Assembly (NCBI GenBank): GCA_019235885.1
Contig: JAFAKB010000080.1
Span: 1-64,000, forward strand
Direction of reading: 5' to 3'
Source: Candidatus Eremiobacterota bacterium
GTDB taxonomy: Bacteria; Vulcanimicrobiota; Vulcanimicrobiia; Vulcanimicrobiales; Vulcanimicrobiaceae
Length of the DNA stretch: 64,000 nucleotides
Below are positions 1 through 64,000 of the stretch, piece after piece (the stretch's first letter is position 1; each line of letters begins with the position of its first letter). Under the pieces are notes generated by a model. It saw only the letters and a list, made by a program, of their open reading frames with translations, was not told the DNA's origin and did no database searches. The translations under genes were made by a program, and so were the position numbers.

Positions 1-148
1 CGAAGCGCGGCCGCAGCCGTTTTCCGCCCGCCGCGAGCATCCGCCGCACCGCTTCGGTGATCAGCTCGTTGTCGGCCCCGAACGAGTTGCGGAAGAAGTC
101 TTCGACCAGCGCGAGCAGATCGCGGCCGGCCGGCACGCGCTCGAGCAT
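1..148 (-). CDS. Polyprenyl diphosphate synthase, N-terminal fragment
   Basis: Only the first 49 codons lie in the window; the gene runs off the left edge. The visible protein begins MLERVPAGRDLLALVEDFF and contains the AAGGKRLRPRF segment. The GGKRLRP signature near residue 45 is the hallmark of the N-terminal region of trans-isoprenyl diphosphate synthases (heptaprenyl/octaprenyl/solanesyl type). The ATG overlaps the stop codon of the methyltransferase gene upstream (TGATG), so the two are probably translationally coupled. A side-chain prenyl synthase next to a MenG-type methyltransferase is the classic menaquinone arrangement (inferred role: making the quinone tail). The aspartate-rich catalytic motifs fall outside the window, so chain length cannot be judged. 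Confidence 0.85.
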   Translation of the reverse strand, partial: MLERVPAGRDLLALVEDFFRNSFGADNELITEAVRRMLAAGGKRLRPRF

Positions 149-858
149 CAGGCGACCCCGACGTGGATCGCGATCGCGCCGAACCCGAGCCGGATCGTGC
201 GCACCTCGCGGAAGCCCGCGGCGCGGAAGCGTTCCGCGAGCGCGTCGGCGCCGGGGAAATTCGTCAGCGAGTTCGGCAGGTAGCGGTACGCCGTCTTCGA
301 GCCGCCGACGAGTCCGCCGACCAGCGGGACGATCCCATAAAAGTAGAAGCCGAAGGCGCGCCGGACCAGCGGGTTCGCGGGCTTGGTGACGTCGAGGTTG
401 ACGAAGCGCGCCCCCGGCTTGAGGATGCGCCGCGCTTCCCGCAGCGTCGCGAGCACGTCGACGACGTTTCGCAGCGAGAACCCCATCGTCGCGCCGTCGA
501 AGCTCGCGTCCTCGAACGCGAGCCGGGTCACGTCGCCTTCGACGAACTGCGCCCGGCCGGCGGGGTCCTCGCGCTTGGCTCGGCTGCGGGCGCCGTCCAG
601 CATCGGGGGCGTGAAGTCGATCCCGACCACCTCGAGTGACGGGTCGCTCCGCACGAGGTGGAACGCGAGGTCGCCCGTCCCGCAGCACAGGTCGGCGATC
701 CGCCCGCCGGGCGGGGCCGCGAGCTCGGCGATGGCGCGCCGCCGCCAGCCCTCGTCGGCGCCGGCCGTGAGCACCCGGTTCGCGCGGTCGTAGCGGGGCG
801 CGATCGCCGCGAACATCTCGCGAACGTAAGCGCCCTTCCCAGCAGGGTCGGTAACCAT
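148..858 (-). CDS. ubiE: Demethylmenaquinone/ubiquinone C-methyltransferase (MenG/UbiE)
   Basis: This is a 236-residue SAM-dependent methyltransferase of the UbiE/COQ5 family, which C-methylates demethylmenaquinone (or the ubiquinone precursor) in the last steps of quinone synthesis. Visible family marks are the N-terminal VREMFAAIAPRYDRANRVLT block, the SAM-binding DLCCGTGDLAF motif near residue 56, and GFSLRNVVD near residue 128. Length is typical for the family. The downstream prenyl synthase overlaps its stop by one base, so this is probably a menaquinone operon; no ubiquinone-specific gene is seen. An AGGAGG sits about 22 bases upstream of the ATG, separated from it by a hairpin (see the site at 861-907). 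Confidence 0.93.
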   Translation of the reverse strand: MVTDPAGKGAYVREMFAAIAPRYDRANRVLTAGADEGWRRRAIAELAAPPGGRIADLCCGTGDLAFHLVRSDPSLEVVGIDFTPPMLDGARSRAKREDPAGRAQFVEGDVTRLAFEDASFDGATMGFSLRNVVDVLATLREARRILKPGARFVNLDVTKPANPLVRRAFGFYFYGIVPLVGGLVGGSKTAYRYLPNSLTNFPGADALAERFRAAGFREVRTIRLGFGAIAIHVGVA

Positions 859-860
859 CT

Positions 861-907
861 GGGTCCGCTTACGCGGACCCCTCCTGGGCCCCTGGACGGG
901 GGCCCAG
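861..907 (-). promoter_or_regulatory. Shine-Dalgarno sequence held between two hairpins upstream of menG/ubiE
   Basis: Read on the minus strand, a 9-bp stem (884-892 with 899-907, loop of 6) is followed by AGGAGG (880-885). Next comes a perfect 8-bp stem (861-868 with 873-880) closed by a GTAA tetraloop of the GNRA type, then AG and the ATG at 858. The AGGAGG shares bases with both stems. Folding the second hairpin would bring the distant ribosome-binding site next to the start codon, while unfolding would separate them. Whether this is regulatory or merely structural is inference. Confidence 0.5.
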
Positions 908-922
908 TCCGAAGATGGAAGT

Positions 923-1714
923 TTAAGGGGTCGGCGCCGCGATGCCGAGGCCTAGAATGCGGCGTGCGGTCGCGTCCGTTCGCGCGACGATCTCCGCGAG
1001 GCCGGTGTTGAAGAGCTCGGCGAGCGCGCGCGCGGTGTCGGCGACGAAGGCCACCTCGTTGCGCTTGCCGCGGTTCGGCGCCGGCGCGAGATACGGGCAA
1101 TCGGTCTCGAGGACGATCGCGTCGAGTCCCACGGCTTGCACCGCCTCGCGCAGCGAGTGTGCGGTCTTGAACGTCACCACGCCGCCGATGCCGAGCACGA
1201 GGCCGAACTCGTCGACGAACGTGCGCGCTTGAGCGTCATCGCCGGTGAAGCAGTGGACGATTCCGCGCTGCGCGCGCGGATCGTAACCGTCGCGCAGCGC
1301 GGCGACGAAGTCGTCGTGCGCGTCGCGCTGGTGGAAGACGAGCGGAAGCGCGCGCGCGCGCGCGTACGCGAGCTGCCGCGCGAAGACGTCGCGTTGCACG
1401 TCGCGCGGGCTGTGATCGTAGTAGTAGTCGAGTCCGGTCTCGCCGACGGCGACGATCCGCGCGCCGTAGCGCGCGCGCAGCGCGTCGAACGCCGCCGCGA
1501 GATCGGCCGGCGCGTCCTTCGCCTCGTGCGGGTGGATACCGACCGTCGCGGCGAGCCCGTATTTCTCAGCGACCTCGCAGGCCCGGCGGCTATCCTCCAC
1601 GTCGCAGCCGACCGTGACGACCGCGTCGACACCGCGCTCGCGCGCTCGCGCCAGCATCGCCTCGCGATCCGCGTCGAACTTCCGGTCGTGGACGTGGGCG
1701 TGCGTGTCGATCAT
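923..1714 (-). CDS. tatD: TatD family metal-dependent hydrolase/DNase
   Basis: A 263-residue protein of the TatD/YcfH amidohydrolase-fold family, Mg/Mn-dependent nucleases often annotated as 3'-5' DNases. The metal ligands are visible in order: THAH at residues 4-7, the glutamate in VAVGETGLDYYY, HQRDAH, HCFTGD and ETDCPYLAP. Start (MIDTHAHVHD) and length match the family exactly. It lies immediately upstream of menG on the same strand with 64 bases between that contain paired hairpins. It diverges from the Pro-rich gene at 1734 with only 19 bases between the starts. TatD is usually a housekeeping gene and often follows metG, as it nearly does here. Confidence 0.93.
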   Translation of the reverse strand: MIDTHAHVHDRKFDADREAMLARARERGVDAVVTVGCDVEDSRRACEVAEKYGLAATVGIHPHEAKDAPADLAAAFDALRARYGARIVAVGETGLDYYYDHSPRDVQRDVFARQLAYARARALPLVFHQRDAHDDFVAALRDGYDPRAQRGIVHCFTGDDAQARTFVDEFGLVLGIGGVVTFKTAHSLREAVQAVGLDAIVLETDCPYLAPAPNRGKRNEVAFVADTARALAELFNTGLAEIVARTDATARRILGLGIAAPTP

Positions 1715-1733
1715 GGTGAAGCCTTAACCCTCC

Positions 1734-2753
1734 GTGCGGATGTTCCCCGAGCGCGCCGACGCCCGTCGCCGCCCGATCCTGACCCTGGCAATCACGATCT
1801 CGCTGCTGCTGCACCTCGCCGGCGCCGGCACCTGGCTGTACTTCAACCGCCAGCTGCAGCCGCTCGTCGCGAAGCTCTTCCCGCAGCCGTCGCCGACGCC
1901 GGAGATCGTCGCGCTCTCCGACGCGATCACGATCGAGAAGCGCACGGTCCCCCGGCCGTCGCGCCGCTCGCGGCCGCGCCCGGCGATGCGCCGGGCCGTC
2001 GCGCAGCCGCGGCCGCGGCGCGTCGTGCAACTTCCCGCACCGCTCGCGCCGCCGGTCCCCACGCTGGCGCCGCTGCCGACGACCGAGCCGACAAGGACGC
2101 CGACGCACGAGCCGACGACCGCGCCGACGTATCGGCCGCGGCGCGGCACGATCCACCACCCGCGCGCCGCACCGACGCCCGAGCCGCAGCGCGCGCCGCC
2201 CGAAACGCCGCGGCCCGCCCACGTCGTGAAGCAGTCGCAGCCGGCGGCGCGCAACGCGTTCTCGCCGCAGCAGATCGCCGCGCTCGACGCGCAGTTCCAG
2301 CGCACGATCGACGCCTCGCGCCGCTCGCTCACCGACGTCCCGCCGCAGCGCCGTCCGCCTGCGCGCAACCCGCAGCAGCAGCGCTACGAAGCGGTCATGG
2401 CCGGCACGCCGGAGATGTTCTACGCCGCCGCGCAAGGCGATTGCGTCGACCTCGAAGACGTCGTCACGCGCGGCCCCGTGCACGTCTACTACATTCGCTG
2501 CACGATACGCTACCCGGACACCTACTTCGAGAACGTCTCGTATCCGTGGCCGTACAAGTTTCCGGCGTCGGCCGATCCGTTTCAACTCGCGCCCGGTGCG
2601 CTGATCTTTCACGGCCAGGGTCCGCCGCCGGGATTCGTGCTGCCGCCGAACTTCGCGCTCTCGCGCGCGATCTGCACCTTCTACCGCGCGCAGTGCGAGC
2701 GGCTGATCGAGCGCGAGAAGGCTGCCGGCAACCAGCCCGCGCCCGGCCAGTGA
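1734..2753 (+). CDS. Membrane-anchored proline-rich, TonB-like protein of unknown function
   Basis: The protein has one N-terminal hydrophobic segment (about residues 15-37, LTLAITISLLLHLAGAGTWL) preceded by Arg residues. A long Pro/Arg/Thr-rich stretch follows (about 55-165) and then a more globular C-terminal half holding two or three Cys (QGDCVDLEDV, YIRCTIRYP, ICTFYRAQCERL). The layout resembles TonB-like energy transducers or other periplasm-spanning anchors, but no conserved TonB C-terminal motif is recognised. The start is either GTG 1734 or ATG 1740; neither has a good Shine-Dalgarno, so a leaderless message is possible. Function not known. Confidence 0.6.
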   Translation: MRMFPERADARRRPILTLAITISLLLHLAGAGTWLYFNRQLQPLVAKLFPQPSPTPEIVALSDAITIEKRTVPRPSRRSRPRPAMRRAVAQPRPRRVVQLPAPLAPPVPTLAPLPTTEPTRTPTHEPTTAPTYRPRRGTIHHPRAAPTPEPQRAPPETPRPAHVVKQSQPAARNAFSPQQIAALDAQFQRTIDASRRSLTDVPPQRRPPARNPQQQRYEAVMAGTPEMFYAAAQGDCVDLEDVVTRGPVHVYYIRCTIRYPDTYFENVSYPWPYKFPASADPFQLAPGALIFHGQGPPPGFVLPPNFALSRAICTFYRAQCERLIEREKAAGNQPAPGQ

Positions 2754-2757
2754 TGCC

Positions 2758-3327
2758 TTACGCGCGGTGGTGCTGCGTGCGGACCGCGATTCCCAGCGAG
2801 ACGATCCCGTAGACCAGCGCGCCGAGCCCGACCGCTATCCCGGGCGTGCGCAGCCCGCCGCGCGTATACCACAGCAGAGCGACGCCGAGCGCGATCAAGA
2901 CGATCCCCGCAAGCATCCACAGCCATGCGTCGCGCAGCCGGCCCGACGTCACGCCGGCGAACACGATCGTCAGCGCGCCGATCCCGAACGACCACTCGGC
3001 GATGGTCCACGTCAGCGCGATCAAGTCGCCGACGAAGCGGAACGTCACGATGCCGAGGGCGATTCCGACGAGTCCTTCGAGTCCGTGAATGAGCCACGCT
3101 TTGTCGCGCCCGGTCGAGCGCAGCGCGATGATCACGCGCGCGATCCCGTCGATCAGCGCAAAGATTCCGAACGCGCCGATCAAGAGCGTGGTGTTCGTGC
3201 TGTAGTAGATGGCCAGGCAGCCGAGCGCGATCGCGATGATTCCGCGCAACGCGATTCCGGCGCGGTGCAGCGTGTCGTTCGCTCCGGTGTGCGTGAGCGC
3301 GGACGGACCGGTGGTGGTGACGGACAT
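2758..3327 (-). CDS. HdeD-family (DUF308) membrane protein
   Basis: A 189-residue protein with about six hydrophobic segments arranged as paired helices, for example GIIAIALGCLAIYYSTNTTL, LIGAFGIFALIDGIARVIIAL, HGLEGLVGIALGIVTF and MLAGIVLIALGVALLWY. This is the typical DUF308/HdeD pattern. HdeD homologues are linked with acid resistance in enterobacteria; in other phyla the role is unknown. A strong AGGAGG (3334-3339) precedes the ATG and overlaps the region just after the metG stop, so it is probably co-transcribed with metG. It is convergent with the Pro-rich gene, ending 4 bases away. Confidence 0.85.
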   Translation of the reverse strand: MSVTTTGPSALTHTGANDTLHRAGIALRGIIAIALGCLAIYYSTNTTLLIGAFGIFALIDGIARVIIALRSTGRDKAWLIHGLEGLVGIALGIVTFRFVGDLIALTWTIAEWSFGIGALTIVFAGVTSGRLRDAWLWMLAGIVLIALGVALLWYTRGGLRTPGIAVGLGALVYGIVSLGIAVRTQHHRA

Positions 3328-3337
3328 GGCGTACCTC

Positions 3338-4858
3338 CTAAGCGGCGGGCGGCTCGATGCGCGGGAAGAGGGGTAGGCCCGGGGTCGTCTGCGTTCCTGC
3401 GGCGAGCCTTCCCCACACCAGCTCGTCGGACCAACGGAGCTCGGGCGTCCCGGCGAGGCCGAGCTGTCGCCACATCTCGCTCGCTTTTGAAGGCATGAAC
3501 GGGAACAGCAGCAGGCTCAGCCAGCGCAAACCTTCGCACAGGCCGTAGAGCAGCGCGTCGAGCTCGACGCCGCGGTCGTGCTTGTAGAGCTCCCAGGGCT
3601 TCTGCTCGTCGATCGCGCGGTTGAGCAGCGAGACGAGGTTCCAGATCTCGTCGAGCCCTTCACGAAAGCGCAAGCAGCTCACGTGCTCGTTCACCAGCGC
3701 CGGCAGGTCCGCGACACGCTCGGCGATCTCCCCGCCGTTCGGCTGCGGCACGATCCCGTCGCGGTACTTCTGCAGCATCGCGAGCGAACGGCGCAGCAGG
3801 TTGCCGAGGTCGTTGCCGAGATCGGCGTTGTGGCGCTGGCGCAGCTTCTCGAGCGAGATCGAGAAGTCGCTGCCGAACGGCGCCTCGCGCATCAGGAAAT
3901 AGCGCACCGAGTCGGCGCCGAACTCTTCGATCAGCGCGAACGGATCGATCACGTTGCCCAGACTCTTCGACATCTTCGCGCCTTCGACGGTGATCCAGCC
4001 GTGCGCGAAGACGCGCGCCGGTTCCGGCAGCCCGGCCGACCACAGCATCGCCGGCCAGATCAGCGAGTGGAAGCGCGCGATCTCTTTCCCGATCAGGTGC
4101 AACCCCGGCCAAAATGTGCGGAACAAGCCGTCGGAATCGTCGGGCCAGCCCAGCGCGCTGACGTAGTTGATCAGCGCGTCGTACCACACGTACAGCACGC
4201 CGCCGCCGGGAAGGGGAATTCCCCAGTCGAAGGACGAGCGCGAGATCGAGAGATCCTCGAGCCCTTCGTCGAGGATCGCCATCATCTCGTTGTAGCGCGA
4301 CTGCGGCCGCAGAAACTCCGGGTTGGCACGAAAGTGCTCGCGCAACCGGTCGCGGTACTTCGAAAGCCGGAAGAACCAGTTCTTCTCCGAGAGCCACTGC
4401 ACCGGCCGCCGGCACTCCGGGTTGGGGCAGCGCCCGTCGACGAGCTTCGCTTCAGGCCAGAACGTCTCGTCGTGCGTGCAGTACCAGCCTTCGTACACAC
4501 CTTCGTAGACGTCGCCGGCGGCGCGCATCTTCTCGAACAGCGCCAGGCACGCGCGCGCGTGGCGCGGCTCGGTGGTGCGGATGAAGTCGTCGAACTTCGC
4601 GTCGAACGCGGGCGCGAGCGCCTGCCACTTAGGCGCGAGCGAGTCGACGTAGTGCTGCGGCGTCATCCCGGCCGCGGCCGCCGCGGCGGCGACTTTCTGC
4701 CCGTGCTCGTCGGTTCCGGTCAGGGCGCGCGCCGGCCCGTGCGCGCGCGCCGCCCGTACCAGCACGTCGGCGGCGATCGACGTGTACGCGTGGCCGATGT
4801 GCGGCGTGCCGCTGATGTAGTAGATCGGGGTGGTGACGTACAACGGGCGCGGGGACAC
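3338..4858 (-). CDS. metG: Methionyl-tRNA synthetase
   Basis: A class I aminoacyl-tRNA synthetase of 506 residues that charges tRNA-Met. The HIGH-type signature is in TPHIGHAYTS (about residue 17) and KMSKS is in GAKMSKSLGN (about residue 298). A zinc-knuckle region runs from YCTHDE to CPNPECRRP (about 120-150), with the first CxxC pair reduced to C..H. Length matches the short MetG form without the C-terminal tRNA-binding (EMAP-like) domain. The start is GTG. Upstream, 49 bases separate it from rsmI; downstream, hdeD follows after 10 bases. The cluster rsmI-metG-hdeD reads as one unit. Confidence 0.97.
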   Translation of the reverse strand: MSPRPLYVTTPIYYISGTPHIGHAYTSIAADVLVRAARAHGPARALTGTDEHGQKVAAAAAAAGMTPQHYVDSLAPKWQALAPAFDAKFDDFIRTTEPRHARACLALFEKMRAAGDVYEGVYEGWYCTHDETFWPEAKLVDGRCPNPECRRPVQWLSEKNWFFRLSKYRDRLREHFRANPEFLRPQSRYNEMMAILDEGLEDLSISRSSFDWGIPLPGGGVLYVWYDALINYVSALGWPDDSDGLFRTFWPGLHLIGKEIARFHSLIWPAMLWSAGLPEPARVFAHGWITVEGAKMSKSLGNVIDPFALIEEFGADSVRYFLMREAPFGSDFSISLEKLRQRHNADLGNDLGNLLRRSLAMLQKYRDGIVPQPNGGEIAERVADLPALVNEHVSCLRFREGLDEIWNLVSLLNRAIDEQKPWELYKHDRGVELDALLYGLCEGLRWLSLLLFPFMPSKASEMWRQLGLAGTPELRWSDELVWGRLAAGTQTTPGLPLFPRIEPPAA

Positions 4859-4884
4859 GCCGCCGCTTTCGTCATCGTTGCGGC

Positions 4885-4929
4885 GTCACCCTGAGCTTTT
4901 TGCCGTATCACCCCGAGCTCGTCGAAGGG
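4885..4929. repeat. Dispersed 23-bp element: one partial and one full copy at the rsmI 3' end
   Basis: A full copy at 4907-4929 (ATCACCCCGAGC followed by TCGTCGAAGGG) and a truncated copy at 4885-4898 (GTCACCCTGAGCTT) lie between metG and rsmI. The same element recurs at 49532-49554 and 63391-63413. Here it supplies the last codons of rsmI (PSTSSG) and its TGA stop at 4908-4910. It has no obvious self-complementarity beyond short arms. Similar motifs are known to recur in many GC-rich genomes, but its mechanism is not known to me. Confidence 0.75.
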
Positions 4930-5759
4930 CTTGCGCGGCGGCGTTCGCTGGCCCGCGCGTAGAGATGGCGACGCTCGCCGTGGCCCGCGTCGGCGAGCCG
5001 CTTGGCGATCGCCGAGGTCGTCAGCCCTTCGGCTGTCAGCGCGTCGATCGCCGCGTCGAGCTCCTCCGCCGAAGGCGCCGCCGCAACGGGGCTCGCCTCC
5101 TCCGCGCGGCCTTCGACGACGAATGCGATCTCGCCGCGGACGGGGTCCTCGAGCTCGGCGGCAACCTGGGCGGCCGTGCCGAGGAGCTGCTGCTCGTGCA
5201 GCTTGCTGAGCTCGCGCACGAGGAAGACGCGGCGCTCCGGCGCGACGGCGGCCAAGTCGCCGAGCGAGTCGCGGACGCGGTGCGGCGCCTCGTACCAGAC
5301 CGTGGTTTCGCCGAGCGAGGCCCGAAACGCATTCCGCCGCTGGCCGCTGCCCCGCGGCGGAAACCCGGCGAACGCGAACCGCCGCAAGTCGAATCCCGAC
5401 AGGACCGCGGCGCAGACGAACGCCGCCGGCCCGGGCAGCACTTCGACCGGCACGCCGCCGGCGCGGGCCGCGGCAACGAGCGCCGCGCCCGGATCGCTGA
5501 TCCCCGGCGTCCCGGCGTCGGTGACGACGGCGACGGTCTCGGCGCGCGCGCGCTCGAGAATCGCGCCGGTCGTCGCGCGCGCGTTGTGCTCGTGGTACGT
5601 CCAGATCTCTTTCGTCCCGATCCCGAGCGCGTTCAGCAGCCGGCGCGTGACGCGCGAGTCCTCGGCGACGATCAGCGGGGCGTCGCGCAGGACGTCGAGC
5701 GCGCGCAGCGTGACGTCGCGGAGGTTGCCGAGCGGCGTCGGTACGAAGACGAGCCCCAT
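4908..5759 (-). CDS. rsmI: 16S rRNA (cytidine1402-2'-O)-methyltransferase RsmI
   Basis: A 283-residue tetrapyrrole-methylase-fold enzyme that 2'-O-methylates C1402 of 16S rRNA. Family marks are FVPTPLGNLRDVTLRAL at the N-terminus, VAEDSRVTRRLL, YHEHN, VTDAGTPGISDPG and EVLPGPAAFVCAAVLSGF. The start MGLVFVPTPLGNL was chosen because it matches the family; the frame stays open 75 codons further upstream, but that part lies inside the opposite gene. TGAGGACGG about 12 bases upstream can serve as ribosome-binding site. The ATG overlaps the ATG of the divergent gene by two bases (CATG at 5757-5760). The C-terminal residues and stop come from the dispersed repeat. Confidence 0.93.
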   Translation of the reverse strand: MGLVFVPTPLGNLRDVTLRALDVLRDAPLIVAEDSRVTRRLLNALGIGTKEIWTYHEHNARATTGAILERARAETVAVVTDAGTPGISDPGAALVAAARAGGVPVEVLPGPAAFVCAAVLSGFDLRRFAFAGFPPRGSGQRRNAFRASLGETTVWYEAPHRVRDSLGDLAAVAPERRVFLVRELSKLHEQQLLGTAAQVAAELEDPVRGEIAFVVEGRAEEASPVAAAPSAEELDAAIDALTAEGLTTSAIAKRLADAGHGERRHLYARASERRRASPSTSSG

Positions 5760-7026
5760 GCCGTCCGCTTCGCCGTCCTCAGGCGCGTCCCGCCGGATCG
5801 AGCTGCGCGGCCACATCCTGGACTCCGGGATCTTCAACCGCGTGCTCGGGATCCTCACCGACCACGAGCGCGCGCAGTACGTCATCGAAGAGTTCGACTC
5901 CGGCCGCACCAAGACCGATCCGTCGTACGCGCGGCTGCTGATCGAAGCCGACGACGCGCAGTATCTCTCCGAGCTGATCGACATGCTGCGCGACGCGGGC
6001 GCCGAGGTCGTCGACGAAGGCGACGTCGTGACCGAGCCGGCGCCGGCGGACGGCGTGCTCCCCGATCAGTTCTACGCGACGACCAACTACGAAACGGAAG
6101 TCCGCGAGCGCGGGACGTGGCGCGCGGTCGCCAATCCCGAGATGGACTGCGCGATCGTCATCAGCGACGGTGACCCGATCACCGTCGCGCCGTCCGACAT
6201 CAAGCAAGGCCAAGCGGTCGTCGTCGGCCACCAAGGCGTGAAGGTCTCGATCCCGCAGCGCGAGCGTCGCAAAGCGGTCTTCGAGTTCATGGCCAGCGCC
6301 GTCTCGAGCGAGAAGCCGCGCCACGCGCTGCTCGGCGAGATCGCGCGGGAGCTGCTCAAGGTGCGCGCGTCGGGCAAGCGCATTCTGCTGGTCGGCGGCC
6401 CTGCGATCATCCACACCGGCGCGGGACCGTATCTCGCCGAGCTCGTGCGCGACGGCTACGTTACCGCGATCTTCGCCGGCAACGCGCTCGCCGTGCACGA
6501 CGTCGAGGCGCAGTTCTTCGGCACCTCGCTCGGCATCAACTTGGACGACGCGTTTCCCGCCGAAGAAGGCCACGTCCACCACTTGCGCACGGTGAACCGC
6601 TTGCGCGCGGTCGGCGGAATCCGCCCGGCGATCGAGCGCGGGATGCTGACGGCAGGCGTGATGTACGAAGCGTACACGAAGAACATTCCGGTCGTGCTGT
6701 GCGGCTCGATTCGCGACGACGGCCCGATCCCCGAAGTGATCGCGGACGTCGTCGAATGCCAGCGCGCGATGCGCCGCTACGTGCCGGAGATCGGGATGGC
6801 GCTGATGGTCTGCACGCTGCTGCACTCGGTCGCGGTGGGCAACTTGCTCCCGGCGACGTGCAAGACGGTCTGCGTCGACATCAACCCGGCCTCGGTCACG
6901 AAGCTCACCGACCGCGGCTCGCACCAAACCGTCGGCATCGTGATGGACGCTTCGTCGTTCCTGCGTGAGCTCTCGCTCGCGCTCGCCGCCGCCGAAGGCG
7001 AAGCCCGCGGCGCCGCCGCCGGGTAA
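5758..7026 (+). CDS. TIGR00300 family (LOR/SDH-type) protein, ornithine cyclodeaminase/arginine dihydrolase-related
   Basis: A 422-residue member of the conserved LOR/SDH bifunctional-enzyme family (TIGR00300). This family shares its C-terminal part with cyanobacterial ArgZ/AgrE and with archaeal ornithine cyclodeaminases. Visible blocks include RRIELRGHILDSGIFNRVL at the N-terminus, DQFYATTNYET, GQAVVVGHQGVKV, LLVGGPAIIHTGAGPYLAEL (a Rossmann-like glycine-rich region near residue 205), FAGNALAVHDVE and the C-terminal CVDINPASVTKLTDRGSHQ. The catalytic substrate here is unproven; ornithine or a related amino acid is inferred from the family. No upstream alternative start is convincing, because the open frame to 5002 is the antisense of rsmI. 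The glutaredoxin-like gene follows after 8 bases. Confidence 0.85.
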   Translation: MPSASPSSGASRRIELRGHILDSGIFNRVLGILTDHERAQYVIEEFDSGRTKTDPSYARLLIEADDAQYLSELIDMLRDAGAEVVDEGDVVTEPAPADGVLPDQFYATTNYETEVRERGTWRAVANPEMDCAIVISDGDPITVAPSDIKQGQAVVVGHQGVKVSIPQRERRKAVFEFMASAVSSEKPRHALLGEIARELLKVRASGKRILLVGGPAIIHTGAGPYLAELVRDGYVTAIFAGNALAVHDVEAQFFGTSLGINLDDAFPAEEGHVHHLRTVNRLRAVGGIRPAIERGMLTAGVMYEAYTKNIPVVLCGSIRDDGPIPEVIADVVECQRAMRRYVPEIGMALMVCTLLHSVAVGNLLPATCKTVCVDINPASVTKLTDRGSHQTVGIVMDASSFLRELSLALAAAEGEARGAAAG

Positions 7027-7034
7027 AGGAAAGC

Positions 7035-7286
7035 ATGATCGACATCGAGCGCATCGAGCCCGGCCACCGCGTCGAGATGTACGTCTCGCCGAGCTGTCCG
7101 TACTGCCGCCGGGCGCGCGAGCACTTCGACGGGCGCGGCTATCCGTACGAGCTGCACGACGCGCAGAACGACGCCGCGCTGCGCGCGACGATGCTCGCGC
7201 TCTCCGGCGGCGATCCGACCGTCCCGGCGTTCGTCGTCGACGGCGCTTACGTGCAGTCCGGCTGGGGTTCGCCGCCGCGAGGTTGA
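7035..7286 (+). CDS. Glutaredoxin-like thiol protein
   Basis: An 83-residue thioredoxin-fold protein with the redox motif CPYC (SPSCPYCRRAREHF, about residues 16-29) and the cis-proline region TVPAFVVDG near residue 70. It is shorter than classic glutaredoxins and ends with GWGSPPRG. It likely reduces disulfides or transfers thiols in the cytoplasm (family knowledge). AAAGGA lies directly after the preceding stop and just before the ATG, so it is co-transcribed with the TIGR00300 gene. Confidence 0.85.
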   Translation: MIDIERIEPGHRVEMYVSPSCPYCRRAREHFDGRGYPYELHDAQNDAALRATMLALSGGDPTVPAFVVDGAYVQSGWGSPPRG

Positions 7287-7344
7287 ACGGTTCCGTAATC
7301 CGCGCCGGTCGGCGCGAGGAGAAGGGCAGGACGGAATCAGCAGT

Positions 7345-8748
7345 TTGAAGCCGAGCACGTCGACGCATGCGATCGCGCGAAGGGGCACGAGCGCGCTCGG
7401 CGTCCCCGACCCGCTCTCCCACGGCGGACGCGGCCTGCTCGCCACGCCCGCCGGCGCCGTCGCCTGCGAGCTCGAACCCGTCGGCCTCGACGCGAACGGC
7501 GCGCGCTACGAGCTCCGCGTGACCAACGGCACCCCCGGCGTGCTGGCGTCCACGGTCAGCGCGATCCGGGTCGACGAAGGCCGCCCGGTCGCCGCGCTGG
7601 CGATCGAGATCGAGCCGCACGCCGCGATCCGCACGGGCTTCAGCCTCGATGCGGCGCTCGCGTACGAGCGCGTCGTCGCGGAAGTCCACGGCGAGGGCGT
7701 TCACCTGGTCGTCGAAGCACCGCCGCCGCGCGGCGGGCGCCCGCGCCGGCGCTGGGTCGGCCCCGCGACCGCGATCGGTGTCGCGGCGCTCCTCGCGGGG
7801 GGCACGCTCGTCTTCTTCGGGATCGAGCGCCCGCACGTCGTCGACGCCGCGCTTCTCGCCAACCCGGACGGCAAGCTGATCGCGCGCTGGTCGACCGCCG
7901 GGAGCGGGAAGCGCACCTACGAGCTGCGCGACGCCCGCGGCGCGGTCCTCGCGCAAGGGCCGCTGCCGGAGGCTTCCGGCGAGATGCCGGTCGGCCGCGC
8001 CGACGCCGCCAGCCTACGCATCGCGATCGCCAACGGTTTCGGAAGCGACGCGCGCGACGCGGCCTACGCCCGCGCCACGCCGCCGCCCGCTGTCCGGATC
8101 GTCGCGACCCCGCCGCCCCGCATCGCCAGCCTGGCCATCGAACCGCCCCGCCCGAACGCGCCGCTGACCGTTCGCTACGCCGCCGACGCCCGCGACCTCG
8201 AGCTCTCGATCGTCGACCGCACCGGCGCGACGTACTTCTCGACCAAGACGCCCTCCGGGAGCGGGACGATCCAAGTCCCGGCCCCGCCCGCCGGCCCGCG
8301 CGAGCCCTATCAGCTCGTCGCCCGCGCGGAAGGCGCCGGCGCCGGCGCGAGCCAGGAGACGCGCGTCCCGATCGCCGCGGCGGTGTCGACGACCCCGCCG
8401 CCCTCGCCGCTCGCCCAAGGCTCGGCCGGCCCGAGCAGCCGCCCCCGACCCGGCTCGAACGCCACCGTGGTCGACGCCGGCGGCGGCGACACGTTCGCGA
8501 TCCGCCCGGATCCCGTGCGCCCCGGCGAGCCCTTCGTGGTCGACATCCCCTTCTCGGACAGCGCCCGGGTCCAAGTCGTCCGCACCCGCGACGACGTCGA
8601 GCTGGCGGGCGCGGACCTCCACCACGGCGAGCGCAGCGTCGCCCTGACCGCGCCCTCGTCCCCCGGCGACTACACCGTCCGGGTCACGATGCAGCGGGGC
8701 GTCGGGCTAGAGACCCTGGTGCGGCCGCTCCGCATCGCCGGCCACTGA
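7345..8748 (+). CDS. Membrane-anchored protein of unknown function with a central transmembrane helix
   Basis: I do not recognise this 467-residue protein. A roughly 130-residue N-terminal domain (perhaps beta-sandwich: CELEPVGLDANGARYELRV) is followed by an Arg-rich stretch and one hydrophobic helix (about 141-160, ATAIGVAALLAGGTLVFFGI). A large C-terminal part with Pro-rich linkers follows, and two or three segments resemble Ig-like or fibronectin-like repeats, for example the last, which ends GDYTVRVTMQRG. By topology, an intracellular N-terminal domain and an exported C-terminal part would be expected. The start is TTG at 7345 with only AGGA 13 bases upstream, so the true start is uncertain. 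It precedes the ATPase regulator at 8828 on the same strand, which may sense or control it (inference). Confidence 0.6.
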   Translation: MKPSTSTHAIARRGTSALGVPDPLSHGGRGLLATPAGAVACELEPVGLDANGARYELRVTNGTPGVLASTVSAIRVDEGRPVAALAIEIEPHAAIRTGFSLDAALAYERVVAEVHGEGVHLVVEAPPPRGGRPRRRWVGPATAIGVAALLAGGTLVFFGIERPHVVDAALLANPDGKLIARWSTAGSGKRTYELRDARGAVLAQGPLPEASGEMPVGRADAASLRIAIANGFGSDARDAAYARATPPPAVRIVATPPPRIASLAIEPPRPNAPLTVRYAADARDLELSIVDRTGATYFSTKTPSGSGTIQVPAPPAGPREPYQLVARAEGAGAGASQETRVPIAAAVSTTPPPSPLAQGSAGPSSRPRPGSNATVVDAGGGDTFAIRPDPVRPGEPFVVDIPFSDSARVQVVRTRDDVELAGADLHHGERSVALTAPSSPGDYTVRVTMQRGVGLETLVRPLRIAGH

Positions 8749-8827
8749 CCCGAAGCGCACAGTCTTTTCCTGGTTAAGAGTGTTAGGCTGGTCACATCGC
8801 GGGTATTTCATTGGGCCTAAAGACCTA

Positions 8828-10309
8828 ATGCCCACAAGGGACCATCACGTGCATGAGGCACCGTCTCGGCCGAAGCTCCCGAAGCTCGCGCCCGACACGA
8901 TCCGACGGGAACGCATCGCCGGCTGGCTTTCAGACCACGCCGACGTTCCGCTGCGCCTGATCGCCGCGCCGTCCGGCTCGGGCAAGACGACCGCTCTCGT
9001 CGCTTACGCCGCCGCCCCCCTCCACCGCGCCGCCTACGTCAGCCTCGACGCGGGCACCACCCCCGCCGCGCTGCGCAACGCGATCGCCCGGGCCTTCGGC
9101 TTCCCCGACCCCGACGACGACGACGTCCTGATGTGCATGCTCGAAAGCGCCGAGCGCTGCGAGATCCTGATCGACGAAGCCGACCGCGCCCCCGAAGCCG
9201 TCCGCGTCGCGCTGCGCCGCTTCGTCTACGAAGCGCCCGAGAACGTCACGTTCGTCTACGCCGGCCGCTCGCGCGACGTCGTCGACGCGACTCGCCTCGT
9301 CTCGCTCGGCCTCGGCGCGGTGATGGAGGCCGACCGCCTCGCCTTCACCGTCGAAGAGGCGACCCGCTTCGCCGAAGCCGCCCGCCTCGACGTGAGCGAC
9401 GAACGCGAGCTCGTGCGCCTCGTCCACGACACCGAAGGCTGGGCCTTCGCGCTCTGTTCGGCGATTCGCGAAACCGCGTCGGCCCAGCACCGCTCGCTCG
9501 AGAACGCGTTCGACCGCTGGCGCCGCAGTCACGGCCGCTTCATGCGCCGCTTCATCGACGACGCGCTCGCCGACGAAGATCCGGTGCTCGCTTCCGCCGC
9601 GCGCAAAGTCTTCGACGGCGAGAACGTCGACGAAACCGTGCTCGACCGCCTCGAACAGCGCGGCCTCTTCGTGCGCTGGGCCGACGGCGCGTACCGGCCC
9701 TACCGCGCCGTCGCGCGCGTCACGCGGATCGCCAGCGCGCAGCCGTCACGCGCGCTCGTGCCCTTCACCGTCCGCCTCTTCGGCAAGCCTGAAGTCCGCA
9801 TCGAAGGACAGCAAGTCGCCTGGTTCCGCCGCCGCGACGCGCACCTCTTCGCGTTCCTCGCGCTGCAGCCGAACGGCAAGGCCCGCCGCGAAACGCTGCT
9901 GCGCGCGTTCTGGCCCGAAGCGGACCGCCAGCTCGCCGCGCAATCGCTGCGCTCCGCGTGCAGCACGATGCGCCGTTCGCTGGCCGCGGTCGTCGGCTAT
10001 GCCGACCTCTCGCACTACGCCGCTTTCGGCGAAGAGATCGCCTTGAATCTCGACCTTTTCGCGATCGACGCCCGCCGCGTCCGCGCTCACCTGCGCGACG
10101 CCGAGCAGGCCTGGGCTTCCGGCGACATCATCACCGCGCTCGAACACGACCGCGCCGCCCTGCGTCTGGCGAAAGACGACCTGCTCGACGGCGACTTCCC
10201 GCCGCCGCTCGCCGGCGTCGGTGCCGAGCTGCAAGCAAGTCTCACGCGCGCCGCCGCCCGCGCCGGCGACGAAGAAGAAGCCGAACCCGCGCTCGTCGCG
10301 GTCAGCTAG
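8828..10309 (+). CDS. MalT-like P-loop ATPase fused to a C-terminal winged-helix/BTAD activator domain
   Basis: A 493-residue regulator. The N-terminal half is a MalT/STAND-like NTPase: RRERIAGWLSDHADVPLRLI precedes a P-loop APSGSGKTTALVAYA, and a Walker B-like CEILIDEADRAP follows near residue 120. The C-terminal third (from about 305, VPFTVRLFGKPEVRIEGQQV) matches the OmpR-like winged helix plus BTAD helices seen in SARP activators (RRETLLRAFWPEADRQLAAQ, LNLDLFAIDARRV, ALRLAKDDLLDGDFPP). SARP regulators of the AfsR type carry the DNA-binding domain first, so this order is reversed. ATG 8828 (MPTRDHHVHE) is preferred over GTG 8780. Target unknown; it probably acts on nearby genes. Confidence 0.8.
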   Translation: MPTRDHHVHEAPSRPKLPKLAPDTIRRERIAGWLSDHADVPLRLIAAPSGSGKTTALVAYAAAPLHRAAYVSLDAGTTPAALRNAIARAFGFPDPDDDDVLMCMLESAERCEILIDEADRAPEAVRVALRRFVYEAPENVTFVYAGRSRDVVDATRLVSLGLGAVMEADRLAFTVEEATRFAEAARLDVSDERELVRLVHDTEGWAFALCSAIRETASAQHRSLENAFDRWRRSHGRFMRRFIDDALADEDPVLASAARKVFDGENVDETVLDRLEQRGLFVRWADGAYRPYRAVARVTRIASAQPSRALVPFTVRLFGKPEVRIEGQQVAWFRRRDAHLFAFLALQPNGKARRETLLRAFWPEADRQLAAQSLRSACSTMRRSLAAVVGYADLSHYAAFGEEIALNLDLFAIDARRVRAHLRDAEQAWASGDIITALEHDRAALRLAKDDLLDGDFPPPLAGVGAELQASLTRAAARAGDEEEAEPALVAVS

Positions 10310-10359
10310 ACTCTGGCCCCGGCTTTTCTGACGTAGCGCAAGCCTTGGTGGTTGGTCGC

Positions 10360-10493
10360 GGGCGGGCGACGGTACTTCACCGGGCACGCGGCTCACGCAC
10401 ATCCTGCGCGTGAGCCGCTACGTCTTCACGTCGCTCCCGCGCATCCTGCGCTCCGCTCGTTCAGAGTGCCCGGTGAAGTACCATCGCCCGCCC
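10360..10493. repeat. Inverted repeat 1, with inner hairpin
   Basis: 27-bp arms beginning GGGCGGGCGA and pairing 10360 with 10493; the single mismatch is C/T. Inside the loop a second perfect 11-bp stem (10388-10398 with 10408-10418, GCGGCTCACGC) has a 9-base loop. Confidence 0.85.
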
Positions 10494-10558
10494 ACGACCC
10501 GGCACGATTTTTCTTCATACGTCGGCTTTTGTGCGGAAGAATCGCGCCGGGTCGTGGG
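10491..10558. repeat. Inverted repeat 2
   Basis: Perfect 13-bp arms CCCACGACCCGGC (10491-10503) and its complement (10546-10558) share three bases with repeat 1 and three with repeat 3. The AT-richer loop (about 10507-10545) can extend the stem partly (TTCTTC against GAAGAA). Confidence 0.8.
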
Positions 10559-10686
10559 GGCGACACCTCATGATTGCGGACCGTGTGAACGAGCGTGCGC
10601 AGGATGCGCGGAAGCGATGTGAAGACAGAGCGGCCGCGGACAGGATGTCCGCGGCCGCGTGTCCGCAATCATGAGGTGTCGCCCCC
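10556..10686. repeat. Inverted repeat 3, with inner NotI-like hairpin
   Basis: Perfect 25-bp arms (10556-10580 with 10662-10686) begin GGGGGCGACACCTCATG. Within the loop lies a perfect 13-bp hairpin (10630-10642 with 10646-10658; GCGGCCGCGGACA, 3-base loop). Confidence 0.85.
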
Positions 10687-10709
10687 GCGGCCAACCACCG
10701 CAGCCACAT

Positions 10710-11066
10710 TTACACGGGCTCGAGCTCGAGCTTATCTCCCGGCTTCAACGGATTGGCCTTGACGAAGCCAGGTCCGAACTCCGCCACGGTGTGCGCGTGG
10801 CGCGCGGTGACGATGAGCTTGTGCGGTGGCACGTTTTGCTGCACGTCGACGACGCGGTGGTCGCGGTCGAGGAAGACGACGTCGAGCGCCGTGCGCATCC
10901 CGACCGTGTGGACGGCGTGGCAGTTCTCGAACCACATCCCTTCCTCGGGCGCGATCGACGTGCGCGGCAGAAAGCCGACGGTGCGCTCGAGCCAGCCCTC
11001 GGCGCGGCGCACGCGCCAGGCCAGGACGCGGCCGGTGTCGGTGTTGCGCACGAGCCACATCGTCAT
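10710..11066 (-). CDS. DUF192 family protein
   Basis: A 118-residue DUF192 protein. Recognisable blocks are RRAEGWLERTVGFLPR, the conserved EEGMWFENCHAVHTVGMR near residues 41-58, DVVFLDRDHRVVDVQ and the C-terminal ANPLKPGDKLELEP. The family's function is not settled; members are small, often exported or membrane-tethered, but no signal peptide is visible here. It is the last gene of the tad minus-strand operon: its ATG overlaps the prepilin peptidase stop (ATGA), which suggests a link with the pilus but does not prove one. MTMWLV at 11066 or MWLV at 11060 could be the start. Confidence 0.88.
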   Translation of the reverse strand: MTMWLVRNTDTGRVLAWRVRRAEGWLERTVGFLPRTSIAPEEGMWFENCHAVHTVGMRTALDVVFLDRDHRVVDVQQNVPPHKLIVTARHAHTVAEFGPGFVKANPLKPGDKLELEPV

Positions 11067-11671
11067 AGCCCGGTGAACGCCGTGAAGAGCGCGGTCGCGC
11101 CGATGAGATACGGCGCGAAGGCGACGGGTGCGTTCGCCGCGTCGCGGCGGAACTTCGCGCCGACCGCCGCCGCGAACGTCGCCAGCGCGAGCGCGAGCAG
11201 CGCGTTCGAGGCGCCGAGGAGCGCGCCGGCGACCGCGGCCAGCTTCACGTCGCCCCAGCCCATGCCGCGGCCGCGCGAGAGAAACGCGAAGATCGCGAAC
11301 GGGATGACGACGATCAGCGAGGAGACGACCATCCGCGGGTCGTGCGATGCGAACGCGAGGCCGCCGATCAGCAGCAGCGGGCCGACCGAGAAGACGTCGG
11401 GGACGATCCCGCGCGCGACGTCGCAGTACCATGCGGCGACGAACGCCGCCGTGACGACCGCGATCAAGCCGAGCCGGGCCGGATCTCCGTGCGCGCCGGC
11501 GATTCCGCCGATCAGGGCGGCGCCGGCGACGAGCGCGACGACGGGCGGGGTGCCGGGTTGCGGGCCGTCCTCATAGCCGGCGACGCGCGCGCAGATTGCT
11601 GCCGCCGCAGCGAGGCCGGCGATCGCCGCGCACGCGAACAGGATCGCGCCGAGCAGCACGTGCGCGTTCAC
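11063..11671 (-). CDS. Second A24-family prepilin peptidase (TadV/CpaA-like)
   Basis: A 202-residue polytopic membrane protein with the two catalytic aspartates of type IV prepilin peptidases: one in WYCDVARGIVPDVFS and one in GMGWGDVKLAAVAG (the GxGD motif). Hydrophobic helices surround both. It should cleave and perhaps methylate Flp prepilins at the inner membrane. The GTG start overlaps the tadC stop (GTGA). A second, shorter peptidase (16366-16848) lies at the other end of the same arm; two peptidases plus two pilins suggest separate substrates or redundancy (inference). Confidence 0.85.
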   Translation of the reverse strand: MNAHVLLGAILFACAAIAGLAAAAAICARVAGYEDGPQPGTPPVVALVAGAALIGGIAGAHGDPARLGLIAVVTAAFVAAWYCDVARGIVPDVFSVGPLLLIGGLAFASHDPRMVVSSLIVVIPFAIFAFLSRGRGMGWGDVKLAAVAGALLGASNALLALALATFAAAVGAKFRRDAANAPVAFAPYLIGATALFTAFTGL

Positions 11672-12525
11672 TTGGTCACCAGCTGCGCGCCGACGGCGCC
11701 GAAGATCATCACGAACAGCGCGGGGAGCATGCACAGCGCCATCGGAAAGGTCATCTTGACGGGGAGCTGCGCGGCGATCTCTTCGGCGCGCGTCATGCGG
11801 TGGTCGCGCGCGTCGTGCGCGAGCTGATCGAGGATCCCGGCGATGTCGCCGCCGAGCTTCTCGGCTTGCACGATCGCCGTGACGGTGGTGGTCAATTCGA
11901 CCACGTCGGCGCGCGCCGCCATCGCGGCGAGCGCTTCGGCGCGCGAGCGGCCGACGCGGATGTCGGAGAGCACCGCGAGGAGCTCGTCGCGGAACGGCCC
12001 GCGCACCGCGTCGACCGCGGCCGCGAACGCGCCGTTCAGCGCGATTCCGGCCTCGACCGTCGTCGAAACGAGATCCAGAAAGTCGGGGAGCGAGTTGCGA
12101 ATGTTGCGCTTGCGGTTGGAGATCGCGCCGTCGAGCATCGAGCTGGGCAGCAGCGCACCGGCCAGCGCGAGCATGATCGGCAGGAACAGAAACCAGATGT
12201 CGTGCCGGTGCAACAGCAGGAGCGGGATCGCCAAGCCGAAGAGGAGGCCGCTGAACGAGGCCACGATGCTGCGCGTCATGAAGCGCCCGGCGGTCAGGTT
12301 GTACCAGCCGGCTTGCACGAGCCGGCGCTCGAGCTGCGTGCGGCCGCGCTCGTCGAAGAAGCGCGCGAAGACGCCGAGCTCCGCCTTGCGGTCGGCTTCG
12401 ATGCCGGCGCGGTCGAGCTGCGCGACGTGCCGTTCCACGGCCGAGCGGTGGACGAACGTCGTGACGGCGACGTAGCCGAGGAGCGCGACGCACAAGGCGG
12501 CGGCGAGAACGACGACGAGCAGCAT
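11668..12525 (-). CDS. tadC: Tad pilus inner-membrane platform protein TadC
   Basis: A 285-residue T2SSF-domain protein. It has an N-terminal membrane helix (MLLVVVLAAALCVALLGYVA), two more around 95-130, the conserved cytoplasmic block NSLPDFLDLVSTTVEAG near residue 150, and a C-terminal helix (MALCMLPALFVMIFGAVGA). In Tad systems TadB and TadC form the membrane platform on which the ATPase acts. Its ATG overlaps the tadB stop by one base (TGATG), and its own stop overlaps the next gene. Confidence 0.92.
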   Translation of the reverse strand: MLLVVVLAAALCVALLGYVAVTTFVHRSAVERHVAQLDRAGIEADRKAELGVFARFFDERGRTQLERRLVQAGWYNLTAGRFMTRSIVASFSGLLFGLAIPLLLLHRHDIWFLFLPIMLALAGALLPSSMLDGAISNRKRNIRNSLPDFLDLVSTTVEAGIALNGAFAAAVDAVRGPFRDELLAVLSDIRVGRSRAEALAAMAARADVVELTTTVTAIVQAEKLGGDIAGILDQLAHDARDHRMTRAEEIAAQLPVKMTFPMALCMLPALFVMIFGAVGAQLVTK

Positions 12526-13385
12526 CAGACTTCGAACCTCATGATCCGGCGCAGCATCAAGATGCCCGCGCCCTCGAGGATCATGACGAAGACGATCACG
12601 ACGTGGCCGATGTCGGTCTCCAGCAAGGCATGGCGCATGTGGCGCTGCAGCGCGATGATCAGCAGGCCGACGATGACCGGCAGCATCGCGATCACCCAGG
12701 CCGACATCCGGCCTTCGGCCGTGAGCGCGCGCATCTTGCGCCAGACGCGGCGGCGTTCTTTGATCGTGGTGGCGAGGTGCTCCAGCACCTTGGCCAGGTT
12801 GCCGCCGGTCTGCGACTGGACGCGAATCGCGCGGACCATCATCGAGCACTCTTCGCTCGGCATGCGCCGCGCCAAGTTGTCGAGCGCGTCGTAGACGCTT
12901 TGCCCGATGTTCGCTTGGCCGAGCACGCGCATGAACTCCGTCCGCGCCGGGTCGTCGAGCTCGTCGATGACGAGGACGAGGGCTTGCCGCAGGCCGAGGC
13001 CCGCGCGCAAGCCGCTCGCCATCAGCCGCAGCACGAGCTCGAGCTGGTCGCCGAACCTCGCCAGCCGCTTGCGGCGCTTCTGCGCGATGACGCCTTTGCC
13101 GGCGATCGCCGCGCTGGTGAGCGCGATCGGGAAGACGAGCGCGCCGTAGACCGGGTTCAGGTGAAGGAAGACCACGAGCGCGAACCACAACCCGATCCCG
13201 CTGCCGAGGATCGCGAGCATCACCTCTTCGGCGCGCACGCGCACGTCGGCTTGCTCGAGCAACAGGCGGTACTCCTCGGCCATCGGGCGAACGGGCGCGA
13301 TGATCCGCTGCCAGAACGAGGCCAAGATCAGGCCGATCGCCGCGACGACGCCGACGACGATCGCGTACGGCATCACCGCTACCAT
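12525..13385 (-). CDS. tadB: Tad pilus inner-membrane platform protein TadB
   Basis: A 286-residue T2SSF-domain protein paired with TadC. N-terminal helix YAIVVGVVAAIGLILASFW, further hydrophobic segments near 60-100, the conserved LELVLRLMASGLRAGLGLRQAL block near residue 122 and RVQSQTGGNLAKVLEHLATTI near 198, then two C-terminal helices. This is the usual TadB topology. The ATG at 13385 overlaps the end of the cpaE-cpaF fusion gene by 7 bases, giving an unbroken translational chain. Confidence 0.92.
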   Translation of the reverse strand: MVAVMPYAIVVGVVAAIGLILASFWQRIIAPVRPMAEEYRLLLEQADVRVRAEEVMLAILGSGIGLWFALVVFLHLNPVYGALVFPIALTSAAIAGKGVIAQKRRKRLARFGDQLELVLRLMASGLRAGLGLRQALVLVIDELDDPARTEFMRVLGQANIGQSVYDALDNLARRMPSEECSMMVRAIRVQSQTGGNLAKVLEHLATTIKERRRVWRKMRALTAEGRMSAWVIAMLPVIVGLLIIALQRHMRHALLETDIGHVVIVFVMILEGAGILMLRRIMRFEV

Positions 13386-15487
13386 GACGCGACCTTCCCG
13401 AGCACCGGCGCGCCGGCCATCTTGCTGAGCGAGTGCATGTCGAACGAGACGCCGAACTCGGCGAAGCGCTGCAAGCACTCGGGCTGGACGCCGGTGAACT
13501 CGAACTCGCCGACGACCTTGTTGTTCTTGTCGAGACCGCGCTGATGGTAGCGCACGATCTCCTGCATCGTGACGACCTCGCCTTCGAGCCCGGCGATCTC
13601 GCTGATGCCGACGACCTTGCGCGAGCCGTCGCGCATGCGCGCGATGTGGACGACGAGGTCGACCGCGCTGGCGATCTGCTCGCGGATGGCGCGAACCGGC
13701 AGCTCGAAGCCGGCCATCATCACCATCGTCTCGATGCGTGAGAGCGAGTCGCGCGCGCTGTTGGCATGGATCGTCGTGAGCGAGCCGTCGTGGCCGGTGT
13801 TCATCGCCTGCAGCATGTCGAGCGCCTCGGCGCCGCGGCATTCGCCGACGATGATCCGGTCCGGTCGCATCCGCAGCGCGTTGCGTACGAGGTCGCGGAT
13901 GCGCACCTCGCCGGCGCCCTGCAGGTTCGGCGGGCGGCCTTCGAGCCGCACCACGTGGGTCTGGTTGAGCCGCAGCTCCGCGGCGTCTTCGATCGTCACG
14001 ATCCGCTCGCCGTCGGGGATGAACGACGACAGGCAGTTCAGGAAGGTCGTCTTGCCGGAGCCGGTGCCGCCGCAGATGACGAGGTTCAGCCGCGCTTCGA
14101 CGGCGGCGCGCAGGAAGTCGAGCATCGGCTCCTCGATCGCGCCGATGTCGACGAGCGCTTGCGGGGTGAGCCGGGTCTTGCCGAAGCGGCGGATCGTCAG
14201 CGTCGGGCCGTCGAGCGCGAGCGGCTCGATGATCGCGTTGACGCGCGAGCCGTCGGGCAGGCGCGCGTCGACCATCGGGACCGACTCGTCGATCCGGCGG
14301 CCGAGCGGCGCGATCATGCGCTCGATGACGACGCGCAGCTGGCGGTCGTCGCTGAAGCGCTTGTTCGTCGTCTCGATCTTTCCGTTGCGCTCGACGAAGA
14401 CGTGGCCGGGGCCGTTCACCATGATCTCGGTGACGTCGTGCTGCGCGAGGAGCTCCTCGAGCGGGCCGTACCCGAGCGCTTCGTCGATGATCTCTTGCTG
14501 GACGCGCGCCAGCTCTTCGGCCGAGAAGACGGCGGGATAGGCGGCCAGCAGCTCGCGCACGATCGTGTCGATCTGCGCGCGCAGCTCCGCGATCTTCTTC
14601 GGCTCGTCGAGCGCGGCGCTCGCGGCGACGACGTCGAGCCGCTGCGCGAGCGCGTCGTGGATCTCGCTCTTGAGGAGCTCGCGCGCGGTGCGCTCGACCG
14701 TCGCGACGATGTGCGCCTCGCTGGCCGCGCCCGACATCACGTCTTCCGGCTTGGCGTCGCCCTTCGGACGGCGATTGCTGGCGCGGCGGTCGCCGAGCGG
14801 CGTCTTCGCCGACGGCTTGAGCGGTTCCAGGTCCTCGGGGAGCGGCAGCGCGATCAGCGCCGAGGCCAGCGCCTCGACGGCTTTTTGATACCGGCGGTCG
14901 CCGATCGCCGGGATGTTTCCCAGCAGCCGCGCGCCGAGCGCGCGCTCGACCTCGTCGGGCCGGACGGCGGCGCGCGCGTCGCGCTGGTTCAGCACGAGGT
15001 AGACGCGCGAGGCGGGGATCCCGAAGCGCGCCAGCTCCGTCTGCACGGCGCGCGCGCTCGTCACGCCGAGCAGCGTCGGCTCGACCACGACGATGAAGTG
15101 CGCGGCGTTCACGACGAACGGCCGGACCGCCGCGGCGTACGGCTGCGGCGCGTCGACCAGCACGAAGTCGGTCGTGTCGCGCACGTCGCCGAGGATCCCG
15201 GCGACGTGGTCCGGCATCAGCGTGAACGCGCCGTCGATCGAAGCGGTGAACTCGATCCCGGCGACGTCGGTCAGGATCGTCGCCGAAGCCAGGTTTCCGC
15301 CGACCCGGCCGGCGTCGAACGCGCGCACCGAGTCGGTCAGCACGGCGACGCAGCGCCGGCCGCTGAAGTCGGCGTCGACCAGACCGCAGGCCTTCTGCTC
15401 GCGCAGGATGCGGATCAGCTCCACGCACAGGGTGGTCGACCCGACGCCGCCTTTGGCGCCTACGACAACCGCGATCGTCCCCCGCAT
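13379..15487 (-). CDS. cpaF: Fused CpaE/TadZ-type MinD-like ATPase and CpaF/TadA secretion ATPase
   Basis: A single 702-residue protein contains two normally separate Tad components. Residues 1-230 are a CpaE/TadZ-like ParA/MinD fold with the deviant Walker A AKGGVGSTT at 10-18 and the DFVLVDAPQ motif near 107; this part localises the pilus machinery. A charged linker (about 230-255) leads to a complete CpaF/TadA type II/IV secretion ATPase: EIIDEALGYGPLEELL, Walker A CGGTGSGKTT near 475, Asp box TIEDAAELRL, Walker B RPDRIIVGECRGAEA and the His box TTIHANSARDSLSR. No stop or frameshift interrupts the joint. A natural fusion forces 1:1 coupling of positioning and motor. Confidence 0.92.
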   Translation of the reverse strand: MRGTIAVVVGAKGGVGSTTLCVELIRILREQKACGLVDADFSGRRCVAVLTDSVRAFDAGRVGGNLASATILTDVAGIEFTASIDGAFTLMPDHVAGILGDVRDTTDFVLVDAPQPYAAAVRPFVVNAAHFIVVVEPTLLGVTSARAVQTELARFGIPASRVYLVLNQRDARAAVRPDEVERALGARLLGNIPAIGDRRYQKAVEALASALIALPLPEDLEPLKPSAKTPLGDRRASNRRPKGDAKPEDVMSGAASEAHIVATVERTARELLKSEIHDALAQRLDVVAASAALDEPKKIAELRAQIDTIVRELLAAYPAVFSAEELARVQQEIIDEALGYGPLEELLAQHDVTEIMVNGPGHVFVERNGKIETTNKRFSDDRQLRVVIERMIAPLGRRIDESVPMVDARLPDGSRVNAIIEPLALDGPTLTIRRFGKTRLTPQALVDIGAIEEPMLDFLRAAVEARLNLVICGGTGSGKTTFLNCLSSFIPDGERIVTIEDAAELRLNQTHVVRLEGRPPNLQGAGEVRIRDLVRNALRMRPDRIIVGECRGAEALDMLQAMNTGHDGSLTTIHANSARDSLSRIETMVMMAGFELPVRAIREQIASAVDLVVHIARMRDGSRKVVGISEIAGLEGEVVTMQEIVRYHQRGLDKNNKVVGEFEFTGVQPECLQRFAEFGVSFDMHSLSKMAGAPVLGKVASW

Positions 15488-15493
15488 CGCGGC

Positions 15494-16393
15494 TTACCTC
15501 GGACTGCCCGAGACGACTTTGTCGCCGTCGATCACCGAAACCGCGGGGGGCGCCGGGGTCGGTTTCGCCTGCGGCTGAGCCGGCTGCGGGAACGGGTTGC
15601 GAAGCGGGGTGAACAGCTGCGGCAGCAGTTGCGGGAGGCTCGGCGCGATCGCCGGGCGCGGCGCCGGCTTGTCCTTATCGAAGGTGAGCTTCTCGACCGG
15701 CCGGCTGTTCGTCGCCTCGCGCGGCGAGCGCAGCGCCAGGCGCAGCGTCGTGTTGACGTCGGCGAGGGTCAGCAGGTCGGCCTGCTTCGCGGTGACCTCG
15801 AGGGTCGCGCTGGAGAACTGCTGGCCGCTGTCGGGCGCAGGGGTCGCGCCGGCCTCGGTCATCGAGCCGACCGAGAGGACGCGGGCGGCGCGAATGATCG
15901 TCACCGCTTTCGGCGCGCTTTCCTGGGTACGCGGCGTCGCGGCGATCACGTCGACAAGGTCGCCGGCCTGCACGAGGTTCGAGACGCCCTTGACGCGGTC
16001 GAGCGCGATCGACACCGCGCGCATCCCGACGTGCACCTTGCCGGGCAGGCCGGCGGTGACGTAGTGGACGAGCTTCGAGGCGGTGACCTGGCTGCCGGCG
16101 GGGATCTCGTTGACCGCCGACGAGCCGATCGCGGCGGCGGGCGCCGTCAGCACGTCGGGGTCGACGGCGTCGGCCGGCCGCGCGACCCGGGTCAGCATCT
16201 CGGCGGTGATCGTCGCGTGGGCCGGGATGGTTCGCGCGGCGACGACGATCGAGCGCTGGGCCGCCGGCGCGTTGGCATGGCCGACCGAGGCGAGGTAGTT
16301 GTACGTCAGCACGCCGGTTCCGACCGCGAGCAATCCGGCGACGGAGAGCGCGATCGTCCGCGTGTCTAGCGGACGAGCAAGAACGCTGGACAT
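15494..16393 (-). CDS. cpaB: Tad pilus assembly protein CpaB/RcpC
   Basis: About 299 residues. An N-terminal membrane helix (TIALSVAGLLAVGTGVLTYNY) is followed by an SAF-like domain (VVAARTIPAHATITAEMLTRV near residue 50, IGSSAVNEIPAGSQVTASKL near 90) and an RcpC-type domain (GMRAVSIALDRVKGVSNLVQ, AGDLVDVIAAT). A Pro-rich C-terminal tail follows, ending SVIDGDKVVSGSPR. CpaB is a periplasmic factor that works with the secretin. The start is ATG 16393 (MSSVLARP) or the in-frame GTG 16408; both overlap the cpaA 3' end. Confidence 0.9.
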   Translation of the reverse strand: MSSVLARPLDTRTIALSVAGLLAVGTGVLTYNYLASVGHANAPAAQRSIVVAARTIPAHATITAEMLTRVARPADAVDPDVLTAPAAAIGSSAVNEIPAGSQVTASKLVHYVTAGLPGKVHVGMRAVSIALDRVKGVSNLVQAGDLVDVIAATPRTQESAPKAVTIIRAARVLSVGSMTEAGATPAPDSGQQFSSATLEVTAKQADLLTLADVNTTLRLALRSPREATNSRPVEKLTFDKDKPAPRPAIAPSLPQLLPQLFTPLRNPFPQPAQPQAKPTPAPPAVSVIDGDKVVSGSPR

Positions 16394-16848
16394 GAGAGTG
16401 CCACCCACAAGAAGAGGGCGCCGCCGGCGGCGGCGACGGCGTAAGGAAGCCGTTCACCGGTCTCGGGGAGACGCCAGGTGATGAGCGCCGTCGCCATCCG
16501 TTGCGACGCCGCCAGCGAGTACAAAGAAAGAAGTCCGCCGGCCAGGGCCGTGTAGATCAGAAAATCGAAGGCCAGGGCGGGCGCGAGCCCGCAGCATCCT
16601 GCTGCGAGCAGCTTGATGTCGCCGCCGCCGAACCAGCCGCGCGAATAGGCGACGGTTCCGGCCGCGAACAGGACGGCGAGGGTCGCGAGCGCGACGCCTG
16701 CGCCGGCAAAGCCTCCGGTCACCCCGGCCGTCGCGACGCCCGCGACCGCGAGCGCGCCGGTCAGCGCGTTCGGGATTCGGCGCGTACGAACGTCGCTCAC
16801 CGCAGCCGTCAGCGCAGCTGCGGTGAGGATCGGGACGAACGGCAGCAT
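16366..16848 (-). CDS. cpaA: A24-family prepilin peptidase CpaA
   Basis: A 160-residue minimal prepilin peptidase, entirely hydrophobic helices. Catalytic aspartates are in AVSDVRTRRIPNALTG near residue 18 and WFGGGDIKLLAAG near residue 75. It processes the Flp pilin encoded directly upstream; the pilin stop and this ATG are separated by a single base (TAACATG). The size is typical of CpaA/TadV, which lack the N-methylation domain. Confidence 0.92.
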   Translation of the reverse strand: MLPFVPILTAAALTAAVSDVRTRRIPNALTGALAVAGVATAGVTGGFAGAGVALATLAVLFAAGTVAYSRGWFGGGDIKLLAAGCCGLAPALAFDFLIYTALAGGLLSLYSLAASQRMATALITWRLPETGERLPYAVAAAGGALFLWVALSCPAFLLVR

Positions 16849-16849
16849 G

Positions 16850-17023
16850 TTACTGAGGCGGCGTGATCTTGTTGTTGATGGCGGTGAACGTGTCGCTCAC
16901 CTTTTGGCCGAGCAGGCCGATCGCCGTGATCGCGGCGACCGCGATCAGCGAGACGACGAGACCGTATTCGACGAGGGTCGCGCCTTCGTCGTCCTTGAGC
17001 ATGGCGAGGAACGAGGTGGTCAC
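16850..17023 (-). CDS. flp: Flp/Fap type IVb pilin (first copy)
   Basis: A 57-residue prepilin translated from GTG 17023 with AAGGAG upstream (17031-17036). A short positive/acidic leader (VTTSFLAMLKDDEG) is followed by the cleavage glycine and the Flp core ATLVEYGLVVSLIAVAAI. The pilin Glu-Tyr pair sits five to six residues after the cleavage site, as in all Flp pilins. The hydrophobic helix ends at about residue 39 and a short tail (FTAINNKITPPQ) follows. It is the major pilin candidate and lies first in front of cpaA. Confidence 0.95.
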   Translation of the reverse strand: MTTSFLAMLKDDEGATLVEYGLVVSLIAVAAITAIGLLGQKVSDTFTAINNKITPPQ

Positions 17024-17053
17024 GGAGAGCTCCTTCTCTGGACGAACCAGACC

Positions 17054-17764
17054 TTAGTGGTCTTTCGGGAGGTGGTCGAAGAGGTTGGAATCGATCGCGG
17101 GGTTCGGTGCGCCGATCGTGACGCGAGCGGAAGCCGGGGCTACCCCGGGCAGCGCCGTCGCCGTGACGGTGACGAAGCTGCCCCGAGGCATGGCGCTTGC
17201 GACGGGAAGCGTCGCGTGAAACGTGCGGTCCGACTGGATCGTGATCCGGCCGATCAGCACGTCGGGAATGTCGCGAGAGACCGAGCCGACGAGCGTGAGC
17301 GTCACTGGCATGGAAGCAGGTGCCGTCCCGTCGACGAGGATCGCATCGCGTCCCGCCGCCTCGTGCGCGCTGATGGTGAGCGAACCGCTCGCCGGCGTGA
17401 GGTAGGTGGCGGGTCCGGGGCGCGCGCCCTCCGTGGCACGCGCGTCCGGGTAGCGTCCGGCGAGTGCGCGCAGCTCGTTCACCACGTCATCCGGGACGAC
17501 GAGGTCGCCGGCTCCGTAGGCGGGTGCTTCGCTGGCGTATTCCACGCGGTCGTTGACCTCGTACCGGCGGTTGCCGGGGCGAAGGACGACCGTGAGGCCG
17601 GGGCGCGAGAGGGTGACCTCCGAAGCGGACGCCGACCACGCATACGCGTAGCCCGCCGCCTGCGCCACCCGCATCAGCGGGGTTCCGGTGTGGGCGGTTG
17701 CCGGAGCGGTGAGGAGCGCCGCCGCAACGAGTGTCGCGGAGAGACGCCGCATCGGAAGAGTCAC
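17054..17764 (-). CDS. Secreted protein with a possible copper-amine-oxidase-N-like domain
   Basis: A 236-residue exported protein: the signal peptide (MRRLSATLVAAALLTAPATAHT, cleavage near TAHT) is clear. Residues 30-85 (GYAYAWSASASEVTLSRPG, VVLRPGNRRYEVNDRVEY) resemble the copper amine oxidase N-terminal/stalk fold, which often binds cell-surface components. The rest is an Ig-like beta-rich part ending DSNLFDHLPKDH. No enzyme motif is seen. It is the promoter-proximal gene of the tad minus arm, 30 bases before flp, so a role at the pilus or envelope is plausible but unproven. Confidence 0.7.
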   Translation of the reverse strand: MTLPMRRLSATLVAAALLTAPATAHTGTPLMRVAQAAGYAYAWSASASEVTLSRPGLTVVLRPGNRRYEVNDRVEYASEAPAYGAGDLVVPDDVVNELRALAGRYPDARATEGARPGPATYLTPASGSLTISAHEAAGRDAILVDGTAPASMPVTLTLVGSVSRDIPDVLIGRITIQSDRTFHATLPVASAMPRGSFVTVTATALPGVAPASARVTIGAPNPAIDSNLFDHLPKDH

Positions 17765-17840
17765 GGGCTGGTCATACCGCCCCAGGACCTTCGTCTCGCG
17801 TGGACGCCCAATTTTTTACCGATCGTCGACGGCTTGTTGA

Positions 17841-17852
17841 CGCGTTAACGCG
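17841..17852. promoter_or_regulatory. 12-bp palindrome between the two divergent tad operons
   Basis: CGCGTTAACGCG is a perfect palindrome in the 114-base divergent region (17765-17878), overlapping a TTGACG hexamer (17836-17841) that could be a -35 element for the plus arm. Position and symmetry fit an operator controlling both arms, but no regulator gene is adjacent. No convincing -10 was seen. Confidence 0.35.
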
Positions 17853-17878
17853 AGTCGCCGGGGCAGAACGAACTCGGA

Positions 17879-19321
17879 ATGAAACCGCTGGCTTGGTTCA
17901 TGACCTTCGTCGCGGCGCTCGCGATCGCTTCACCTTCGTTCGCGCAGCCGCTCGCAGCGATCTCTCTCCCCGCCGGACGCTCGACGACGATCGAAGCGCC
18001 CGGGCTCACGCGCGTCGCGGTCGGTGACGGCCGGATCGCCGGCGTCGTCCCGATCGGCACCTCGCAAGTCATCGTCAACGCGAAGGCGCCCGGCCACACG
18101 ACCGTGCTCGTGTGGACGCGCGACGGGCGGCACGAGTACGACGTCACCGTCACCGAACAGACGCTCGACGATCTGGCGCAGATGCTGCGCACGACGCTCA
18201 ACGAGCCGAGCGTGAGCGTCGAGCCGATCGGCCGCGCGCTGGTCGTCAAAGGCGACGTCGCCGATCAGGCGCACGCGAACCGCATCGCCGACGTGCTGAG
18301 CCGGTTCGCGCTCTACGCGAAGAACCAGAAGTACGACATCGTCGACGCGGTGACGGTCTCGCGCCCGCTCGGCGAGGTGCAGAACGAGATCGCGCGCGAG
18401 ACCGGCGCACGCGACGTGCACGTCGACTACGACAACAAAGGCAACGTGATGGTGAGCGGCCGCGTGCGCGACCGGGCCGCCGCGGAGATGGTGCTCCAGC
18501 GCGTCCGCGGGCTCGCCGGCGCGAACCTGGCCGTCGACGGCAAGATCGTCGACCGGCTGATCCTCGACGTGAACCAGCAGGTCGACACGCACGTCTACGT
18601 GCTCGAGGTCGACCGGACCGCGCTCACGCAGCTCGGGATCCGGCTCCAGAGCGCGCAGGTGAACCCGGGCGGCACGATCACCTACGGCGATCCGAACTTC
18701 CCGTTCTTCGACAATCCCGGTGCGACCGGGCCGAACGGCGAGAGCGGCGTCAGCATCGCGACCGGGCAGGCGCTCAACATCGCGCGCGGCCGCTTCATCC
18801 GCACGGCGTTCCTCGCGCCCACGATCGACGCGCTGATCCGCAACGGCGACGCGCGGGTCCTCTCGGCGCCCGAGCTCGTCGCAATGCCCGGCTCGCAGGC
18901 CAACTTCCTGGTCGGCGGCGAGGTGCCGTACGTCGTCACCAGCGGGATCGGCTCGATCAACGTGCAGTTCAAGGAGTACGGCGTGCGCCTCAACGTCACG
19001 CCGACGATCCTGCCCGACGGGGCGGTCGACTCGAAGATCACCCCCGAAGTGAGCGATCTCGACTTCCAGAACGGGATCGTCGCCGGTGGGATCCTGCTGC
19101 CCTCGTTCAAGACCAGCCGCATCACCACCGACGTGGTGACCAAAGCCGGCCAGAGCATCATCATGGCCGGCCTGCTGCGGCGCCAGGAGACGCGCAACAT
19201 CGACAAGATCCCGGGCCTCGGCGACCTGCCGGTCCTCGGAAAGCTCTTCCGCTCGACGCGCTACCAGAAGGCGGAGACCGACGTGATCTTCGTCATGACC
19301 CCCGAGGTCGTCACCCTATGA
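17879..19321 (+). CDS. cpaC: Tad pilus outer-membrane secretin CpaC/RcpA
   Basis: A 480-residue protein with a signal peptide (MKPLAWFMTFVAALAIASPS, Ala-Gln cleavage at SFAQP). A BON/pilus-assembly N-domain (GRSTTIEAPGLTRVAVGDG) is followed by N1-like repeats and a C-terminal secretin domain from about residue 300. In the secretin domain, RVLSAPELVAMPGSQANFLV and VGGEVPYVV are followed by KEYGVRLNVTPTI and KIPGLGDLPVLGKLFRSTRY. Secretins form the outer-membrane channel for the Flp pilus, which implies a two-membrane envelope. The ATG is preceded by a weak ribosome site (CTCGGA). The stop overlaps the next pilin start. Confidence 0.95.
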   Translation: MKPLAWFMTFVAALAIASPSFAQPLAAISLPAGRSTTIEAPGLTRVAVGDGRIAGVVPIGTSQVIVNAKAPGHTTVLVWTRDGRHEYDVTVTEQTLDDLAQMLRTTLNEPSVSVEPIGRALVVKGDVADQAHANRIADVLSRFALYAKNQKYDIVDAVTVSRPLGEVQNEIARETGARDVHVDYDNKGNVMVSGRVRDRAAAEMVLQRVRGLAGANLAVDGKIVDRLILDVNQQVDTHVYVLEVDRTALTQLGIRLQSAQVNPGGTITYGDPNFPFFDNPGATGPNGESGVSIATGQALNIARGRFIRTAFLAPTIDALIRNGDARVLSAPELVAMPGSQANFLVGGEVPYVVTSGIGSINVQFKEYGVRLNVTPTILPDGAVDSKITPEVSDLDFQNGIVAGGILLPSFKTSRITTDVVTKAGQSIIMAGLLRRQETRNIDKIPGLGDLPVLGKLFRSTRYQKAETDVIFVMTPEVVTL

Positions 19322-19500
19322 TGAGTTGTTTCGCCGCGATGCTGCGCGACGAAGGCGCCGCCTCGATGACGGAGTACGCGCTCGTGCTCGCGCTGATCGC
19401 GGTCGTCTGCATCGTCGCGCTGAACGGGGTCTACAACGCCGTCTCGGCGACGCTGAACGGCGTCAGCGACAAGCTGACGGCGGTGCAAAGCGGGCCGTGA
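19318..19500 (+). CDS. flp: Flp/Fap type IVb pilin (second copy)
   Basis: A 60-residue Flp prepilin starting inside the cpaC stop (ATGATG, either ATG possible). The leader MMSCFAAMLRDEG ends with the cleavage glycine; the mature core is AASMTEYALVLALIAVVCI, with the Glu-Tyr pair at the expected position. The tail NAVSATLNGVSDKLTAVQSGP differs from that of the first copy. Since it lies in the arm with the TadE/G-like pseudopilins, it may be a minor or alternative pilin (inference). Confidence 0.93.
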   Translation: MMSCFAAMLRDEGAASMTEYALVLALIAVVCIVALNGVYNAVSATLNGVSDKLTAVQSGP

Positions 19501-20411
19501 GGTTCTCGCGCGGGGCCGCGATCCCGGAGACCGCGGTGTCGCTGGGAGTCGTGTTGACGCTGCTCTTCGGAACGTTGGAGCTGGGGCTGATCGGCCTCGC
19601 GCAGCTCGGCGGCGACGGCGCGGCGTTCGTCGCCGCGCACGCCTCGGTGCTCGGCAACGATCCGAACGCGGCGATCGCCGGACCGTTCCCGCTCGTCGCG
19701 CAGAGCGCGTCGGTGAACCTGCAGCGCACCAACCCCGACCCCTCGCAAGTCGCGGTCGACTATCAGCTCGGCGACCAGTCGAACCGCCACGGCGGCGTGC
19801 AGATCGTGCGCCCCGCGCAGACGCAGGCGACGATCACGAACAGCGGCGTCGGGATCGGTGACGTCCTCTCGAAGACGAACCTCTCGAGCGCGGCGATCGA
19901 GGCCAACATGATGGTCTCCGGGTTCGGCTTCGACCTCGACGGCTCGCCGCTCAACTCTTCGACGACGTACGCCGACCAGAAACCGTACTTCGCCGACGAC
20001 GGCAACGCGCCGCCGTACTTCATCGGCTTCAAGTTCCTCTACCATTGCCGGCCCGCCGCGCACGCCGGCTGCACGAACACGACGAGCGGCGACATGTGGT
20101 CGGGCGGCTTCGCCGAGATCCTCGACGGCAGCAACTGGTCGAGTGCGGCGAACGGGATCGGCCCGAACGGAGTCTACCAAGCGATGGCGCTGCACCAGCG
20201 CATCTACGCCACGATCGCCGCGCAGCTCGACGCCGCCGAAGCGAACGTCGTCGCGGGCGACGGGACGGGGACCGTCCTCGACCCGAGCCTGCCGTGCATG
20301 CAGACGGTGAACGGCTGGGACACGCAGGTCACGGTCGGCGTCCCGCTCGGCTCGACCGACACCTCGAAAAACCCGCTCAACCCGATGTTCGAGCAGCCCG
20401 GATGTTCCTGA
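19497..20411 (+). CDS. TadE-like pseudopilin (first)
   Basis: About 304 residues from a GTG overlapping the flp stop (GTGA). The TadE signature is at the N-terminus: RGAAIPETAVSLGVVLTLLF followed by GTLELGLIGLAQL, a single amphipathic membrane helix. The long extracytoplasmic part has two Cys pairs (YHCRPAAHAGCTN, LPCMQT...QPGC) that may form disulfides. It is larger than classic TadE (about 150-200 residues). Minor pilins of this class are thought to prime or tip the pilus. Confidence 0.82.
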   Translation: MRFSRGAAIPETAVSLGVVLTLLFGTLELGLIGLAQLGGDGAAFVAAHASVLGNDPNAAIAGPFPLVAQSASVNLQRTNPDPSQVAVDYQLGDQSNRHGGVQIVRPAQTQATITNSGVGIGDVLSKTNLSSAAIEANMMVSGFGFDLDGSPLNSSTTYADQKPYFADDGNAPPYFIGFKFLYHCRPAAHAGCTNTTSGDMWSGGFAEILDGSNWSSAANGIGPNGVYQAMALHQRIYATIAAQLDAAEANVVAGDGTGTVLDPSLPCMQTVNGWDTQVTVGVPLGSTDTSKNPLNPMFEQPGCS

Positions 20412-21427
20412 AGCACGCGCGCGGCCAGACGCTGCCGATCTGGGCGATGGGACTGGCCGCCGCGCTCGCGCTGGCGTTCGGCGGCGTGCAGTACGGCGAG
20501 GTGCTGCGCTGGCAGGTGCGCGCGCAGAACGCCGCCGACGCGGCCGCGGTCGCCGCGCTCTCGGTGCAGACGCAGACGTGGAACCAGCAGCTCGCGCTCG
20601 TCTACGCCGCCTCGGTCGAGGAGTGGCGGATCAAAAACCTGCTCAACGCGCTGCAGGCCGCCGCGTACGCCGATCCCGGCTGCACCAACGGCGGGGCCAA
20701 CTGCCAAGCGACGTACGACGCGCTCAAGCAGCAGTACTACCGCGCGGTGCAGCGCTACACGACCGACGTCCAGCTCGTCAGCCGCACCTCGCAGTACACC
20801 TTCGCGCAGGCGCAGTCGGACGCGAAGGCGATCGTCGCCTCGCTGCAGGCGCACTGCGGCGAGACCGGCGGAGGCGACTGCGGCTTCAACTACAACGTCG
20901 TGAACGTCATCCCGCGCCCGACCGTCAACGACGTCGAGCAGTCGGCCGGGCTGTGGGTCGTCAACAACGGCACGCAGGCCGCGGTAAAGCAAGACTATCA
21001 GCCGGCGCAGATCGAGATCGTCACCTGCGCGAAGGTCGCGCCGGTCGTCCCCGGCTTCCTCAACTTTCAGCCGCCGACGTTCACCGCGATCGGGCGCGCG
21101 GCGGCGACCTCGGCGATGGTGACGCAAGAGTGGATCCAGCCCGGCACGATCGTCAACCCGGTGACCGGCAACCCGTTCCAGGCGCCCGAGACGATGGGGC
21201 TCTCGAACGTCAGCGCGACCGGCCCGAACACCGGCAGCGGAACGTGGAACTGGTTCACCATCGCCTACGGCGGCAACTCGGCGAAAGCGTTTCCGAGCTA
21301 CGACGCGTACTCGATGCACGTCACCGGCCCGGAGTTCTCGGTGGCGACCGGATGGTGGAACGCGATCCCGATCAAACCGTTCAGCGGCGCGCTGAACATG
21401 AGCAGCGTCTCGTGCGCTTCGTCGTGA
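20402..21427 (+). CDS. TadG-like (TadE/G family) pilus-associated protein
   Basis: A 341-residue protein with the TadG N-terminal motif RGQTLPIWAMGLAAALALAF and then QNAADAAAVAALSV, which is the conserved NAADAAALA block of Tad/TadG proteins. The extracytoplasmic remainder includes Cys residues (DPGCTNGGANCQ, HCGETGGGDCGF) and no von Willebrand domain is obvious. The ATG overlaps the previous gene by 10 bases. Likely a minor pilin or a tip/adhesion subunit. Confidence 0.85.
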   Translation: MFLKHARGQTLPIWAMGLAAALALAFGGVQYGEVLRWQVRAQNAADAAAVAALSVQTQTWNQQLALVYAASVEEWRIKNLLNALQAAAYADPGCTNGGANCQATYDALKQQYYRAVQRYTTDVQLVSRTSQYTFAQAQSDAKAIVASLQAHCGETGGGDCGFNYNVVNVIPRPTVNDVEQSAGLWVVNNGTQAAVKQDYQPAQIEIVTCAKVAPVVPGFLNFQPPTFTAIGRAAATSAMVTQEWIQPGTIVNPVTGNPFQAPETMGLSNVSATGPNTGSGTWNWFTIAYGGNSAKAFPSYDAYSMHVTGPEFSVATGWWNAIPIKPFSGALNMSSVSCASS

Positions 21428-22071
21428 TGCGCGCCCGCGGCCAGGCGCTGATCGAGACCGCGATCGCGCTGCCGGTGTTCCTGCTAGTGATGTTCGGCGT
21501 CGTGTGGGCGATGCAGGCGGGCGTGCTCGGCGAGCGCGTCGAGCTCGTCGCGCGCTACGGCGGGATGGTCTCCGCGCGGATCAACCCGTACCAGCAGTAC
21601 AGCGTCTACGCCGCCTACTCGGCGGCGGCCGGCGCGCCGCTGCCGACCTCGTGCGTCACGCCGCCGCCGGACCTGATCGGAAACGCGGGCCCGCTGGCCG
21701 CGCCGGCGACGGCGACGCAGCCGTTCTGGCAACCGGCGGCGGGGAGCACCGCGACCGGTGCGACGTGCGGCAAGGTCCTCTCGAACAGCTCCGATTTGAG
21801 CGCGCCGATGCTGCTCGGCCGCACCGCGATCACCGTCGAGGCGGCGAACGAGTCGCCGGCGATGCTGGCCCCGCTCTTCGGGCCGCAACGCGAGCGGATC
21901 GCGACGCTGAACCAGTTCGAGTCGCCCGACATGGCGACGCTCATCGGCTGCTACGCCGAGCTGCAGGCTGCCTTCGAGCACTCCGTCGACCCGACCACCG
22001 ACACCTCGACGCCGTCGGTCCCGAGCGTGATCGGCACGCCGGCCTCGGGTCCGCTGGCGCTCTCGTGCTGA
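21427..22071 (+). CDS. tadE: TadE-like pseudopilin (second)
   Basis: A 214-residue TadE-family protein: MRARGQALIETAIALPVFLL carries the consensus RGQALIE-xA--LP cleavage and helix signature, followed by VMFGVVWAMQAGVL. The mature part is beta-rich with four Cys. The ATG overlaps the previous stop by one base (TGATG). It closes the plus arm of the tad locus; the convergent ABC permease ends 12 bases further on. Confidence 0.88.
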   Translation: MRARGQALIETAIALPVFLLVMFGVVWAMQAGVLGERVELVARYGGMVSARINPYQQYSVYAAYSAAAGAPLPTSCVTPPPDLIGNAGPLAAPATATQPFWQPAAGSTATGATCGKVLSNSSDLSAPMLLGRTAITVEAANESPAMLAPLFGPQRERIATLNQFESPDMATLIGCYAELQAAFEHSVDPTTDTSTPSVPSVIGTPASGPLALSC

Positions 22072-22083
22072 AACGCTGAACGG

Positions 22084-23310
22084 CTACGCGCGCAGCGTCG
22101 CGACGATCTGCTTGATCGAGGGCGGCCGGCCGTACAGCAGCAGACCGACGCGGTAGACCCGGCCGGAAAGCCACGCCAGCAGCACGGCGGTCGCGACGTT
22201 GATCGCGAGCGAGAGCACGACTTGCCACGCCGGCACGTTGGAGACCGCGATCCGGGTGAACATCACGAACGGCGAGATCAGCGGCAGCAGCGAGCAGACC
22301 AGCACGCTGGGGCTGTTCGGAAACTGCAACCCGATCTGCGCCAGGATGATTCCGAGCACGACCGGGACGACGAGCGGTCCGGCGACGCTGCCGAGGTCCT
22401 CGGTGCGGTTGATCAGCGACGCGGCGGCCGCGTAGAGCACGCCGTACTGCGCGAAGCCGACCGCGAAGAAGGCGAGAAACGCCAGGATCTCGCCCGACGA
22501 GACCGAGAGCGAGCCGAACAGCGGCGTGCTCGCAGCCTCGTCGCCGCGCGCGAAGAGCGTCGTCACCGCGCGGCCGGAGAGCATCCCGGCCGCGACCCAG
22601 ACGCCGAGCTGGATGAACCCGGTCGCGGCGGCGGCGAGGATCTTCGCGGCGAGGAGCCGCGCCGGATCGAGCGTCGCGACCAGCAGCTCGGCGATGCGGC
22701 TCGTCTTCTCCTCGGCGACCGAGGTCATGATCGACTGCGCGTTCAGCAGGATCGCGAGGTACAGCAGCATGACGAACAGGTACGCGATCCCTTTCGCCGC
22801 GTCGGCTGCGCTCGCGTTCGCGAACCGTCCCGAGACGTCGTGCACCTCGACCGGCACGGTCGAGTGCGCGGCGACGCGCTGCACCGGCGCTCCGGTCGCG
22901 AGCGCGATCTGGATCGGTGCGAGGTCGGCCGCGAACGTGTCGCGGAAGGCGGAGGGATCGCGCGCGTAGGCGGTCACGCGCAAACCTTCGCCGCTGCGCG
23001 CGAGGACGGCGACCGCCGACGCCTTGTCGTGCGCGTCGAGAAATTGCGCGCTCGGCGGGCCGTCGAGCTTCGGCAGCATCGCGACGACGGTGAAGTCGCG
23101 CTTGAGCAGTGTGCGCGCCGTCGCGGTGAGCGCCGGGTCGCCGGCCAGCACGATCTTCTTGCTCGAGCTCGAGAGCATCCCGCCGACCAGCGCGGGCAGC
23201 ATCGCGATCAGGACGATGCTGACCGCGCCGATCAGCGTCCCGGCCACGAACGCGCGCGAGCGGATGCGCCGCACGAACTCGGCGTTGAAGACGACGGCCA
23301 GCGTGTTCAC
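22084..23310 (-). CDS. ABC-2 family permease (NatB-like)
   Basis: A 408-residue ABC exporter membrane subunit. An N-terminal helix (VAGTLIGAVSIVLIAMLPAL) is followed by a large extracytoplasmic region (about 50-165) and five or six C-terminal helices including GIAYLFVMLLYLAILLNAQS. The motif TSVAEEKTSRIAELLVATLDP is characteristic of the NatB/ABC-2 transporters. The GTG start overlaps the ATPase stop (GTGA). NatAB systems export Na+ or drugs; the substrate here is unknown. Confidence 0.9.
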   Translation of the reverse strand: MNTLAVVFNAEFVRRIRSRAFVAGTLIGAVSIVLIAMLPALVGGMLSSSSKKIVLAGDPALTATARTLLKRDFTVVAMLPKLDGPPSAQFLDAHDKASAVAVLARSGEGLRVTAYARDPSAFRDTFAADLAPIQIALATGAPVQRVAAHSTVPVEVHDVSGRFANASAADAAKGIAYLFVMLLYLAILLNAQSIMTSVAEEKTSRIAELLVATLDPARLLAAKILAAAATGFIQLGVWVAAGMLSGRAVTTLFARGDEAASTPLFGSLSVSSGEILAFLAFFAVGFAQYGVLYAAAASLINRTEDLGSVAGPLVVPVVLGIILAQIGLQFPNSPSVLVCSLLPLISPFVMFTRIAVSNVPAWQVVLSLAINVATAVLLAWLSGRVYRVGLLLYGRPPSIKQIVATLRA

Positions 23311-24215
23311 GCCGCCGCTCCGATCGCGCGCAGGTAGATGTCGCGCAAGCTCGGGTCGACGCGCTCGAAGCGCGTCACGTCGCCGGCCGCGACCAGCCGC
23401 CGCAGCAGCGCCGCGGTGTCGGCGTCGGCGGGCAGCTCGTAGGCGAGCGCCGGACGGTCCGCTTCGGCGAGCGCCCGCGCGCCGGGCGTCGCGTCGAGAA
23501 TCCCGCGCAGCTGCTCGGCGACCGGCTCGACCTCGACGATGCGCGTCGGCCACGCCGCGCGCAGCTCGCGCAGCGTCCCGCGCGCGCGCATCGTCCCGTC
23601 CGCGATCACGCAGAACGACTCGCACAGATCCTCGATCTGCCACATCTGGTGCGAGGAGAGAATCAGTGAGGTGCCGCCCGCTTTGAGCGCGCGCAGCGCT
23701 TCGAGCAGCGTCTCCGCGTTGACCGGATCGAGCCCGGAGAACGGTTCGTCGAGCACGAGCAGCTCGGGATCGTGCAGCGCCGCGCACGCGACCTGCACCT
23801 TCTGCTGGTTTCCTTTCGAGAGCTCGGCGCACGGGCGCTCGGCGAACTCCGTCAGCCCGAGCCGCTCGATCCACGCGTCGGCGCGCGCGACGTCGTCCGG
23901 CGGCGGCACGCCGTGCAAGCGGCCGAAGTACGCGATCTGCTCGCGCACTTTGAGCTTGCCGTAGAGTCCGCGCTCTTCCGGCAGGTAGCCGAAGCGCCGG
24001 CGCACGCGCAGATCGACGGGCGCGCCGTCCCAGGTGACGCTGCCGCGGTCGGGGATCAAAATCCCGAGGATCATCCGCATCGTCGTGGTCTTGCCGGCGC
24101 CGTTCGGGCCGAGCAGCCCGAACGTGCTGCCGGGAGGCACGGAGAACGACACGTCGCGGACCGCGACCACCTCGCCGAACGAGCGAGCGACATTGGAGAG
24201 GACCAGAGTACCCAC
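23307..24215 (-). CDS. ABC transporter ATP-binding protein (NatA-like)
   Basis: A 302-residue ATPase partner of the permease. Walker A is GPNGAGKTT near residue 36, the signature ELSKGNQQKVQ near 130, Walker B LLVLDEPFSGLDP near 150 and the H-loop LSSHQMWQIEDLCE near 185. A roughly 70-residue C-terminal extension (TRIVEVEPVAEQLRGIL) follows, typical of NatA/DUF4162-type exporters. The GTG start is preceded by AAAGGAGAT. Its start is divergent from that of the SDR gene with 36 bases between. Confidence 0.93.
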   Translation of the reverse strand: MGTLVLSNVARSFGEVVAVRDVSFSVPPGSTFGLLGPNGAGKTTTMRMILGILIPDRGSVTWDGAPVDLRVRRRFGYLPEERGLYGKLKVREQIAYFGRLHGVPPPDDVARADAWIERLGLTEFAERPCAELSKGNQQKVQVACAALHDPELLVLDEPFSGLDPVNAETLLEALRALKAGGTSLILSSHQMWQIEDLCESFCVIADGTMRARGTLRELRAAWPTRIVEVEPVAEQLRGILDATPGARALAEADRPALAYELPADADTAALLRRLVAAGDVTRFERVDPSLRDIYLRAIGAAA

Positions 24216-24251
24216 GGGGCGATCTCCTTTTTGCGAGGAGGAACGGCGACC

Positions 24252-25049
24252 TTGCTTTCGATCGATCTACACGGCCGCGTCAGTTTTGTAACGGGCGGCG
24301 CTCGCGGAATCGGGCGCGCGTGCGCGGAGGCGCTCGCGCAAGCGGGCGCTTCCATCGCGCTCGTCGACCTGGACGGCGCGGGCGCGGAGGAGACCGCGCG
24401 AGAGACCGCGGCGCGCTTCGGCGTCGTCGCGCGCGCGTACGCGTGCGACGTGCGCGATCCGGCCGCGATTCGCGCGGCGGTCGATCGCGCCGCGGCGGAC
24501 TTCGGCGGGCTCGACCACGTCGTCAACAACGCCGGCGTGCAGTTCGTCGCGCCGGTCGCCGAGTTTCCCGAGGAGCGGTACGCCGACGTTCGCGCGATCG
24601 ATCTCGACAGCGTCTTCCACACCTCGAAAGCCGCCTGGCCGCACTTCGTCGCGCGCGGCGGCGGCCGCATCGTGAACGTCGCCAGCGTCCAAGGCCTCAT
24701 CGGCTCACCGTTCAAGATCGCGTACGTCGCGGCCAAGCACGGCGTCGTCGGGATGACGAAGGTGCTGGCGATCGAAGGTGCCGAGATCAACGTCACCGCC
24801 AACGCGATCTGCCCGGGTGCGGTGATGACCGATCTCGTCCGCAATCAAGCCGCCGGGCTGGTGCAGTCCTACGGCGGTGGGATCAGCGAGGAAGAAGCGC
24901 TGAAGCGCGCGTTCCTCGACGCGATGCCCTCGAAGCGCTTCATCGAGCCGCCCGAGGTCGGCGCGCTGTGCGCGTACCTGTGCAGCGACTACGCCAAGTC
25001 GATCACCGGCGCGCCGATCTCGATCGACGGTGGCTGGGCGGCCCACTGA
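24252..25049 (+). CDS. Short-chain dehydrogenase, 3-hydroxybutyrate dehydrogenase-like
   Basis: A 265-residue classical SDR. NAD-binding VTGGARGIGRA at about residue 13, an acidic residue after the second strand (ALVDLDGAG) suggesting NAD preference, DHVVNNAGVQ near 88 and the catalytic Ser-Tyr-Lys (NVASVQG, AYVAAKHG). The C-terminal half (AICPGAVMTDLVRNQ, KRFIEPPEVGALCAYLCSD, SIDGGWAAH) resembles D-beta-hydroxybutyrate dehydrogenases. A TTG start is chosen because GAGGAGGAA lies at the right distance (24235-24242). PHB or ketone-body metabolism is inferred from the family only. Confidence 0.85.
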   Translation: MLSIDLHGRVSFVTGGARGIGRACAEALAQAGASIALVDLDGAGAEETARETAARFGVVARAYACDVRDPAAIRAAVDRAAADFGGLDHVVNNAGVQFVAPVAEFPEERYADVRAIDLDSVFHTSKAAWPHFVARGGGRIVNVASVQGLIGSPFKIAYVAAKHGVVGMTKVLAIEGAEINVTANAICPGAVMTDLVRNQAAGLVQSYGGGISEEEALKRAFLDAMPSKRFIEPPEVGALCAYLCSDYAKSITGAPISIDGGWAAH

Positions 25050-25097
25050 TCGCGTCGAGATTGTCGGAACTCGTCGAATGCCACGGCAAGCCCGGTG

Positions 25098-25127
25098 TTG
25101 ACTTTGTCGCGACCGGCGTGATAGGCT
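25098..25127 (+). promoter_or_regulatory. Sigma70-type promoter of the leader/phosphoesterase unit
   Basis: TTGACT (25098-25103), an 18-base spacer and TAGGCT (25122-25127). Transcription would begin near 25134, just before a perfect 7-bp hairpin (CTCGCGC, 25137-25143, with 25148-25154) and the leader ORF. Confidence 0.6.
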
Positions 25128-25174
25128 CGGAACCTACTCGCGCATGAGCGCGAGGCGAGAAAGGAGAGAACGCA

Positions 25175-25279
25175 TTGAACCGAGTTCAGCCGATTTCCGT
25201 CCCCACTACCCGTCGCACGCGGGCGATGCTCGTCGTTTCGCGTTCCAACTTCGCATTCTCGGAGGCCGCATCACGCTGA
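25175..25279 (+). CDS. 34-codon leader peptide
   Basis: A short ORF with a TTG start behind a strong AAAGGAGAG (25160-25168). The product begins MNRVQPISVPTTRRTRAML and ends SEAASR; it is basic, with several Arg and Ser and no signal peptide. Its last codons contain CGGAGGCCGCATC (25260-25272), which can pair with the 5' half of the terminator-like hairpin downstream. The layout promoter, leader ORF, alternative pairings, terminator, gene is that of translation-coupled attenuation. The peptide may have no function other than being translated. The amino acid or drug sensed is unknown; no codon run stands out except Arg. Confidence 0.6.
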   Translation: MNRVQPISVPTTRRTRAMLVVSRSNFAFSEAASR

Positions 25280-25305
25280 CCTGACCGCTTCGGCACGTCC
25301 GCCTT

Positions 25306-25336
25306 GATGAAGCCTCCGCACCAACGGAGGTTTTTT
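25306..25336 (+). terminator. Intrinsic terminator/attenuator that also carries the next gene's Shine-Dalgarno
   Basis: CCTCCG (25313-25318), loop CACCAA, CGGAGG (25325-25330) and six T (25331-25336). The 5' arm with its upstream flank (25306-25318) can instead pair with 25260-25272 inside the leader ORF, 11 of 13 positions. The 3' arm GGAGG is also the ribosome-binding site for the GTG at 25338, so hairpin formation would block both transcription and translation. Confidence 0.75.
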
Positions 25337-25337
25337 C

Positions 25338-25538
25338 GTGTCTTACACCCAGCAGGTCTTCGCCGTGCTGGTCAACGACCGGCATCGAGCGATCGCCGAC
25401 GATCTCGCGCAGGCGCGCCGTTTCGCGCTGCGCCGCCGCGCGGCGGCCGTCGTCTACGCCCTCGCCAAAGCCGTCACCGTGGTCGCAGTCGTGCTCGACG
25501 ACGAGCCGCTGCGGCGCGCCGAAGAGCGGGCACGATAA
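25338..25538 (+). CDS. Small basic protein of unknown function downstream of the attenuator
   Basis: 66 residues from GTG 25338, with GGAGG 7 bases upstream inside the terminator stem. Sequence begins MSYTQQVFAVLVNDRHRAI; the middle is rich in Arg and Ala, followed by a moderately hydrophobic strand (TVVAVVLDDEPL). No family is recognised. It ends 4 bases before the phosphoesterase start, so the two are probably co-translated. The good ribosome site and regulated position support it as a real gene, but codon bias alone does not separate it from noise. Confidence 0.5.
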   Translation: MSYTQQVFAVLVNDRHRAIADDLAQARRFALRRRAAAVVYALAKAVTVVAVVLDDEPLRRAEERAR

Positions 25539-25542
25539 CGGC

Positions 25543-26055
25543 GTGACGAAGGTCGGCGTCGTCAGCGACACCCACTTCCCGCGCTTCGGGCGCGCCTTGC
25601 CGCGCGCGCTGGAGCGCGGGCTGCGGCGTGCCGGCGTCGCGCGCATCCTGCACCTCGGCGATCTGACCGATCTGCTCGCGGTCCCGCTGTTCGAAGCGAT
25701 CGCGCCGTTCGACGCGGTCGCGGGCAACAACGACGGTCCGGAGATTCGCGCGCGCTTCGGCCGGCGCAAGGTCGTGCGGATCGAGGACGTCCGCGTCGGA
25801 ATGGTTCACGGGGACGGCAAGCGCGGGACGAGCGCGTCGCGCGCCCTCGCCGCGTTCGACCAAGGAGAGGTCGACGTCGTGCTGTTCGGCCACAGCCACC
25901 GGCCGTTCACCGCCCGCGAGGCCGGCGTCCTGATCGGCAACCCCGGCTCGCCGACCGACAAGCGCCTCAACCCGCTGTTCTCGTACGCGATCTTGACCGT
26001 CGACGGCGCGAAGGCGCGCTTCGGCTTGAAGTTTTACCTGTCCCGAGCGGTGTAG
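25543..26055 (+). CDS. YfcE/MJ0936-type metallophosphoesterase
   Basis: A 170-residue calcineurin-like phosphoesterase. All metal-binding motifs are visible: VSDTHF near residue 7, HLGDLTD near 40, AGNNDG near 62, MVHGDG near 85 and VVLFGHSHRP near 108, ending with LIGNPGSPTDKR. Members hydrolyse phosphodiesters such as 2',3'-cAMP or bis-pNPP in vitro; the physiological substrate is usually unknown. The start is GTG 25543. It lies downstream of the attenuator unit, so its expression may be controlled by the leader. Confidence 0.93.
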   Translation: MTKVGVVSDTHFPRFGRALPRALERGLRRAGVARILHLGDLTDLLAVPLFEAIAPFDAVAGNNDGPEIRARFGRRKVVRIEDVRVGMVHGDGKRGTSASRALAAFDQGEVDVVLFGHSHRPFTAREAGVLIGNPGSPTDKRLNPLFSYAILTVDGAKARFGLKFYLSRAV

Positions 26056-26394
26056 CGCCAGCCTGGCAACTTCTAGGCTTCCTCGCGCGCCCCGTGGCGT
26101 GCCATCATCGGCGCGGGAACGTCGGTCGACGTCTCACCGAGGCGTCCCACACCCGGGCCGGCGTTCCCTCCCGCACCGAAGCTCGGCGCCCTTGCGGCGC
26201 TGGCTTCTTCGTTTTTCTTTCGGCCAATTCTGGCCGCCGAGGCCCTCGAGCGGCCGGCTCTTTCATGCCGGAACGGCATCGGTTCGTAGTAATTAAGCAT
26301 CATAGCTACTTGTAGCGAGGAGTAGTTAGAGCAGGCGGTAGCATCCCTTGGTCACGCGTCGCGGCTTGCGGCGCGTGCCCAGGAGGAAAACCCC
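26056..26394 (+). other. Gene-free leader region before the 54-residue peptide
   Basis: No gene is seen in these 339 bases. The first part is GC-rich with short dyads: GCGCC/GGCGC followed by TTCTTCGTTTTTCTTT around 26190-26222 may end the phosphoesterase transcript. At 26287-26340 the composition turns AT-rich (GTAGTAATTAAGCATCATAG), which is unusual here and is the likely promoter region, though no clean -35/-10 pair is found. A 9-bp hairpin with one G-U pair (26353-26361 with 26369-26377) sits just upstream of AGGAGG at 26381. Confidence 0.5.
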
Positions 26395-26559
26395 ATGCTC
26401 ACGACCCTCATCGTCGCAATCTCGCTCGCCGTCTCGGCGAGCGTCACAGCCCCGACCTCGGCGCCGGCCGCTTCAGCCTCAGCGACGGTCACGACGTCGG
26501 GCCCGGTGACGACGTCGACCTCGGTGGACGACGTAACCGGCTCGGGACCGCCGGGATAG
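26395..26559 (+). CDS. Small exported Ser/Thr-rich peptide (54 residues)
   Basis: ATG 26395 follows a strong AGGAGG with 8-base spacing. The product starts MLTTLIVAISLAVSASVTAP, a short signal-peptide-like hydrophobic segment with a possible cleavage at VTA. It continues with a Ser/Thr/Ala-rich tail (TVTTSGPVTTSTSVDDVTG) ending GSGPPG. There is no Cys and no known family. The gene has its own long leader with an AT-rich promoter region and a hairpin. It converges with two TPR-LuxR regulators. Exported peptides next to such regulators can be signals, but here that is inference. Confidence 0.6.
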   Translation: MLTTLIVAISLAVSASVTAPTSAPAASASATVTTSGPVTTSTSVDDVTGSGPPG

Positions 26560-26587
26560 CAACGTCCGATCCTGCGCGGGCGACGAA

Positions 26588-26614
26588 GGAGGGGGCGCGC
26601 GGCGCGTCCCCTCC
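26588..26614. terminator. Hairpin between convergent genes
   Basis: GGAGGGG (26588-26594) pairs with CCCCTCC (26608-26614) around a GC-rich loop that can itself pair (CGCGC/GCGCG). It lies between the peptide gene and the LuxR gene and may end transcripts from both sides. No T-run, so activity is uncertain. Confidence 0.45.
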
Positions 26615-26620
26615 GGTCGC

Positions 26621-28186
26621 TCAGCGCAGCGCTTTCACGTCGTCGAGAATGCCGAGTCGCGCGCATTCCGCGACGAGCGAAGCACGGCTGCGCACGCCGA
26701 ACGCCGAAAAGACCGCTCGCGTGTGGTTGTTGATCGTATTGAAGCTGCGGTCGAAACCCGCTGCGATCTCACGCGCCTTCTTGCCGGTGCAAAGCTCACG
26801 AAGAACGCGCCTCTGCGCACGGGTAAGCTGTCCGAGCGGATCGGCGGGGGCATCCCGCTGAAGCGCATCGCGAAGCCATGCCTTCGGTGCGTTGCGAAGC
26901 GCATCCAGCCCGGCCTTGGCATAGCGCTCTTCACCGGTGACGGTGCGCAAGTCGTTCGCCACGAGCGCTGCGCGCAAACGGTAGCCGAGCTGCATGAACG
27001 CGTCGAACGACCGTTCAAGCTCGTCGACTCCACGTGATACATTCCCTTCGGCAACCAAGACTCTTCCGCGTGCATACTGCGCGTACACGTCGAGCCGCCG
27101 GTCGCCTTCAAGTGCGAGCATCTCAGTCCGGCGAGGGCTCGTACGATCGTAGAGCGCCAGAACGCGGCGAGCCGTTTCAACGTTCTCCGGCGGCGCGGCG
27201 ATTGCGTACGCCAGCAGCGCACTCCGGTGGTCGACGTCGAGGTCGACTTGATCGCCGCGCAAGAGCAGCGCGCCGGCAAGCTCCAAATAGCGCTCGGCGG
27301 AGAACCGGTCACCGACGATCGTCGCGACATACCGCGCCATGACGAGTGCCGTGGCATGATGGGCGGTGTCGACGGTGAGCGTCAGGCCTCGTTGTCGTTC
27401 GTCCCAGGCCCGCACGACGTTGCCCTCGAGCAGCGAGAGCCAAGCGAGAAAACCCAGAACGAGGTAGCGCTCGATCCTCGTGTCGTTGGACCACGTGCTC
27501 GCTTCGTACTCACGCCGCACGAGCCGCCCCAAACGAAGATCGATCGTCTCCGCGGCGATGATCGCAAGCGCGTTCAGAATGCGCGCGCGACCCTTGACGT
27601 CCCTGATGTCGGACTCGTTCAGCGCGGCAAGCGCTTCGGTGAATTTGCGCGCCGCAGACGCGTAGTTTTCGCGGCGGGTGTCGATCCAGCCGGCGAGCTG
27701 CAGGAGGCGTGAGCGCGCGTAATCGGCGGCGTGCGGAAGCGCCGCTTCGACGATCGCTTCCGCTTCGTCCACGCGGTCGCTGCTCCAGCGGCTGAGCGCG
27801 CGGTAATAGCCGACCTCGCCGACGTGCTGCGGCGCCGAGCGCTGCGCGAGCGCGGCGGCGTCCTCCAGCATCGCTTCGCCTTCTTCGCGTTGCTCCGTGC
27901 GGGTCAGCGCGGAGCCGAGAAGCATGCGCACCAGCACCGTCTCCTCCGCCCCGTTCACTTCTTTGGACGCACGCTGCAGGATTGGTGCTACCTCTTTCGG
28001 CCGGTCCAGCGTGAGCGCCGCGCGCGCTTGATAGATCGCCGAAAGCACGCGCTCGTCGCGCCGGTCGAGGCGCGCGTTGCGCAGCAAGCGCAGAATCGCT
28101 TCGTACTCGCCCGCCTTATAGAGCTCGTCCGCCTTCTGCAGCACGCCGGGGACGCCGGTCAGGTTCGCGCGCTGCGTGCTTCGCAC
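26621..28186 (-). CDS. TPR-LuxR family transcriptional regulator (downstream copy)
   Basis: A 521-residue regulator with many helical TPR-like repeats over residues 1-430 (for example KADELYKAGEYEAILRLLR and AEAIVEAALPHAADYARSRL) and a C-terminal LuxR helix-turn-helix from about 450: LGQLTRAQRRVLRELCTGKK, AREIAAGFDRSFNTINNHTR, AVFSAFGVRSRASLV. No P-loop or receiver domain is present, so signal input is probably by ligand or protein binding to the repeats. It is a tandem paralogue of the gene at 28200, 13 bases away, and probably in one operon. Base composition is slightly lower in GC than that of its twin, suggesting relaxed or different selection. Confidence 0.87.
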   Translation of the reverse strand: MRSTQRANLTGVPGVLQKADELYKAGEYEAILRLLRNARLDRRDERVLSAIYQARAALTLDRPKEVAPILQRASKEVNGAEETVLVRMLLGSALTRTEQREEGEAMLEDAAALAQRSAPQHVGEVGYYRALSRWSSDRVDEAEAIVEAALPHAADYARSRLLQLAGWIDTRRENYASAARKFTEALAALNESDIRDVKGRARILNALAIIAAETIDLRLGRLVRREYEASTWSNDTRIERYLVLGFLAWLSLLEGNVVRAWDERQRGLTLTVDTAHHATALVMARYVATIVGDRFSAERYLELAGALLLRGDQVDLDVDHRSALLAYAIAAPPENVETARRVLALYDRTSPRRTEMLALEGDRRLDVYAQYARGRVLVAEGNVSRGVDELERSFDAFMQLGYRLRAALVANDLRTVTGEERYAKAGLDALRNAPKAWLRDALQRDAPADPLGQLTRAQRRVLRELCTGKKAREIAAGFDRSFNTINNHTRAVFSAFGVRSRASLVAECARLGILDDVKALR

Positions 28187-28199
28187 GGCCGTATTTCCT

Positions 28200-29762
28200 T
28201 CAGCGCAGGGACTTGATGTCGTCGAGGATGCCCAGCCGCGCGCACTCGGCGACCAGCGCCGCGCGGCTGCGCACGCCGAACGCCGAGAAGATCGCGCGCG
28301 TGTGGTTGTTGATCGTGTTGAAGCTGCGGTCGAAGCCCGCCGCGATCTCGCGCGCCTTCTTGCCCTTGCACAGCTCGGCCAGGACGCGCCGTTCCGCCGG
28401 GGTGAGCTGGCCGAGCGGATCGTCCTCGGTCGTGCGCCGCTCGAGGACCGGCCGCAGCCACGCGTTGGGCGTGTTGCGCAGCGACTCCAGCGCGGCTTGC
28501 GCGTAGCGGCGGTCGCCGGTGACGGCGCGCAAGTCGTTCGCGACGAGCGCGGCCCGCAAACGGTAGGCGAGCTGCGACCACAGCTCCAGCGCCTGCTGCA
28601 GCTCGGCGATGCCGGGCTGCGTGCGTCCTTCGGCCAGCGCGGCTTTGCCGCGCGCGTAGTGCTCCTGCGCGTCGAGCGCGCGGTCGCCCTCGAAGGCCGG
28701 CGCGTCGGTGCGGCGTGGTCGCGTGCGATCGTACAACGCCAACACCTTGCGCGCCGTCTCCCCGTTCGCGGCGGGTACGGCGGCGATGAACGAGAGCATC
28801 GCGATGCGCCGCTCGGCGCCGCTTCCCGAATGATCGTGCAGCAGCAGCGTGCCGGCGAGGTCGAGATAGCGCGACTCGGAGAAGCGGTCGCCGACGACGC
28901 CGGCGAGCTGCGCCGCCCCGATCAGCGCGAGCGCGTGAAAATCGGTCTCGGCGGCGAGCGTGAGCGCGAGCTGCCGCTCGTCCCAGGCGCGCGCGATCTC
29001 ACCTTCGAGCAGCGAGAGCCAGCCCAGATAATCGAGAATGTGCGCGTGCTCGGCGCGCGTGTCGTCGGACCACGTGGTCGTCTCGTACTCACGGCGCACG
29101 AGCCGTCCCAGCCGCAGGTCGATCGTCTCGGCGGCGATGAGCCCGAGCGCGTTCAGGATGCGCGCGCGTGCTTTGACGTCCGCGCTCTTCGACTTGTCGA
29201 GCTCGCCGAGCGCGGCGGTGAACTCGTGCGCGGCGGCGGCGTAGTTTTCGCGGCGAACGTCGATCCGGCCGAGAACCTGCAGCAGGCGCGCGCGCGCGAC
29301 GCCCGCGGCGTGCGGCAGCGCCGCTTCGACGATCTCTTCGGCTTCGCCGAGCCGTTGCGCGCTCAAGCGGCTCGATGCGCGGTGGTAGGCGATCTCGGGG
29401 GCATAGTGCGACGCCGAGCGCTGCGCGAGCGCGGCGACGTCGTCGAGCAGCGCTTCGCCCTGCTCGCGGCGATTCGTACGGGCCAGTGCCGCGCCGAGCA
29501 CCATCCGGGCGGGCACCGTCTCGTCGGTCCCCTTCGCTTCTTTGGCGGCGCGCTCCAGGAACGGCGCGACGGCTTCGGGACGGTCGAGCTCCAGCGCGGC
29601 GCGACCCTGGCAAATTGCTGAGCGCACGCGGTCCTCGCGGCGGTCGAAGCGCGCACCGCCCAACAGGCGCAACGCTCGCTCGTACTCGCCGCCTCGGCAG
29701 GCCGCTTCCGCTTGGTCGAGCGGGCTCGTGACGCTCTGGACGGCTCTGCGCGAACTAGCCAT
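28200..29762 (-). CDS. TPR-LuxR family transcriptional regulator (upstream copy)
   Basis: 520 residues and collinear with the downstream paralogue over its whole length. N-terminal TPR-like helices (QAEAACRGGEYERALRLLG, LLQVLGRIDVRRENYAAAA) lead to a C-terminal LuxR DNA-binding domain (LGQLTPAERRVLAELCKGKK, AREIAAGFDRSFNTINNHTR, AIFSAFGVRSRAALV). The recognition helix is identical in both copies (SFNTINNHTRA), so both should bind the same sites while the sensor parts have diverged. It is the first gene of the pair and is divergent from the DUF1232 gene. Confidence 0.88.
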   Translation of the reverse strand: MASSRRAVQSVTSPLDQAEAACRGGEYERALRLLGGARFDRREDRVRSAICQGRAALELDRPEAVAPFLERAAKEAKGTDETVPARMVLGAALARTNRREQGEALLDDVAALAQRSASHYAPEIAYHRASSRLSAQRLGEAEEIVEAALPHAAGVARARLLQVLGRIDVRRENYAAAAHEFTAALGELDKSKSADVKARARILNALGLIAAETIDLRLGRLVRREYETTTWSDDTRAEHAHILDYLGWLSLLEGEIARAWDERQLALTLAAETDFHALALIGAAQLAGVVGDRFSESRYLDLAGTLLLHDHSGSGAERRIAMLSFIAAVPAANGETARKVLALYDRTRPRRTDAPAFEGDRALDAQEHYARGKAALAEGRTQPGIAELQQALELWSQLAYRLRAALVANDLRAVTGDRRYAQAALESLRNTPNAWLRPVLERRTTEDDPLGQLTPAERRVLAELCKGKKAREIAAGFDRSFNTINNHTRAIFSAFGVRSRAALVAECARLGILDDIKSLR

Positions 29763-29863
29763 AGATTGCTACCGTTCCCGCCCCTGCACGAATTCTCTTC
29801 CCACGGTCGGACTGCTCGGTGAGTCGGCGAAACATTACACCAGCGGGCGGGTTACGACGGCAC

Positions 29864-30157
29864 ATGGCTCTCCTTCGACTGTTGCTGACGTCCCGGCGCA
29901 CGCTCGCCCGCGCGTACGCCCTCGCGCGTGACGCGCGAGTGCCGATGCGCCTCAAGCTGCTGGCGCTGGCCGGTGCGGTCTTCATCCTCTCGCCGCTCAA
30001 CATCCTGGGCGACATCCCGCTCCTCGGGATCTTGGACGATGCCGCGCTGCTCGCGGTGCTCCTCGCCTGGTTCGTCCGCGCCGCCGCGCCGTGGACCGCT
30101 CAAGCGGCCGCGCAGGCCGCCATCGCAGAACGATCGTTCTACCCCGGCCGCGGCTAA
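29864..30157 (+). CDS. YkvA/DUF1232 small membrane protein
   Basis: A 97-residue DUF1232 protein. The diagnostic block SPLNILGDIPLLGILDDAAL (about residues 43-62) is a variant of the family's PxDLIPD-xxPxxGxxDD motif, set between two hydrophobic helices. ATG 29864 fits the family length; an in-frame GTG at 29819 is also open. Function of the family is unknown. Its stop overlaps the stop of the convergent DUF885 gene (30154-30157). Confidence 0.88.
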   Translation: MALLRLLLTSRRTLARAYALARDARVPMRLKLLALAGAVFILSPLNILGDIPLLGILDDAALLAVLLAWFVRAAAPWTAQAAAQAAIAERSFYPGRG

Positions 30158-31881
30158 GACGCGGCCGCGCTGCGCGGAACGAAACGCTCGAGCACCGCGC
30201 GGCGCAGCGCGTCGGGCGGGATCAGTCCTTGTTCCAGGATGAAGTCGTGGAAGGCGCGCGGCGCGAAGCGCGCGCCGAGCGCGGCCTCCGCCTCGCCGCG
30301 CAGCGCGATGAACTTGGTGTAGCCGTAGAAGTACGACGTCGCCTGGGCCGGGGCGCGGAAGGTGTAGCGCTCGACCTCGCCGCGCGCGAACGGTGAGGAG
30401 TAGACGATCTCGCGCTCCAGAAACTGCTGCGCTTCGGCGGGCGTCCGCGTGCCGCGCTGCAATTCGGGATCCAGAAACGCGCGCGCCGCGCGGTGCAAGC
30501 GCATCTGCAGCGAGCAGAGCTGTCCGGCGAGCGGCATGTACGGCAGCACGATCGTCTCGGCGTAGAGCGCCCAGCCTTCGACGTTGACCGAGTTGAACGC
30601 GAAGACCGCGCGCGCCAGCGACTGCCCGCCGCCCAGCATGCGGTCGAACTGCACTTCGTGACCCGGACGCGCTTCGTGCGCGGTGAGCGTCCACGTGACC
30701 GCGTCGTGGGTGAAGTCGTCGGAGCGCTCCGCTTTGGTTTCGCCGGGCGCGGGCGGCGCTTCGAGCGGAAGCACGAACTCGCCGACTTGACCGGTGTTGC
30801 CGACCAGCGGCGCGGGATTCATGTGCGCCGCCGGCGTCTCGGCGCTCTCGGCGAGCGAGGAGATGCGGATCCGGGCCGGGCGCTCGGGTAACGTAACGAG
30901 GTTCTCGCGCCGCACGATCGCCTCGATCTCTTCGAGGCGGCGGCGGTAGAAGTCGACGATCGCGCCGGCGTCGCCGCGGATCTGGTCGCGCTTCAGGTCG
31001 CGGATCACGTCGCGGTAGTCGTGCGAGCCGAAGCCGCGCTCCGCCGCGACGCGCGGCGCGAGCGCTTGCATCTCCGCTGCGATCGCGTCGAACGCGGCGT
31101 GCGCGCGCGCGGCGAGCTCGTCGGGGCCGATGTCGACGCCGACGTGCCGCAGCCAGTACGCGTACACCTCCGGCGGAAGGCGGTGGTCGCTGCGCGCGCG
31201 CGGCAGCAGCTCGGTCTCGAGGAAGCGCGCGTACGCCGCGCACTGCGCGCGAAAGCGTTCGTACGGCCCTGCCCAGCCCCCGAAGCCGGAGGCGCGCAGC
31301 AGCCCTTCGATCCCGTCGAGCAAGACCGGGCCGAGCGTGAGCGCGGTGCGCACCTCGACGTCGTACGGTCCGAGCAGTCCGCGCTGCGCGAGCCGCGCGC
31401 GCGTCTCCGCTTCGGCGGCGCTCGCGAGCGGAAGCGTGCCGTCGAGCCCGGCGTAGCGCCGCAGACGCCGCAGCGCGAGCCGCTTGCGCTCGGGCGGGTT
31501 CTGCTCGTCGAGCAGGACGCGGATCCCGACGAACGCGGTGCGCGCAACGTCGACGAGCTGCACGAGGTGAGCGTCGTAGACCGCGAGCATGCGCGTCACG
31601 TCGTCGACCGCGTGCAGCAGGATCGCGACGTCTTCCCGGACGCGCGGCTCGGTCTCGGACGATTCCGCCGCGCGCAGCGCCGTTTCGGCGTGCGCCGCGG
31701 CGGCGTGAAGCCGCTCGCGCCAGCCTTCGCTCAAGTCGGTGGTTGCGGTGTCGGCCGGGCTCAGGCCGAGCTGTGAGGACGCTTCCGGCGCGGCGAGCGC
31801 GTAGAGCGCGACGACCGGCTCGGCGAGCCGGTCGCTGCGCGCGATCCAGCCGGCGTCGTCCTGCGGCTCCCGAGGGATCAC
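30154..31881 (-). CDS. DUF885 family protein, putative metallopeptidase
   Basis: A 575-residue DUF885 protein. The zinc-peptidase-like motif is TLTAHEARPGHEVQFDRML near residue 390, followed by NSVNVEGWALYAETIVLPYM. The C-terminal block FYGYTKFIALRGEAEAALG and RAFHDFILEQGLIPPDALRR is typical of the family. The GTG start overlaps the stop of the upstream binding-protein gene (GTGA). No signal peptide is visible, so it is probably cytoplasmic. The pairing with a peptide-binding protein suggests use of imported peptides (inference). Confidence 0.87.
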   Translation of the reverse strand: MIPREPQDDAGWIARSDRLAEPVVALYALAAPEASSQLGLSPADTATTDLSEGWRERLHAAAAHAETALRAAESSETEPRVREDVAILLHAVDDVTRMLAVYDAHLVQLVDVARTAFVGIRVLLDEQNPPERKRLALRRLRRYAGLDGTLPLASAAEAETRARLAQRGLLGPYDVEVRTALTLGPVLLDGIEGLLRASGFGGWAGPYERFRAQCAAYARFLETELLPRARSDHRLPPEVYAYWLRHVGVDIGPDELAARAHAAFDAIAAEMQALAPRVAAERGFGSHDYRDVIRDLKRDQIRGDAGAIVDFYRRRLEEIEAIVRRENLVTLPERPARIRISSLAESAETPAAHMNPAPLVGNTGQVGEFVLPLEAPPAPGETKAERSDDFTHDAVTWTLTAHEARPGHEVQFDRMLGGGQSLARAVFAFNSVNVEGWALYAETIVLPYMPLAGQLCSLQMRLHRAARAFLDPELQRGTRTPAEAQQFLEREIVYSSPFARGEVERYTFRAPAQATSYFYGYTKFIALRGEAEAALGARFAPRAFHDFILEQGLIPPDALRRAVLERFVPRSAAAS

Positions 31882-33491
31882 AGCGTCCAGCTTCCGACGT
31901 TCCAGAAGTCGCTGACCGACTGCGCGGGCTTGACCCCGTGCAGATCGTCGTTCCAGGCGTCGACGTTCGCGCGCCAGACCATCGTGTGGTACGGCAGGAC
32001 CTCGCCGAGCCGGCGCTCGACCTGCGCGTACAAGCGCTTGCGCTGCGCGCGGTCGTACGTTGCCGCCGCGCGCTGCTGCAGCGCGCCGAGCTGCGCGTCG
32101 ACGACGCGCGAGTAGTTCGCGCCGTGCGGCGGAACGTTCTGCGGCGCGGAGGTCTGCGTGTCGTCGGGATCGGGGTTCTTCGTCCAGGCGTAGATGCCGA
32201 GATCGAACTTCCCGGCGGCGAAGAGCCCGCCGGCGCCCAACGGCGCGAACAGCACGTTCGCCGAGGCGTTGTGCACGTGCACGTCGATCCCGACGGTGCG
32301 CAGCTGCTGCTGGATCACCACCTCGGCGTTCTCGCGCGTCATCGCCCCGGCGACGGTGACGAACTCGAGCTCGAGCCGCTTGCCGTCCTTGACGCGGACC
32401 CCGTCCGGGCCGGAGCGCCAGCCGGCGCGGTCGAGCAGCGCGCGCGCGCGCGCCGGGTCGAAGGGCGTCGGATCCGCCTGTTTGGTGTACGCCCACGAGC
32501 GCGGAAACAGGTCGCCCCAGTCGGGCAGGTCGACGTCGAGATAGACTTTCCGCGCGATCGCGTTCCAGTCGATCCCCATCGCGGTCGCGCGCCGCACGCT
32601 CAGGTCGGAGAGCGGCGCGCGCCCGCCGTTGAAGACGACCATCTCGAACTGCGAGGACGGCACCGCGCTGACCGCGACGCTCGGGAGCGCCTTGACGTCG
32701 CGGTACTGCTGCTCGGGTGCCGCGAAGTAGAAGTCGATGTCGTGCGTCTTGAGCGCGACCAGCAGCGTGTTCTCGCTCGGGATGATGCGGTACGTCACGC
32801 GCTGCAGACCCGGTTTGCCGCCGTACCAGTACGGGTTGGGGACCATCTCGATCCGCGAGTTGACGTCGTAGCGCTCGACCATGTAGGGCCCGCTGCCGAC
32901 CGGCTTGAGGTTGAACGGGTCCTGATTGAGGTCCGGCTTGCCGGCCAGCAGGTGCTTGGGCAGGATCGCCCCTTGCCCGCCGCAGCGCATGAAGTTCGAG
33001 ACGAACGGTGCCGAGGGCGCGCGCAGCTTGACGACGACGGTGTGCGCGTCCTTCGCCGTGACGCTCTGCGCTTGGTCGTGCGGAAAGTGGTACGGCACGT
33101 TGTTGCGCGGGTTCATCACCTGCTGGAACGTGAAGACGACGTCGTCCGCGGTGAGCGGCTTGCCGTCGGAGAAGCGCAGGTTCGGCCGCAGGTGATAGGT
33201 GATCGTCTTGCCGTCGGCGCTGATCCCGCCGTTCTCGCGCGTCGGCACGACGCTGGCGGCGTCCGGGATCGGCTCGCCGCGGTCGTCGAAGCGGATCAGC
33301 CCGCTGAACAAGAACTGCGCGAGATCGGTCGACGCGGCTTGGCCCGACAGCAGCGGGTTCAGGTTGTCGATGGTCCGCAGCGCGCCGATGCGCACGTGGC
33401 CGGGCTCGCTCCACGGATGGCGGCCGGCGGCCGGCGCCGCCGGCGTGCTGAGCAGCACGAGCGCGAGCAGCGCGACGGCGAAGCGCCTCAC
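31878..33491 (-). CDS. Peptide/nickel-type ABC transporter substrate-binding protein (SBP_bac_5)
   Basis: A 537-residue exported binding protein. Signal peptide MRRFAVALLALVLLSTPAAP; family 5 signature regions VRIGALRTIDNLNPLLSGQA, the LRPNLRFSDGKPLTADDVVF motif near residue 105, KPVGSGPYMVERYD near 195 and PYWYGGKPGLQRVTYRI. It should bind oligopeptides or similar solutes in the periplasm. No permease or ATPase gene lies nearby, so the transporter is encoded elsewhere or the protein is an orphan. It is 10 bases downstream of the helicase gene and overlaps the DUF885 gene. Confidence 0.93.
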   Translation of the reverse strand: MRRFAVALLALVLLSTPAAPAAGRHPWSEPGHVRIGALRTIDNLNPLLSGQAASTDLAQFLFSGLIRFDDRGEPIPDAASVVPTRENGGISADGKTITYHLRPNLRFSDGKPLTADDVVFTFQQVMNPRNNVPYHFPHDQAQSVTAKDAHTVVVKLRAPSAPFVSNFMRCGGQGAILPKHLLAGKPDLNQDPFNLKPVGSGPYMVERYDVNSRIEMVPNPYWYGGKPGLQRVTYRIIPSENTLLVALKTHDIDFYFAAPEQQYRDVKALPSVAVSAVPSSQFEMVVFNGGRAPLSDLSVRRATAMGIDWNAIARKVYLDVDLPDWGDLFPRSWAYTKQADPTPFDPARARALLDRAGWRSGPDGVRVKDGKRLELEFVTVAGAMTRENAEVVIQQQLRTVGIDVHVHNASANVLFAPLGAGGLFAAGKFDLGIYAWTKNPDPDDTQTSAPQNVPPHGANYSRVVDAQLGALQQRAAATYDRAQRKRLYAQVERRLGEVLPYHTMVWRANVDAWNDDLHGVKPAQSVSDFWNVGSWTL

Positions 33492-33501
33492 GCGGCGGCG
33501 G

Positions 33502-35412
33502 TTACCGCGCGCGCGCGCGCCGCCCGCGGCGGCGGCGGTTGCCGTTCTTCATCTCGTGCGCGCCGTTGTGGTGTTGCGGCTGCTGGCCGTTCTGCGAGGG
33601 GCGCGGCGCCGTCCCGTTGGCGGGGATCTGCGCGTAGCCCGAGAGCATCTCGTCGACGCGCTGGTAGGCGCTTCCGAGCAGTCCCACCAGCGACGAGCCG
33701 ACCTCGATCACGCGCTCGGGGAGATCCTCGGTGGAGTACAGCGTGACGAACTTGTCGCCATCGCGCTTGACGTCGATGCGGCGCCGCTCCCAGCGCATCG
33801 ACTTCGGGTTCACGTCGAGCATCCGGTTTGCGAACCGCTCGGCGTCCTCGTGCGGCGCGACGCGGCGTGCCTCGGCGACCCACTGGTCCCACTTGCGCGA
33901 GAAGTCCGGGATCGGGCGGCCTTTGCGGTCGTAGGCGGTGCGCTGCGGCGGCATCTCGAGCCGCCAGTGGCTCTCCGGATCGATCGGCTGGAACGTCGGC
34001 TTGATCTCGCGCGGCCCGTTGAACGCGTCGATCTCGATCAGCGCCGTGTCGATGTCCTCGGCGGTGCGCACCTTCGCGGCGCGCTTCGGATCGCGGCGCA
34101 GCAGCTCTTCGAACTTGTCGGCGACCTGCGCGGTCATCCGGCCCTGCGCGTCGATGTGCGGCGGCAGGCCGTACAGCGAAGGCACCGTCATCAGCTGGTG
34201 CCGGTGCGCCTGGTCGACGAGGTCGATGATGATCGCCGCCGGCTTGGCCGACTTCTCGATCAGCTCGCGCCGCTCGAGCCCGGAGTTGGTGTTCGAGAGC
34301 GGGACCGCGATCTCGTCGAGCGGGCGCAGCGCGCGGCCGGTGATCTGCGTGTAGAGCGTCGTCGACTTGGTCGGCCGCGCGTTCAGGATTACCTGGACCG
34401 ACGGAACGTCGAACCCTTCGAGGTAGAGCCCGCAGTTCACCAGCACGTCGATGCCTTCGCCGCGGAACTGGCGCACGATTCGCTCGCGCTCCTCGCGCGG
34501 CGTCTCGCCGGAGGCCCACTCGGCGCGCAGGCCGTGCGCGACGAACTCTTCCGCGACGTCGCGCGCGTGCTCGACCGAGGCGGTGAAGACGAGCGCCTTC
34601 ATCCCGGCCGTGTGCTGCTTGTAGGACGCGACGATGCGCGCGTTGCGGTCCTTGATGTTGACCGCTTGCGCCAGCTGTCCGATGACGAAGTCGCCGCCGC
34701 GCGAGGCGACCTCGTCGAGGCTGACGTGGGTCGCGACCGCGTACGACTTCACCGGCACGAGATAGCCCGCGTCGATCCCCTTGCGGGCGTCCATCGTGTA
34801 GACGATCTTCTCGAAGACGTCGACCAGCCGCACGCCGTCACCGCGGTTCGGCGTCGCGGTGAAGCCCATGATCATCGCTTCGGGGCGCTGGCCGAGGACG
34901 GCGTCGACGATCGCGCGATAGGACGGTGCGGCGGCGTGGTGCGCTTCGTCGATGACGAACAGCGCGATGCGGCGCTTGAAGCGGGCGACGAAGTCCTCGA
35001 GCCGTTTCTCGGCGAGGGTCTGCACCGTCGCGACCACGATCGTCGAGTCCTCGGCGGCACGGCGCTCCGCCTTCTCGATCCCGATCACCGCGTCGGGGTT
35101 CTCGACCTTCATCTTCTCGGCGATCTGCTCGATCAGCTCGTCGCGGTGCGCGACGACCAGCGTCACCTCGCCGGTGCGCAGCGAGAGCAGCTTCGGCAGC
35201 GTCGCGATGATGACGGTCTTCCCGAGCCCGGTCGCGAGCGAGACGAGCTGGCTGCACACACCGCGCGCGCGATGCTCGAGGATCGCTTGCTGCGCCTCGA
35301 CTTGATAGGGGCGAAGGTGGGGTGCCCGCGGCGTAGCCGCGCGGGCGGGTTCGAGCGCCGGGCGACGTCGCGGCCGCGTCATGGCGGCAGGCGTCGCGTC
35401 AGTCAGTTCCAT
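33502..35412 (-). CDS. SF2 DEAD/DEAH-box helicase with C-terminal extension
   Basis: A 636-residue superfamily 2 helicase of the SSL2/UvrB-like type. Q/I motif LRPYQVEAQQAIL, Walker A LATGLGKTV near residue 62, Walker B FVIDEAHHA (DEAH) near 155, GFTATPNRGDG (motif III), ALVFTASVEHARD (motif IV), and motifs V/VI VNCGLYLEGFDVPSVQ and QITGRALRP. The C-terminal 200 residues have no domain I recognise and end in a very basic tail (NRRRRGRRARAR) that could bind nucleic acid. M11 (MTRPRRRP) is an alternative start. It leads an odd operon with the binding protein and DUF885 gene. Confidence 0.9.
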   Translation of the reverse strand: MELTDATPAAMTRPRRRPALEPARAATPRAPHLRPYQVEAQQAILEHRARGVCSQLVSLATGLGKTVIIATLPKLLSLRTGEVTLVVAHRDELIEQIAEKMKVENPDAVIGIEKAERRAAEDSTIVVATVQTLAEKRLEDFVARFKRRIALFVIDEAHHAAAPSYRAIVDAVLGQRPEAMIMGFTATPNRGDGVRLVDVFEKIVYTMDARKGIDAGYLVPVKSYAVATHVSLDEVASRGGDFVIGQLAQAVNIKDRNARIVASYKQHTAGMKALVFTASVEHARDVAEEFVAHGLRAEWASGETPREERERIVRQFRGEGIDVLVNCGLYLEGFDVPSVQVILNARPTKSTTLYTQITGRALRPLDEIAVPLSNTNSGLERRELIEKSAKPAAIIIDLVDQAHRHQLMTVPSLYGLPPHIDAQGRMTAQVADKFEELLRRDPKRAAKVRTAEDIDTALIEIDAFNGPREIKPTFQPIDPESHWRLEMPPQRTAYDRKGRPIPDFSRKWDQWVAEARRVAPHEDAERFANRMLDVNPKSMRWERRRIDVKRDGDKFVTLYSTEDLPERVIEVGSSLVGLLGSAYQRVDEMLSGYAQIPANGTAPRPSQNGQQPQHHNGAHEMKNGNRRRRGRRARAR

Positions 35413-35681
35413 TGCGCCTTCGATGGGAAACGCTCCGTCGCTCCTCGACGGGGCGAGAGGCCGGTTCGAGGCACTCGCGTGCCGTCAAGAGCCGGATTGT
35501 TGGGCGTTACGTTCAGAGACCGCCTCGCGGACTCCTCGGTTGCGAGCGAACGGCCGACACCGTTCGATATCTTGACAGAGGAAGCGGCCTCGGCCGGCCC
35601 GTTCGTACCGATAGTAGTATCGGCGGGTGCTCCCGGCGGATGAAGCGCCGGTCGGGACTCCGCTCCTCATTCCGGAGACCC

Positions 35682-38342
35682 ATGCCGCTGGTTCGCTTTC
35701 CCCCGCACGTCGTCGCCTCCGCCGCGCTGGTCGCACTCGCCGCCGCGGCGCTTCCGTTCGGGCACGCGCGGGTCGCCGGTGCGGGCGCGGTCGTTCCGCT
35801 GATGCTGGTCGCGGCGGCGGTCGCCGAGACGGTGACGTTCGCCGTCCTGATCGCGCTCTACGCGCGCGAGCCGCGGCGCTCGACCGGGTTTCTGGCCTTC
35901 TCCTATCTCGCCGCGGCCGTCTTCACGTGCCTGCAGGCCGGTTCGCTCCCGCTCGCGCCGTCGGCACCGCCCGCCTTCCCGGCCGCCTCGCAGACGGCAG
36001 CGTGGATGTACGTCCTCTGCCACCTGGGGTTCGCCGTCTGCGCGATCGTCTACGCACGACTGCGCCACCCGGACGAGTACCAGCTCACCGGCGCCCAAGC
36101 GCGCCGGTACCTGCGCTGGACCGCCGCCGGCTTCGTGGCCGTGACCGTCCTTGCCGTCGCGGCGGTGCTGACCGCCGGCGAGCGGCTCGTCATCGTGCAC
36201 GGGCTGCACATCGGCTTCAGCAACGGCCCGCGCGGGTCGCTCTTGATCGCCGCGTGCATCGTCGCGACCGTCGTGGTCTTTCGGCGCGGCGTCCGCGACG
36301 GGGTCGACGCCGGCCTGACGCTGGCGCTGGTCGCGGTCACGCTCGACGTCGCGCTGAACTTCTACGCCGGCGAGCGTTTCGTCGTCGCCTGGTACGCGGC
36401 CCGGATCCTCATCGTGGGCGCGTCGACGTTCGTCTTGATCGCCTCGATCCGCGACCTCATGCTCTGGCGCACGCGCGCGCTGCACCTCGGCGACCTCCTC
36501 GCGGTGCAGCTGCACCGCGTCGAGCACCATTCGCAGCGGCTGGAGTCGCTGTGGCGGCTGGCCTCGCAGCCGCCGCTCGACGACGAGGCGTTCTTGGCCG
36601 CGGTGCTGGACGAGGCGTCGAAAGCGATCCATCCGGGCCCGCCGTTCTACGGCGTGCTCGCGCACCTCGACGGCGCGGAGATCGTCATCGACGTCAACCG
36701 CTGCGGCGACGACATCGACCAGGCGCTCGTGCCCGGCGCGCGGCTGCCGTTCAAGCAGACGCTGCTCTCGGAGCTGTTGCGGACCGGGCGGACCTGCTCG
36801 TGGGACGACGTCCACACGCACCCCGAGCTCGCCGCGATCCCGCGCGTGGACGAGATGCCGTGGCGCGCGTTCATCGGCACGCCCCTCCGCGTCGGGCCCA
36901 CGGTCTATTTCCTGACCTTCACCTCGCTCACGGCGCTGGTCGAGCCGTTCGCGCCGGACGACCACGCGTACCTCGAGATCGTCGCGTCGTTCTGCGCTTC
37001 GCGGCTGCAGCAGCGCGTGCAGTTCGAGCGCTTGCGCCACCAGTCGACGCACGACTCGCTGACCGGGCTGCCGAACCGGGCCGCGTTCCGCGCCAAGGCG
37101 GTCGAAGCGCTCGCGGCCTGTCCGAACGTCGCCTTGGCCGTCGTCGACGTCGACCGCTTCCGCGCGGTGAACGAGTCGCTCGGGCATCAGACCGCCGACG
37201 CGGTGCTGGTCGAGGTGGCGGCGGCGCTCACCGCGCGGGTGAGCGAAGGCGACGTCGTCGCGCGGATCGGCGGCGACGTGTTCGGCGTGCTGCTGCGCGA
37301 CGCGACGCGCGCCGGCGCGGAGCGGCGCGTCGAGCGGCTTCATGCCGCGTTCGCGCAGCCGTTCGGGACCGGCGACCGCGAGGGCAAGGAGCGGGTCGCG
37401 GTGACCGCCAGCATCGGCGTCGCGCTGGCGCCGCACGACGGGCCGGTGTTCGAGAAGCTGCTCGCGCGCGCCGACGCGGCGGTGCGCAGCTCGAAGGAGC
37501 GCGGCCGCGCGCGCTGGTCGTTCTACGACGTGCGCGACGCCGACGCGTTCGCCGCCGCGCGCAAGCTGCAGAACGACATCGCCGAAGCGCTGGTGCGCGA
37601 GGAGTTCGTGCTGCGCTTTCAGCCGCACGTCGAGCTCGCGACCGGTCGCGTCGTCGGCGCCGAGGCGCTGATCCGCTGGCGGCATCCCGAGCGCGGGCTG
37701 CTGGCGCCGGCCGAGTTCTTTCCGCTCGCCGAAGCGCACGGCATGGCCGGCGCGATCGGCGCCTGGGTGATGCGCGAGACGGTGCGCGCCTCGCGCGCGT
37801 GGCGCGCCGCCGATCCGGCGTTTCGCGCCTGGTTCAACCTCTCCGCGCTCGAGCTGAGCGATCCCGCGCTGCTGCGGCAGATTCGCGAGCTCGGAGAAGA
37901 GCTGCGCGGCGTCGGCGCGGAGATCAGCGAGTCGATCGCGATGCGCGACGTGCACGCCACGATGCGCACCGTCGCGGACCTGCGCGAAGCGGGGCTGCTG
38001 ATCGCGCTCGACGACTTCGGCACCGGCTACTCCTCGCTCGCGCACTTGAAACGGCTGCCGATCGACGTGGTGAAGATCGACGGCACGTTCACCGCCGGCG
38101 TTCCGAACGATCCGCACGACGCCGCGATCGTCGAAGCCGTGGTCGGCATCGCGACGCGCTACGGTTTCGAGACGGTCGCCGAAGGCGTCGAGACGATGGA
38201 GCAGGCGGCGTACCTGCGTTCCGTCGGCTGCGATCTCGCGCAGGGCTTCGCGTACGCGCCCCCGATGGCCGCCGCGGACTTCGAGGCGTGGCTGCGCGCC
38301 GCGCGAAACACTCCGCGCGCCGGCGCGTACATACGGGCATGA
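35682..38342 (+). CDS. Membrane GAF-GGDEF-EAL protein with degenerate cyclase site
   Basis: An 886-residue protein. Seven or eight N-terminal membrane helices (to about residue 260, MASE4-like) are followed by a GAF-like region (about 275-445), a GGDEF domain (LTGLPNRAAF near 460) and an EAL domain. In the GGDEF domain the signature reads IGGDVFGVLL, so the catalytic Glu of GGDEF is Val and cyclase activity is doubtful. The EAL domain keeps GAEALIRWRHP, the ISESIA loop, DDFGTGYSSL and VKIDGTF, so c-di-GMP phosphodiesterase activity is possible. ATG 35682 has GGAG 6 bases upstream; the open frame back to 35412 is antisense to the helicase leader. Confidence 0.93.
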   Translation: MPLVRFPPHVVASAALVALAAAALPFGHARVAGAGAVVPLMLVAAAVAETVTFAVLIALYAREPRRSTGFLAFSYLAAAVFTCLQAGSLPLAPSAPPAFPAASQTAAWMYVLCHLGFAVCAIVYARLRHPDEYQLTGAQARRYLRWTAAGFVAVTVLAVAAVLTAGERLVIVHGLHIGFSNGPRGSLLIAACIVATVVVFRRGVRDGVDAGLTLALVAVTLDVALNFYAGERFVVAWYAARILIVGASTFVLIASIRDLMLWRTRALHLGDLLAVQLHRVEHHSQRLESLWRLASQPPLDDEAFLAAVLDEASKAIHPGPPFYGVLAHLDGAEIVIDVNRCGDDIDQALVPGARLPFKQTLLSELLRTGRTCSWDDVHTHPELAAIPRVDEMPWRAFIGTPLRVGPTVYFLTFTSLTALVEPFAPDDHAYLEIVASFCASRLQQRVQFERLRHQSTHDSLTGLPNRAAFRAKAVEALAACPNVALAVVDVDRFRAVNESLGHQTADAVLVEVAAALTARVSEGDVVARIGGDVFGVLLRDATRAGAERRVERLHAAFAQPFGTGDREGKERVAVTASIGVALAPHDGPVFEKLLARADAAVRSSKERGRARWSFYDVRDADAFAAARKLQNDIAEALVREEFVLRFQPHVELATGRVVGAEALIRWRHPERGLLAPAEFFPLAEAHGMAGAIGAWVMRETVRASRAWRAADPAFRAWFNLSALELSDPALLRQIRELGEELRGVGAEISESIAMRDVHATMRTVADLREAGLLIALDDFGTGYSSLAHLKRLPIDVVKIDGTFTAGVPNDPHDAAIVEAVVGIATRYGFETVAEGVETMEQAAYLRSVGCDLAQGFAYAPPMAAADFEAWLRAARNTPRAGAYIRA

Positions 38343-38488
38343 AGACAACGATACGGCGACCGGAACCGACGTGTCCGGTGCGCACCCTGCCGCGGCCGGT
38401 CGGCGCGAACGCCGCCCCGTTCGGCGGCTGGGGCCCGCGCGTCCCCGGAATTTAAGGAACAGCCAAAGAGCTGCCGAACGCGTCGCCT

Positions 38489-38980
38489 ATGCAAAAAGAG
38501 GGCTGGCGCGGGCGGTACTACGAGGACTTCGAGGTGGGCGACCTCTACCGCCATCGCCTCGGGCGCACCGTGACGGAGACCGACAACACGCTCTTCACGA
38601 TGCTGACGCTCAACACCAACCCGATCCACTTCGACGAGAACCTGGCGCAGCAGACGCCCTTCAAGCAGATTCTCGTCAATTCGTGCTACACGCTCTCGCT
38701 CGCCGTCGGGCTCTCCGTCTCGGATCTGAGCGAGCACGTGATGGCGAACCTGGGCTGGAACGACATCCGGCTTCCGAGCCCGGTGTACGTCGGCGACACG
38801 ATGTACGCGTCGAGCGAGATCCTGGCCAAGCGCGAGTCGGCCTCGCGCAACGACGTCGGGATCGTCACCGCGCGCACGACCGGCGTGAACCAGCGCGGCG
38901 AGACGATCATCTCGTACGAGCGCACCTTCATGGTCTACAAGCGCGGCCAGGACCCGCGCGACTCGCTCCAGCCCGCGTAG
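38489..38980 (+). CDS. MaoC-family enoyl-CoA hydratase (mesaconyl/itaconyl-CoA hydratase-like)
   Basis: A 163-residue hot-dog-fold dehydratase. The hydratase motif is TNTNPIHFDENLAQQ near residue 45 (Asp/Asn-His dyad of R-hydratases: NPIHFD), preceded by YYEDFEVGDLYRH and followed by PVYVGDTMYASSEI and GVNQRGETIISYERTFMVYKR. This precise pattern occurs in MaoC proteins acting on branched or dicarboxylic enoyl-CoAs such as mesaconyl-CoA. Seven bases separate it from the acyl-CoA dehydrogenase. Substrate is inference. Confidence 0.88.
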   Translation: MQKEGWRGRYYEDFEVGDLYRHRLGRTVTETDNTLFTMLTLNTNPIHFDENLAQQTPFKQILVNSCYTLSLAVGLSVSDLSEHVMANLGWNDIRLPSPVYVGDTMYASSEILAKRESASRNDVGIVTARTTGVNQRGETIISYERTFMVYKRGQDPRDSLQPA

Positions 38981-38987
38981 CGGCGCG

Positions 38988-40133
38988 GTGGATCGCGAGA
39001 CGCTGCGCGCCGAGGTGCGCGCGCTGTGCGAGCGGCTCGGCGGCGCGGCGTACTGGCGCGCGCTCGACGCGAAGCGCGCGTATCCCGAAGCGTTCGCGCG
39101 CGCCTTCGCCGAGGCGCGCTATCTCGCGGCGCTGATCCCGCGCGAGTACGGCGGCCTCGGCCTCTCGCTCGGCGACGCGTGCGTGATCGTGGAAGAGATC
39201 AACCACGCCGGCGGCAACGCGGGAACCGCGCACGCGCAGCTCTACACGATGGGTACGCTGCTGCGCTGGGGAAGCGAGGAGCAGAAGCGCGCCTGGCTGC
39301 CGCGGATCGCGCGCGGTGAGGTACGGCTGCAGGCGTTCGGCGTCACCGAGCCGGTCGCGGGGAGCGACACGACGCGCATCGAGACGCGCGCCGAGCGCCG
39401 CGGCGAGGTCTACGTGATCAACGGCCGCAAGCGCTGGACCTCGCGCTACCAGCACTCCGACGCGATGCTGCTCCTCGCGCGCACCGGGCCGGCGACCGCC
39501 GCCGAGCGCGGCGCCGGGCTGTCGGTGTTCTTGGTCGACTTGCGCGCGATGCGGCCGGGCGCGATCGAGGTCGCCCCGATCGGCGTGTGGATGAACAACG
39601 AGACGAACGAGATCGCGATCCGCGAGGTGGAGGTTCCGGCGGCGAACCTGATCGGTGAGGAAGGACGCGGGTTTCGCTACATCATCGACGGCTGGAACGC
39701 GGAGCGGATCCTGATCGCGGCGGAGTGCGTCGGGCACGGGCGGTTTCTGGTCGAGCGCGCGGCGGCGTACGTCAGCGAGCGCGAGGTGTTCGGGAAGAAG
39801 CTCGGCGCGAACCAGTCGATCCAGTTTCCGATCGCGCGCGCGCACGCGGCGCTCGAGGCGGCCGACCTCGTGCGAAAAGACGCGGCCGATCGGTTCGACC
39901 GCGGCGAGCCGTGCGGTCCGCAGGCCAACACCGCGAAGCTCCTCGCCAGCGAAGCCTCGTGGCAAGCCGCGAACGCGGCGATCGATGCGCTCGGCGGGAA
40001 CGGCTTCGCCGCCGACTACGACGTCGAGCGGATCGCGCGCGAGACCCGGCTCTACACCGTCGCGCCGCTCTCGAACAACTTGATCCTGGCGTATCTCGGG
40101 CACAACGTGCTCGGGATGCCGCGCTCGACGTGA
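38988..40133 (+). CDS. Acyl-CoA dehydrogenase
   Basis: A 381-residue flavoprotein. GTG start. FAD/substrate motifs FGVTEPVAGSDTTRIETRA near residue 120, YVINGRKRWTSRYQHSDAML near 140, and the C-terminal region with AIDALGGNGFAADYDVERIARE near 330. The conserved catalytic-base position of the family (Glu/Arg near 365, in VAPLSNNLIL) is not obvious, so substrate class is open. It oxidises an acyl-CoA with ETF as acceptor, based on family knowledge. It is coupled to the MaoC gene by 7 bases. Confidence 0.9.
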   Translation: MDRETLRAEVRALCERLGGAAYWRALDAKRAYPEAFARAFAEARYLAALIPREYGGLGLSLGDACVIVEEINHAGGNAGTAHAQLYTMGTLLRWGSEEQKRAWLPRIARGEVRLQAFGVTEPVAGSDTTRIETRAERRGEVYVINGRKRWTSRYQHSDAMLLLARTGPATAAERGAGLSVFLVDLRAMRPGAIEVAPIGVWMNNETNEIAIREVEVPAANLIGEEGRGFRYIIDGWNAERILIAAECVGHGRFLVERAAAYVSEREVFGKKLGANQSIQFPIARAHAALEAADLVRKDAADRFDRGEPCGPQANTAKLLASEASWQAANAAIDALGGNGFAADYDVERIARETRLYTVAPLSNNLILAYLGHNVLGMPRST

Positions 40134-40203
40134 TGCCGTCCCGCTCGTCACGCCCGGCGCGCCGCTCGTCACGGGGCGCTCGACCCTCCTCGTCCGGCGT
40201 GGT

Positions 40204-41298
40204 ATGACGGACGCATCGATGGAGAGAAGGCGCCTTCCGCTCACGGTTCGGCTCGTGCCGCTGTTCGCGGTCTTCGGGCTCGGCGCGTTCCTGTACCGGT
40301 ATCTCGACGACCTCGCTCGGCACCGTGTGGGTACGTTCGGGATGCGGCTCTTCGAGGAGAGTACCGGCGTCCTCACGGCGCTCGTGATCGTGCCGATCGT
40401 TGTCGGCGTCTCGCGGCAGGTGCCGTGGACGCGCGCCGGCTGGCCGCGCGCCGGGCTGGCGCACCTCGGCGGCGCCCTGGTCTTCACCCTGCTGCACACG
40501 ACGTTGATGGCGGCGACGCGCGCGATGCTCTCGCCGCTCACCGGGATGGGACCGTACGACTACGGTGACATGCTGTGGCGTTACCCGATGGAGGCGTCGA
40601 ACGATCTCTTCGTCTATGCCGTCGCCGCCGCGCTGGCGTACTACGCCGGTCGCGAGGACCGCATGCGAAAGGCCGAGCTCGCGGCCGCCGATCTGCGCGC
40701 GCAGCTAGCGCAGGCGACGCTGGAGAACTTGCGCCTGCAGCTCAACCCCCATTTCCTGTTCAACGCGCTCAACGCGATCTCGTCGGTGATGTACGAGGAC
40801 GTGCGTCGCGCCGACGCGATGCTCGCGCGGCTCAGCGAGTTCCTGCGCACCGTGCTCGCGAACGAGGCGCAGCAGGTCCCGCTCGGCGACGAGCTCGACG
40901 TTGAGCGCATGTACGTCGACGTCATGCGGGCGCGGCTGGAGCAGGCGCTGCGCTTCGAGGTGCGCGTCGATCCGGCGGCGCGCGACGCGGTCGTGCCGTT
41001 CCTGGTGCTGCAGCCGCTGCTGGAGAACGCCATCCGCCACGGGATGGGCGGCGAGCGCGAGGCGATCGCGATCACGGTCGACGTCGCGCGCGAGCGCGAG
41101 ACGACGGTGATCTCGGTCGCGGACGACGGCGTCGGCTTGCGGAACGGAACGCCGCGGAGCGGCCACGGGTTGGCGAACGTCGAGTCGCGGCTGCGCGCGC
41201 TGTACGACGGCGGCGCCAGCTTCGCGATCGCGAGCGCGCCGCAGGGCGGGACGCGCGCGACGGTGCGCTTTCCGTACGCGGCGGCCGGGGCGGGGTAG
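40204..41298 (+). CDS. LytS/YehU-type sensor histidine kinase
   Basis: A 364-residue kinase. Four or five N-terminal membrane helices (for example PLFAVFGLGAFLYRYLDD, LTALVIVPIVVGVSRQV) precede the His_kinase domain; the phospho-acceptor lies in LQLNPHFLFNALNAISSVM near residue 182. The ATPase part has N-box QPLLENAIRHGMGGE and G-box DDGVGLRNG, GHGLANVESRLRALYDGG. It is translationally linked to the LytTR response regulator whose GTG overlaps its TAG. What it senses is unknown. Confidence 0.93.
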   Translation: MTDASMERRRLPLTVRLVPLFAVFGLGAFLYRYLDDLARHRVGTFGMRLFEESTGVLTALVIVPIVVGVSRQVPWTRAGWPRAGLAHLGGALVFTLLHTTLMAATRAMLSPLTGMGPYDYGDMLWRYPMEASNDLFVYAVAAALAYYAGREDRMRKAELAAADLRAQLAQATLENLRLQLNPHFLFNALNAISSVMYEDVRRADAMLARLSEFLRTVLANEAQQVPLGDELDVERMYVDVMRARLEQALRFEVRVDPAARDAVVPFLVLQPLLENAIRHGMGGEREAIAITVDVARERETTVISVADDGVGLRNGTPRSGHGLANVESRLRALYDGGASFAIASAPQGGTRATVRFPYAAAGAG

Positions 41299-42050
41299 TG
41301 CGCGTCGTTCTGGCCGACGACGAGGCGCCCGCGCGCCGCAAGCTCGCGCGGTTCCTGCGCGAGTCGGACGGCGTGGAGCTGGCCGGCGAAGCGCGCACCG
41401 GCAGCGAGGCGCTCGGGCTGATCGCCTCGGAGCGGCCCGACCTCGTCTTTCTCGACGTGCAAATGCCCGATCTCGACGGCGTCGCGGTCGCGCAGGTGCT
41501 CGCCGCGCAGGAGCGCGCGCCGCGCGTCGTCTTCGTGACCGCGTTCGACCGGCACGCGGTGCGCGCGTTCGAGCTCGGTGCGCTGGACTATTTGCTCAAG
41601 CCGTTCGACCGGGAGCGATTCGACCGCGCGCTGGAACGGGCGCGCGACGCGCTCGCCGCGCGCCCCGCCGAGACCAGCGCGCAGATCGCGGAGCTGATCG
41701 CGCGGCTGCGCGGCGACGACCGGTACGTGCGCCGGCTGCTGATCTCGGACGGCGACCGCTCGTTCTACGTCCCGGTCCGCGAGATCGTGCGGCTCGAGGC
41801 CGACGGCAACGACGTGGTCGTGCACACGCGGCGCGGCGCGCACGCGATACGCGCCACGCTGGAGTCGCTCGAGGCGCGCCTAGACCCGGCGCAGTTCGCG
41901 CGCGTTCACCGCTCGCACCTCGTGAACATCGACGCGATCGCGGAGATCCGTGCCTGGTTCCACGGCGACCACAAGCTGGTGCTGCGCGACGGCAGCGAGA
42001 TTACGTGGAGCCGCCGATACGCGGCGAAACGTCCCGACCTGCTGCGCTGA
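41298..42050 (+). CDS. LytTR response regulator
   Basis: A 250-residue partner of the kinase. Receiver domain with DDEAPARRKL at the N-terminus, phosphorylatable Asp in VFLDVQMPDLDG near residue 55, and the VTAFDRHAVRAFELGALDYL and KPFDRERF blocks. The LytTR DNA-binding domain follows (VREIVRLEADGNDVVVHT, RVHRSHLVNIDAIAEIRAW). Its GTG start shares a base with the kinase stop. Targets are unknown; the neighbouring acyl-CoA genes and the GT39 gene are candidates by proximity only. Confidence 0.94.
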   Translation: MRVVLADDEAPARRKLARFLRESDGVELAGEARTGSEALGLIASERPDLVFLDVQMPDLDGVAVAQVLAAQERAPRVVFVTAFDRHAVRAFELGALDYLLKPFDRERFDRALERARDALAARPAETSAQIAELIARLRGDDRYVRRLLISDGDRSFYVPVREIVRLEADGNDVVVHTRRGAHAIRATLESLEARLDPAQFARVHRSHLVNIDAIAEIRAWFHGDHKLVLRDGSEITWSRRYAAKRPDLLR

Positions 42051-42129
42051 ACCGCCGCTCGTCCCGCCGCCGTTCCCGCTCGCCACAGGGACGTTGCCGC
42101 GGCCTTCACGGCGCGCTACCAATGGTTCC

Positions 42130-43650
42130 ATGACGTACGACGACCGCAGGCTCTCCGCGCTTCCCTGGATCGCCAGCGCAGCGACACTGGTCTTCCACCT
42201 GATCGCCAATCCGCACTACGGGTTCTTCCGTGACGAGCTCTACTTCATCATGTGCGGGTTTCGGCCGGACTGGGGCTACGTCGATCAGCCGCCGCTCGTG
42301 CCGCTGCTCTCCGCGCTCACGCAGCTCGGTGGGCATTCGCTGTTCCTGCTGCGCGCCGTGCCGGCGCTGTTTGCGGCCTCTGCCGTGTTCGTCGCGGTCG
42401 CGCTGACCGCGGAGCTCGGCGGCGGCGCCTACGCGCGTATCCTGACCGCGATCGTCGTCGCCCTTTCGCCGGTCCTCGCGAGCTTCGGCGGAAAGGTCGG
42501 CACCGACGAGGCGCTGCCCTTCTTGTGGACGCTCACGGCGTACGCGCTGTTGCGCGTCGTCCGCGGCGCGGATGCGCGGTGGTCCTTCGTCGCCGGCGCC
42601 GCGCTCGGGATCGGCCTGGAGATGAAATACAGCACGCTGTTCTTCGCGGTCGCCGCGGTCGTCGCGCTGCTCGTGCTGCCGGAGCGGCGCGTGCTCGCCA
42701 CGCGGTGGCTTTTCGGCGCGTTTGCGCTGTGCGCGGCGATCGCGCTGCCGAACGCGCTGTGGCAGGCGGCGCACGGGCTGCCGATGCTCGAGCTGTTGCG
42801 CAACGCGCAGCACGGCAAGAACGTCGTCGTCTCGCCGCCGGCGTTCCTCGGCCAGCAGCTTCTGATCACCGGCCTGTTCTTGTGGCCGGTATGGGTGGCC
42901 GGGCTGGTGTTCCTCGCGCGCGACCGATCGGCGCGCTTCCTAGCGCTCGCGTGGGTGCTGCTGATCGGCGCGATGGTAGCGCTGCACGGAAAGCATTACT
43001 ATCCGGCGGCAGTCTACCCGATTCCGTTCGCTGCCGGCTGTACCGCGCTCGAGCAATGGACCGCCCGCGTTGGCGTCGTGCGCCCGTTCCTCGCGGCCGC
43101 GCTCGTCGCCGGCGGGCTCGTCTTCGTGCCGTTCGTTCTGCCCGTGCTCTCCGAGCAGCGTTATCTGGCTTACGAGCGCGCCGTCCTGGGGGCGCTGCAC
43201 TTCCAGCGGAGCGCGACGGCGACGGAGAATCACGCGGCGAGCGTGCTGCCGTCCGATTTCGCCGACATGCACGGCTGGCCGGAACTCGCGGCGACGGTGG
43301 AGCGCGTCGTCGACGGGCTGCGGCCCGGCGAGCGAGAGCGAGCGGTCGTCGTGACGAGCAACTACGGCGAAGCGGCATCGCTCGAGTTCTTCGGACGCGG
43401 ACTGCCGCCGGTCGTGAGCGGCCACAACCAGTACTTCCTGTGGGGACCGCGCGGGCGCAGCGGCGACATTCTGATCGACGTGAACGGCGACTGCGGAGCG
43501 GCGCAGCATCTCTTCGCGGATGCCGAGCGCGCGGCCACCGCCGGGACGCCGTACGCGATCTCGTACGAGCGCAACATCCCGATCATGGTCTGCCGCGGAC
43601 TGCGCGTCCCGCTGCCCGCGCTGTGGCCGCAGCTCAAGGCGTACATCTGA
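42130..43650 (+). CDS. Glycosyltransferase family 39 (ArnT/PMT-like) membrane protein
   Basis: A 506-residue polytopic protein, probably an inner-membrane mannosyl- or aminoarabinosyl-type transferase using a polyprenyl-phosphate sugar donor. The GT39/83 motif with catalytic Asp is GFFRDELYFIMCGFRPDWGY near residue 32 (DE), followed by VDQPPLVPLLSAL. About ten hydrophobic helices follow, then a soluble C-terminal part (about 380-506: VVVTSNYGEAASLEFFGRG). Acceptor unknown. ATG 42130 fits the family; no strong ribosome site. Confidence 0.88.
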   Translation: MTYDDRRLSALPWIASAATLVFHLIANPHYGFFRDELYFIMCGFRPDWGYVDQPPLVPLLSALTQLGGHSLFLLRAVPALFAASAVFVAVALTAELGGGAYARILTAIVVALSPVLASFGGKVGTDEALPFLWTLTAYALLRVVRGADARWSFVAGAALGIGLEMKYSTLFFAVAAVVALLVLPERRVLATRWLFGAFALCAAIALPNALWQAAHGLPMLELLRNAQHGKNVVVSPPAFLGQQLLITGLFLWPVWVAGLVFLARDRSARFLALAWVLLIGAMVALHGKHYYPAAVYPIPFAAGCTALEQWTARVGVVRPFLAAALVAGGLVFVPFVLPVLSEQRYLAYERAVLGALHFQRSATATENHAASVLPSDFADMHGWPELAATVERVVDGLRPGERERAVVVTSNYGEAASLEFFGRGLPPVVSGHNQYFLWGPRGRSGDILIDVNGDCGAAQHLFADAERAATAGTPYAISYERNIPIMVCRGLRVPLPALWPQLKAYI

Positions 43651-43703
43651 GGGTGGCGCTCCGGCGACGAGGAGCGCGCCTTCGCGGCCGAACAGCACAC
43701 CGC

Positions 43704-44975
43704 ATGACCGCCGCTGCAGCCGCCACGCGCCCCCGCCCGCTCGCCGACGTGCGCGTGATCGCCGTGGAGCAGTACGGCGCCGGACCGTTCGGCTCGGTCC
43801 ACCTCGCCGAGCTCGGCGCCGACGTGATCAAGATCGAGGACGTGCGGACCGGCGGCGACGTCGGGCGCGCCGTGCCGCCGTACCAGTCCGGCGACGACTC
43901 GCTGTTCTTCGAGACGTTCAACCACGACAAGCGCAGCGTCGCGCTCGACCTCGCGAACGAGTCGGGGCGCGCGGTGCTGCACGACTTGGTCCGCGTCAGC
44001 GACGCCGTCTATTCGAACTTGCGCGGTGACGTGCCGGCCCGGCTCGGCTTGCGCTACGCCGATCTGGCGCCGTACAACCCGCGGATCGTGTGCGTCTCGC
44101 TGTCGGGGTTCGGGATGACGGGGCCGCGCCGCGCCGAGCCGGCGTACGACTACATCCTGCAAGGAATGGCGGCGTGGCAGTCGCTGACCGGCGATCCGAA
44201 CGGCCCGCCGACGAAGTCCGGACTTTCGTTGGTGGACTACAGCGGCGGGCTCGTGGCGGCGCTGGCGCTGCTCGCCGGCGTGCACGCGGCGCGCCGTGAC
44301 GGCGTCGGCTGCGACTGCGACACCTCGCTGTTCGACACCGCGATGAACATGCTGACGTACGTCGCCGCGTGGGCGATGGCGCCGGACGGCGCGTACGAGC
44401 CGGAGCGCTTGGCGTACTCGGCGCATCCGTCAATCGTGCCGTTCCAGAACTTCCGCACCGCCGACGGCTGGATCGTCATCGTCTGCGCCAAGGAGAAGTT
44501 CTGGCAGCGGCTGATCGACGTGCTCGGCATCGCTCACGTCCGCGAAGACGAGCGCTTCGCCGGCTTCGCCGCCCGCCGCGCGAACCGCGGTTTGGTGCAG
44601 TCGACCCTGCAAGAGGTCCTCGCGACGCGCACGACCGGCGAATGGATTGCGAAGCTGACCGCCGCCGGAATCCCGTGTGGCCCGGTCAACGACGTCCGCG
44701 CCGCCCTCGCGGACCCGCAAACCACAGCGCGCAAGCTCGTCACCGAAATCGCGCACCCGTCGTTCGGCACCGCCCGCTGGATCGCCAGCCCGGTCCGCGT
44801 CGGCGAGCCAAGTGAGGAACACCGGCGCGCGCCAGCCCTAGGCGAGCACACGGAGATCATCTTACGCGAGCTACTCGGATACCATGACGCGCGTATTCAG
44901 CAGCTGCGCGCCGCCGGCGCTTTCGGCCCTGAGTTCGCGATGCACGCCGCAGAAAATCCGGGCGACATTCCGTAG
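43704..44975 (+). CDS. CaiB/BaiF-type (class III) CoA transferase
   Basis: A 423-residue family III CoA transferase. N-terminal VRVIAVEQYGAGPFGSVHLA and LGADVIKIEDVRTGGD, the catalytic Asp in DCDTSLFDTAMNMLTYV near residue 208, FKCX-like PTKSGLSLVDYSGG, and C-terminal IPCGPVNDVRAALADPQ. The family transfers CoA between acyl-CoA and carboxylates such as mesaconate, itaconate, carnitine or formate. Together with the MaoC and CitE proteins nearby a dicarboxylate-CoA pathway is plausible; the gene order is not contiguous. Confidence 0.93.
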   Translation: MTAAAAATRPRPLADVRVIAVEQYGAGPFGSVHLAELGADVIKIEDVRTGGDVGRAVPPYQSGDDSLFFETFNHDKRSVALDLANESGRAVLHDLVRVSDAVYSNLRGDVPARLGLRYADLAPYNPRIVCVSLSGFGMTGPRRAEPAYDYILQGMAAWQSLTGDPNGPPTKSGLSLVDYSGGLVAALALLAGVHAARRDGVGCDCDTSLFDTAMNMLTYVAAWAMAPDGAYEPERLAYSAHPSIVPFQNFRTADGWIVIVCAKEKFWQRLIDVLGIAHVREDERFAGFAARRANRGLVQSTLQEVLATRTTGEWIAKLTAAGIPCGPVNDVRAALADPQTTARKLVTEIAHPSFGTARWIASPVRVGEPSEEHRRAPALGEHTEIILRELLGYHDARIQQLRAAGAFGPEFAMHAAENPGDIP

Positions 44976-44987
44976 TAACAAATCGGT

Positions 44988-45041
44988 TTGCCTTGACATC
45001 GTGAAGCTGACTCCTGTATCGTAGAATTAATTCCAAGGCAA
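44988..45041 (+). promoter_or_regulatory. Promoter flanked by an inverted repeat (candidate operator)
   Basis: TTGACA (44993-44998), an 18-base spacer and TATCGT (45017-45022) form a good plus-strand promoter in the gap after the CoA transferase. TTGCCTTG (44988-44995) and its complement CAAGGCAA (45034-45041) bracket it. The left arm overlaps the -35 element, so a dimeric repressor could close the promoter. It faces into the convergent CitE gene. Confidence 0.5.
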
Positions 45042-45067
45042 CGGTGCGCAACGACCATGGAAGAAAG

Positions 45068-45095
45068 CAGGGGCCTCGGAGCGATCCGGGCCCTG
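45068..45095. terminator. Bulged hairpin with GCGA tetraloop, possible terminator or small RNA element
   Basis: Base pairs 45068-45072/45091-45095, 45074-45075/45089-45090 and 45077-45080/45085-45088 form an 11-bp stem with two single-base bulges, closed by GCGA, a GNRA loop. It lies 40-70 bases downstream of the promoter above and just past the CitE stop on the other strand, so it could end CitE transcripts or be part of a short RNA. A 16-codon ORF (45057-45107, MEESRGLGAIRALKYF) spans it, without a ribosome site. Confidence 0.45.
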
Positions 45096-45103
45096 AAGTA
45101 TTT

Positions 45104-45910
45104 CTAAGAGTTAGCGCGGCGCAGGAGGCGTTCGGCGGCGGTGACGATGGGAGGGTCGATCATCGTGCCGTCGAGGACGGCGGGGTTCGAGCGCTGCGCC
45201 GCTTCGACGATGCGGCGCGCGTATTCGATTTCGTGTTGCGACGGTGCGAAGGCGGCGCGGACCGGCGCGATCTGCGCGGGGTGGATCAACAGCTTGCCGT
45301 CGTAGCCGAGGCGGCGCGCGTGCTCGGCGTCGCGGGCGGGGATCGAGGCGTCGCCGTACTCACGCGAGGGGCCGTCGATCGCCCAGCGCTGCGCGGCGCG
45401 CGCGGCGACCAGCATGCGCGCGCGGTGCGGGAGCATCACGTCCGCGGCGCTTTCGCCGCCCAGCTCGGCGGCGAGATCGTACGGGCCGAACGCGAGCGCG
45501 AGAACGTGCGGTGCTTCCGCTATCGTCTCGCAGTGCGCGATGCCGCGCGCGGTCTCGACGATCACGATCTGCGGCAGCGCGCCGAGCTCGTCGCTGACGC
45601 GCGCGAGATCACGAACGCTGCCGGCTTTCGGAATCACGACGGCGCCGGCGGGCCGCGCGCCGGCGAGCATCGCGAGGTCGGCGTGGCCGTCGGGGGTCTC
45701 GGCGGGGTTCACGCGCACCGCGACGTTCGTGAGCTCGTCGTGCGCGTCGAGGAACGCGCGGACTTGCTCGCGCGCAAATTCCTTGCGGTTGGGCGCGACG
45801 GCGTCCTCGAGGTCGAGGATCGCGCCGGTCGCGCCCGACGCGAGCGCCTTGCCGAAACGCTCGGGGCGGTCGGCCGGCACGAACAGGAGCAGCGAGGGAT
45901 CGAGCGGCAT
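45104..45910 (-). CDS. HpcH/HpaI family CoA-ester lyase (CitE/citramalyl-CoA lyase-like)
   Basis: A 268-residue TIM-barrel lyase. SLLLFVPADRPERFGKALAS at the N-terminus, ILDLEDAVAPNRKE near 32 (metal-binding acids), VAVRVNPAET near 68, VIVETARGIAHCET near 118 and ALAFGPYDLAAELGG near 143, ending with KLLIHPAQIAPVRAAFAPS. These are the marks of CitE-like enzymes that cleave citramalyl-CoA, malyl-CoA or similar. It is the last gene of a minus-strand unit that starts upstream with boxC/boxB. Confidence 0.9.
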   Translation of the reverse strand: MPLDPSLLLFVPADRPERFGKALASGATGAILDLEDAVAPNRKEFAREQVRAFLDAHDELTNVAVRVNPAETPDGHADLAMLAGARPAGAVVIPKAGSVRDLARVSDELGALPQIVIVETARGIAHCETIAEAPHVLALAFGPYDLAAELGGESAADVMLPHRARMLVAARAAQRWAIDGPSREYGDASIPARDAEHARRLGYDGKLLIHPAQIAPVRAAFAPSQHEIEYARRIVEAAQRSNPAVLDGTMIDPPIVTAAERLLRRANS

Positions 45911-45933
45911 CGCCGCGCCGTTCGCGCCGGAGG

Positions 45934-47199
45934 CTAGAAGGTCTTGGGCGTGTAGTTCGGCCGCGGCGTGACCGACTGCGCGGCGAGCGCCGTCTTCGCT
46001 TCGCGCGCCCAGCTCGAGCTCGGGCCGCCGTCGGAGTCGGCGGCCGACACCTCGCCGACGATGTCGAACATGAACTGCGTGCGCGCGAACGTCTTCGACG
46101 AGACGACCGAGCCGGCGAACACGTCCTGCGCGAGCTGGTGGTCGTAGCCGAGGTAGGTCGAGTGGTTCGGCTTCGCGGCATCGAACGAGTAGTTCTCGAA
46201 CGCGGCGGCAACCTTGTCGGGCGCCGTCGTTCCCGCACCCGCGATCCGCTGCATCAGCGAGGTCGCGCCGACGTACCCGAAGTAGTGGCGCCAGGAGATC
46301 GGGCCGTTGATCGAACGCCGCAAGCGCGCCGTGAGCCGGCGGGCGCCTTCGCAGCACGTCGGACTCCACACGACCGGGAACGTCGTCCCGGCGATCGCGT
46401 CGAGCGGGATCGCCTTGTAGTAGAAGTCCTCGAGGTTGATCCCGGCCAGCTTCATCTTCTTGCCGAGGCCGAAGTCGACGAACTGCTTGCACGCGTTCGC
46501 CGCGTCGAGCCCGCTGTTCGCCAGCACCAGCACGTCGGCGTCTGTGTTTCGCGCCTTGGTGAGGTTCGGCGAGAAGTCGCTGGTGCCGAGCTTCACCACG
46601 TCGTGGCCGACTTCGGTCCCGCCGGCGCGCGCCAGGATCGCGGAGAGCTCGGTGTACGCGTCCTTGCCGAACGCGTAGTCGGCCTGGATGAAGTACCACT
46701 TCTTGCCGAGCGCGAGCACGCGCGTCGCGAGCGTGCGCAGCATCATGTGATTGTTCGGCGAGAAGCGGTAGACCAGCTTTCCGGCCTTGCTCGCGGTGAT
46801 CGAGGAGTCTTGCGGCCCGAGCTCGAGCATGAAGATCCCCAGCTCGTTGCACAGCGCGGTCATCGCCAGCCCGTTCGCCGACGAGGTCAGACCGAACAGC
46901 ACGTCGACGTTCTCCTGGCCGACGAGCCTCCGGGCCTCGGTCGTCGCGACGGCCGGTTTGGAGTTGTCGTCGCCGTAGACGAACTCGTACTTCACGCGCC
47001 CGGCCTTCGCGTTCCAGTCGGCGAGGGCGAGCTCGGCGCCGATCTTGTGGATCGCGGCGATGTCGGAGAAGATTCCGCTGAACGAGTCGAGGAACCCGAT
47101 CTTCACCGTCGCGGGGCCGGCGGCGAGCGTGAACCGCGGTGCGGCGAGGGCCGCGCCGGCGGCGGCGGTTCCAGCCAGAAGCGAGCGTCGTGAGAGCAT
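45934..47199 (-). CDS. Branched-chain amino acid-type ABC transporter substrate-binding protein
   Basis: A 421-residue periplasmic-binding protein (LivJ/Peripla_BP_6 type). A twin-arginine signal SRRSLLAGTAAAGAALAAPR suggests Tat export. Body motifs: VKIGFLDSFSGIFSDIAAIH, ADWNAKAGRVKYEFVYGDDN, VDVLFGLTSSANGLAM and KLGTSDFSPNLTKARNTDAD. In aromatic-degradation clusters such proteins bind benzoate-like carboxylates; the neighbourhood (boxB, boxC, thioesterase) supports that here (inference). No permease or ATPase genes are in the window. Confidence 0.9.
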   Translation of the reverse strand: MLSRRSLLAGTAAAGAALAAPRFTLAAGPATVKIGFLDSFSGIFSDIAAIHKIGAELALADWNAKAGRVKYEFVYGDDNSKPAVATTEARRLVGQENVDVLFGLTSSANGLAMTALCNELGIFMLELGPQDSSITASKAGKLVYRFSPNNHMMLRTLATRVLALGKKWYFIQADYAFGKDAYTELSAILARAGGTEVGHDVVKLGTSDFSPNLTKARNTDADVLVLANSGLDAANACKQFVDFGLGKKMKLAGINLEDFYYKAIPLDAIAGTTFPVVWSPTCCEGARRLTARLRRSINGPISWRHYFGYVGATSLMQRIAGAGTTAPDKVAAAFENYSFDAAKPNHSTYLGYDHQLAQDVFAGSVVSSKTFARTQFMFDIVGEVSAADSDGGPSSSWAREAKTALAAQSVTPRPNYTPKTF

Positions 47200-47216
47200 G
47201 CGCGGCTACCTCCGTC

Positions 47217-47657
47217 TCATGTGAAGTCTTCGGTGGTCGCTCCATCGGACAGCGCCGTGCGCAACTCCTGCGGCAGCGGGCGCGCCGCGATGCCGGCGTC
47301 GCCGTAACCGATCAGCACCCGAACCTCGAAGCCGCGCGCCACCTCGACGTCGTCCCGCAGCACGACGTGCTCGATCCGCATCGAGCTTTCGCCGAGCTCG
47401 ACGACCGTCGAGCGGATGACGATCGGATCGTCGTAGTACAGCGGCTGAACGAACCGCGCGCCGCTTTCCACGATCGGCACCGGCCAGCGCGGCCGCCCCT
47501 CCGCGCCGAGCAGCGGTCCTGCGGCGGCGCGCAGCAGCCCCGACATCCCGGCGTCGAACCAGGCGAAGAAGGTCGGATAGAACACGATTCCCGCCGCGTC
47601 GGTCTCGCCGAAGCGGACGCGCGTGCGCGTGAGGTGGGTCCGGCCGCGCAGCTCCAT
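47217..47657 (-). CDS. 4-Hydroxybenzoyl-CoA thioesterase-family acyl-CoA thioesterase
   Basis: A 146-residue hot-dog thioesterase. The catalytic Asp is in RVRFGETDAAGIVFYPTFF near residue 20, the family motif of 4HBT/YbgC enzymes, followed by AWFDAGMSGLLRAAAG and VQPLYYDDPIVIRS. In box clusters such an enzyme can release CoA from benzoyl-CoA when the pool is overloaded (family knowledge, role inferred). It starts 8 bases after boxB at ATG 47657; a GTG one codon earlier is possible. Confidence 0.92.
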   Translation of the reverse strand: MELRGRTHLTRTRVRFGETDAAGIVFYPTFFAWFDAGMSGLLRAAAGPLLGAEGRPRWPVPIVESGARFVQPLYYDDPIVIRSTVVELGESSMRIEHVVLRDDVEVARGFEVRVLIGYGDAGIAARPLPQELRTALSDGATTEDFT

Positions 47658-47664
47658 CACCGCT

Positions 47665-49089
<1,425 letters not shown>

Positions 49090-49096
49090 CGCTGCG

Positions 49097-50788
49097 TTAC
49101 ACTCGTTCCTGGTCGAAGTCGGGACGCGAGCCGGTGCCGAAAACCTTCAGCGCGCCGTGCTCGCCGGTGGAGTTGGGACGGTAGAAGACCCAGTTCTGCC
49201 ACGCCGAGAGCCGGCCGAAGATCTTCGTCTCCTCCGTCTCGGCGCCGGGGAAGCGCAGGTTTGCCTCCATCGCGGTGAGCGCGTCGGGCGAGAGCGAGGT
49301 GCGCTCCTCGAGCGCGAGCCGCAGCTCGTCGTCCCAGTCGAGCTCGTCCGGCGTGACGGTGACGAGCCCGGCCTCGAGCGCGTCCTGCGCGCGGTAGCGA
49401 TAGCCGATGGCGGCCTTCGCCGCCTTGCGCGCCGGCAGATCGCTCTCGAAGCGCGTGTCGACGCGCGAGAGCCCGTTCACCATCGGGTAGAGCCCGAAGT
49501 TCACTTCGTCGAGCACGATGCTCGGCGTCTGGTCATCCCGAGCCTGTCGAAGGGCGTCGGGCGGCGCCAGCATGTAGGTGCGGTCGGCGGCGAGCGCGAG
49601 CTCCATCAGCGTTCCGGCGAAGCACGAGCCCTGGTCGACGAGCGCGTACAGGCTGCGCGAGGTGACGTCGAGCCGTGCCAGCGCGCGCCGCAGAAAGCCG
49701 ATCGTCTCGCGCACGAGCCAGTGCTCGCGCTGCGCGAGCAGCGTGCGGTCGACGGCGAGCACCGCATCGGGGTCGCCTTCGGTGCGCAGCAGCAAGAGGC
49801 CGAGCTCGGGCTCGTTCGTGCGCAGCATCAGGATCGCGTCGTCGAGCTCGCGCGCGAGCGCCAGCGGCCACCACGCGTCGCCGGCCGCGACGATCGCGTC
49901 CGGTTCGGTCGCCTGCGCTTCGCGCGGCGCGCGCACGAGGACCGTCGCCGTGCGCTGCGCGCGGTCGAACGTCACGTCGACGTGCTCGTAGTGATAGCCT
50001 TGCGCGTCGATCGTGCGGCGCAACGGGTTCAGCGCGATCCCGCGGACGTCTGCCGGCCGCGGCGAGCTCGCGACGTGCGCCGCGGCGCGCTCGCGCACCA
50101 GCGCGGCGAACTCGGACGGCGGCGCGGTCGCGTCGACCAGCTTCCACGCCTTTGCGCGCTCGGCGCGCACGCCGTCGGCGTTGGTGCAGAACAGGTCGGC
50201 GACGTCGCGGCGCACCTTGCGCTTGTCGACGAGGCGCGTCAGCCCGCCGGTCCCCGGCAGCACACCGAGCAGCGGAACTTCGGGCAAGCTCACCGCGGTG
50301 GAGCGGTCGTCGACCATGAGAATCTCGTCGCACGCCAGCGCGATCTCGTAGCCGCCGCCGGCGCACGCGCCGTTCACCGCCGCGACGAAGCGCAGCCCGT
50401 CGTGGCGGCTCGAGTCTTCCATCCCGTTGCGCGTCTCGTTGGTGAACTTGCAGAAGTTCACTTTCCACTGGTGCGACGAGGTGCCGAGCATATAGATGTT
50501 CGCGCCCGCGCAGAACGAGCGTTCTTTCGCGCTCGTGACGACGACGCACGCGACCTCGGGATGCTCGAACCGAATCCGGTCGAGCGCGTCGCGCAGCTCG
50601 ATGTCCACGCCGAGGTCGTACGAGTTCAGCTTGAGCTTGTAGCCCGGCCGGATCCCGGCGTCCTCATCGACGTCGAGCGCCAGCGTCGCAACCCGCCCGT
50701 CGACCGAGAGCTTCCAGTGGCGATAACGCTCGGGCGAGGCGTCGAACGTAACGAGCCCGGACTGGGCGGGTGCCTCGGTGGCCAGCAT
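49097..50788 (-). CDS. boxC: 2,3-Epoxybenzoyl-CoA dihydrolase BoxC
   Basis: A 563-residue enoyl-CoA hydratase/isomerase-superfamily protein that hydrolytically opens the epoxide formed by BoxAB, releasing formate. Family marks: SPERYRHWKLSVDGRVATLA at the N-terminus, KLNSYDLGVDIELRDALDRI, VVTSAKERSFCAGANIYML near residue 95, VNGACAGGGYEIALACDEI near 142 and VPLLGVLPGTGGLTRLVDKR near 175. ATG 50788 (MLATEAPAQSG) is chosen because a good promoter ends only 9 bases upstream, which would make the message leaderless or nearly so. The segment ALRQARDDQT (about 419-428) is encoded by the dispersed 23-bp repeat. Confidence 0.94.
   Translation of the reverse strand: MLATEAPAQSGLVTFDASPERYRHWKLSVDGRVATLALDVDEDAGIRPGYKLKLNSYDLGVDIELRDALDRIRFEHPEVACVVVTSAKERSFCAGANIYMLGTSSHQWKVNFCKFTNETRNGMEDSSRHDGLRFVAAVNGACAGGGYEIALACDEILMVDDRSTAVSLPEVPLLGVLPGTGGLTRLVDKRKVRRDVADLFCTNADGVRAERAKAWKLVDATAPPSEFAALVRERAAAHVASSPRPADVRGIALNPLRRTIDAQGYHYEHVDVTFDRAQRTATVLVRAPREAQATEPDAIVAAGDAWWPLALARELDDAILMLRTNEPELGLLLLRTEGDPDAVLAVDRTLLAQREHWLVRETIGFLRRALARLDVTSRSLYALVDQGSCFAGTLMELALAADRTYMLAPPDALRQARDDQTPSIVLDEVNFGLYPMVNGLSRVDTRFESDLPARKAAKAAIGYRYRAQDALEAGLVTVTPDELDWDDELRLALEERTSLSPDALTAMEANLRFPGAETEETKIFGRLSAWQNWVFYRPNSTGEHGALKVFGTGSRPDFDQERV
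49532..49554. repeat. Dispersed 23-bp element inside boxC
   Basis: GTCATCCCGAGCC followed by TGTCGAAGGG lies in frame inside boxC and encodes LRQARDD. It is the second full copy of the element at 4907-4929. The boxC frame remains open, so the insert is tolerated at a surface loop (inference). Confidence 0.75.
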
Positions 50789-50797
50789 CGTTTGTGA

Positions 50798-50836
50798 ACT
50801 ATACTGCATGTCAGGTCGCCTTTGCAAGCACTATGG
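50798..50836 (-). promoter_or_regulatory. boxC promoter with BoxR-like operator sites
   Basis: On the minus strand, TTGCAA (50822-50827), an 18-base spacer and TATAGT (50798-50803) form the promoter. CATAGTGCTTGC (50824-50835) and GCAGTATAGTT (50797-50807) resemble the sites in front of boxR (TATAGTGCATGC, GATAGTGCAC). TGCA-containing repeats are known operators of BzdR/BoxR-type repressors. The -10 lies inside one site, so binding would block transcription. Confidence 0.6.
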
Positions 50837-50905
50837 TGCCGAACAAAAGGTTTCCCTATGCTTGCTCTTGCAGCCCGGCGCGTTCTCGGCTGCTCTCGGC
50901 GCGGG

Positions 50906-51612
50906 TCAGAACCATCCTGAGGGCTTCCGAATTGTCCCGTCGGCGTCGGCCAGCGTGGGCGGGAATTGGCATAGGGCGACATCGCTTTGCGGACCGTCCG
51001 AGCCGATGTCCCGCCGGAACTTGGCAACCTTTCGCAACTCTATGCTGGGGTGCGCCCGACGCGGCCGGCTTCCCGGTTGCTGCAGCCTCGCGGAGAATTC
51101 GCGATCGCATGTCGCCTGCGTGTGCGGATTCAGTACGCCGACACCAAGCCCTAGTTCATGTCTCACCATGCGCAACGGCTCGACGAGATCGGAATCGTTG
51201 GAGATTACAACCGCCTGTTCGTAGTCGTTGCGGAAACCGTCCAGCAACATCCAAGACGCGAGGTTGACGTCGGAGCCCTTTTCTTCCGTTTTGATCACTT
51301 CAACGGTTCGAGGTGAACCGGGGGCTGGATCGGCAACGCGCATTCGGACTCGGCTTTCCAAGAAGCGCCCGAAGTGGATGGATGTTCCGGCACGGTTTGA
51401 AGAGCGCGAAGGTAAAAACGCTGTCGCTGCACTTTGTTCGGGTCTTGCCGTCCGCCGGCGGTCTCCGCGGTGAAGTAGCGTATTCGATTGACGACGACCC
51501 ACGACGGCAAGAGACGGCGACAGAGGGCAGCGATGTCGAGCCACTTGTATGGCGTGCCTTTGACGGCTCCGTAATAAAGGTTGAAGCCGTCTACGTAAAT
51601 GTTCGTGCGAAT
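50906..51612 (-). pseudogene. NYN-domain ribonuclease-like gene, frameshifted
   Basis: Two reading frames together give a complete NYN-domain protein (PIN-like fold). Frame one, from an ATT at 51612, reads IRTNIYVDGFNLYYGAVKG and continues through the VPEHP codons. Frame two then reads IHFGRFLESRVRMRVADP, EEKGSDVNLASWMLLDGF, QAVVISNDSDLVEPLRMV and ends DGTIRKPSGWF. The switch near 51376-51384 fits loss of one base. The start codon also appears lost: a TGA lies two codons before the ATT and no ATG/GTG is available. The conserved acids (VDGFN, KGSDVN, SNDSDL) remain. The gene lies inside the box cluster with a lower GC content than its flanks, suggesting transfer. A sequencing error is the alternative. 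Confidence 0.75.
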
Positions 51613-51731
51613 GCTTCACCACCCGGAAAAAGCAAGACCGCCTTGCGGCGGCCTGCACCCTCTCGCCGAAGCTTGAGGGGGGATCACGGCGTCATCCTAG
51701 CGGCACAATTCCTCGCCGTCAATACCCAAGT

Positions 51732-52613
51732 TCATACGGACCCTTTCGCCGGCGCGGCCGCGACGAGTAACTCGAGCGCCTCGCTCGCGGGCTTGCCGCT
51801 CGTGTCGACTTCGGCGTCGGCGCGGCGGTAGAGCGGCTCGCGGCCGGTGAGGATGCGCTGGAGGTCGGCCATCGACTCGCGGTTGCCGGCCATCGGGCGC
51901 ATGTCACCTTGTGCGACGACTCGCTCCATGTGCTCGGCCGGCGCAGCTTTGAGCCAGATCGTGTAGCAGGCGGCGAGGAGGCGCTCGTACGTCGCCGGCT
52001 CCGAGACGATGCTCCCGCCGGTCGCGAGCACGAAGCGCGGGCGCTCCTCGATGATCCGGTCGAGGCAGCGGCGCTCCATCCGGCGGAACCCGGCCTGGCC
52101 GTAGAAATCGAAGATCGTCGCCAGCGAGACCCCGCTCTCGCGCTCGATTTCGCGGTCCAACTCGATGAACGGGACGCCGAGGCGTTCGGCGAGCGCTGAG
52201 CCGAGCGTCGTCTTCCCGGCACCGCGCAGCCCGGTCAGCGCGATGCGCCGCGCGCGCGCCTCGGCGTCCACCGCGCCGAACGACTTCAGCAGCAGCGCGT
52301 GCGCTTCGCCGAGCTGTTCGGGGCCGAGCCGGCGCAGCAGCTCGACGGCTTGCGTCAACTCAGCCGGATCGTCCGGCGCGTCGGCGATCAGTGCCTGAAG
52401 CGGGACGTCGAGCGCGCGGGCGATCCGGCGCAGGATCGCCAGCGAGGCGTTCCCCTGGCCGGTTTCGAGCTGGGCGAGGTAGCGCTCCGAGACACCGGAG
52501 TCTTTGGCGAGGATCTTGCGCGTCATGCCGCGCCGCGCCCGCAGCTCGCGCACGCGGTCCCCGAGGGCTGAGAGGAAGGCGCCGTCGTCGTGGGCGGTCG
52601 AGTGCACTATCAC
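51732..52613 (-). CDS. boxR: BoxR/BzdR-type regulator: XRE helix-turn-helix plus shikimate-kinase-like domain
   Basis: About 293 residues. The N-terminal XRE HTH (FLSALGDRVRELRARRGMTR, SGVSERYLAQLETGQGNASL) is joined to a shikimate-kinase-like domain: P-loop GLRGAGKTTLGSALAERLG near residue 140 and ELDREIERESGVSLATIFDF, RRMERRCLDRIIEE. This two-domain form is specific for BoxR/BzdR repressors, which release DNA on binding benzoyl-CoA. GTG 52613 is preferred because a promoter with -10 TATAGT at 52636-52641 lies upstream of it; GTG 52637 would start before the transcript does, and GTG 52607 is another option. Confidence 0.92.
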   Translation of the reverse strand: MIVHSTAHDDGAFLSALGDRVRELRARRGMTRKILAKDSGVSERYLAQLETGQGNASLAILRRIARALDVPLQALIADAPDDPAELTQAVELLRRLGPEQLGEAHALLLKSFGAVDAEARARRIALTGLRGAGKTTLGSALAERLGVPFIELDREIERESGVSLATIFDFYGQAGFRRMERRCLDRIIEERPRFVLATGGSIVSEPATYERLLAACYTIWLKAAPAEHMERVVAQGDMRPMAGNRESMADLQRILTGREPLYRRADAEVDTSGKPASEALELLVAAAPAKGSV

Positions 52614-52664
52614 GCTTGCGAAGTCTCTCGCATGCACTATAATGCGTAGACGGCCCGAAGTCCA
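52602..52664 (-). promoter_or_regulatory. boxR promoter and BoxR-like operator pair
   Basis: Minus-strand TGGACT (52659-52664), 17-base spacer, TATAGT (52636-52641). Two sites TATAGTGCATGC (52630-52641) and GATAGTGCAC (52602-52611) match those at boxC. The first covers the -10 element and the second lies at the boxR start, as expected for autoregulation. The divergent hydrolase gene may share this control. Confidence 0.6.
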
Positions 52665-52731
52665 GGCCCTGCCCGTGCGTCGACTCCGGAGGCTTTCCTA
52701 TGATCGCCGTATCGCTGCTCGTCCCGCAAGG

Positions 52732-53538
52732 ATGAGAGAGAACCTCGCCGGCTCAAGCGCCGTAGGCGATGTCGTGATCGACGGCAAGCGGCTCGAGATC
52801 GTGCGCTACGACGGCGATCCGCCGCGCCCGACCATCGTCATGCTGCACGAAGGGCTCGGCTCGGTCTCGCTGTGGCGCGACTTCCCGCAACGCATTTGCG
52901 AACGCACCGGCTGCACGGTGATCGCATACTCGCGGTACGGCTACGGCCGCTCCGACGTGCTCCGGGAAAAGCGCGAGCCGGACTACATGCACCGCGAAGG
53001 CGAAGTCGTGCTGCCGCAGCTGCTGGAGCAGCTCGGGGTCGAATGCCCGATTCTCTTCGGGCACAGCGACGGAGCGTCGATCGCGCTGATCTTCGCGGGC
53101 ACGCATTCCGACGCGGTGCGTGCGCTGGTGCTCGAGGCGCCGCACGTCTTCGTCGAAGAGATCAGCGTCCGCAGCATCGCCGCCGCGAAGAACGCGTACG
53201 CGACGACCGATCTTCCGGCGAAGCTTGCGCGCCACCACACCGACGCCGGCGCGACGTTCTACGGGTGGAACGACATCTGGCTCGACCCGCGCTTTCGTGA
53301 CTGGAACATCGAATCGTACGCGGCGCGCGTGCGCTGTCCGGTGCTGCTGATCCAGGGCGACGCCGACGAATACGGCACGACTGCACAGCTCGACGCCATC
53401 GAGGCCGCCGTGCCGGGCGCGCAGCGGCTGATGGTGCCGGGCGTCGGCCACAGCCCCCACCGCGACGCGCCCGAGCCGGTGATCGAGCGAGTCGCCAGCT
53501 TCGTCCGGGATCGAGAAGGTCCGGTCGGTCCTCCCTAG
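52732..53538 (+). CDS. Alpha/beta hydrolase next to boxR
   Basis: A 268-residue alpha/beta hydrolase. Oxyanion segment MLHEGLGSVSLWRDFPQRIC near residue 37, nucleophile elbow LFGHSDGASIAL (GHSDG) near 102, acid IQGDADEYG near 205 and histidine VPGVGHSPHRDAP near 235. It is divergent from boxR and probably under the same control. Hydrolases of this kind occur in box clusters, where they may act on ring-opened CoA products (inference). ATG 52732 has AAGG upstream; earlier in-frame ATGs lie inside boxR and its promoter. Confidence 0.87.
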   Translation: MRENLAGSSAVGDVVIDGKRLEIVRYDGDPPRPTIVMLHEGLGSVSLWRDFPQRICERTGCTVIAYSRYGYGRSDVLREKREPDYMHREGEVVLPQLLEQLGVECPILFGHSDGASIALIFAGTHSDAVRALVLEAPHVFVEEISVRSIAAAKNAYATTDLPAKLARHHTDAGATFYGWNDIWLDPRFRDWNIESYAARVRCPVLLIQGDADEYGTTAQLDAIEAAVPGAQRLMVPGVGHSPHRDAPEPVIERVASFVRDREGPVGPP

Positions 53539-53610
53539 AAGGCGAGCATGAGCCCGGCGCGGATCCGTTATCCGTCGCGCCGCCGTGCATCCGAGAAATG
53601 GGGGTGAATC

Positions 53611-55521
53611 GTGGTTCAACTCGGTGCTTCTGGAGCGGCAGCGCCGGCCGCGACACCGTCGCCTGCCCCGGCGCCGTCAACCGCGCGCGTCGCGTCCGAT
53701 TTGTACGAGCCGAAGATCGAGTATCCGCAGCCGGCGAATCGGCCGCTCCAAGTGTACGCGTTCGATCCGACGCTGGGCCGCCATCTCGGCAACGTGATGA
53801 CGATCAACGTCCGTTATGAGCCGCTGCAGCCGGGGCCTGTCGGCTCGCGCATCGCCGTCGTCGACTACGACGGCTCGACCAAAAAGTTCAACCTTCCCGT
53901 TGCGCTCGACGATCCGAAGGTTCTGATCCGCGGCGGTCTCGACCCGACCGAGTTCGATCCGCGGTTTCACCAGCAGATGGTCTACGCGGTCGCGACGGAG
54001 ACGCTCGAGCGCTTCGAGGCGGCGCTCGGCCGGCGGATTCACTGGCGGTACCCGCCCGATCCGAAGGACCCGACCAAGTCGGCCCCGCGGAGCCTGAACC
54101 GTTTGTATCTGTTCCCGCACGCGATGGTGCAGGCGAACGCGTTCTACAGCCCCGACGTGCACGGGATCTTGTTCGGGTACTTCCGCGCCGACGACGCTAC
54201 CGACGCACAGGTCGTGCCGGGCCAAACGATCTTCACCTGCCTTTCGCACGACATCGTCGCGCATGAAACCACGCACGCGATCGTCGACGGGATCCGGGAC
54301 CATTTCATGGAGCCGACCAACATCGACGTACCGGCGTTCCACGAGGCCTTCGCGGACCTCGCCGCGCTGTTCCGCCATTTCGCGCATCGTGAAGTCCTGC
54401 TGCACACGCTGCAGCGGACCGGCGGCCGCCTCTACGAGTCGACACTGCGGTCCGACGCCCCGAGCTCCTCGCCGGCGCCCGACGGAAGTGCCGCCCCGGC
54501 GCAGATCCAAGCGCAGATCGCGCAAGACAATCCGTTGATCGAGCTGGCGCGCCAGTTCGGGCAGGTCGCAGGTCTGCGCGGCGGGCTGCGCAGCGCGCTC
54601 GGCACGCCTGCGAACTCCCAGGAGCTCAAGACGAAGACGGAGCCGCACGCCCGCGGCTCCATCTTGATCGCCGCCGTGTTCGATGCGTACTTCTCCGTCT
54701 ATACACAGCGGACGGCCGACCTGTTCCGCGTCTATCGCGCGGGGGGCGGGCCGGACAATCCCGTCGATCTGCCCGGGCCGCTCGCGACGCTGCTCGCCGC
54801 CGAGGCGAGCCGGATCGCAGAGCTTTTCTTCTCGGTCTGCGCGCGATCGCTCGACTATTGCCCGCCGATCGACATCACGTTCGGCGACTTTCTGCGCGCG
54901 CTGATCACTGCGGACCTTGATCTGTACCCGAGCGACTCCTACGGCGTGCGCGACGCCGTGATGCAGGCGTTCCGCTCGCGCGGGATCGTGCCGGAAGACG
55001 CCGGGTTCTTCTCCGAGGACGCGCTGCGCTGGCCGGACGTCAATTCCGACGTGTTGCCGGCGGTCGACGGGCTCATCTTCGGCGATCCGAACGGCCTCAC
55101 GGGGAACGAAAAGAAGCATAACGGCGACGTCCTGCGGGCCTACGCGAGCGCGCAAGCGGCGAAGCTCGGCTTCGGCGACGGGGACATCTCGGTGCCGTCG
55201 TTCCACCCGACGTTCCGGACCGACGAGGACGGCCGGCTCAAGATCGACATGGTCGTCGAGATCGTCGAAACCGAAAAGACGACTCCGCAGGCGCCGAAAG
55301 ACCCGCAGGCTCCGCCCCCGCCGACGCGGTCCGGCGCTACGCTGATCATCGCAAAGGCGCCCGTCGGCGACGAAAAGGACGAGAAGCCGTCCGAAGTGCG
55401 CTATGCGATCGTCAAGCATTTGAATCCGAGCGGCGACGCGCGCCGCGACGCAGCGGCTGCGCTCGGCCTGACCGATGCGAACGGCCGCATCGACTTCAAC
55501 GCCCTTCACGGTGGAGTGTAG
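53611..55521 (+). CDS. Gluzincin-type metallopeptidase of unknown role
   Basis: A 636-residue protein with a zinc-peptidase site: HDIVAHETTHAIVDGIRDHF near residues 213-232 (HExxH) and a downstream glutamate in VPAFHEAFADLAALFRHF near 250 that would be the third ligand, as in M4-like gluzincins. The N-terminal 30 residues are Ala/Pro-rich. The C-terminal 170 residues (from about 465) form a separate domain (LRAYASAQAAKLGFGDGDIS, TLIIAKAPVGDEKDEKPSEV). No signal peptide is clear. GTG 53611 has a G-rich stretch before it. The MBL-fold gene starts 3 bases after its stop, so the two act together. Substrate unknown. Confidence 0.78.
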   Translation: MVQLGASGAAAPAATPSPAPAPSTARVASDLYEPKIEYPQPANRPLQVYAFDPTLGRHLGNVMTINVRYEPLQPGPVGSRIAVVDYDGSTKKFNLPVALDDPKVLIRGGLDPTEFDPRFHQQMVYAVATETLERFEAALGRRIHWRYPPDPKDPTKSAPRSLNRLYLFPHAMVQANAFYSPDVHGILFGYFRADDATDAQVVPGQTIFTCLSHDIVAHETTHAIVDGIRDHFMEPTNIDVPAFHEAFADLAALFRHFAHREVLLHTLQRTGGRLYESTLRSDAPSSSPAPDGSAAPAQIQAQIAQDNPLIELARQFGQVAGLRGGLRSALGTPANSQELKTKTEPHARGSILIAAVFDAYFSVYTQRTADLFRVYRAGGGPDNPVDLPGPLATLLAAEASRIAELFFSVCARSLDYCPPIDITFGDFLRALITADLDLYPSDSYGVRDAVMQAFRSRGIVPEDAGFFSEDALRWPDVNSDVLPAVDGLIFGDPNGLTGNEKKHNGDVLRAYASAQAAKLGFGDGDISVPSFHPTFRTDEDGRLKIDMVVEIVETEKTTPQAPKDPQAPPPPTRSGATLIIAKAPVGDEKDEKPSEVRYAIVKHLNPSGDARRDAAAALGLTDANGRIDFNALHGGV

Positions 55522-55524
55522 GTC

Positions 55525-57156
55525 ATGACGAAGCACAAAAGCTCGAAGAAGCGTTCCACCGCGAAGAAGCGTTCCACCGCGAAGAAGCGACCGGGCGCGA
55601 AGAAACGTTCGAGCGCGAAGAAACGCTCGAGCGCGAAGAAGCGCTCGAGTACGAAGAAACGAGCTTCGACGACAAAGAAGCGTCCGGCCGGAACACCGGC
55701 GAGCCGGAAGCCGACCCAGTCCACCGGAACGCCGGGAATCCCGACGGCGACGGAAAGTCCGACCCCAACTCAAACTCCCACGCCCCCGACGGCGGTGCCA
55801 ACTCCGCAGCCGGGGTCCGGTCAGGCGAATCGGACCGGCGGGTCGGCCGGGATTCGGATTCGCATGTACCGCGTCGGTTTCGGTGACTTCTTTCTCATGA
55901 CGCTGACCGGGTCGGACGGCATTGCGCGGCACATCCTGGTCGACTGCGGCGTGCACGCTGCGAACCTCGGAAGCATCAGCACGGCGATCGATCAGCTGAG
56001 AAAGGACACCGGTGGTCAGCTGGCGCTGATCATCATGACCCACCGGCACGCCGATCACATCTCGGGCTTCGGGGTCGGCGCGGACGTCTTCAAGACGTTC
56101 ACCGTCGAGCGCGTCTGGATGTCGTACTTCGAGAACCCGAACGACCCGGACGCCGCAAAGTTCCAAGCGGCCCTCACCGCGGTAGCGGAACAACTGAAAG
56201 CACCGCTGGCGCAAGCGGCGGCGCAGGACGCGGACAACGCGCAATACCAGCAGATGGCCGCCAACATCACCGGCGATCCCTCCATGGGCGGGGGGAACGC
56301 GGCGGCGCTGAAAACGTTGCACGGGGGGTTTGCCAACACGGCTCCGGTCGACTTCTATGAAGCCGGTCAGACGCCGACGCTCCCCGACTCGCTCGTCAAG
56401 GCCGGTCTGACCGCGCAGATCCTCGGCCCGCCGCGAGATAAAGACCTGATCGCGATCGTGGACAACAAGGCGCATCAGTACCTCGCCGGCAACGTCGACG
56501 ACGGCGCTGCGCCCGCGCGGCTCAGCCCGAGGTTCGAGGGGACGAAAGCCGACTACCCGGACGACGCGTTCGCGCTGTTCTCGGCCGCCCAGATCGAGGA
56601 CCTCATCGGCGGCAACCAGCCGAGCCTCCACATCGCAATGGCGGCGAAAGCCGACAACACGATCAACAACCAGAGCCTGGTCGTGCTCTTCACCTTCAAC
56701 GGGAAGACGCTGCTCTTTCCGGGCGACGCGCAATGGGGGAACTGGGACAACTGGCTGTTCGGCAGCGCCCAGCAGGGCAACGACCCGCAGCTCAGCGCGA
56801 CCGCCAAAGAGATCCTCGGCAAGCTCGACTTCTACAAGGTCGGTCACCACGGAAGCACCAACGCCAACCCGAAAGACGCGGTGACGGCGCTCCGCAAAGG
56901 CGTCGTCGCGATGTGCTCGACCGAGCCCGGCGCGTACGGCAGCGTGAAGAACAACTCCGAGGTGCCGCGCGGCCCACTGATGGTCGCGCTCAAGGCGCAA
57001 ACGAACGATCAGCTTGCCCGTGCCGACATGGTTCAGCTCACCGCGGCGGAAAATACCAGCGGCAAGGCGGTCCCGCCGACGCAAGGCGTCGGGGCCGTGC
57101 CTCAGATCTTCAAGACCGGACCGAACAACGACCTCTACATCGACTACGAGATGTAG
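55525..57156 (+). CDS. MBL-fold hydrolase with Lys/Arg-Ser repeat N-terminus (ComEC-like domain)
   Basis: A 543-residue protein. The first 55 residues are six-residue KKRSSA-type repeats, strongly basic and histone-H1-like. A Pro/Thr-rich linker follows (about 65-100), then a metallo-beta-lactamase domain: VGFGDFFLMTLTGSDG, LVDCGVHAANLG, the metal motif MTHRHADHISGFG near residue 175, FPGDAQWGNWDN near 400, YKVGHHGSTNANPKDA near 438. The site order is that of ComEC/Rec2 and related phosphodiesterases. The basic tail suggests binding to nucleic acid or acidic polymers (inference). Forms an operon with the peptidase. Confidence 0.83.
   Translation: MTKHKSSKKRSTAKKRSTAKKRPGAKKRSSAKKRSSAKKRSSTKKRASTTKKRPAGTPASRKPTQSTGTPGIPTATESPTPTQTPTPPTAVPTPQPGSGQANRTGGSAGIRIRMYRVGFGDFFLMTLTGSDGIARHILVDCGVHAANLGSISTAIDQLRKDTGGQLALIIMTHRHADHISGFGVGADVFKTFTVERVWMSYFENPNDPDAAKFQAALTAVAEQLKAPLAQAAAQDADNAQYQQMAANITGDPSMGGGNAAALKTLHGGFANTAPVDFYEAGQTPTLPDSLVKAGLTAQILGPPRDKDLIAIVDNKAHQYLAGNVDDGAAPARLSPRFEGTKADYPDDAFALFSAAQIEDLIGGNQPSLHIAMAAKADNTINNQSLVVLFTFNGKTLLFPGDAQWGNWDNWLFGSAQQGNDPQLSATAKEILGKLDFYKVGHHGSTNANPKDAVTALRKGVVAMCSTEPGAYGSVKNNSEVPRGPLMVALKAQTNDQLARADMVQLTAAENTSGKAVPPTQGVGAVPQIFKTGPNNDLYIDYEM
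55555..55662 (+). repeat. Six tandem 18-bp repeats encoding the Lys-rich tail
   Basis: Six consecutive 18-base units, each coding for a variant of S-S/T-A-K-K-R (residues 11-46 of the MBL protein). Third-base changes distinguish the units, so the repeat is not a recent slippage copy, yet unit number could still vary between strains. Confidence 0.8.
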
Positions 57157-57159
57157 CGC

Positions 57160-58026
57160 TCAGGGCGGCGTCGCGTAGAGCAGCGGCAACACGACGCGGT
57201 AGGCCCGGCGCGCGAGCGCGCCGGGCCGCAGCGGCTCGATGACGTCGTGCGAGGGCGGGAGCCCGGTGATGCGGTGGTGCTCGATCCGCGCCGCGCCGTG
57301 TGCAGTCCATGCGCGCTCGAGCGCGCGCGCCGCGACGTTGTTGACGGCGGTCTCGCTCGCGTTGGTGACGATCGTTATCCGCTTCGTGCGCGGCGGGGCG
57401 ACTCGCGCGATCCCGAGCAGCCCGGTCGCGATCCCGAGCGACTCGGCGATGGCGTGCGTCGGAAAGCGCGGATAACCGTGGTCGGGCATGTGCCGCTCGC
57501 GGCGGATCGGGTCCCACCACAAGAAGACGTTGGGGAGGCGGTGCAGCACGCGGGCGAGCGCGGTCGTCGCGCCGTGCGGGAGACACGCGACGCCCAGAAA
57601 CGGCGCAATCGCAAGCGCGTGGTCGAACGTTTCGTGCTGCGCGAGCCACAGCGCGAGCAGCCCGCCGAGCGAAAATCCGGCGACGGTCACCGACGTTCCC
57701 AGCCCGCGCGCGATCGCAAGCGCTTCGCCGGCCGCCTCGACGAGCTGGTGCGCGCGCACTTCTCGAAGTTGCGGAGTCAGCCGGTCGCGCGCGCCGTGGC
57801 CCGGCAGCCGCGGCACGAGCACGGTGTCGCCGCATTGGTGGAGCCGGTGCGCGAGCGCGGCGCACTGCATCGGGCTCGCGGTCAGTCCATGCAGGAGCAC
57901 CACCGCGCGGCGCGTCGGCGCGCCGTGATGGAGCAGCTTCGTTCCGCCGCGCGCGTGGATCGACTCGTCGTCGCGCTGCGCCAGCGCTTCGCAGCGCCGC
58001 AGGGCCGCCGCATAGTCAGGCTGCAC
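57160..58026 (-). CDS. Alpha/beta hydrolase (carboxylesterase/lysophospholipase-like)
   Basis: A 288-residue hydrolase. Oxyanion region VVLLHGLTASPMQCAALAHR, elbow VAGFSLGGLLALWLAQH (GFSLG) near residue 118, C-terminal histidine in ITGLPPSHDVIEPL. The family covers monoacylglycerol lipases and esterases. GTG 58026 overlaps the AMP-ligase stop by 11 bases; it is the last gene of the six-gene operon and ends 3 bases from the convergent MBL gene. A lipid ester substrate is inferred from its neighbours. Confidence 0.85.
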   Translation of the reverse strand: MQPDYAAALRRCEALAQRDDESIHARGGTKLLHHGAPTRRAVVLLHGLTASPMQCAALAHRLHQCGDTVLVPRLPGHGARDRLTPQLREVRAHQLVEAAGEALAIARGLGTSVTVAGFSLGGLLALWLAQHETFDHALAIAPFLGVACLPHGATTALARVLHRLPNVFLWWDPIRRERHMPDHGYPRFPTHAIAESLGIATGLLGIARVAPPRTKRITIVTNASETAVNNVAARALERAWTAHGAARIEHHRITGLPPSHDVIEPLRPGALARRAYRVVLPLLYATPP

Positions 58027-59608
58027 GCGTGAACCGGCGGACCAGACGCTGCAGCGCCGCGTAGTCGACTTTCGCGTTGTGGCGCGGGTCGACCGGGACC
58101 GGCGCGCTGACGACGCGGTCGATCTGCGCGAAGGCGACCGCCGCGCGCACCGCGCGCTCGTCGATCGCATGTCCGGCGAGCGGCTCGACGACCAGCACGC
58201 GCGCGCCGTCCGCCGCGGCGAGCGCGCTGTGCGCGATCCCCGGCAGATACGAGAGCGCGCACTCGACGCGCAGCGGCTCCAGCGTGCCGCGCGCGTCGTC
58301 GATCCGGCCGGCCGCGCGGCCGACCAGCCACAGCCGCCCGCGCGCGTCCCGGTAGCCGAGGTCCCCGGTGCGGTGCCAGATGCGCGCGCCGGCGCGGATC
58401 TTCGTCGTCGCGTCGGCACCGCGGTCGAGGTAGTGCTCGACGACGTGCGGCCCGCAGACGACGATCTCGCCGACGGCGTTCGGCGGGAGCGCGCGGCGTT
58501 CGACGTCGTCGTCGTGCGGAAACGGTCCGGTCACGGCGCCGCGCTCGGTCGCAACGATCGCGACGGTGCCGGGGCAGCATTCGACCCCGGCGAGCAAACC
58601 TGCGCCGCGGCGCATCGCTGCGTGATCGGCGGGGGTGACGTCGTCCGCGTCGAGCCGCGCGATCGGCTCCGCTTCGGTGCTGCCGTACGCGGCAACGATG
58701 CGCGCGTTCGGTGCGATTGCGCGCAGCGCGTCGACGAGCGGCGGCATCACCGGCGCGCCGCCGGAGGCGATGAAGCGCAGCGCCGGCAGCGTCTCATTGC
58801 GCGCACGAAGCACGGTAGCGAGGTTCGCGAGCAATGCCGGCGAGGCGACGATGCGCGCGACCCCGTGCGCGCGCATCGTCTCGGCGAGTCGTGCGGCGTC
58901 GACGCGGGCCGGACGGCGCAGGTCGACGTCCGGCAACAGGCACGTCGCGCCGGCCGCCAGCTCCGCGAGCAGCACGATCGGCATCGTGCACAGCGAGACC
59001 GCGCCGTCGAGCCGCAGCGCTTCCCCGAGCGCGGCGACTTGCGCGCGCGCGACGCCATGCGAGCGCATGAGCGCCTTCGACTCGCCGGTGCTGCCCGAGG
59101 TGAACGTCAGCATGGCAGGCTCGTCGTTGTGACGGGGCTCCAGCGTGCCGTCTGTGAGTGCGCGCCCGTGCGCGTTCGCGGCGTTTCGCGCATGCACGAC
59201 GTCGAATGCGAACGGCGCAGACGAGGTGGTCAGCAGAACGGCGCGGCGCACCGCGGGAATCGCGGCGAGCGCGGCCCAACCGAGTCCGCCGGCGAGCACG
59301 GCGCGCGGCGGATGCTGCGCGGCGCAGCGCGCGAGCGCGCGCAGGTCGGCGCCCGGCGGCGGAATCGCCGGCACGGCTCCGGCGCGCAGCATCCCGATCA
59401 ACGCGGCGTACAGCTCGATCCCGACCGAGTGAACGATCAGCACCGTTTCACCGGGACGCAGCCCGCGCGCGCGCAACGCGGCGGCGACGCGCGCGCTCGC
59501 CGCGTCGAGCTGCCCGTACGTCAGCTGCTTGCCGCTCCCCGCGTCGTGCAGCGCGACGCGCTGCGGGTGCACGGCGGCGCGGGCGCACAGGATCTCGGCG
59601 ACGTTCAC
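58016..59608 (-). CDS. AMP-binding acyl-CoA/acid ligase
   Basis: A 530-residue ANL-superfamily ligase. A3-type motif MLTFTSGSTGESKALMRSHG near residue 165, AYGSTEAEPIARLD near 309, WHRTGDLGYRDARGRLWLVG near 417 and a C-terminal lysine in PRHNAKVDYAALQRLV near 510. N-terminal part begins MNVAEILCARAAVHPQRVAL. It activates a carboxylic acid as acyl-AMP and then forms CoA or another ester. The operon context suggests a fatty acid, rather than benzoate, as substrate. Start overlaps the GNAT gene stop by 4 bases (ATGA). Confidence 0.88.
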   Translation of the reverse strand: MNVAEILCARAAVHPQRVALHDAGSGKQLTYGQLDAASARVAAALRARGLRPGETVLIVHSVGIELYAALIGMLRAGAVPAIPPPGADLRALARCAAQHPPRAVLAGGLGWAALAAIPAVRRAVLLTTSSAPFAFDVVHARNAANAHGRALTDGTLEPRHNDEPAMLTFTSGSTGESKALMRSHGVARAQVAALGEALRLDGAVSLCTMPIVLLAELAAGATCLLPDVDLRRPARVDAARLAETMRAHGVARIVASPALLANLATVLRARNETLPALRFIASGGAPVMPPLVDALRAIAPNARIVAAYGSTEAEPIARLDADDVTPADHAAMRRGAGLLAGVECCPGTVAIVATERGAVTGPFPHDDDVERRALPPNAVGEIVVCGPHVVEHYLDRGADATTKIRAGARIWHRTGDLGYRDARGRLWLVGRAAGRIDDARGTLEPLRVECALSYLPGIAHSALAAADGARVLVVEPLAGHAIDERAVRAAVAFAQIDRVVSAPVPVDPRHNAKVDYAALQRLVRRFTRAA

Positions 59609-60510
59609 GATAGCTCCTTCGCAAAGACGGCGTAGCGGCGGAAGACGGCGGCGCGCTGCGCGAGCGAGCGCGCGACGGTGCCGTCGTGCTGCAGCGCGGA
59701 GATCGCGCGCGTCGCGCCGAGCGCGTGCGCCGCTGCGCGCGCCGTGTCGGCCAGAACGAAGCCCACCCCGGCGAGGCGGCGGTCGGCGTCGCGCACGACG
59801 GTTTTCAGCACGACGGTCTCCGGCGCGCGCGGGTCGCGCAACGCGAACAGCACGGCGCCGATCCGGCCGTCGATCTCGGCGAGCGGACAGAGCCGTGCGT
59901 CGAGCAGCGGCGCGAGCGGACGGTAGAGCGCGGCAAACTCATCGAAGCCGATCGGCGTGAAGAGCGGCGCGTCGCGGAAGCCGCGCAGCGCCAGCGCGTG
60001 AATCTGCGCCAGCTCCTCCTCGAAGCGCTGCACGTTCAGCGCGCGCAGCGTCACGCCGTTTTCGCGCAGCTTGGCGGCAAGCGCGGGAACGCGCGGGTCA
60101 CGCTCTCCGAGCGCGTCGTCGCGCAACGACGAATAGGTTTCCAGCGGAGTAAAACCGGCGCGTTCCCACGGCGCCGTCGCCGCGAGCGGCGAGTGCGGCT
60201 CGAGCGGGAACGGCGGCGTGCCGTCGGTCCAGGTGACGAGCCGGTAGCGGTGCCAGGTGTTGCCGTCGACCGGTCCGACGGCGAGCGCGCAGCCTTCGCC
60301 GCGCAGCCGCTCTGCGGCGCGCGCGAGGAGCGCTGCGAGCGCGCGCTCGTCCGACGACACGACCGCGCCGATGAAGCCCGTTCGCCGCCCGGCGTGCAGC
60401 GGCGTGTCGCGCCACCACAACGAGCAGCGCGCGCGACACTCTCCGCCGGCGAGCGATTGCAGCGTCTCGTCGGGGTGCGCCGTGTCGAGCGATGCGGCGG
60501 TCGTCGTCAT
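59605..60510 (-). CDS. GNAT-like acyltransferase (YghO-like)
   Basis: A 301-residue protein with a divergent GNAT fold. Recognisable pieces are ALAVGPVDGNTWHRYRLVTW near residue 73 (as in YghO-type proteins), APWERAGFTPLETYSSLRDD, LAEIDGRIGAVLFALRDP and FVLADTARAAAHALGATRA. The acceptor is unknown; amine or lipid acylation is possible. ATG 60510 overlaps the previous gene's stop (ATGA), and its own stop overlaps the ligase start. Confidence 0.78.
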   Translation of the reverse strand: MTTTAASLDTAHPDETLQSLAGGECRARCSLWWRDTPLHAGRRTGFIGAVVSSDERALAALLARAAERLRGEGCALAVGPVDGNTWHRYRLVTWTDGTPPFPLEPHSPLAATAPWERAGFTPLETYSSLRDDALGERDPRVPALAAKLRENGVTLRALNVQRFEEELAQIHALALRGFRDAPLFTPIGFDEFAALYRPLAPLLDARLCPLAEIDGRIGAVLFALRDPRAPETVVLKTVVRDADRRLAGVGFVLADTARAAAHALGATRAISALQHDGTVARSLAQRAAVFRRYAVFAKELS

Positions 60511-61163
60511 GCCGAGACTCCCGGGAACAGCCGCAGCGCGAGCAGTCCGGCGAGCGGGATCGCGACGTTGTCGAAGCCGTCGCCGGCGAGCGCTTCGGCG
60601 AGCGTCGTCACCAGCGCGAACGCCGCGACCGCTGCGATGCTCACCGCGCCCGGAATCAGCGCGCAGACGAGCGCGGCGACGGCGAAGAACGCCGCCGAGC
60701 CTTCGAACGATTTGCGCGCGTTGCCGACGACGTAGGGATGCCGGCCGAAGCGGCGTCCGACGAGCGCGGCGGCGGCGTCGCCGAGCGCGAGCGTGAGAAT
60801 CGCCGCGGCGTAGGCCGGAAAATGATCGTGCGCCAGCGCGAACGCCAGCGTCGCGCCGCCGACGAAGGCGAACTCGCCGAGCGAGCGGCGCGCGACGCCG
60901 TGCAGCGCGCAGCCCAACCCCGCGCGCAACACCGGCACGGCGCGGAGCGCGAGCAGTCCGGCGCACGCGACCGCGGCGAGCGCGAGGACCGGCGCAACGC
61001 CCGCGAAGACGAACGGCAGCGCGAGGCACGCGAGGCCGACGGCGACGTGCGAGACCTTGCGCGCGAGCTCCGGCTCCCACGCGAAGCGGCGCGCGAGCAG
61101 ACCGATTCCGCCGACGAGCAGCGCTAGAACGAGTGCGCAGACCGCGGTGAGGGCGGCGTTCAT
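60507..61163 (-). CDS. Dolichol/phytol kinase-like membrane protein (phosphatidate cytidylyltransferase superfamily)
   Basis: A 218-residue membrane protein with about seven helices. Family marks are ELARKVSHVAVGLACLALPF near residue 33, ALGDAAAALVGRRFGRHPYV near 126 and KSFEGSAAFFAVAALV near 150, with AGDGFDNVAIPLAGLLALRL near the C-terminus. The SEC59/VTE5-type proteins phosphorylate dolichol, phytol or farnesol using CTP; related enzymes make CDP-lipids. In this operon it should supply a phosphorylated or CDP-activated lipid (inference). Both ends overlap neighbouring genes. Confidence 0.85.
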   Translation of the reverse strand: MNAALTAVCALVLALLVGGIGLLARRFAWEPELARKVSHVAVGLACLALPFVFAGVAPVLALAAVACAGLLALRAVPVLRAGLGCALHGVARRSLGEFAFVGGATLAFALAHDHFPAYAAAILTLALGDAAAALVGRRFGRHPYVVGNARKSFEGSAAFFAVAALVCALIPGAVSIAAVAAFALVTTLAEALAGDGFDNVAIPLAGLLALRLFPGVSA

Positions 61164-62227
61164 CGCGCTTCCTCCACCACGAAGTCGCCGTAGAACGGGA
61201 CGCGGTCCCGCGCGCGCAGCGGCGCGGCGACGTCCTCGCGCTCGGCGAGGAACGGCGCCAGCGTCTCGGGACGGCGGCGCGGGACCAGCATGTTCCAGTA
61301 CGCCAGCCGCGCGCGCGGCGCGGAGACCGCAGCGATGCGCGCGAGCAGCGAGCGGTACGTCTCGTCATCGACGTACTCGAAGACGTCGGAGAGATTCCAG
61401 CCGTCGACCGGCGCGCCGTCGTAGTCGGCGACGAACGCTTCGAGCGAGCTGCGGCGGATCTCCAGCCGGTCGAGGCTTGCACGGATCGCATCGAACGACT
61501 CCGGCCGCAGCGCGAGCGGGAGGGCCTCGCCGTGCGCGCCGGTGAGGATCCAGTGCAGGTACGGGTTCGCGCCGGCGTCGTCTTCGCGCAGCGCGTGCGC
61601 GATCCGCGCCAGCAGCCGCTCGGAGACCGGGCCGTCCGCGTGGGCGAAGAACCGCGGGTCGCGCCCGAGCGCGCTCATCGCCGGGCGCGCGAAGAACGCG
61701 CGGAACGCGAGCCGCCAGCGCAGCGTGTTCCAGCGCTCGTCGTAAAAGCGCGCGCGCTCGCCGTCCCCGCACGCCAGCAGCTCGCGGACGGTTGCGTGCG
61801 AGTGGATGAGCGGCATCACGGCGGTGCGGAAGAGCGCGAGATAGCGCTCGAAGCGCCCGGCGCTGCCGATGCCGGCGCGCACCGCAGCGGGACGTGCATT
61901 CCAGTACGCGCGCGCATCGTCGTCGAGCAGCGGGCGGCAGCGCGCGTAGAGCGCGAGCCGGTCGTCGTGCGGCCGCGAGCCGACCATCGCCAGGAGCTCG
62001 CCGTGCTCGAGCGTGCGGTATGCCGCGACGCGCAGCGCGAGCGCGGCGAGCTGGGCGGGCTCGCGGTCGAGCGCGATCACGCGCGCCGGTCCGGCGGTCA
62101 GCATCGCAAGCGCGTTGTCGCCCGCCGAGGCGATCGCGACGTAAGTTCCGCCGGGACGCACGCCGAGCGCGGCGACCAGCACGTCGGCGTCCTCCCAGCA
62201 TTGTGCGTAGCGCAGCGCGTTCGTCAT
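61160..62227 (-). CDS. DUF3419/BtaA-like 3-amino-3-carboxypropyl transferase
   Basis: A 355-residue protein of the DUF3419 family, which includes BtaA: it moves the aminocarboxypropyl group of SAM to diacylglycerol in betaine-lipid (DGTS) synthesis. Visible marks are RYAQCWEDADVLVAALGVRP at the N-terminus, YVAIASAGDNALAMLTAGP (SAM-binding) near residue 29, VIALDREPAQLAALALRV, and C-terminal WNLSDVFEYVDDETYRSLLA and YWNMLVPRR. There is no BtaB-type N-methyltransferase next to it, so the final product is uncertain. Confidence 0.88.
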   Translation of the reverse strand: MTNALRYAQCWEDADVLVAALGVRPGGTYVAIASAGDNALAMLTAGPARVIALDREPAQLAALALRVAAYRTLEHGELLAMVGSRPHDDRLALYARCRPLLDDDARAYWNARPAAVRAGIGSAGRFERYLALFRTAVMPLIHSHATVRELLACGDGERARFYDERWNTLRWRLAFRAFFARPAMSALGRDPRFFAHADGPVSERLLARIAHALREDDAGANPYLHWILTGAHGEALPLALRPESFDAIRASLDRLEIRRSSLEAFVADYDGAPVDGWNLSDVFEYVDDETYRSLLARIAAVSAPRARLAYWNMLVPRRRPETLAPFLAEREDVAAPLRARDRVPFYGDFVVEEAR

Positions 62228-64000
62228 GACGCTTCATCCAGCCGGCGCACGACGCCGGTCGCGCCGTCGAGCTCGACCAGATCGCCGTCGTGCAGCCAGG
62301 TCGTCAGCCCGCGGATTGCGACGACCGACGGAATCGCCATCTCGCGCGAGACGATCGCCGCGTGCGAGAGCTGGCTGCCGCGCTCGACCAGGATCGCCGC
62401 CGCGGCCGGAAACAGCACCACCCAGCTCGGATCGGTGCGCTCGGCGACGAGGATCTCGCCGCGCCGCAGCGTCTCGCGCGGATCGCGCACGACGCGGACG
62501 CGCCCGCGCACGGTCCCCGGACAACACGGCGTTCCGCTGCGAAGCGCGTCGTCTTGCACGGCAGTTTCCGTGCGGAGCAGCGGCGCGACGGGCAGGTCGC
62601 GCGTCGCGAACCGGTTCGGCGGCGCCGGCGCGGCGGTGAAGCGGGCGCTCTCGGCGCGGCGCACCGCGGCGAGCCCGCGCAGATCGCGGCACGCGCTCGT
62701 CCCCTCGACGAACCCGAGCAGCTCATCGATCGTCAAGTGGAAGACGTCGCGCGCGTCGTCCAGCACGCCGCGCCGCACGAGCGCCTCGCCCAGCGCGACG
62801 ACGATGCGGCGAACGCGTCCGAACACGCGCGTCCGCTCGAAGCGCAAGTTCTCGCGCGCGACCACGCGCGCCCGCGCCCACGCGGTGAGCCGCGCGAAAA
62901 TCAACGCGCGCACCGGATTGGCGCGCAACGCGGCGCGCGCACGGTGTTCGGCGGCGCTCCGCAGCGTGATATCCGCGCGCGCGAGCTCGGCGAGCGGCGC
63001 ATGGCGCAGCCGCGCTATCGCTTCGAGCAGCGGGCGCGAATCGTCGTGCAGCGTCGGACTTTCCAGCTTGAGCTCGCTCTCGCAGCGGTCGCCGAAGCGA
63101 TCAAGGTACGCCGCGAGCTCCGTCTCGAACGCGTCGCGGTCGCCGGCGGCGTCGAGGGCGGCGAGGCGCTGCACCGCGCGCGCCGGCTCGGCGCTGAGCA
63201 TTCCGCCGTTCCCCGACAGCAGCGCGGGCGCGAGCGACGTGTCGCCGCACCACGCGGCGGCGGCGCGCTTGAGCAGTCCGAACGACAGCATCACGAAGAA
63301 GTCGTTGGCGATCGGCACGTTCCAGCGCTCGAGCAGCGCGCGTTCGAGCCGCCGGTACTCGCGCACGAGCTCGACCGGCGAAGCAGCCTTGTCATCCTGA
63401 GCTTGTCGAAAAGCGAGCCCGCCGGCGAGCGTCGTCTCGACGTGCGCGTGAAAGCGCTGCACCTCGCGCGGCAGCCGCGCGGCCGCGATCGTCAGCGCTA
63501 GTGCGGTGCGCGCCAGCAGCGCGGCGTCGTGCAGGGGCCCGCGGCGGCATTCACGGGCGATCGCGTCGGCGATCTCGGCGGGCATCGCTTCGCGCACGCC
63601 CATCATCTCTTCCATCAGGCGGCGGTTGAGCCGGTAGCCCGGGAGCAGCGCCAGCATGCGATACCACTGGACGAGGTCGTACATCATGCGGCCCTCGATG
63701 CGCCCGACCAGGCCTTCGAACGCGCCGGCATGGGCGTCGATCGTCGTGCGCGGCACCGCGACCAGCCGGAAGAACGCGCGGTACGCCTCGGCGTACGCGT
63801 GGCGCGCGAACGAGTACGTCAGCGCGCCGACGACGCCGCCGTAGCTTTCGGCGATGTTGCTGTCGTCCCAGATCGCCACCGGCGCTCCCGCGCTCGCCGT
63901 CACCGGCCGCGCTTGCAGCGCCCACAGCGTTCCGCCGGTGAAGGTGAACTCGACGTCTTGCGGCGCGCCGGCGGCGTTCGCGATCCGCCGCGCCAGCGAG
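62224..64000 (-). CDS. PEP synthase/PPDK-like protein, N-terminus outside window
   Basis: A 592-codon C-terminal portion; the frame is open to the right edge. The first visible residues (QDVEFTFTGGTLWALQARPV) are the end of the ATP-grasp domain of PEP synthase/pyruvate phosphate dikinase-like proteins. The middle is helical (LVQWYRMLALLPGYRLNRRL). The C-terminal mobile phosphohistidine domain has SQLSHAAIVSREMAIPSVVA with the active His, after PGTVRGRVRVV and WVVLFPAAAAILVERG. Missing is a PEP-binding TIM barrel, as in rifampin phosphotransferase-type dikinases. It could phosphorylate a small molecule or lipid head. The segment AFRQAQDDK is encoded by the dispersed repeat. Confidence 0.88.
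   Translation of the reverse strand, partial: SLARRIANAAGAPQDVEFTFTGGTLWALQARPVTASAGAPVAIWDDSNIAESYGGVVGALTYSFARHAYAEAYRAFFRLVAVPRTTIDAHAGAFEGLVGRIEGRMMYDLVQWYRMLALLPGYRLNRRLMEEMMGVREAMPAEIADAIARECRRGPLHDAALLARTALALTIAAARLPREVQRFHAHVETTLAGGLAFRQAQDDKAASPVELVREYRRLERALLERWNVPIANDFFVMLSFGLLKRAAAAWCGDTSLAPALLSGNGGMLSAEPARAVQRLAALDAAGDRDAFETELAAYLDRFGDRCESELKLESPTLHDDSRPLLEAIARLRHAPLAELARADITLRSAAEHRARAALRANPVRALIFARLTAWARARVVARENLRFERTRVFGRVRRIVVALGEALVRRGVLDDARDVFHLTIDELLGFVEGTSACRDLRGLAAVRRAESARFTAAPAPPNRFATRDLPVAPLLRTETAVQDDALRSGTPCCPGTVRGRVRVVRDPRETLRRGEILVAERTDPSWVVLFPAAAAILVERGSQLSHAAIVSREMAIPSVVAIRGLTTWLHDGDLVELDGATGVVRRLDEAS
63391..63413. repeat. Dispersed 23-bp element inside the dikinase-like gene
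   Basis: GTCATCCTGAGCT followed by TGTCGAAAAG, in frame, encodes LAFRQAQDDK in the helical middle of the protein. Third full copy in the window (others at 4907 and 49532), with one substitution at the 3' end. Confidence 0.75.

Follow-up and report, generated by a model that had tools for sequence, protein, structure and literature searches.

A conserved, probably ribosome-mediated transcription attenuator ahead of a small helical protein gene in the Eremiobacterota (WPS-2)

In a 64,000-nucleotide stretch of DNA from Candidatus Eremiobacterota bacterium (contig JAFAKB010000080.1; hereafter, the window), a promoter, a short leader open reading frame (ORF), and two competing RNA hairpins precede the gene for a protein of 66 amino acids. 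Comparison with related genomes indicates that this arrangement belongs to a real and conserved family of ribosome-mediated attenuators that is apparently undescribed. In our judgment, the arrangement is quite probably a ribosome-mediated transcription attenuator, the likeliest input of which is a general slowdown of the ribosome. Most of the leader-peptide attenuators described to date respond to a single amino acid or to an antibiotic, and the genes they control serve biosynthesis or resistance. Among the papers searched, none joins this phylum with transcription attenuation or leader peptides, and a search of Rfam gave no family above the gathering cut-off, either in the whole window or in 25080-25360 with lax filters.

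All of the elements lie on the plus strand, and a direct reading of the letters places the promoter, the strong ribosome site, the 34-codon leader, and the terminator hairpin exactly where a sequence-only reading of this DNA had put them. The promoter (25098-25127) has the -35 box TTGACT (25098-25103), an 18-nt spacer, and the -10 box TAGGCT (25122-25127), extended as TGATAGGCT; TTGAC and TGNTANNNT are kept both within and outside the genus. The leader ribosome-binding site, AAAGGAGAG (25160-25168), serves a leader peptide ORF (25175-25279) that starts with TTG and stops with the TGA at 25277-25279. Region 2, the 5' side of the antiterminator (25260-25285), overlaps the end of this ORF and its stop codon. 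Region 3, the 3' side of the antiterminator (25292-25318), pairs with region 2, and its final seven bases are at the same time the 5' arm of the terminator. The intrinsic terminator (regions 3 and 4; 25312-25336) reads GCCTCCG-CACCAA-CGGAGG-TTTTTT, with CCTCCG at 25313-25318, CGGAGG beyond the loop at 25325-25330, and the T-run at 25331-25336. It ends one base 5' of the GTG start of the small protein gene (25338-25538), and the GGAGG in its 3' arm (25326-25330) doubles as the Shine-Dalgarno sequence of that GTG, as had been proposed. Simple consensus scanners missed both the promoter and the terminator of the window, so the evidence from this single sequence is weak, and it is the comparison with relatives that decides.

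Within the genus, a covariance model located the attenuator, in one copy per genome, in 10 of the 11 genomes, the eleventh being 73% complete; a single-sequence search for the small ORF recovered it in eight of the 11. With few exceptions, the genus keeps TTGAC, the extended -10, the GAAAGGAG of the leader ribosome site (present in nearly all members), the leader frame, GGAGG, the stop codon, AAGCCTCCG, and CGGAGGTTTTTT. The leader stop lies 16 nt 3' of the region 2 GGAGG; in two genomes the frame is shifted, the leader terminates at the second of two close TGA codons, and this distance is 21 nt. In the genome G003 (L027, about 1606-1690, reverse complement), the small ORF is shortened to 27 codons and the promoter, leader, and terminator are intact; no YfcE gene was found in this genome, which is 74% complete.

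Relatives beyond the genus were reached by way of the upstream dehydrogenase gene, a second covariance model, and profiles of the small protein. The same layout stands at 49 tabulated loci from 22 genera, in two families of the class (phylum Eremiobacterota/WPS-2). All 49 loci have a strong ribosome site (AAGGAGG-like outside the genus), a leader of 24-46 codons, a terminator, and then a related small-protein ORF; wherever a locus was read by eye, a promoter resembling TTGAC/TGNTANNNT could be made out. An explicit finder was positive for 27 of 28 newly fetched loci and for none of 498 upstream regions of other ORFs (0/498); its single miss, in G063, has the layout by eye. A control with random windows gave 33 positives in 1880, but true attenuator loci are among those from which the windows were drawn, and for this reason only the 0/498 control was used. 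Three further matches to the small protein, in G045 (C4:71520), G050 (C52:50214), and G102, which did not display the layout, were left untabulated, and a weak covariance-model match in G020 (L030) was set aside as probably due to chance. A pattern scan of all bacterial genomes returned mostly unrelated terminators; the matches include CALEOJ010000373.1 (candidate division WPS-2) and PLAE01000229.1 (Candidatus Eremiobacterota). The failure of the simple scanners would suit the view that the hairpins and the open frame are chance products of GC-rich DNA. That view is already contradicted by the conservation, that is, by 49 loci in 22 genera, by the clean control, and by the covariation described below, and we give it practically no credence.

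Two features of the neighborhood of these loci should be mentioned. In most of the distant relatives, a tRNA-Val(GAC) gene stands within a few hundred bases of the attenuator and the small gene and is oriented divergently from them (L227, L228, L229, L238, L212, L256, L257, L259, L260, L262-L273, and L288). In G024 (L230:1354-1452) and G023 (L285:7-105), an SRP RNA gene (RF00169) lies directly 3' of the small ORF on the same strand; as a general neighbor it was rejected, because it occurs in these two genera only.

The core of the sequence-only reading was that 25260-25272 pairs with 25306-25318 at 11 of 13 positions and competes with the terminator. The pairing exists as claimed and forms the outer part of a longer stem, of 20 pairs, that encloses the leader stop and reaches inward to about 25285/25292. 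Among 12 aligned sequences from three genera, 96% of the cells of this antiterminator pair, a figure inflated by the fact that the alignment was fitted to the structure. In the same alignment, nine pairs carry two-sided changes, which amount to 16 cells, compared with 3.7 after shuffling (0/500), and sliding the antiterminator partner destroys the pattern. A second clade of unrelated sequence (g44, g12, g9, and g13) also shows compensatory changes, although these are more modest (7 pairs versus 2.4 shuffled, 1/500). In this clade, an additional covarying hairpin is seen inside the leader ORF (alignment A10, columns 32-39 with 45-52), in the place expected of an RNA polymerase pause hairpin. 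Covariation in both pairings had been proposed as a check, and it was found for the antiterminator. The terminator stem is nearly invariant across the sequences; in eight aligned members of the genus both stem and T-run are invariant, and the stem therefore has no covariation to offer.

The energetics point in the same direction. In folding calculations, the antiterminator is more stable than the terminator alone at 49 of 49 loci. Against dinucleotide shuffles, its folding has a mean z of -2.37, with 48 of 49 values negative; the combined z of -16.6 overstates the significance because related genomes are not independent. Of the terminator-arm bases, 7.2 pair upstream of the stop, versus 3.1. 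The leader ORF, the conservation of which had been named as a test, is present at 49/49 loci, and the distance from its stop to the terminator arm is nearly fixed (22-38 nt, 29.6 +/- 4.4 nt). In g7, g50, and g52, the stop follows region 2 at a distance of 30-47 nt, which is beyond full cover by a stop-bound ribosome. The parts, their conservation, the mutually exclusive hairpins, the covariation, and the stop spacing were all computed here, and the covariation and the universal leader ORF support a leader-peptide attenuator with competing hairpins. If there were instead no regulated switch, the leader would be just another small gene, closed by a terminator of its own, and expression of the small ORF would come from a different promoter or from leakage past that terminator. 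The small ORF of distant genera, which stands 3' of the terminator with a ribosome site of its own, would agree with such an arrangement. We nevertheless hold it to be very improbable: an ordinary gene end has no need of a long antiterminator that is conserved and covaries, the leader peptides themselves are not conserved in sequence across genera, and the start codon in the genus directly follows the T-run, with its ribosome site inside the terminator.

A leader-peptide attenuator of this kind may be expected to work as follows. Transcription would start at the promoter, and a ribosome would load on the leader. If translation keeps in step, the ribosome at the stop would sit on region 2 and bar the antiterminator; the terminator would then form, and transcription would end before the small gene. 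With a ribosome stalled in the leader before it gets to region 2, the long 2:3 hairpin would form once region 3 has been transcribed. In other words, the terminator would be blocked, the 66-aa gene (here together with YfcE) would be transcribed, and its GGAGG ribosome site would be left unpaired. This direction of switching in the cell we infer from the RNA. Equilibrium folding of the window RNA yields the antiterminator with no ribosome, or with one stalled upstream of region 2, and the terminator when a ribosome footprint covers the stop. A footprint at the stop leads to the terminator in 42 of 49 folds, the window included, and the calculations thus agree with the proposal that a ribosome at the leader stop would favor termination. 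The full switch, from antiterminator on stalling to terminator at the stop, was reproduced in only 16/49 by equilibrium folding, which does not model a co-transcriptional choice well. The companion proposal, that the absence of a ribosome gives read-through, agrees with the fold of the window, but it is predicted for only about half of the relatives; in about half, the untranslated RNA is predicted to terminate.

Which gene does the attenuator control? The sequence-only reading had named both the small ORF and the downstream YfcE-like phosphoesterase. The first is the conserved partner, with profile matches in 55 of the 149 genomes of the phylum. The second, encoded at 25543-26055 and scoring 83.8 bits against TIGR00040 (cut-off 56.25), would be co-transcribed in the window but lies downstream in only three of the 22 genera (7/10 genomes of the genus, both g19 genomes, and g53). 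In G005, YfcE is found elsewhere, without an attenuator, and in the remaining genera with inspected downstream DNA it does not accompany the small gene. YfcE was rejected as the target because in other lineages it is absent or is located elsewhere without the attenuator, and we regard it as a lineage-specific passenger; the gene order across genomes indicates that the primary target is the small helical protein. The further suggestion that both transcription and translation are switched fits only some of the lineages. The overlap between terminator and ribosome site is seen in g1, g19, and g53 only, whereas the small ORF of the distant genera that were read by eye starts farther downstream of the terminator and has a ribosome site to itself. 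Translational coupling would thus be an extra of certain lineages.

Several other features were noticed beyond the YfcE gene of the window. A terminator-like hairpin at 26183-26203 (plus strand) is the likely end of the operon. Between YfcE and a pair of regulator genes, a small ORF beginning MLTTLIVAISLAV (26395-26559) has a strong ribosome site, and ORF starts resembling it are present in G003 (L027) and G020 (L030). The regulators (26621-28186 and 28200-29762, minus strand) are large tandem paralogs, and their translations, read by eye, end in a LuxR-type helix-turn-helix.

The small protein is rich in arginine, and AlphaFold predicts a single long helix for it (pLDDT 88, pTM 0.44). It has no Pfam or NCBIfam family above cut-off and no convincing relative in the PDB. 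Since the attenuator has a single constant partner, the small gene, and the product of this gene is Arg-rich, it is conceivable that this protein, or another, binds the leader RNA and selects the hairpin, with the leader ORF secondary. Between genera, however, the RNA sequence is almost wholly replaced while the leader ORF, the ribosome site, and the stop spacing persist, which is unlike what is expected of a protein-binding site, and such autoregulation seems to us a slim prospect.

If a ribosome operates the switch, the leader should indicate what is sensed. Conservation of the leader peptide had been proposed as a test, and it holds for translation, stop position, and RNA structure, but not, across genera, for the amino acid sequence. 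In the 12 codons before region 2, no residue is common to all 22 genera. Within the genus, the first half of the leader varies freely, with 82 nonsynonymous versus 16 synonymous codon differences among the pairs compared. Glycine, methionine, and asparagine are enriched in the leaders, which use non-preferred codons (GC3 0.63 versus 0.87 in five genes of the window). As the genera have no conserved leader codon in common and the leaders use non-preferred ones, the most likely signal, we infer, is the progress of the ribosome in general, as it would be affected by translation inhibitors or global starvation. This choice rests on the absence of a pattern, and some leaders do have local runs. A switch specific for an amino acid, with each lineage sensing its own charged tRNA, is an unlikely though not negligible alternative. 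Its candidates would be serine or arginine at VVSRS in the genus, where 9/10 members retain Ser-Arg at 8 and 7 codons ahead of the region 2 GAG and a stall would free region 2, leucine in G028 (LLLL), and serine in G011 (SSSSS); the enrichment of Met, Asn, and Gly would also speak for it. Against it, these two are the only runs of a single codon, nearly all leaders lacking one; no residue is shared by the 22 genera, no biosynthetic gene lies downstream, and the first half of the leader is free to change. Three particular candidates were also rejected. A branched-chain amino acid attenuator was suggested by LVV in the leader, but other genera do not keep LVV, and there is no ilv gene downstream. 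Methionine or serine sensing was considered; the enrichment of Met is strong against simple shuffles but weaker against codon-position shuffles, and many leaders have no Met. Arginine sensing was suggested by the favored CGT/CGA codons, but non-preferred codons are used generally.

As is usual for ribosome-mediated attenuators in general, a translatable leader ORF with a ribosome site lies upstream of an intrinsic terminator (49 loci, 22 genera), and an antiterminator supported by covariation involves the end of this ORF and excludes the terminator. The trp and his attenuators (PMC1183508) likewise have a leader ORF, mutually exclusive 2:3 and 3:4 hairpins, and a stop-bound ribosome that covers region 2. 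Unlike them, the present family has no regulatory codons for a single amino acid and no biosynthetic operon, and a search for a 1:2 hairpin in the genus found no conserved one. Regulatory codons for the amino acid of the product and a downstream synthesis or charging gene, the marks of the trp/his/ilv type, are both lacking. The ermC leaders, as described in PMC4191407 and PMC2965389, also depend on ribosome stalling rather than on the supply of one amino acid, with the downstream ribosome site exposed or hidden. However, ermC controls translation, whereas here transcription would be controlled, the genera share no conserved arrest motif, and the gene that follows is no known resistance gene.

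The closest experimental precedent is bmrB-bmrCD of Bacillus subtilis, in which drugs that target the ribosome favor the antiterminator and read-through is increased by rare codons in the leader (PMC4191407). Both systems have a leader ORF without a dedicated regulatory codon, an antiterminator and a terminator, and non-preferred leader codons (PMC4191407). In bmrB-bmrCD, slowed translation promotes read-through, and by analogy the same may hold here. They differ in that bmrB has 53 codons and its terminator lies inside the ORF (PMC4191407), whereas here the terminator follows the stop by 22-38 nt. Furthermore, bmrB-bmrCD controls a drug transporter, and here the gene encodes a small protein without a family match, for which this analogy would suggest a response to drugs.

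More tentatively, and with clearly less confidence than we place in the attenuator itself, we suggest that this single-copy element may serve throughout the phylum as a sensor of general ribosome slowdown, and that the small helical protein it switches on may act on translation, for example, as a stress factor associated with the ribosome or the SRP. If true, such a sensor would exist in a phylum without a described attenuator. One design has been kept over deep divergence while nearly all of the sequence, the leader peptide included, was replaced, and this family may be seen as a natural experiment on what a translation-coupled switch requires. It also draws attention, in a phylum with little genetics, to a conserved small protein the expression of which apparently depends on ribosome progress.
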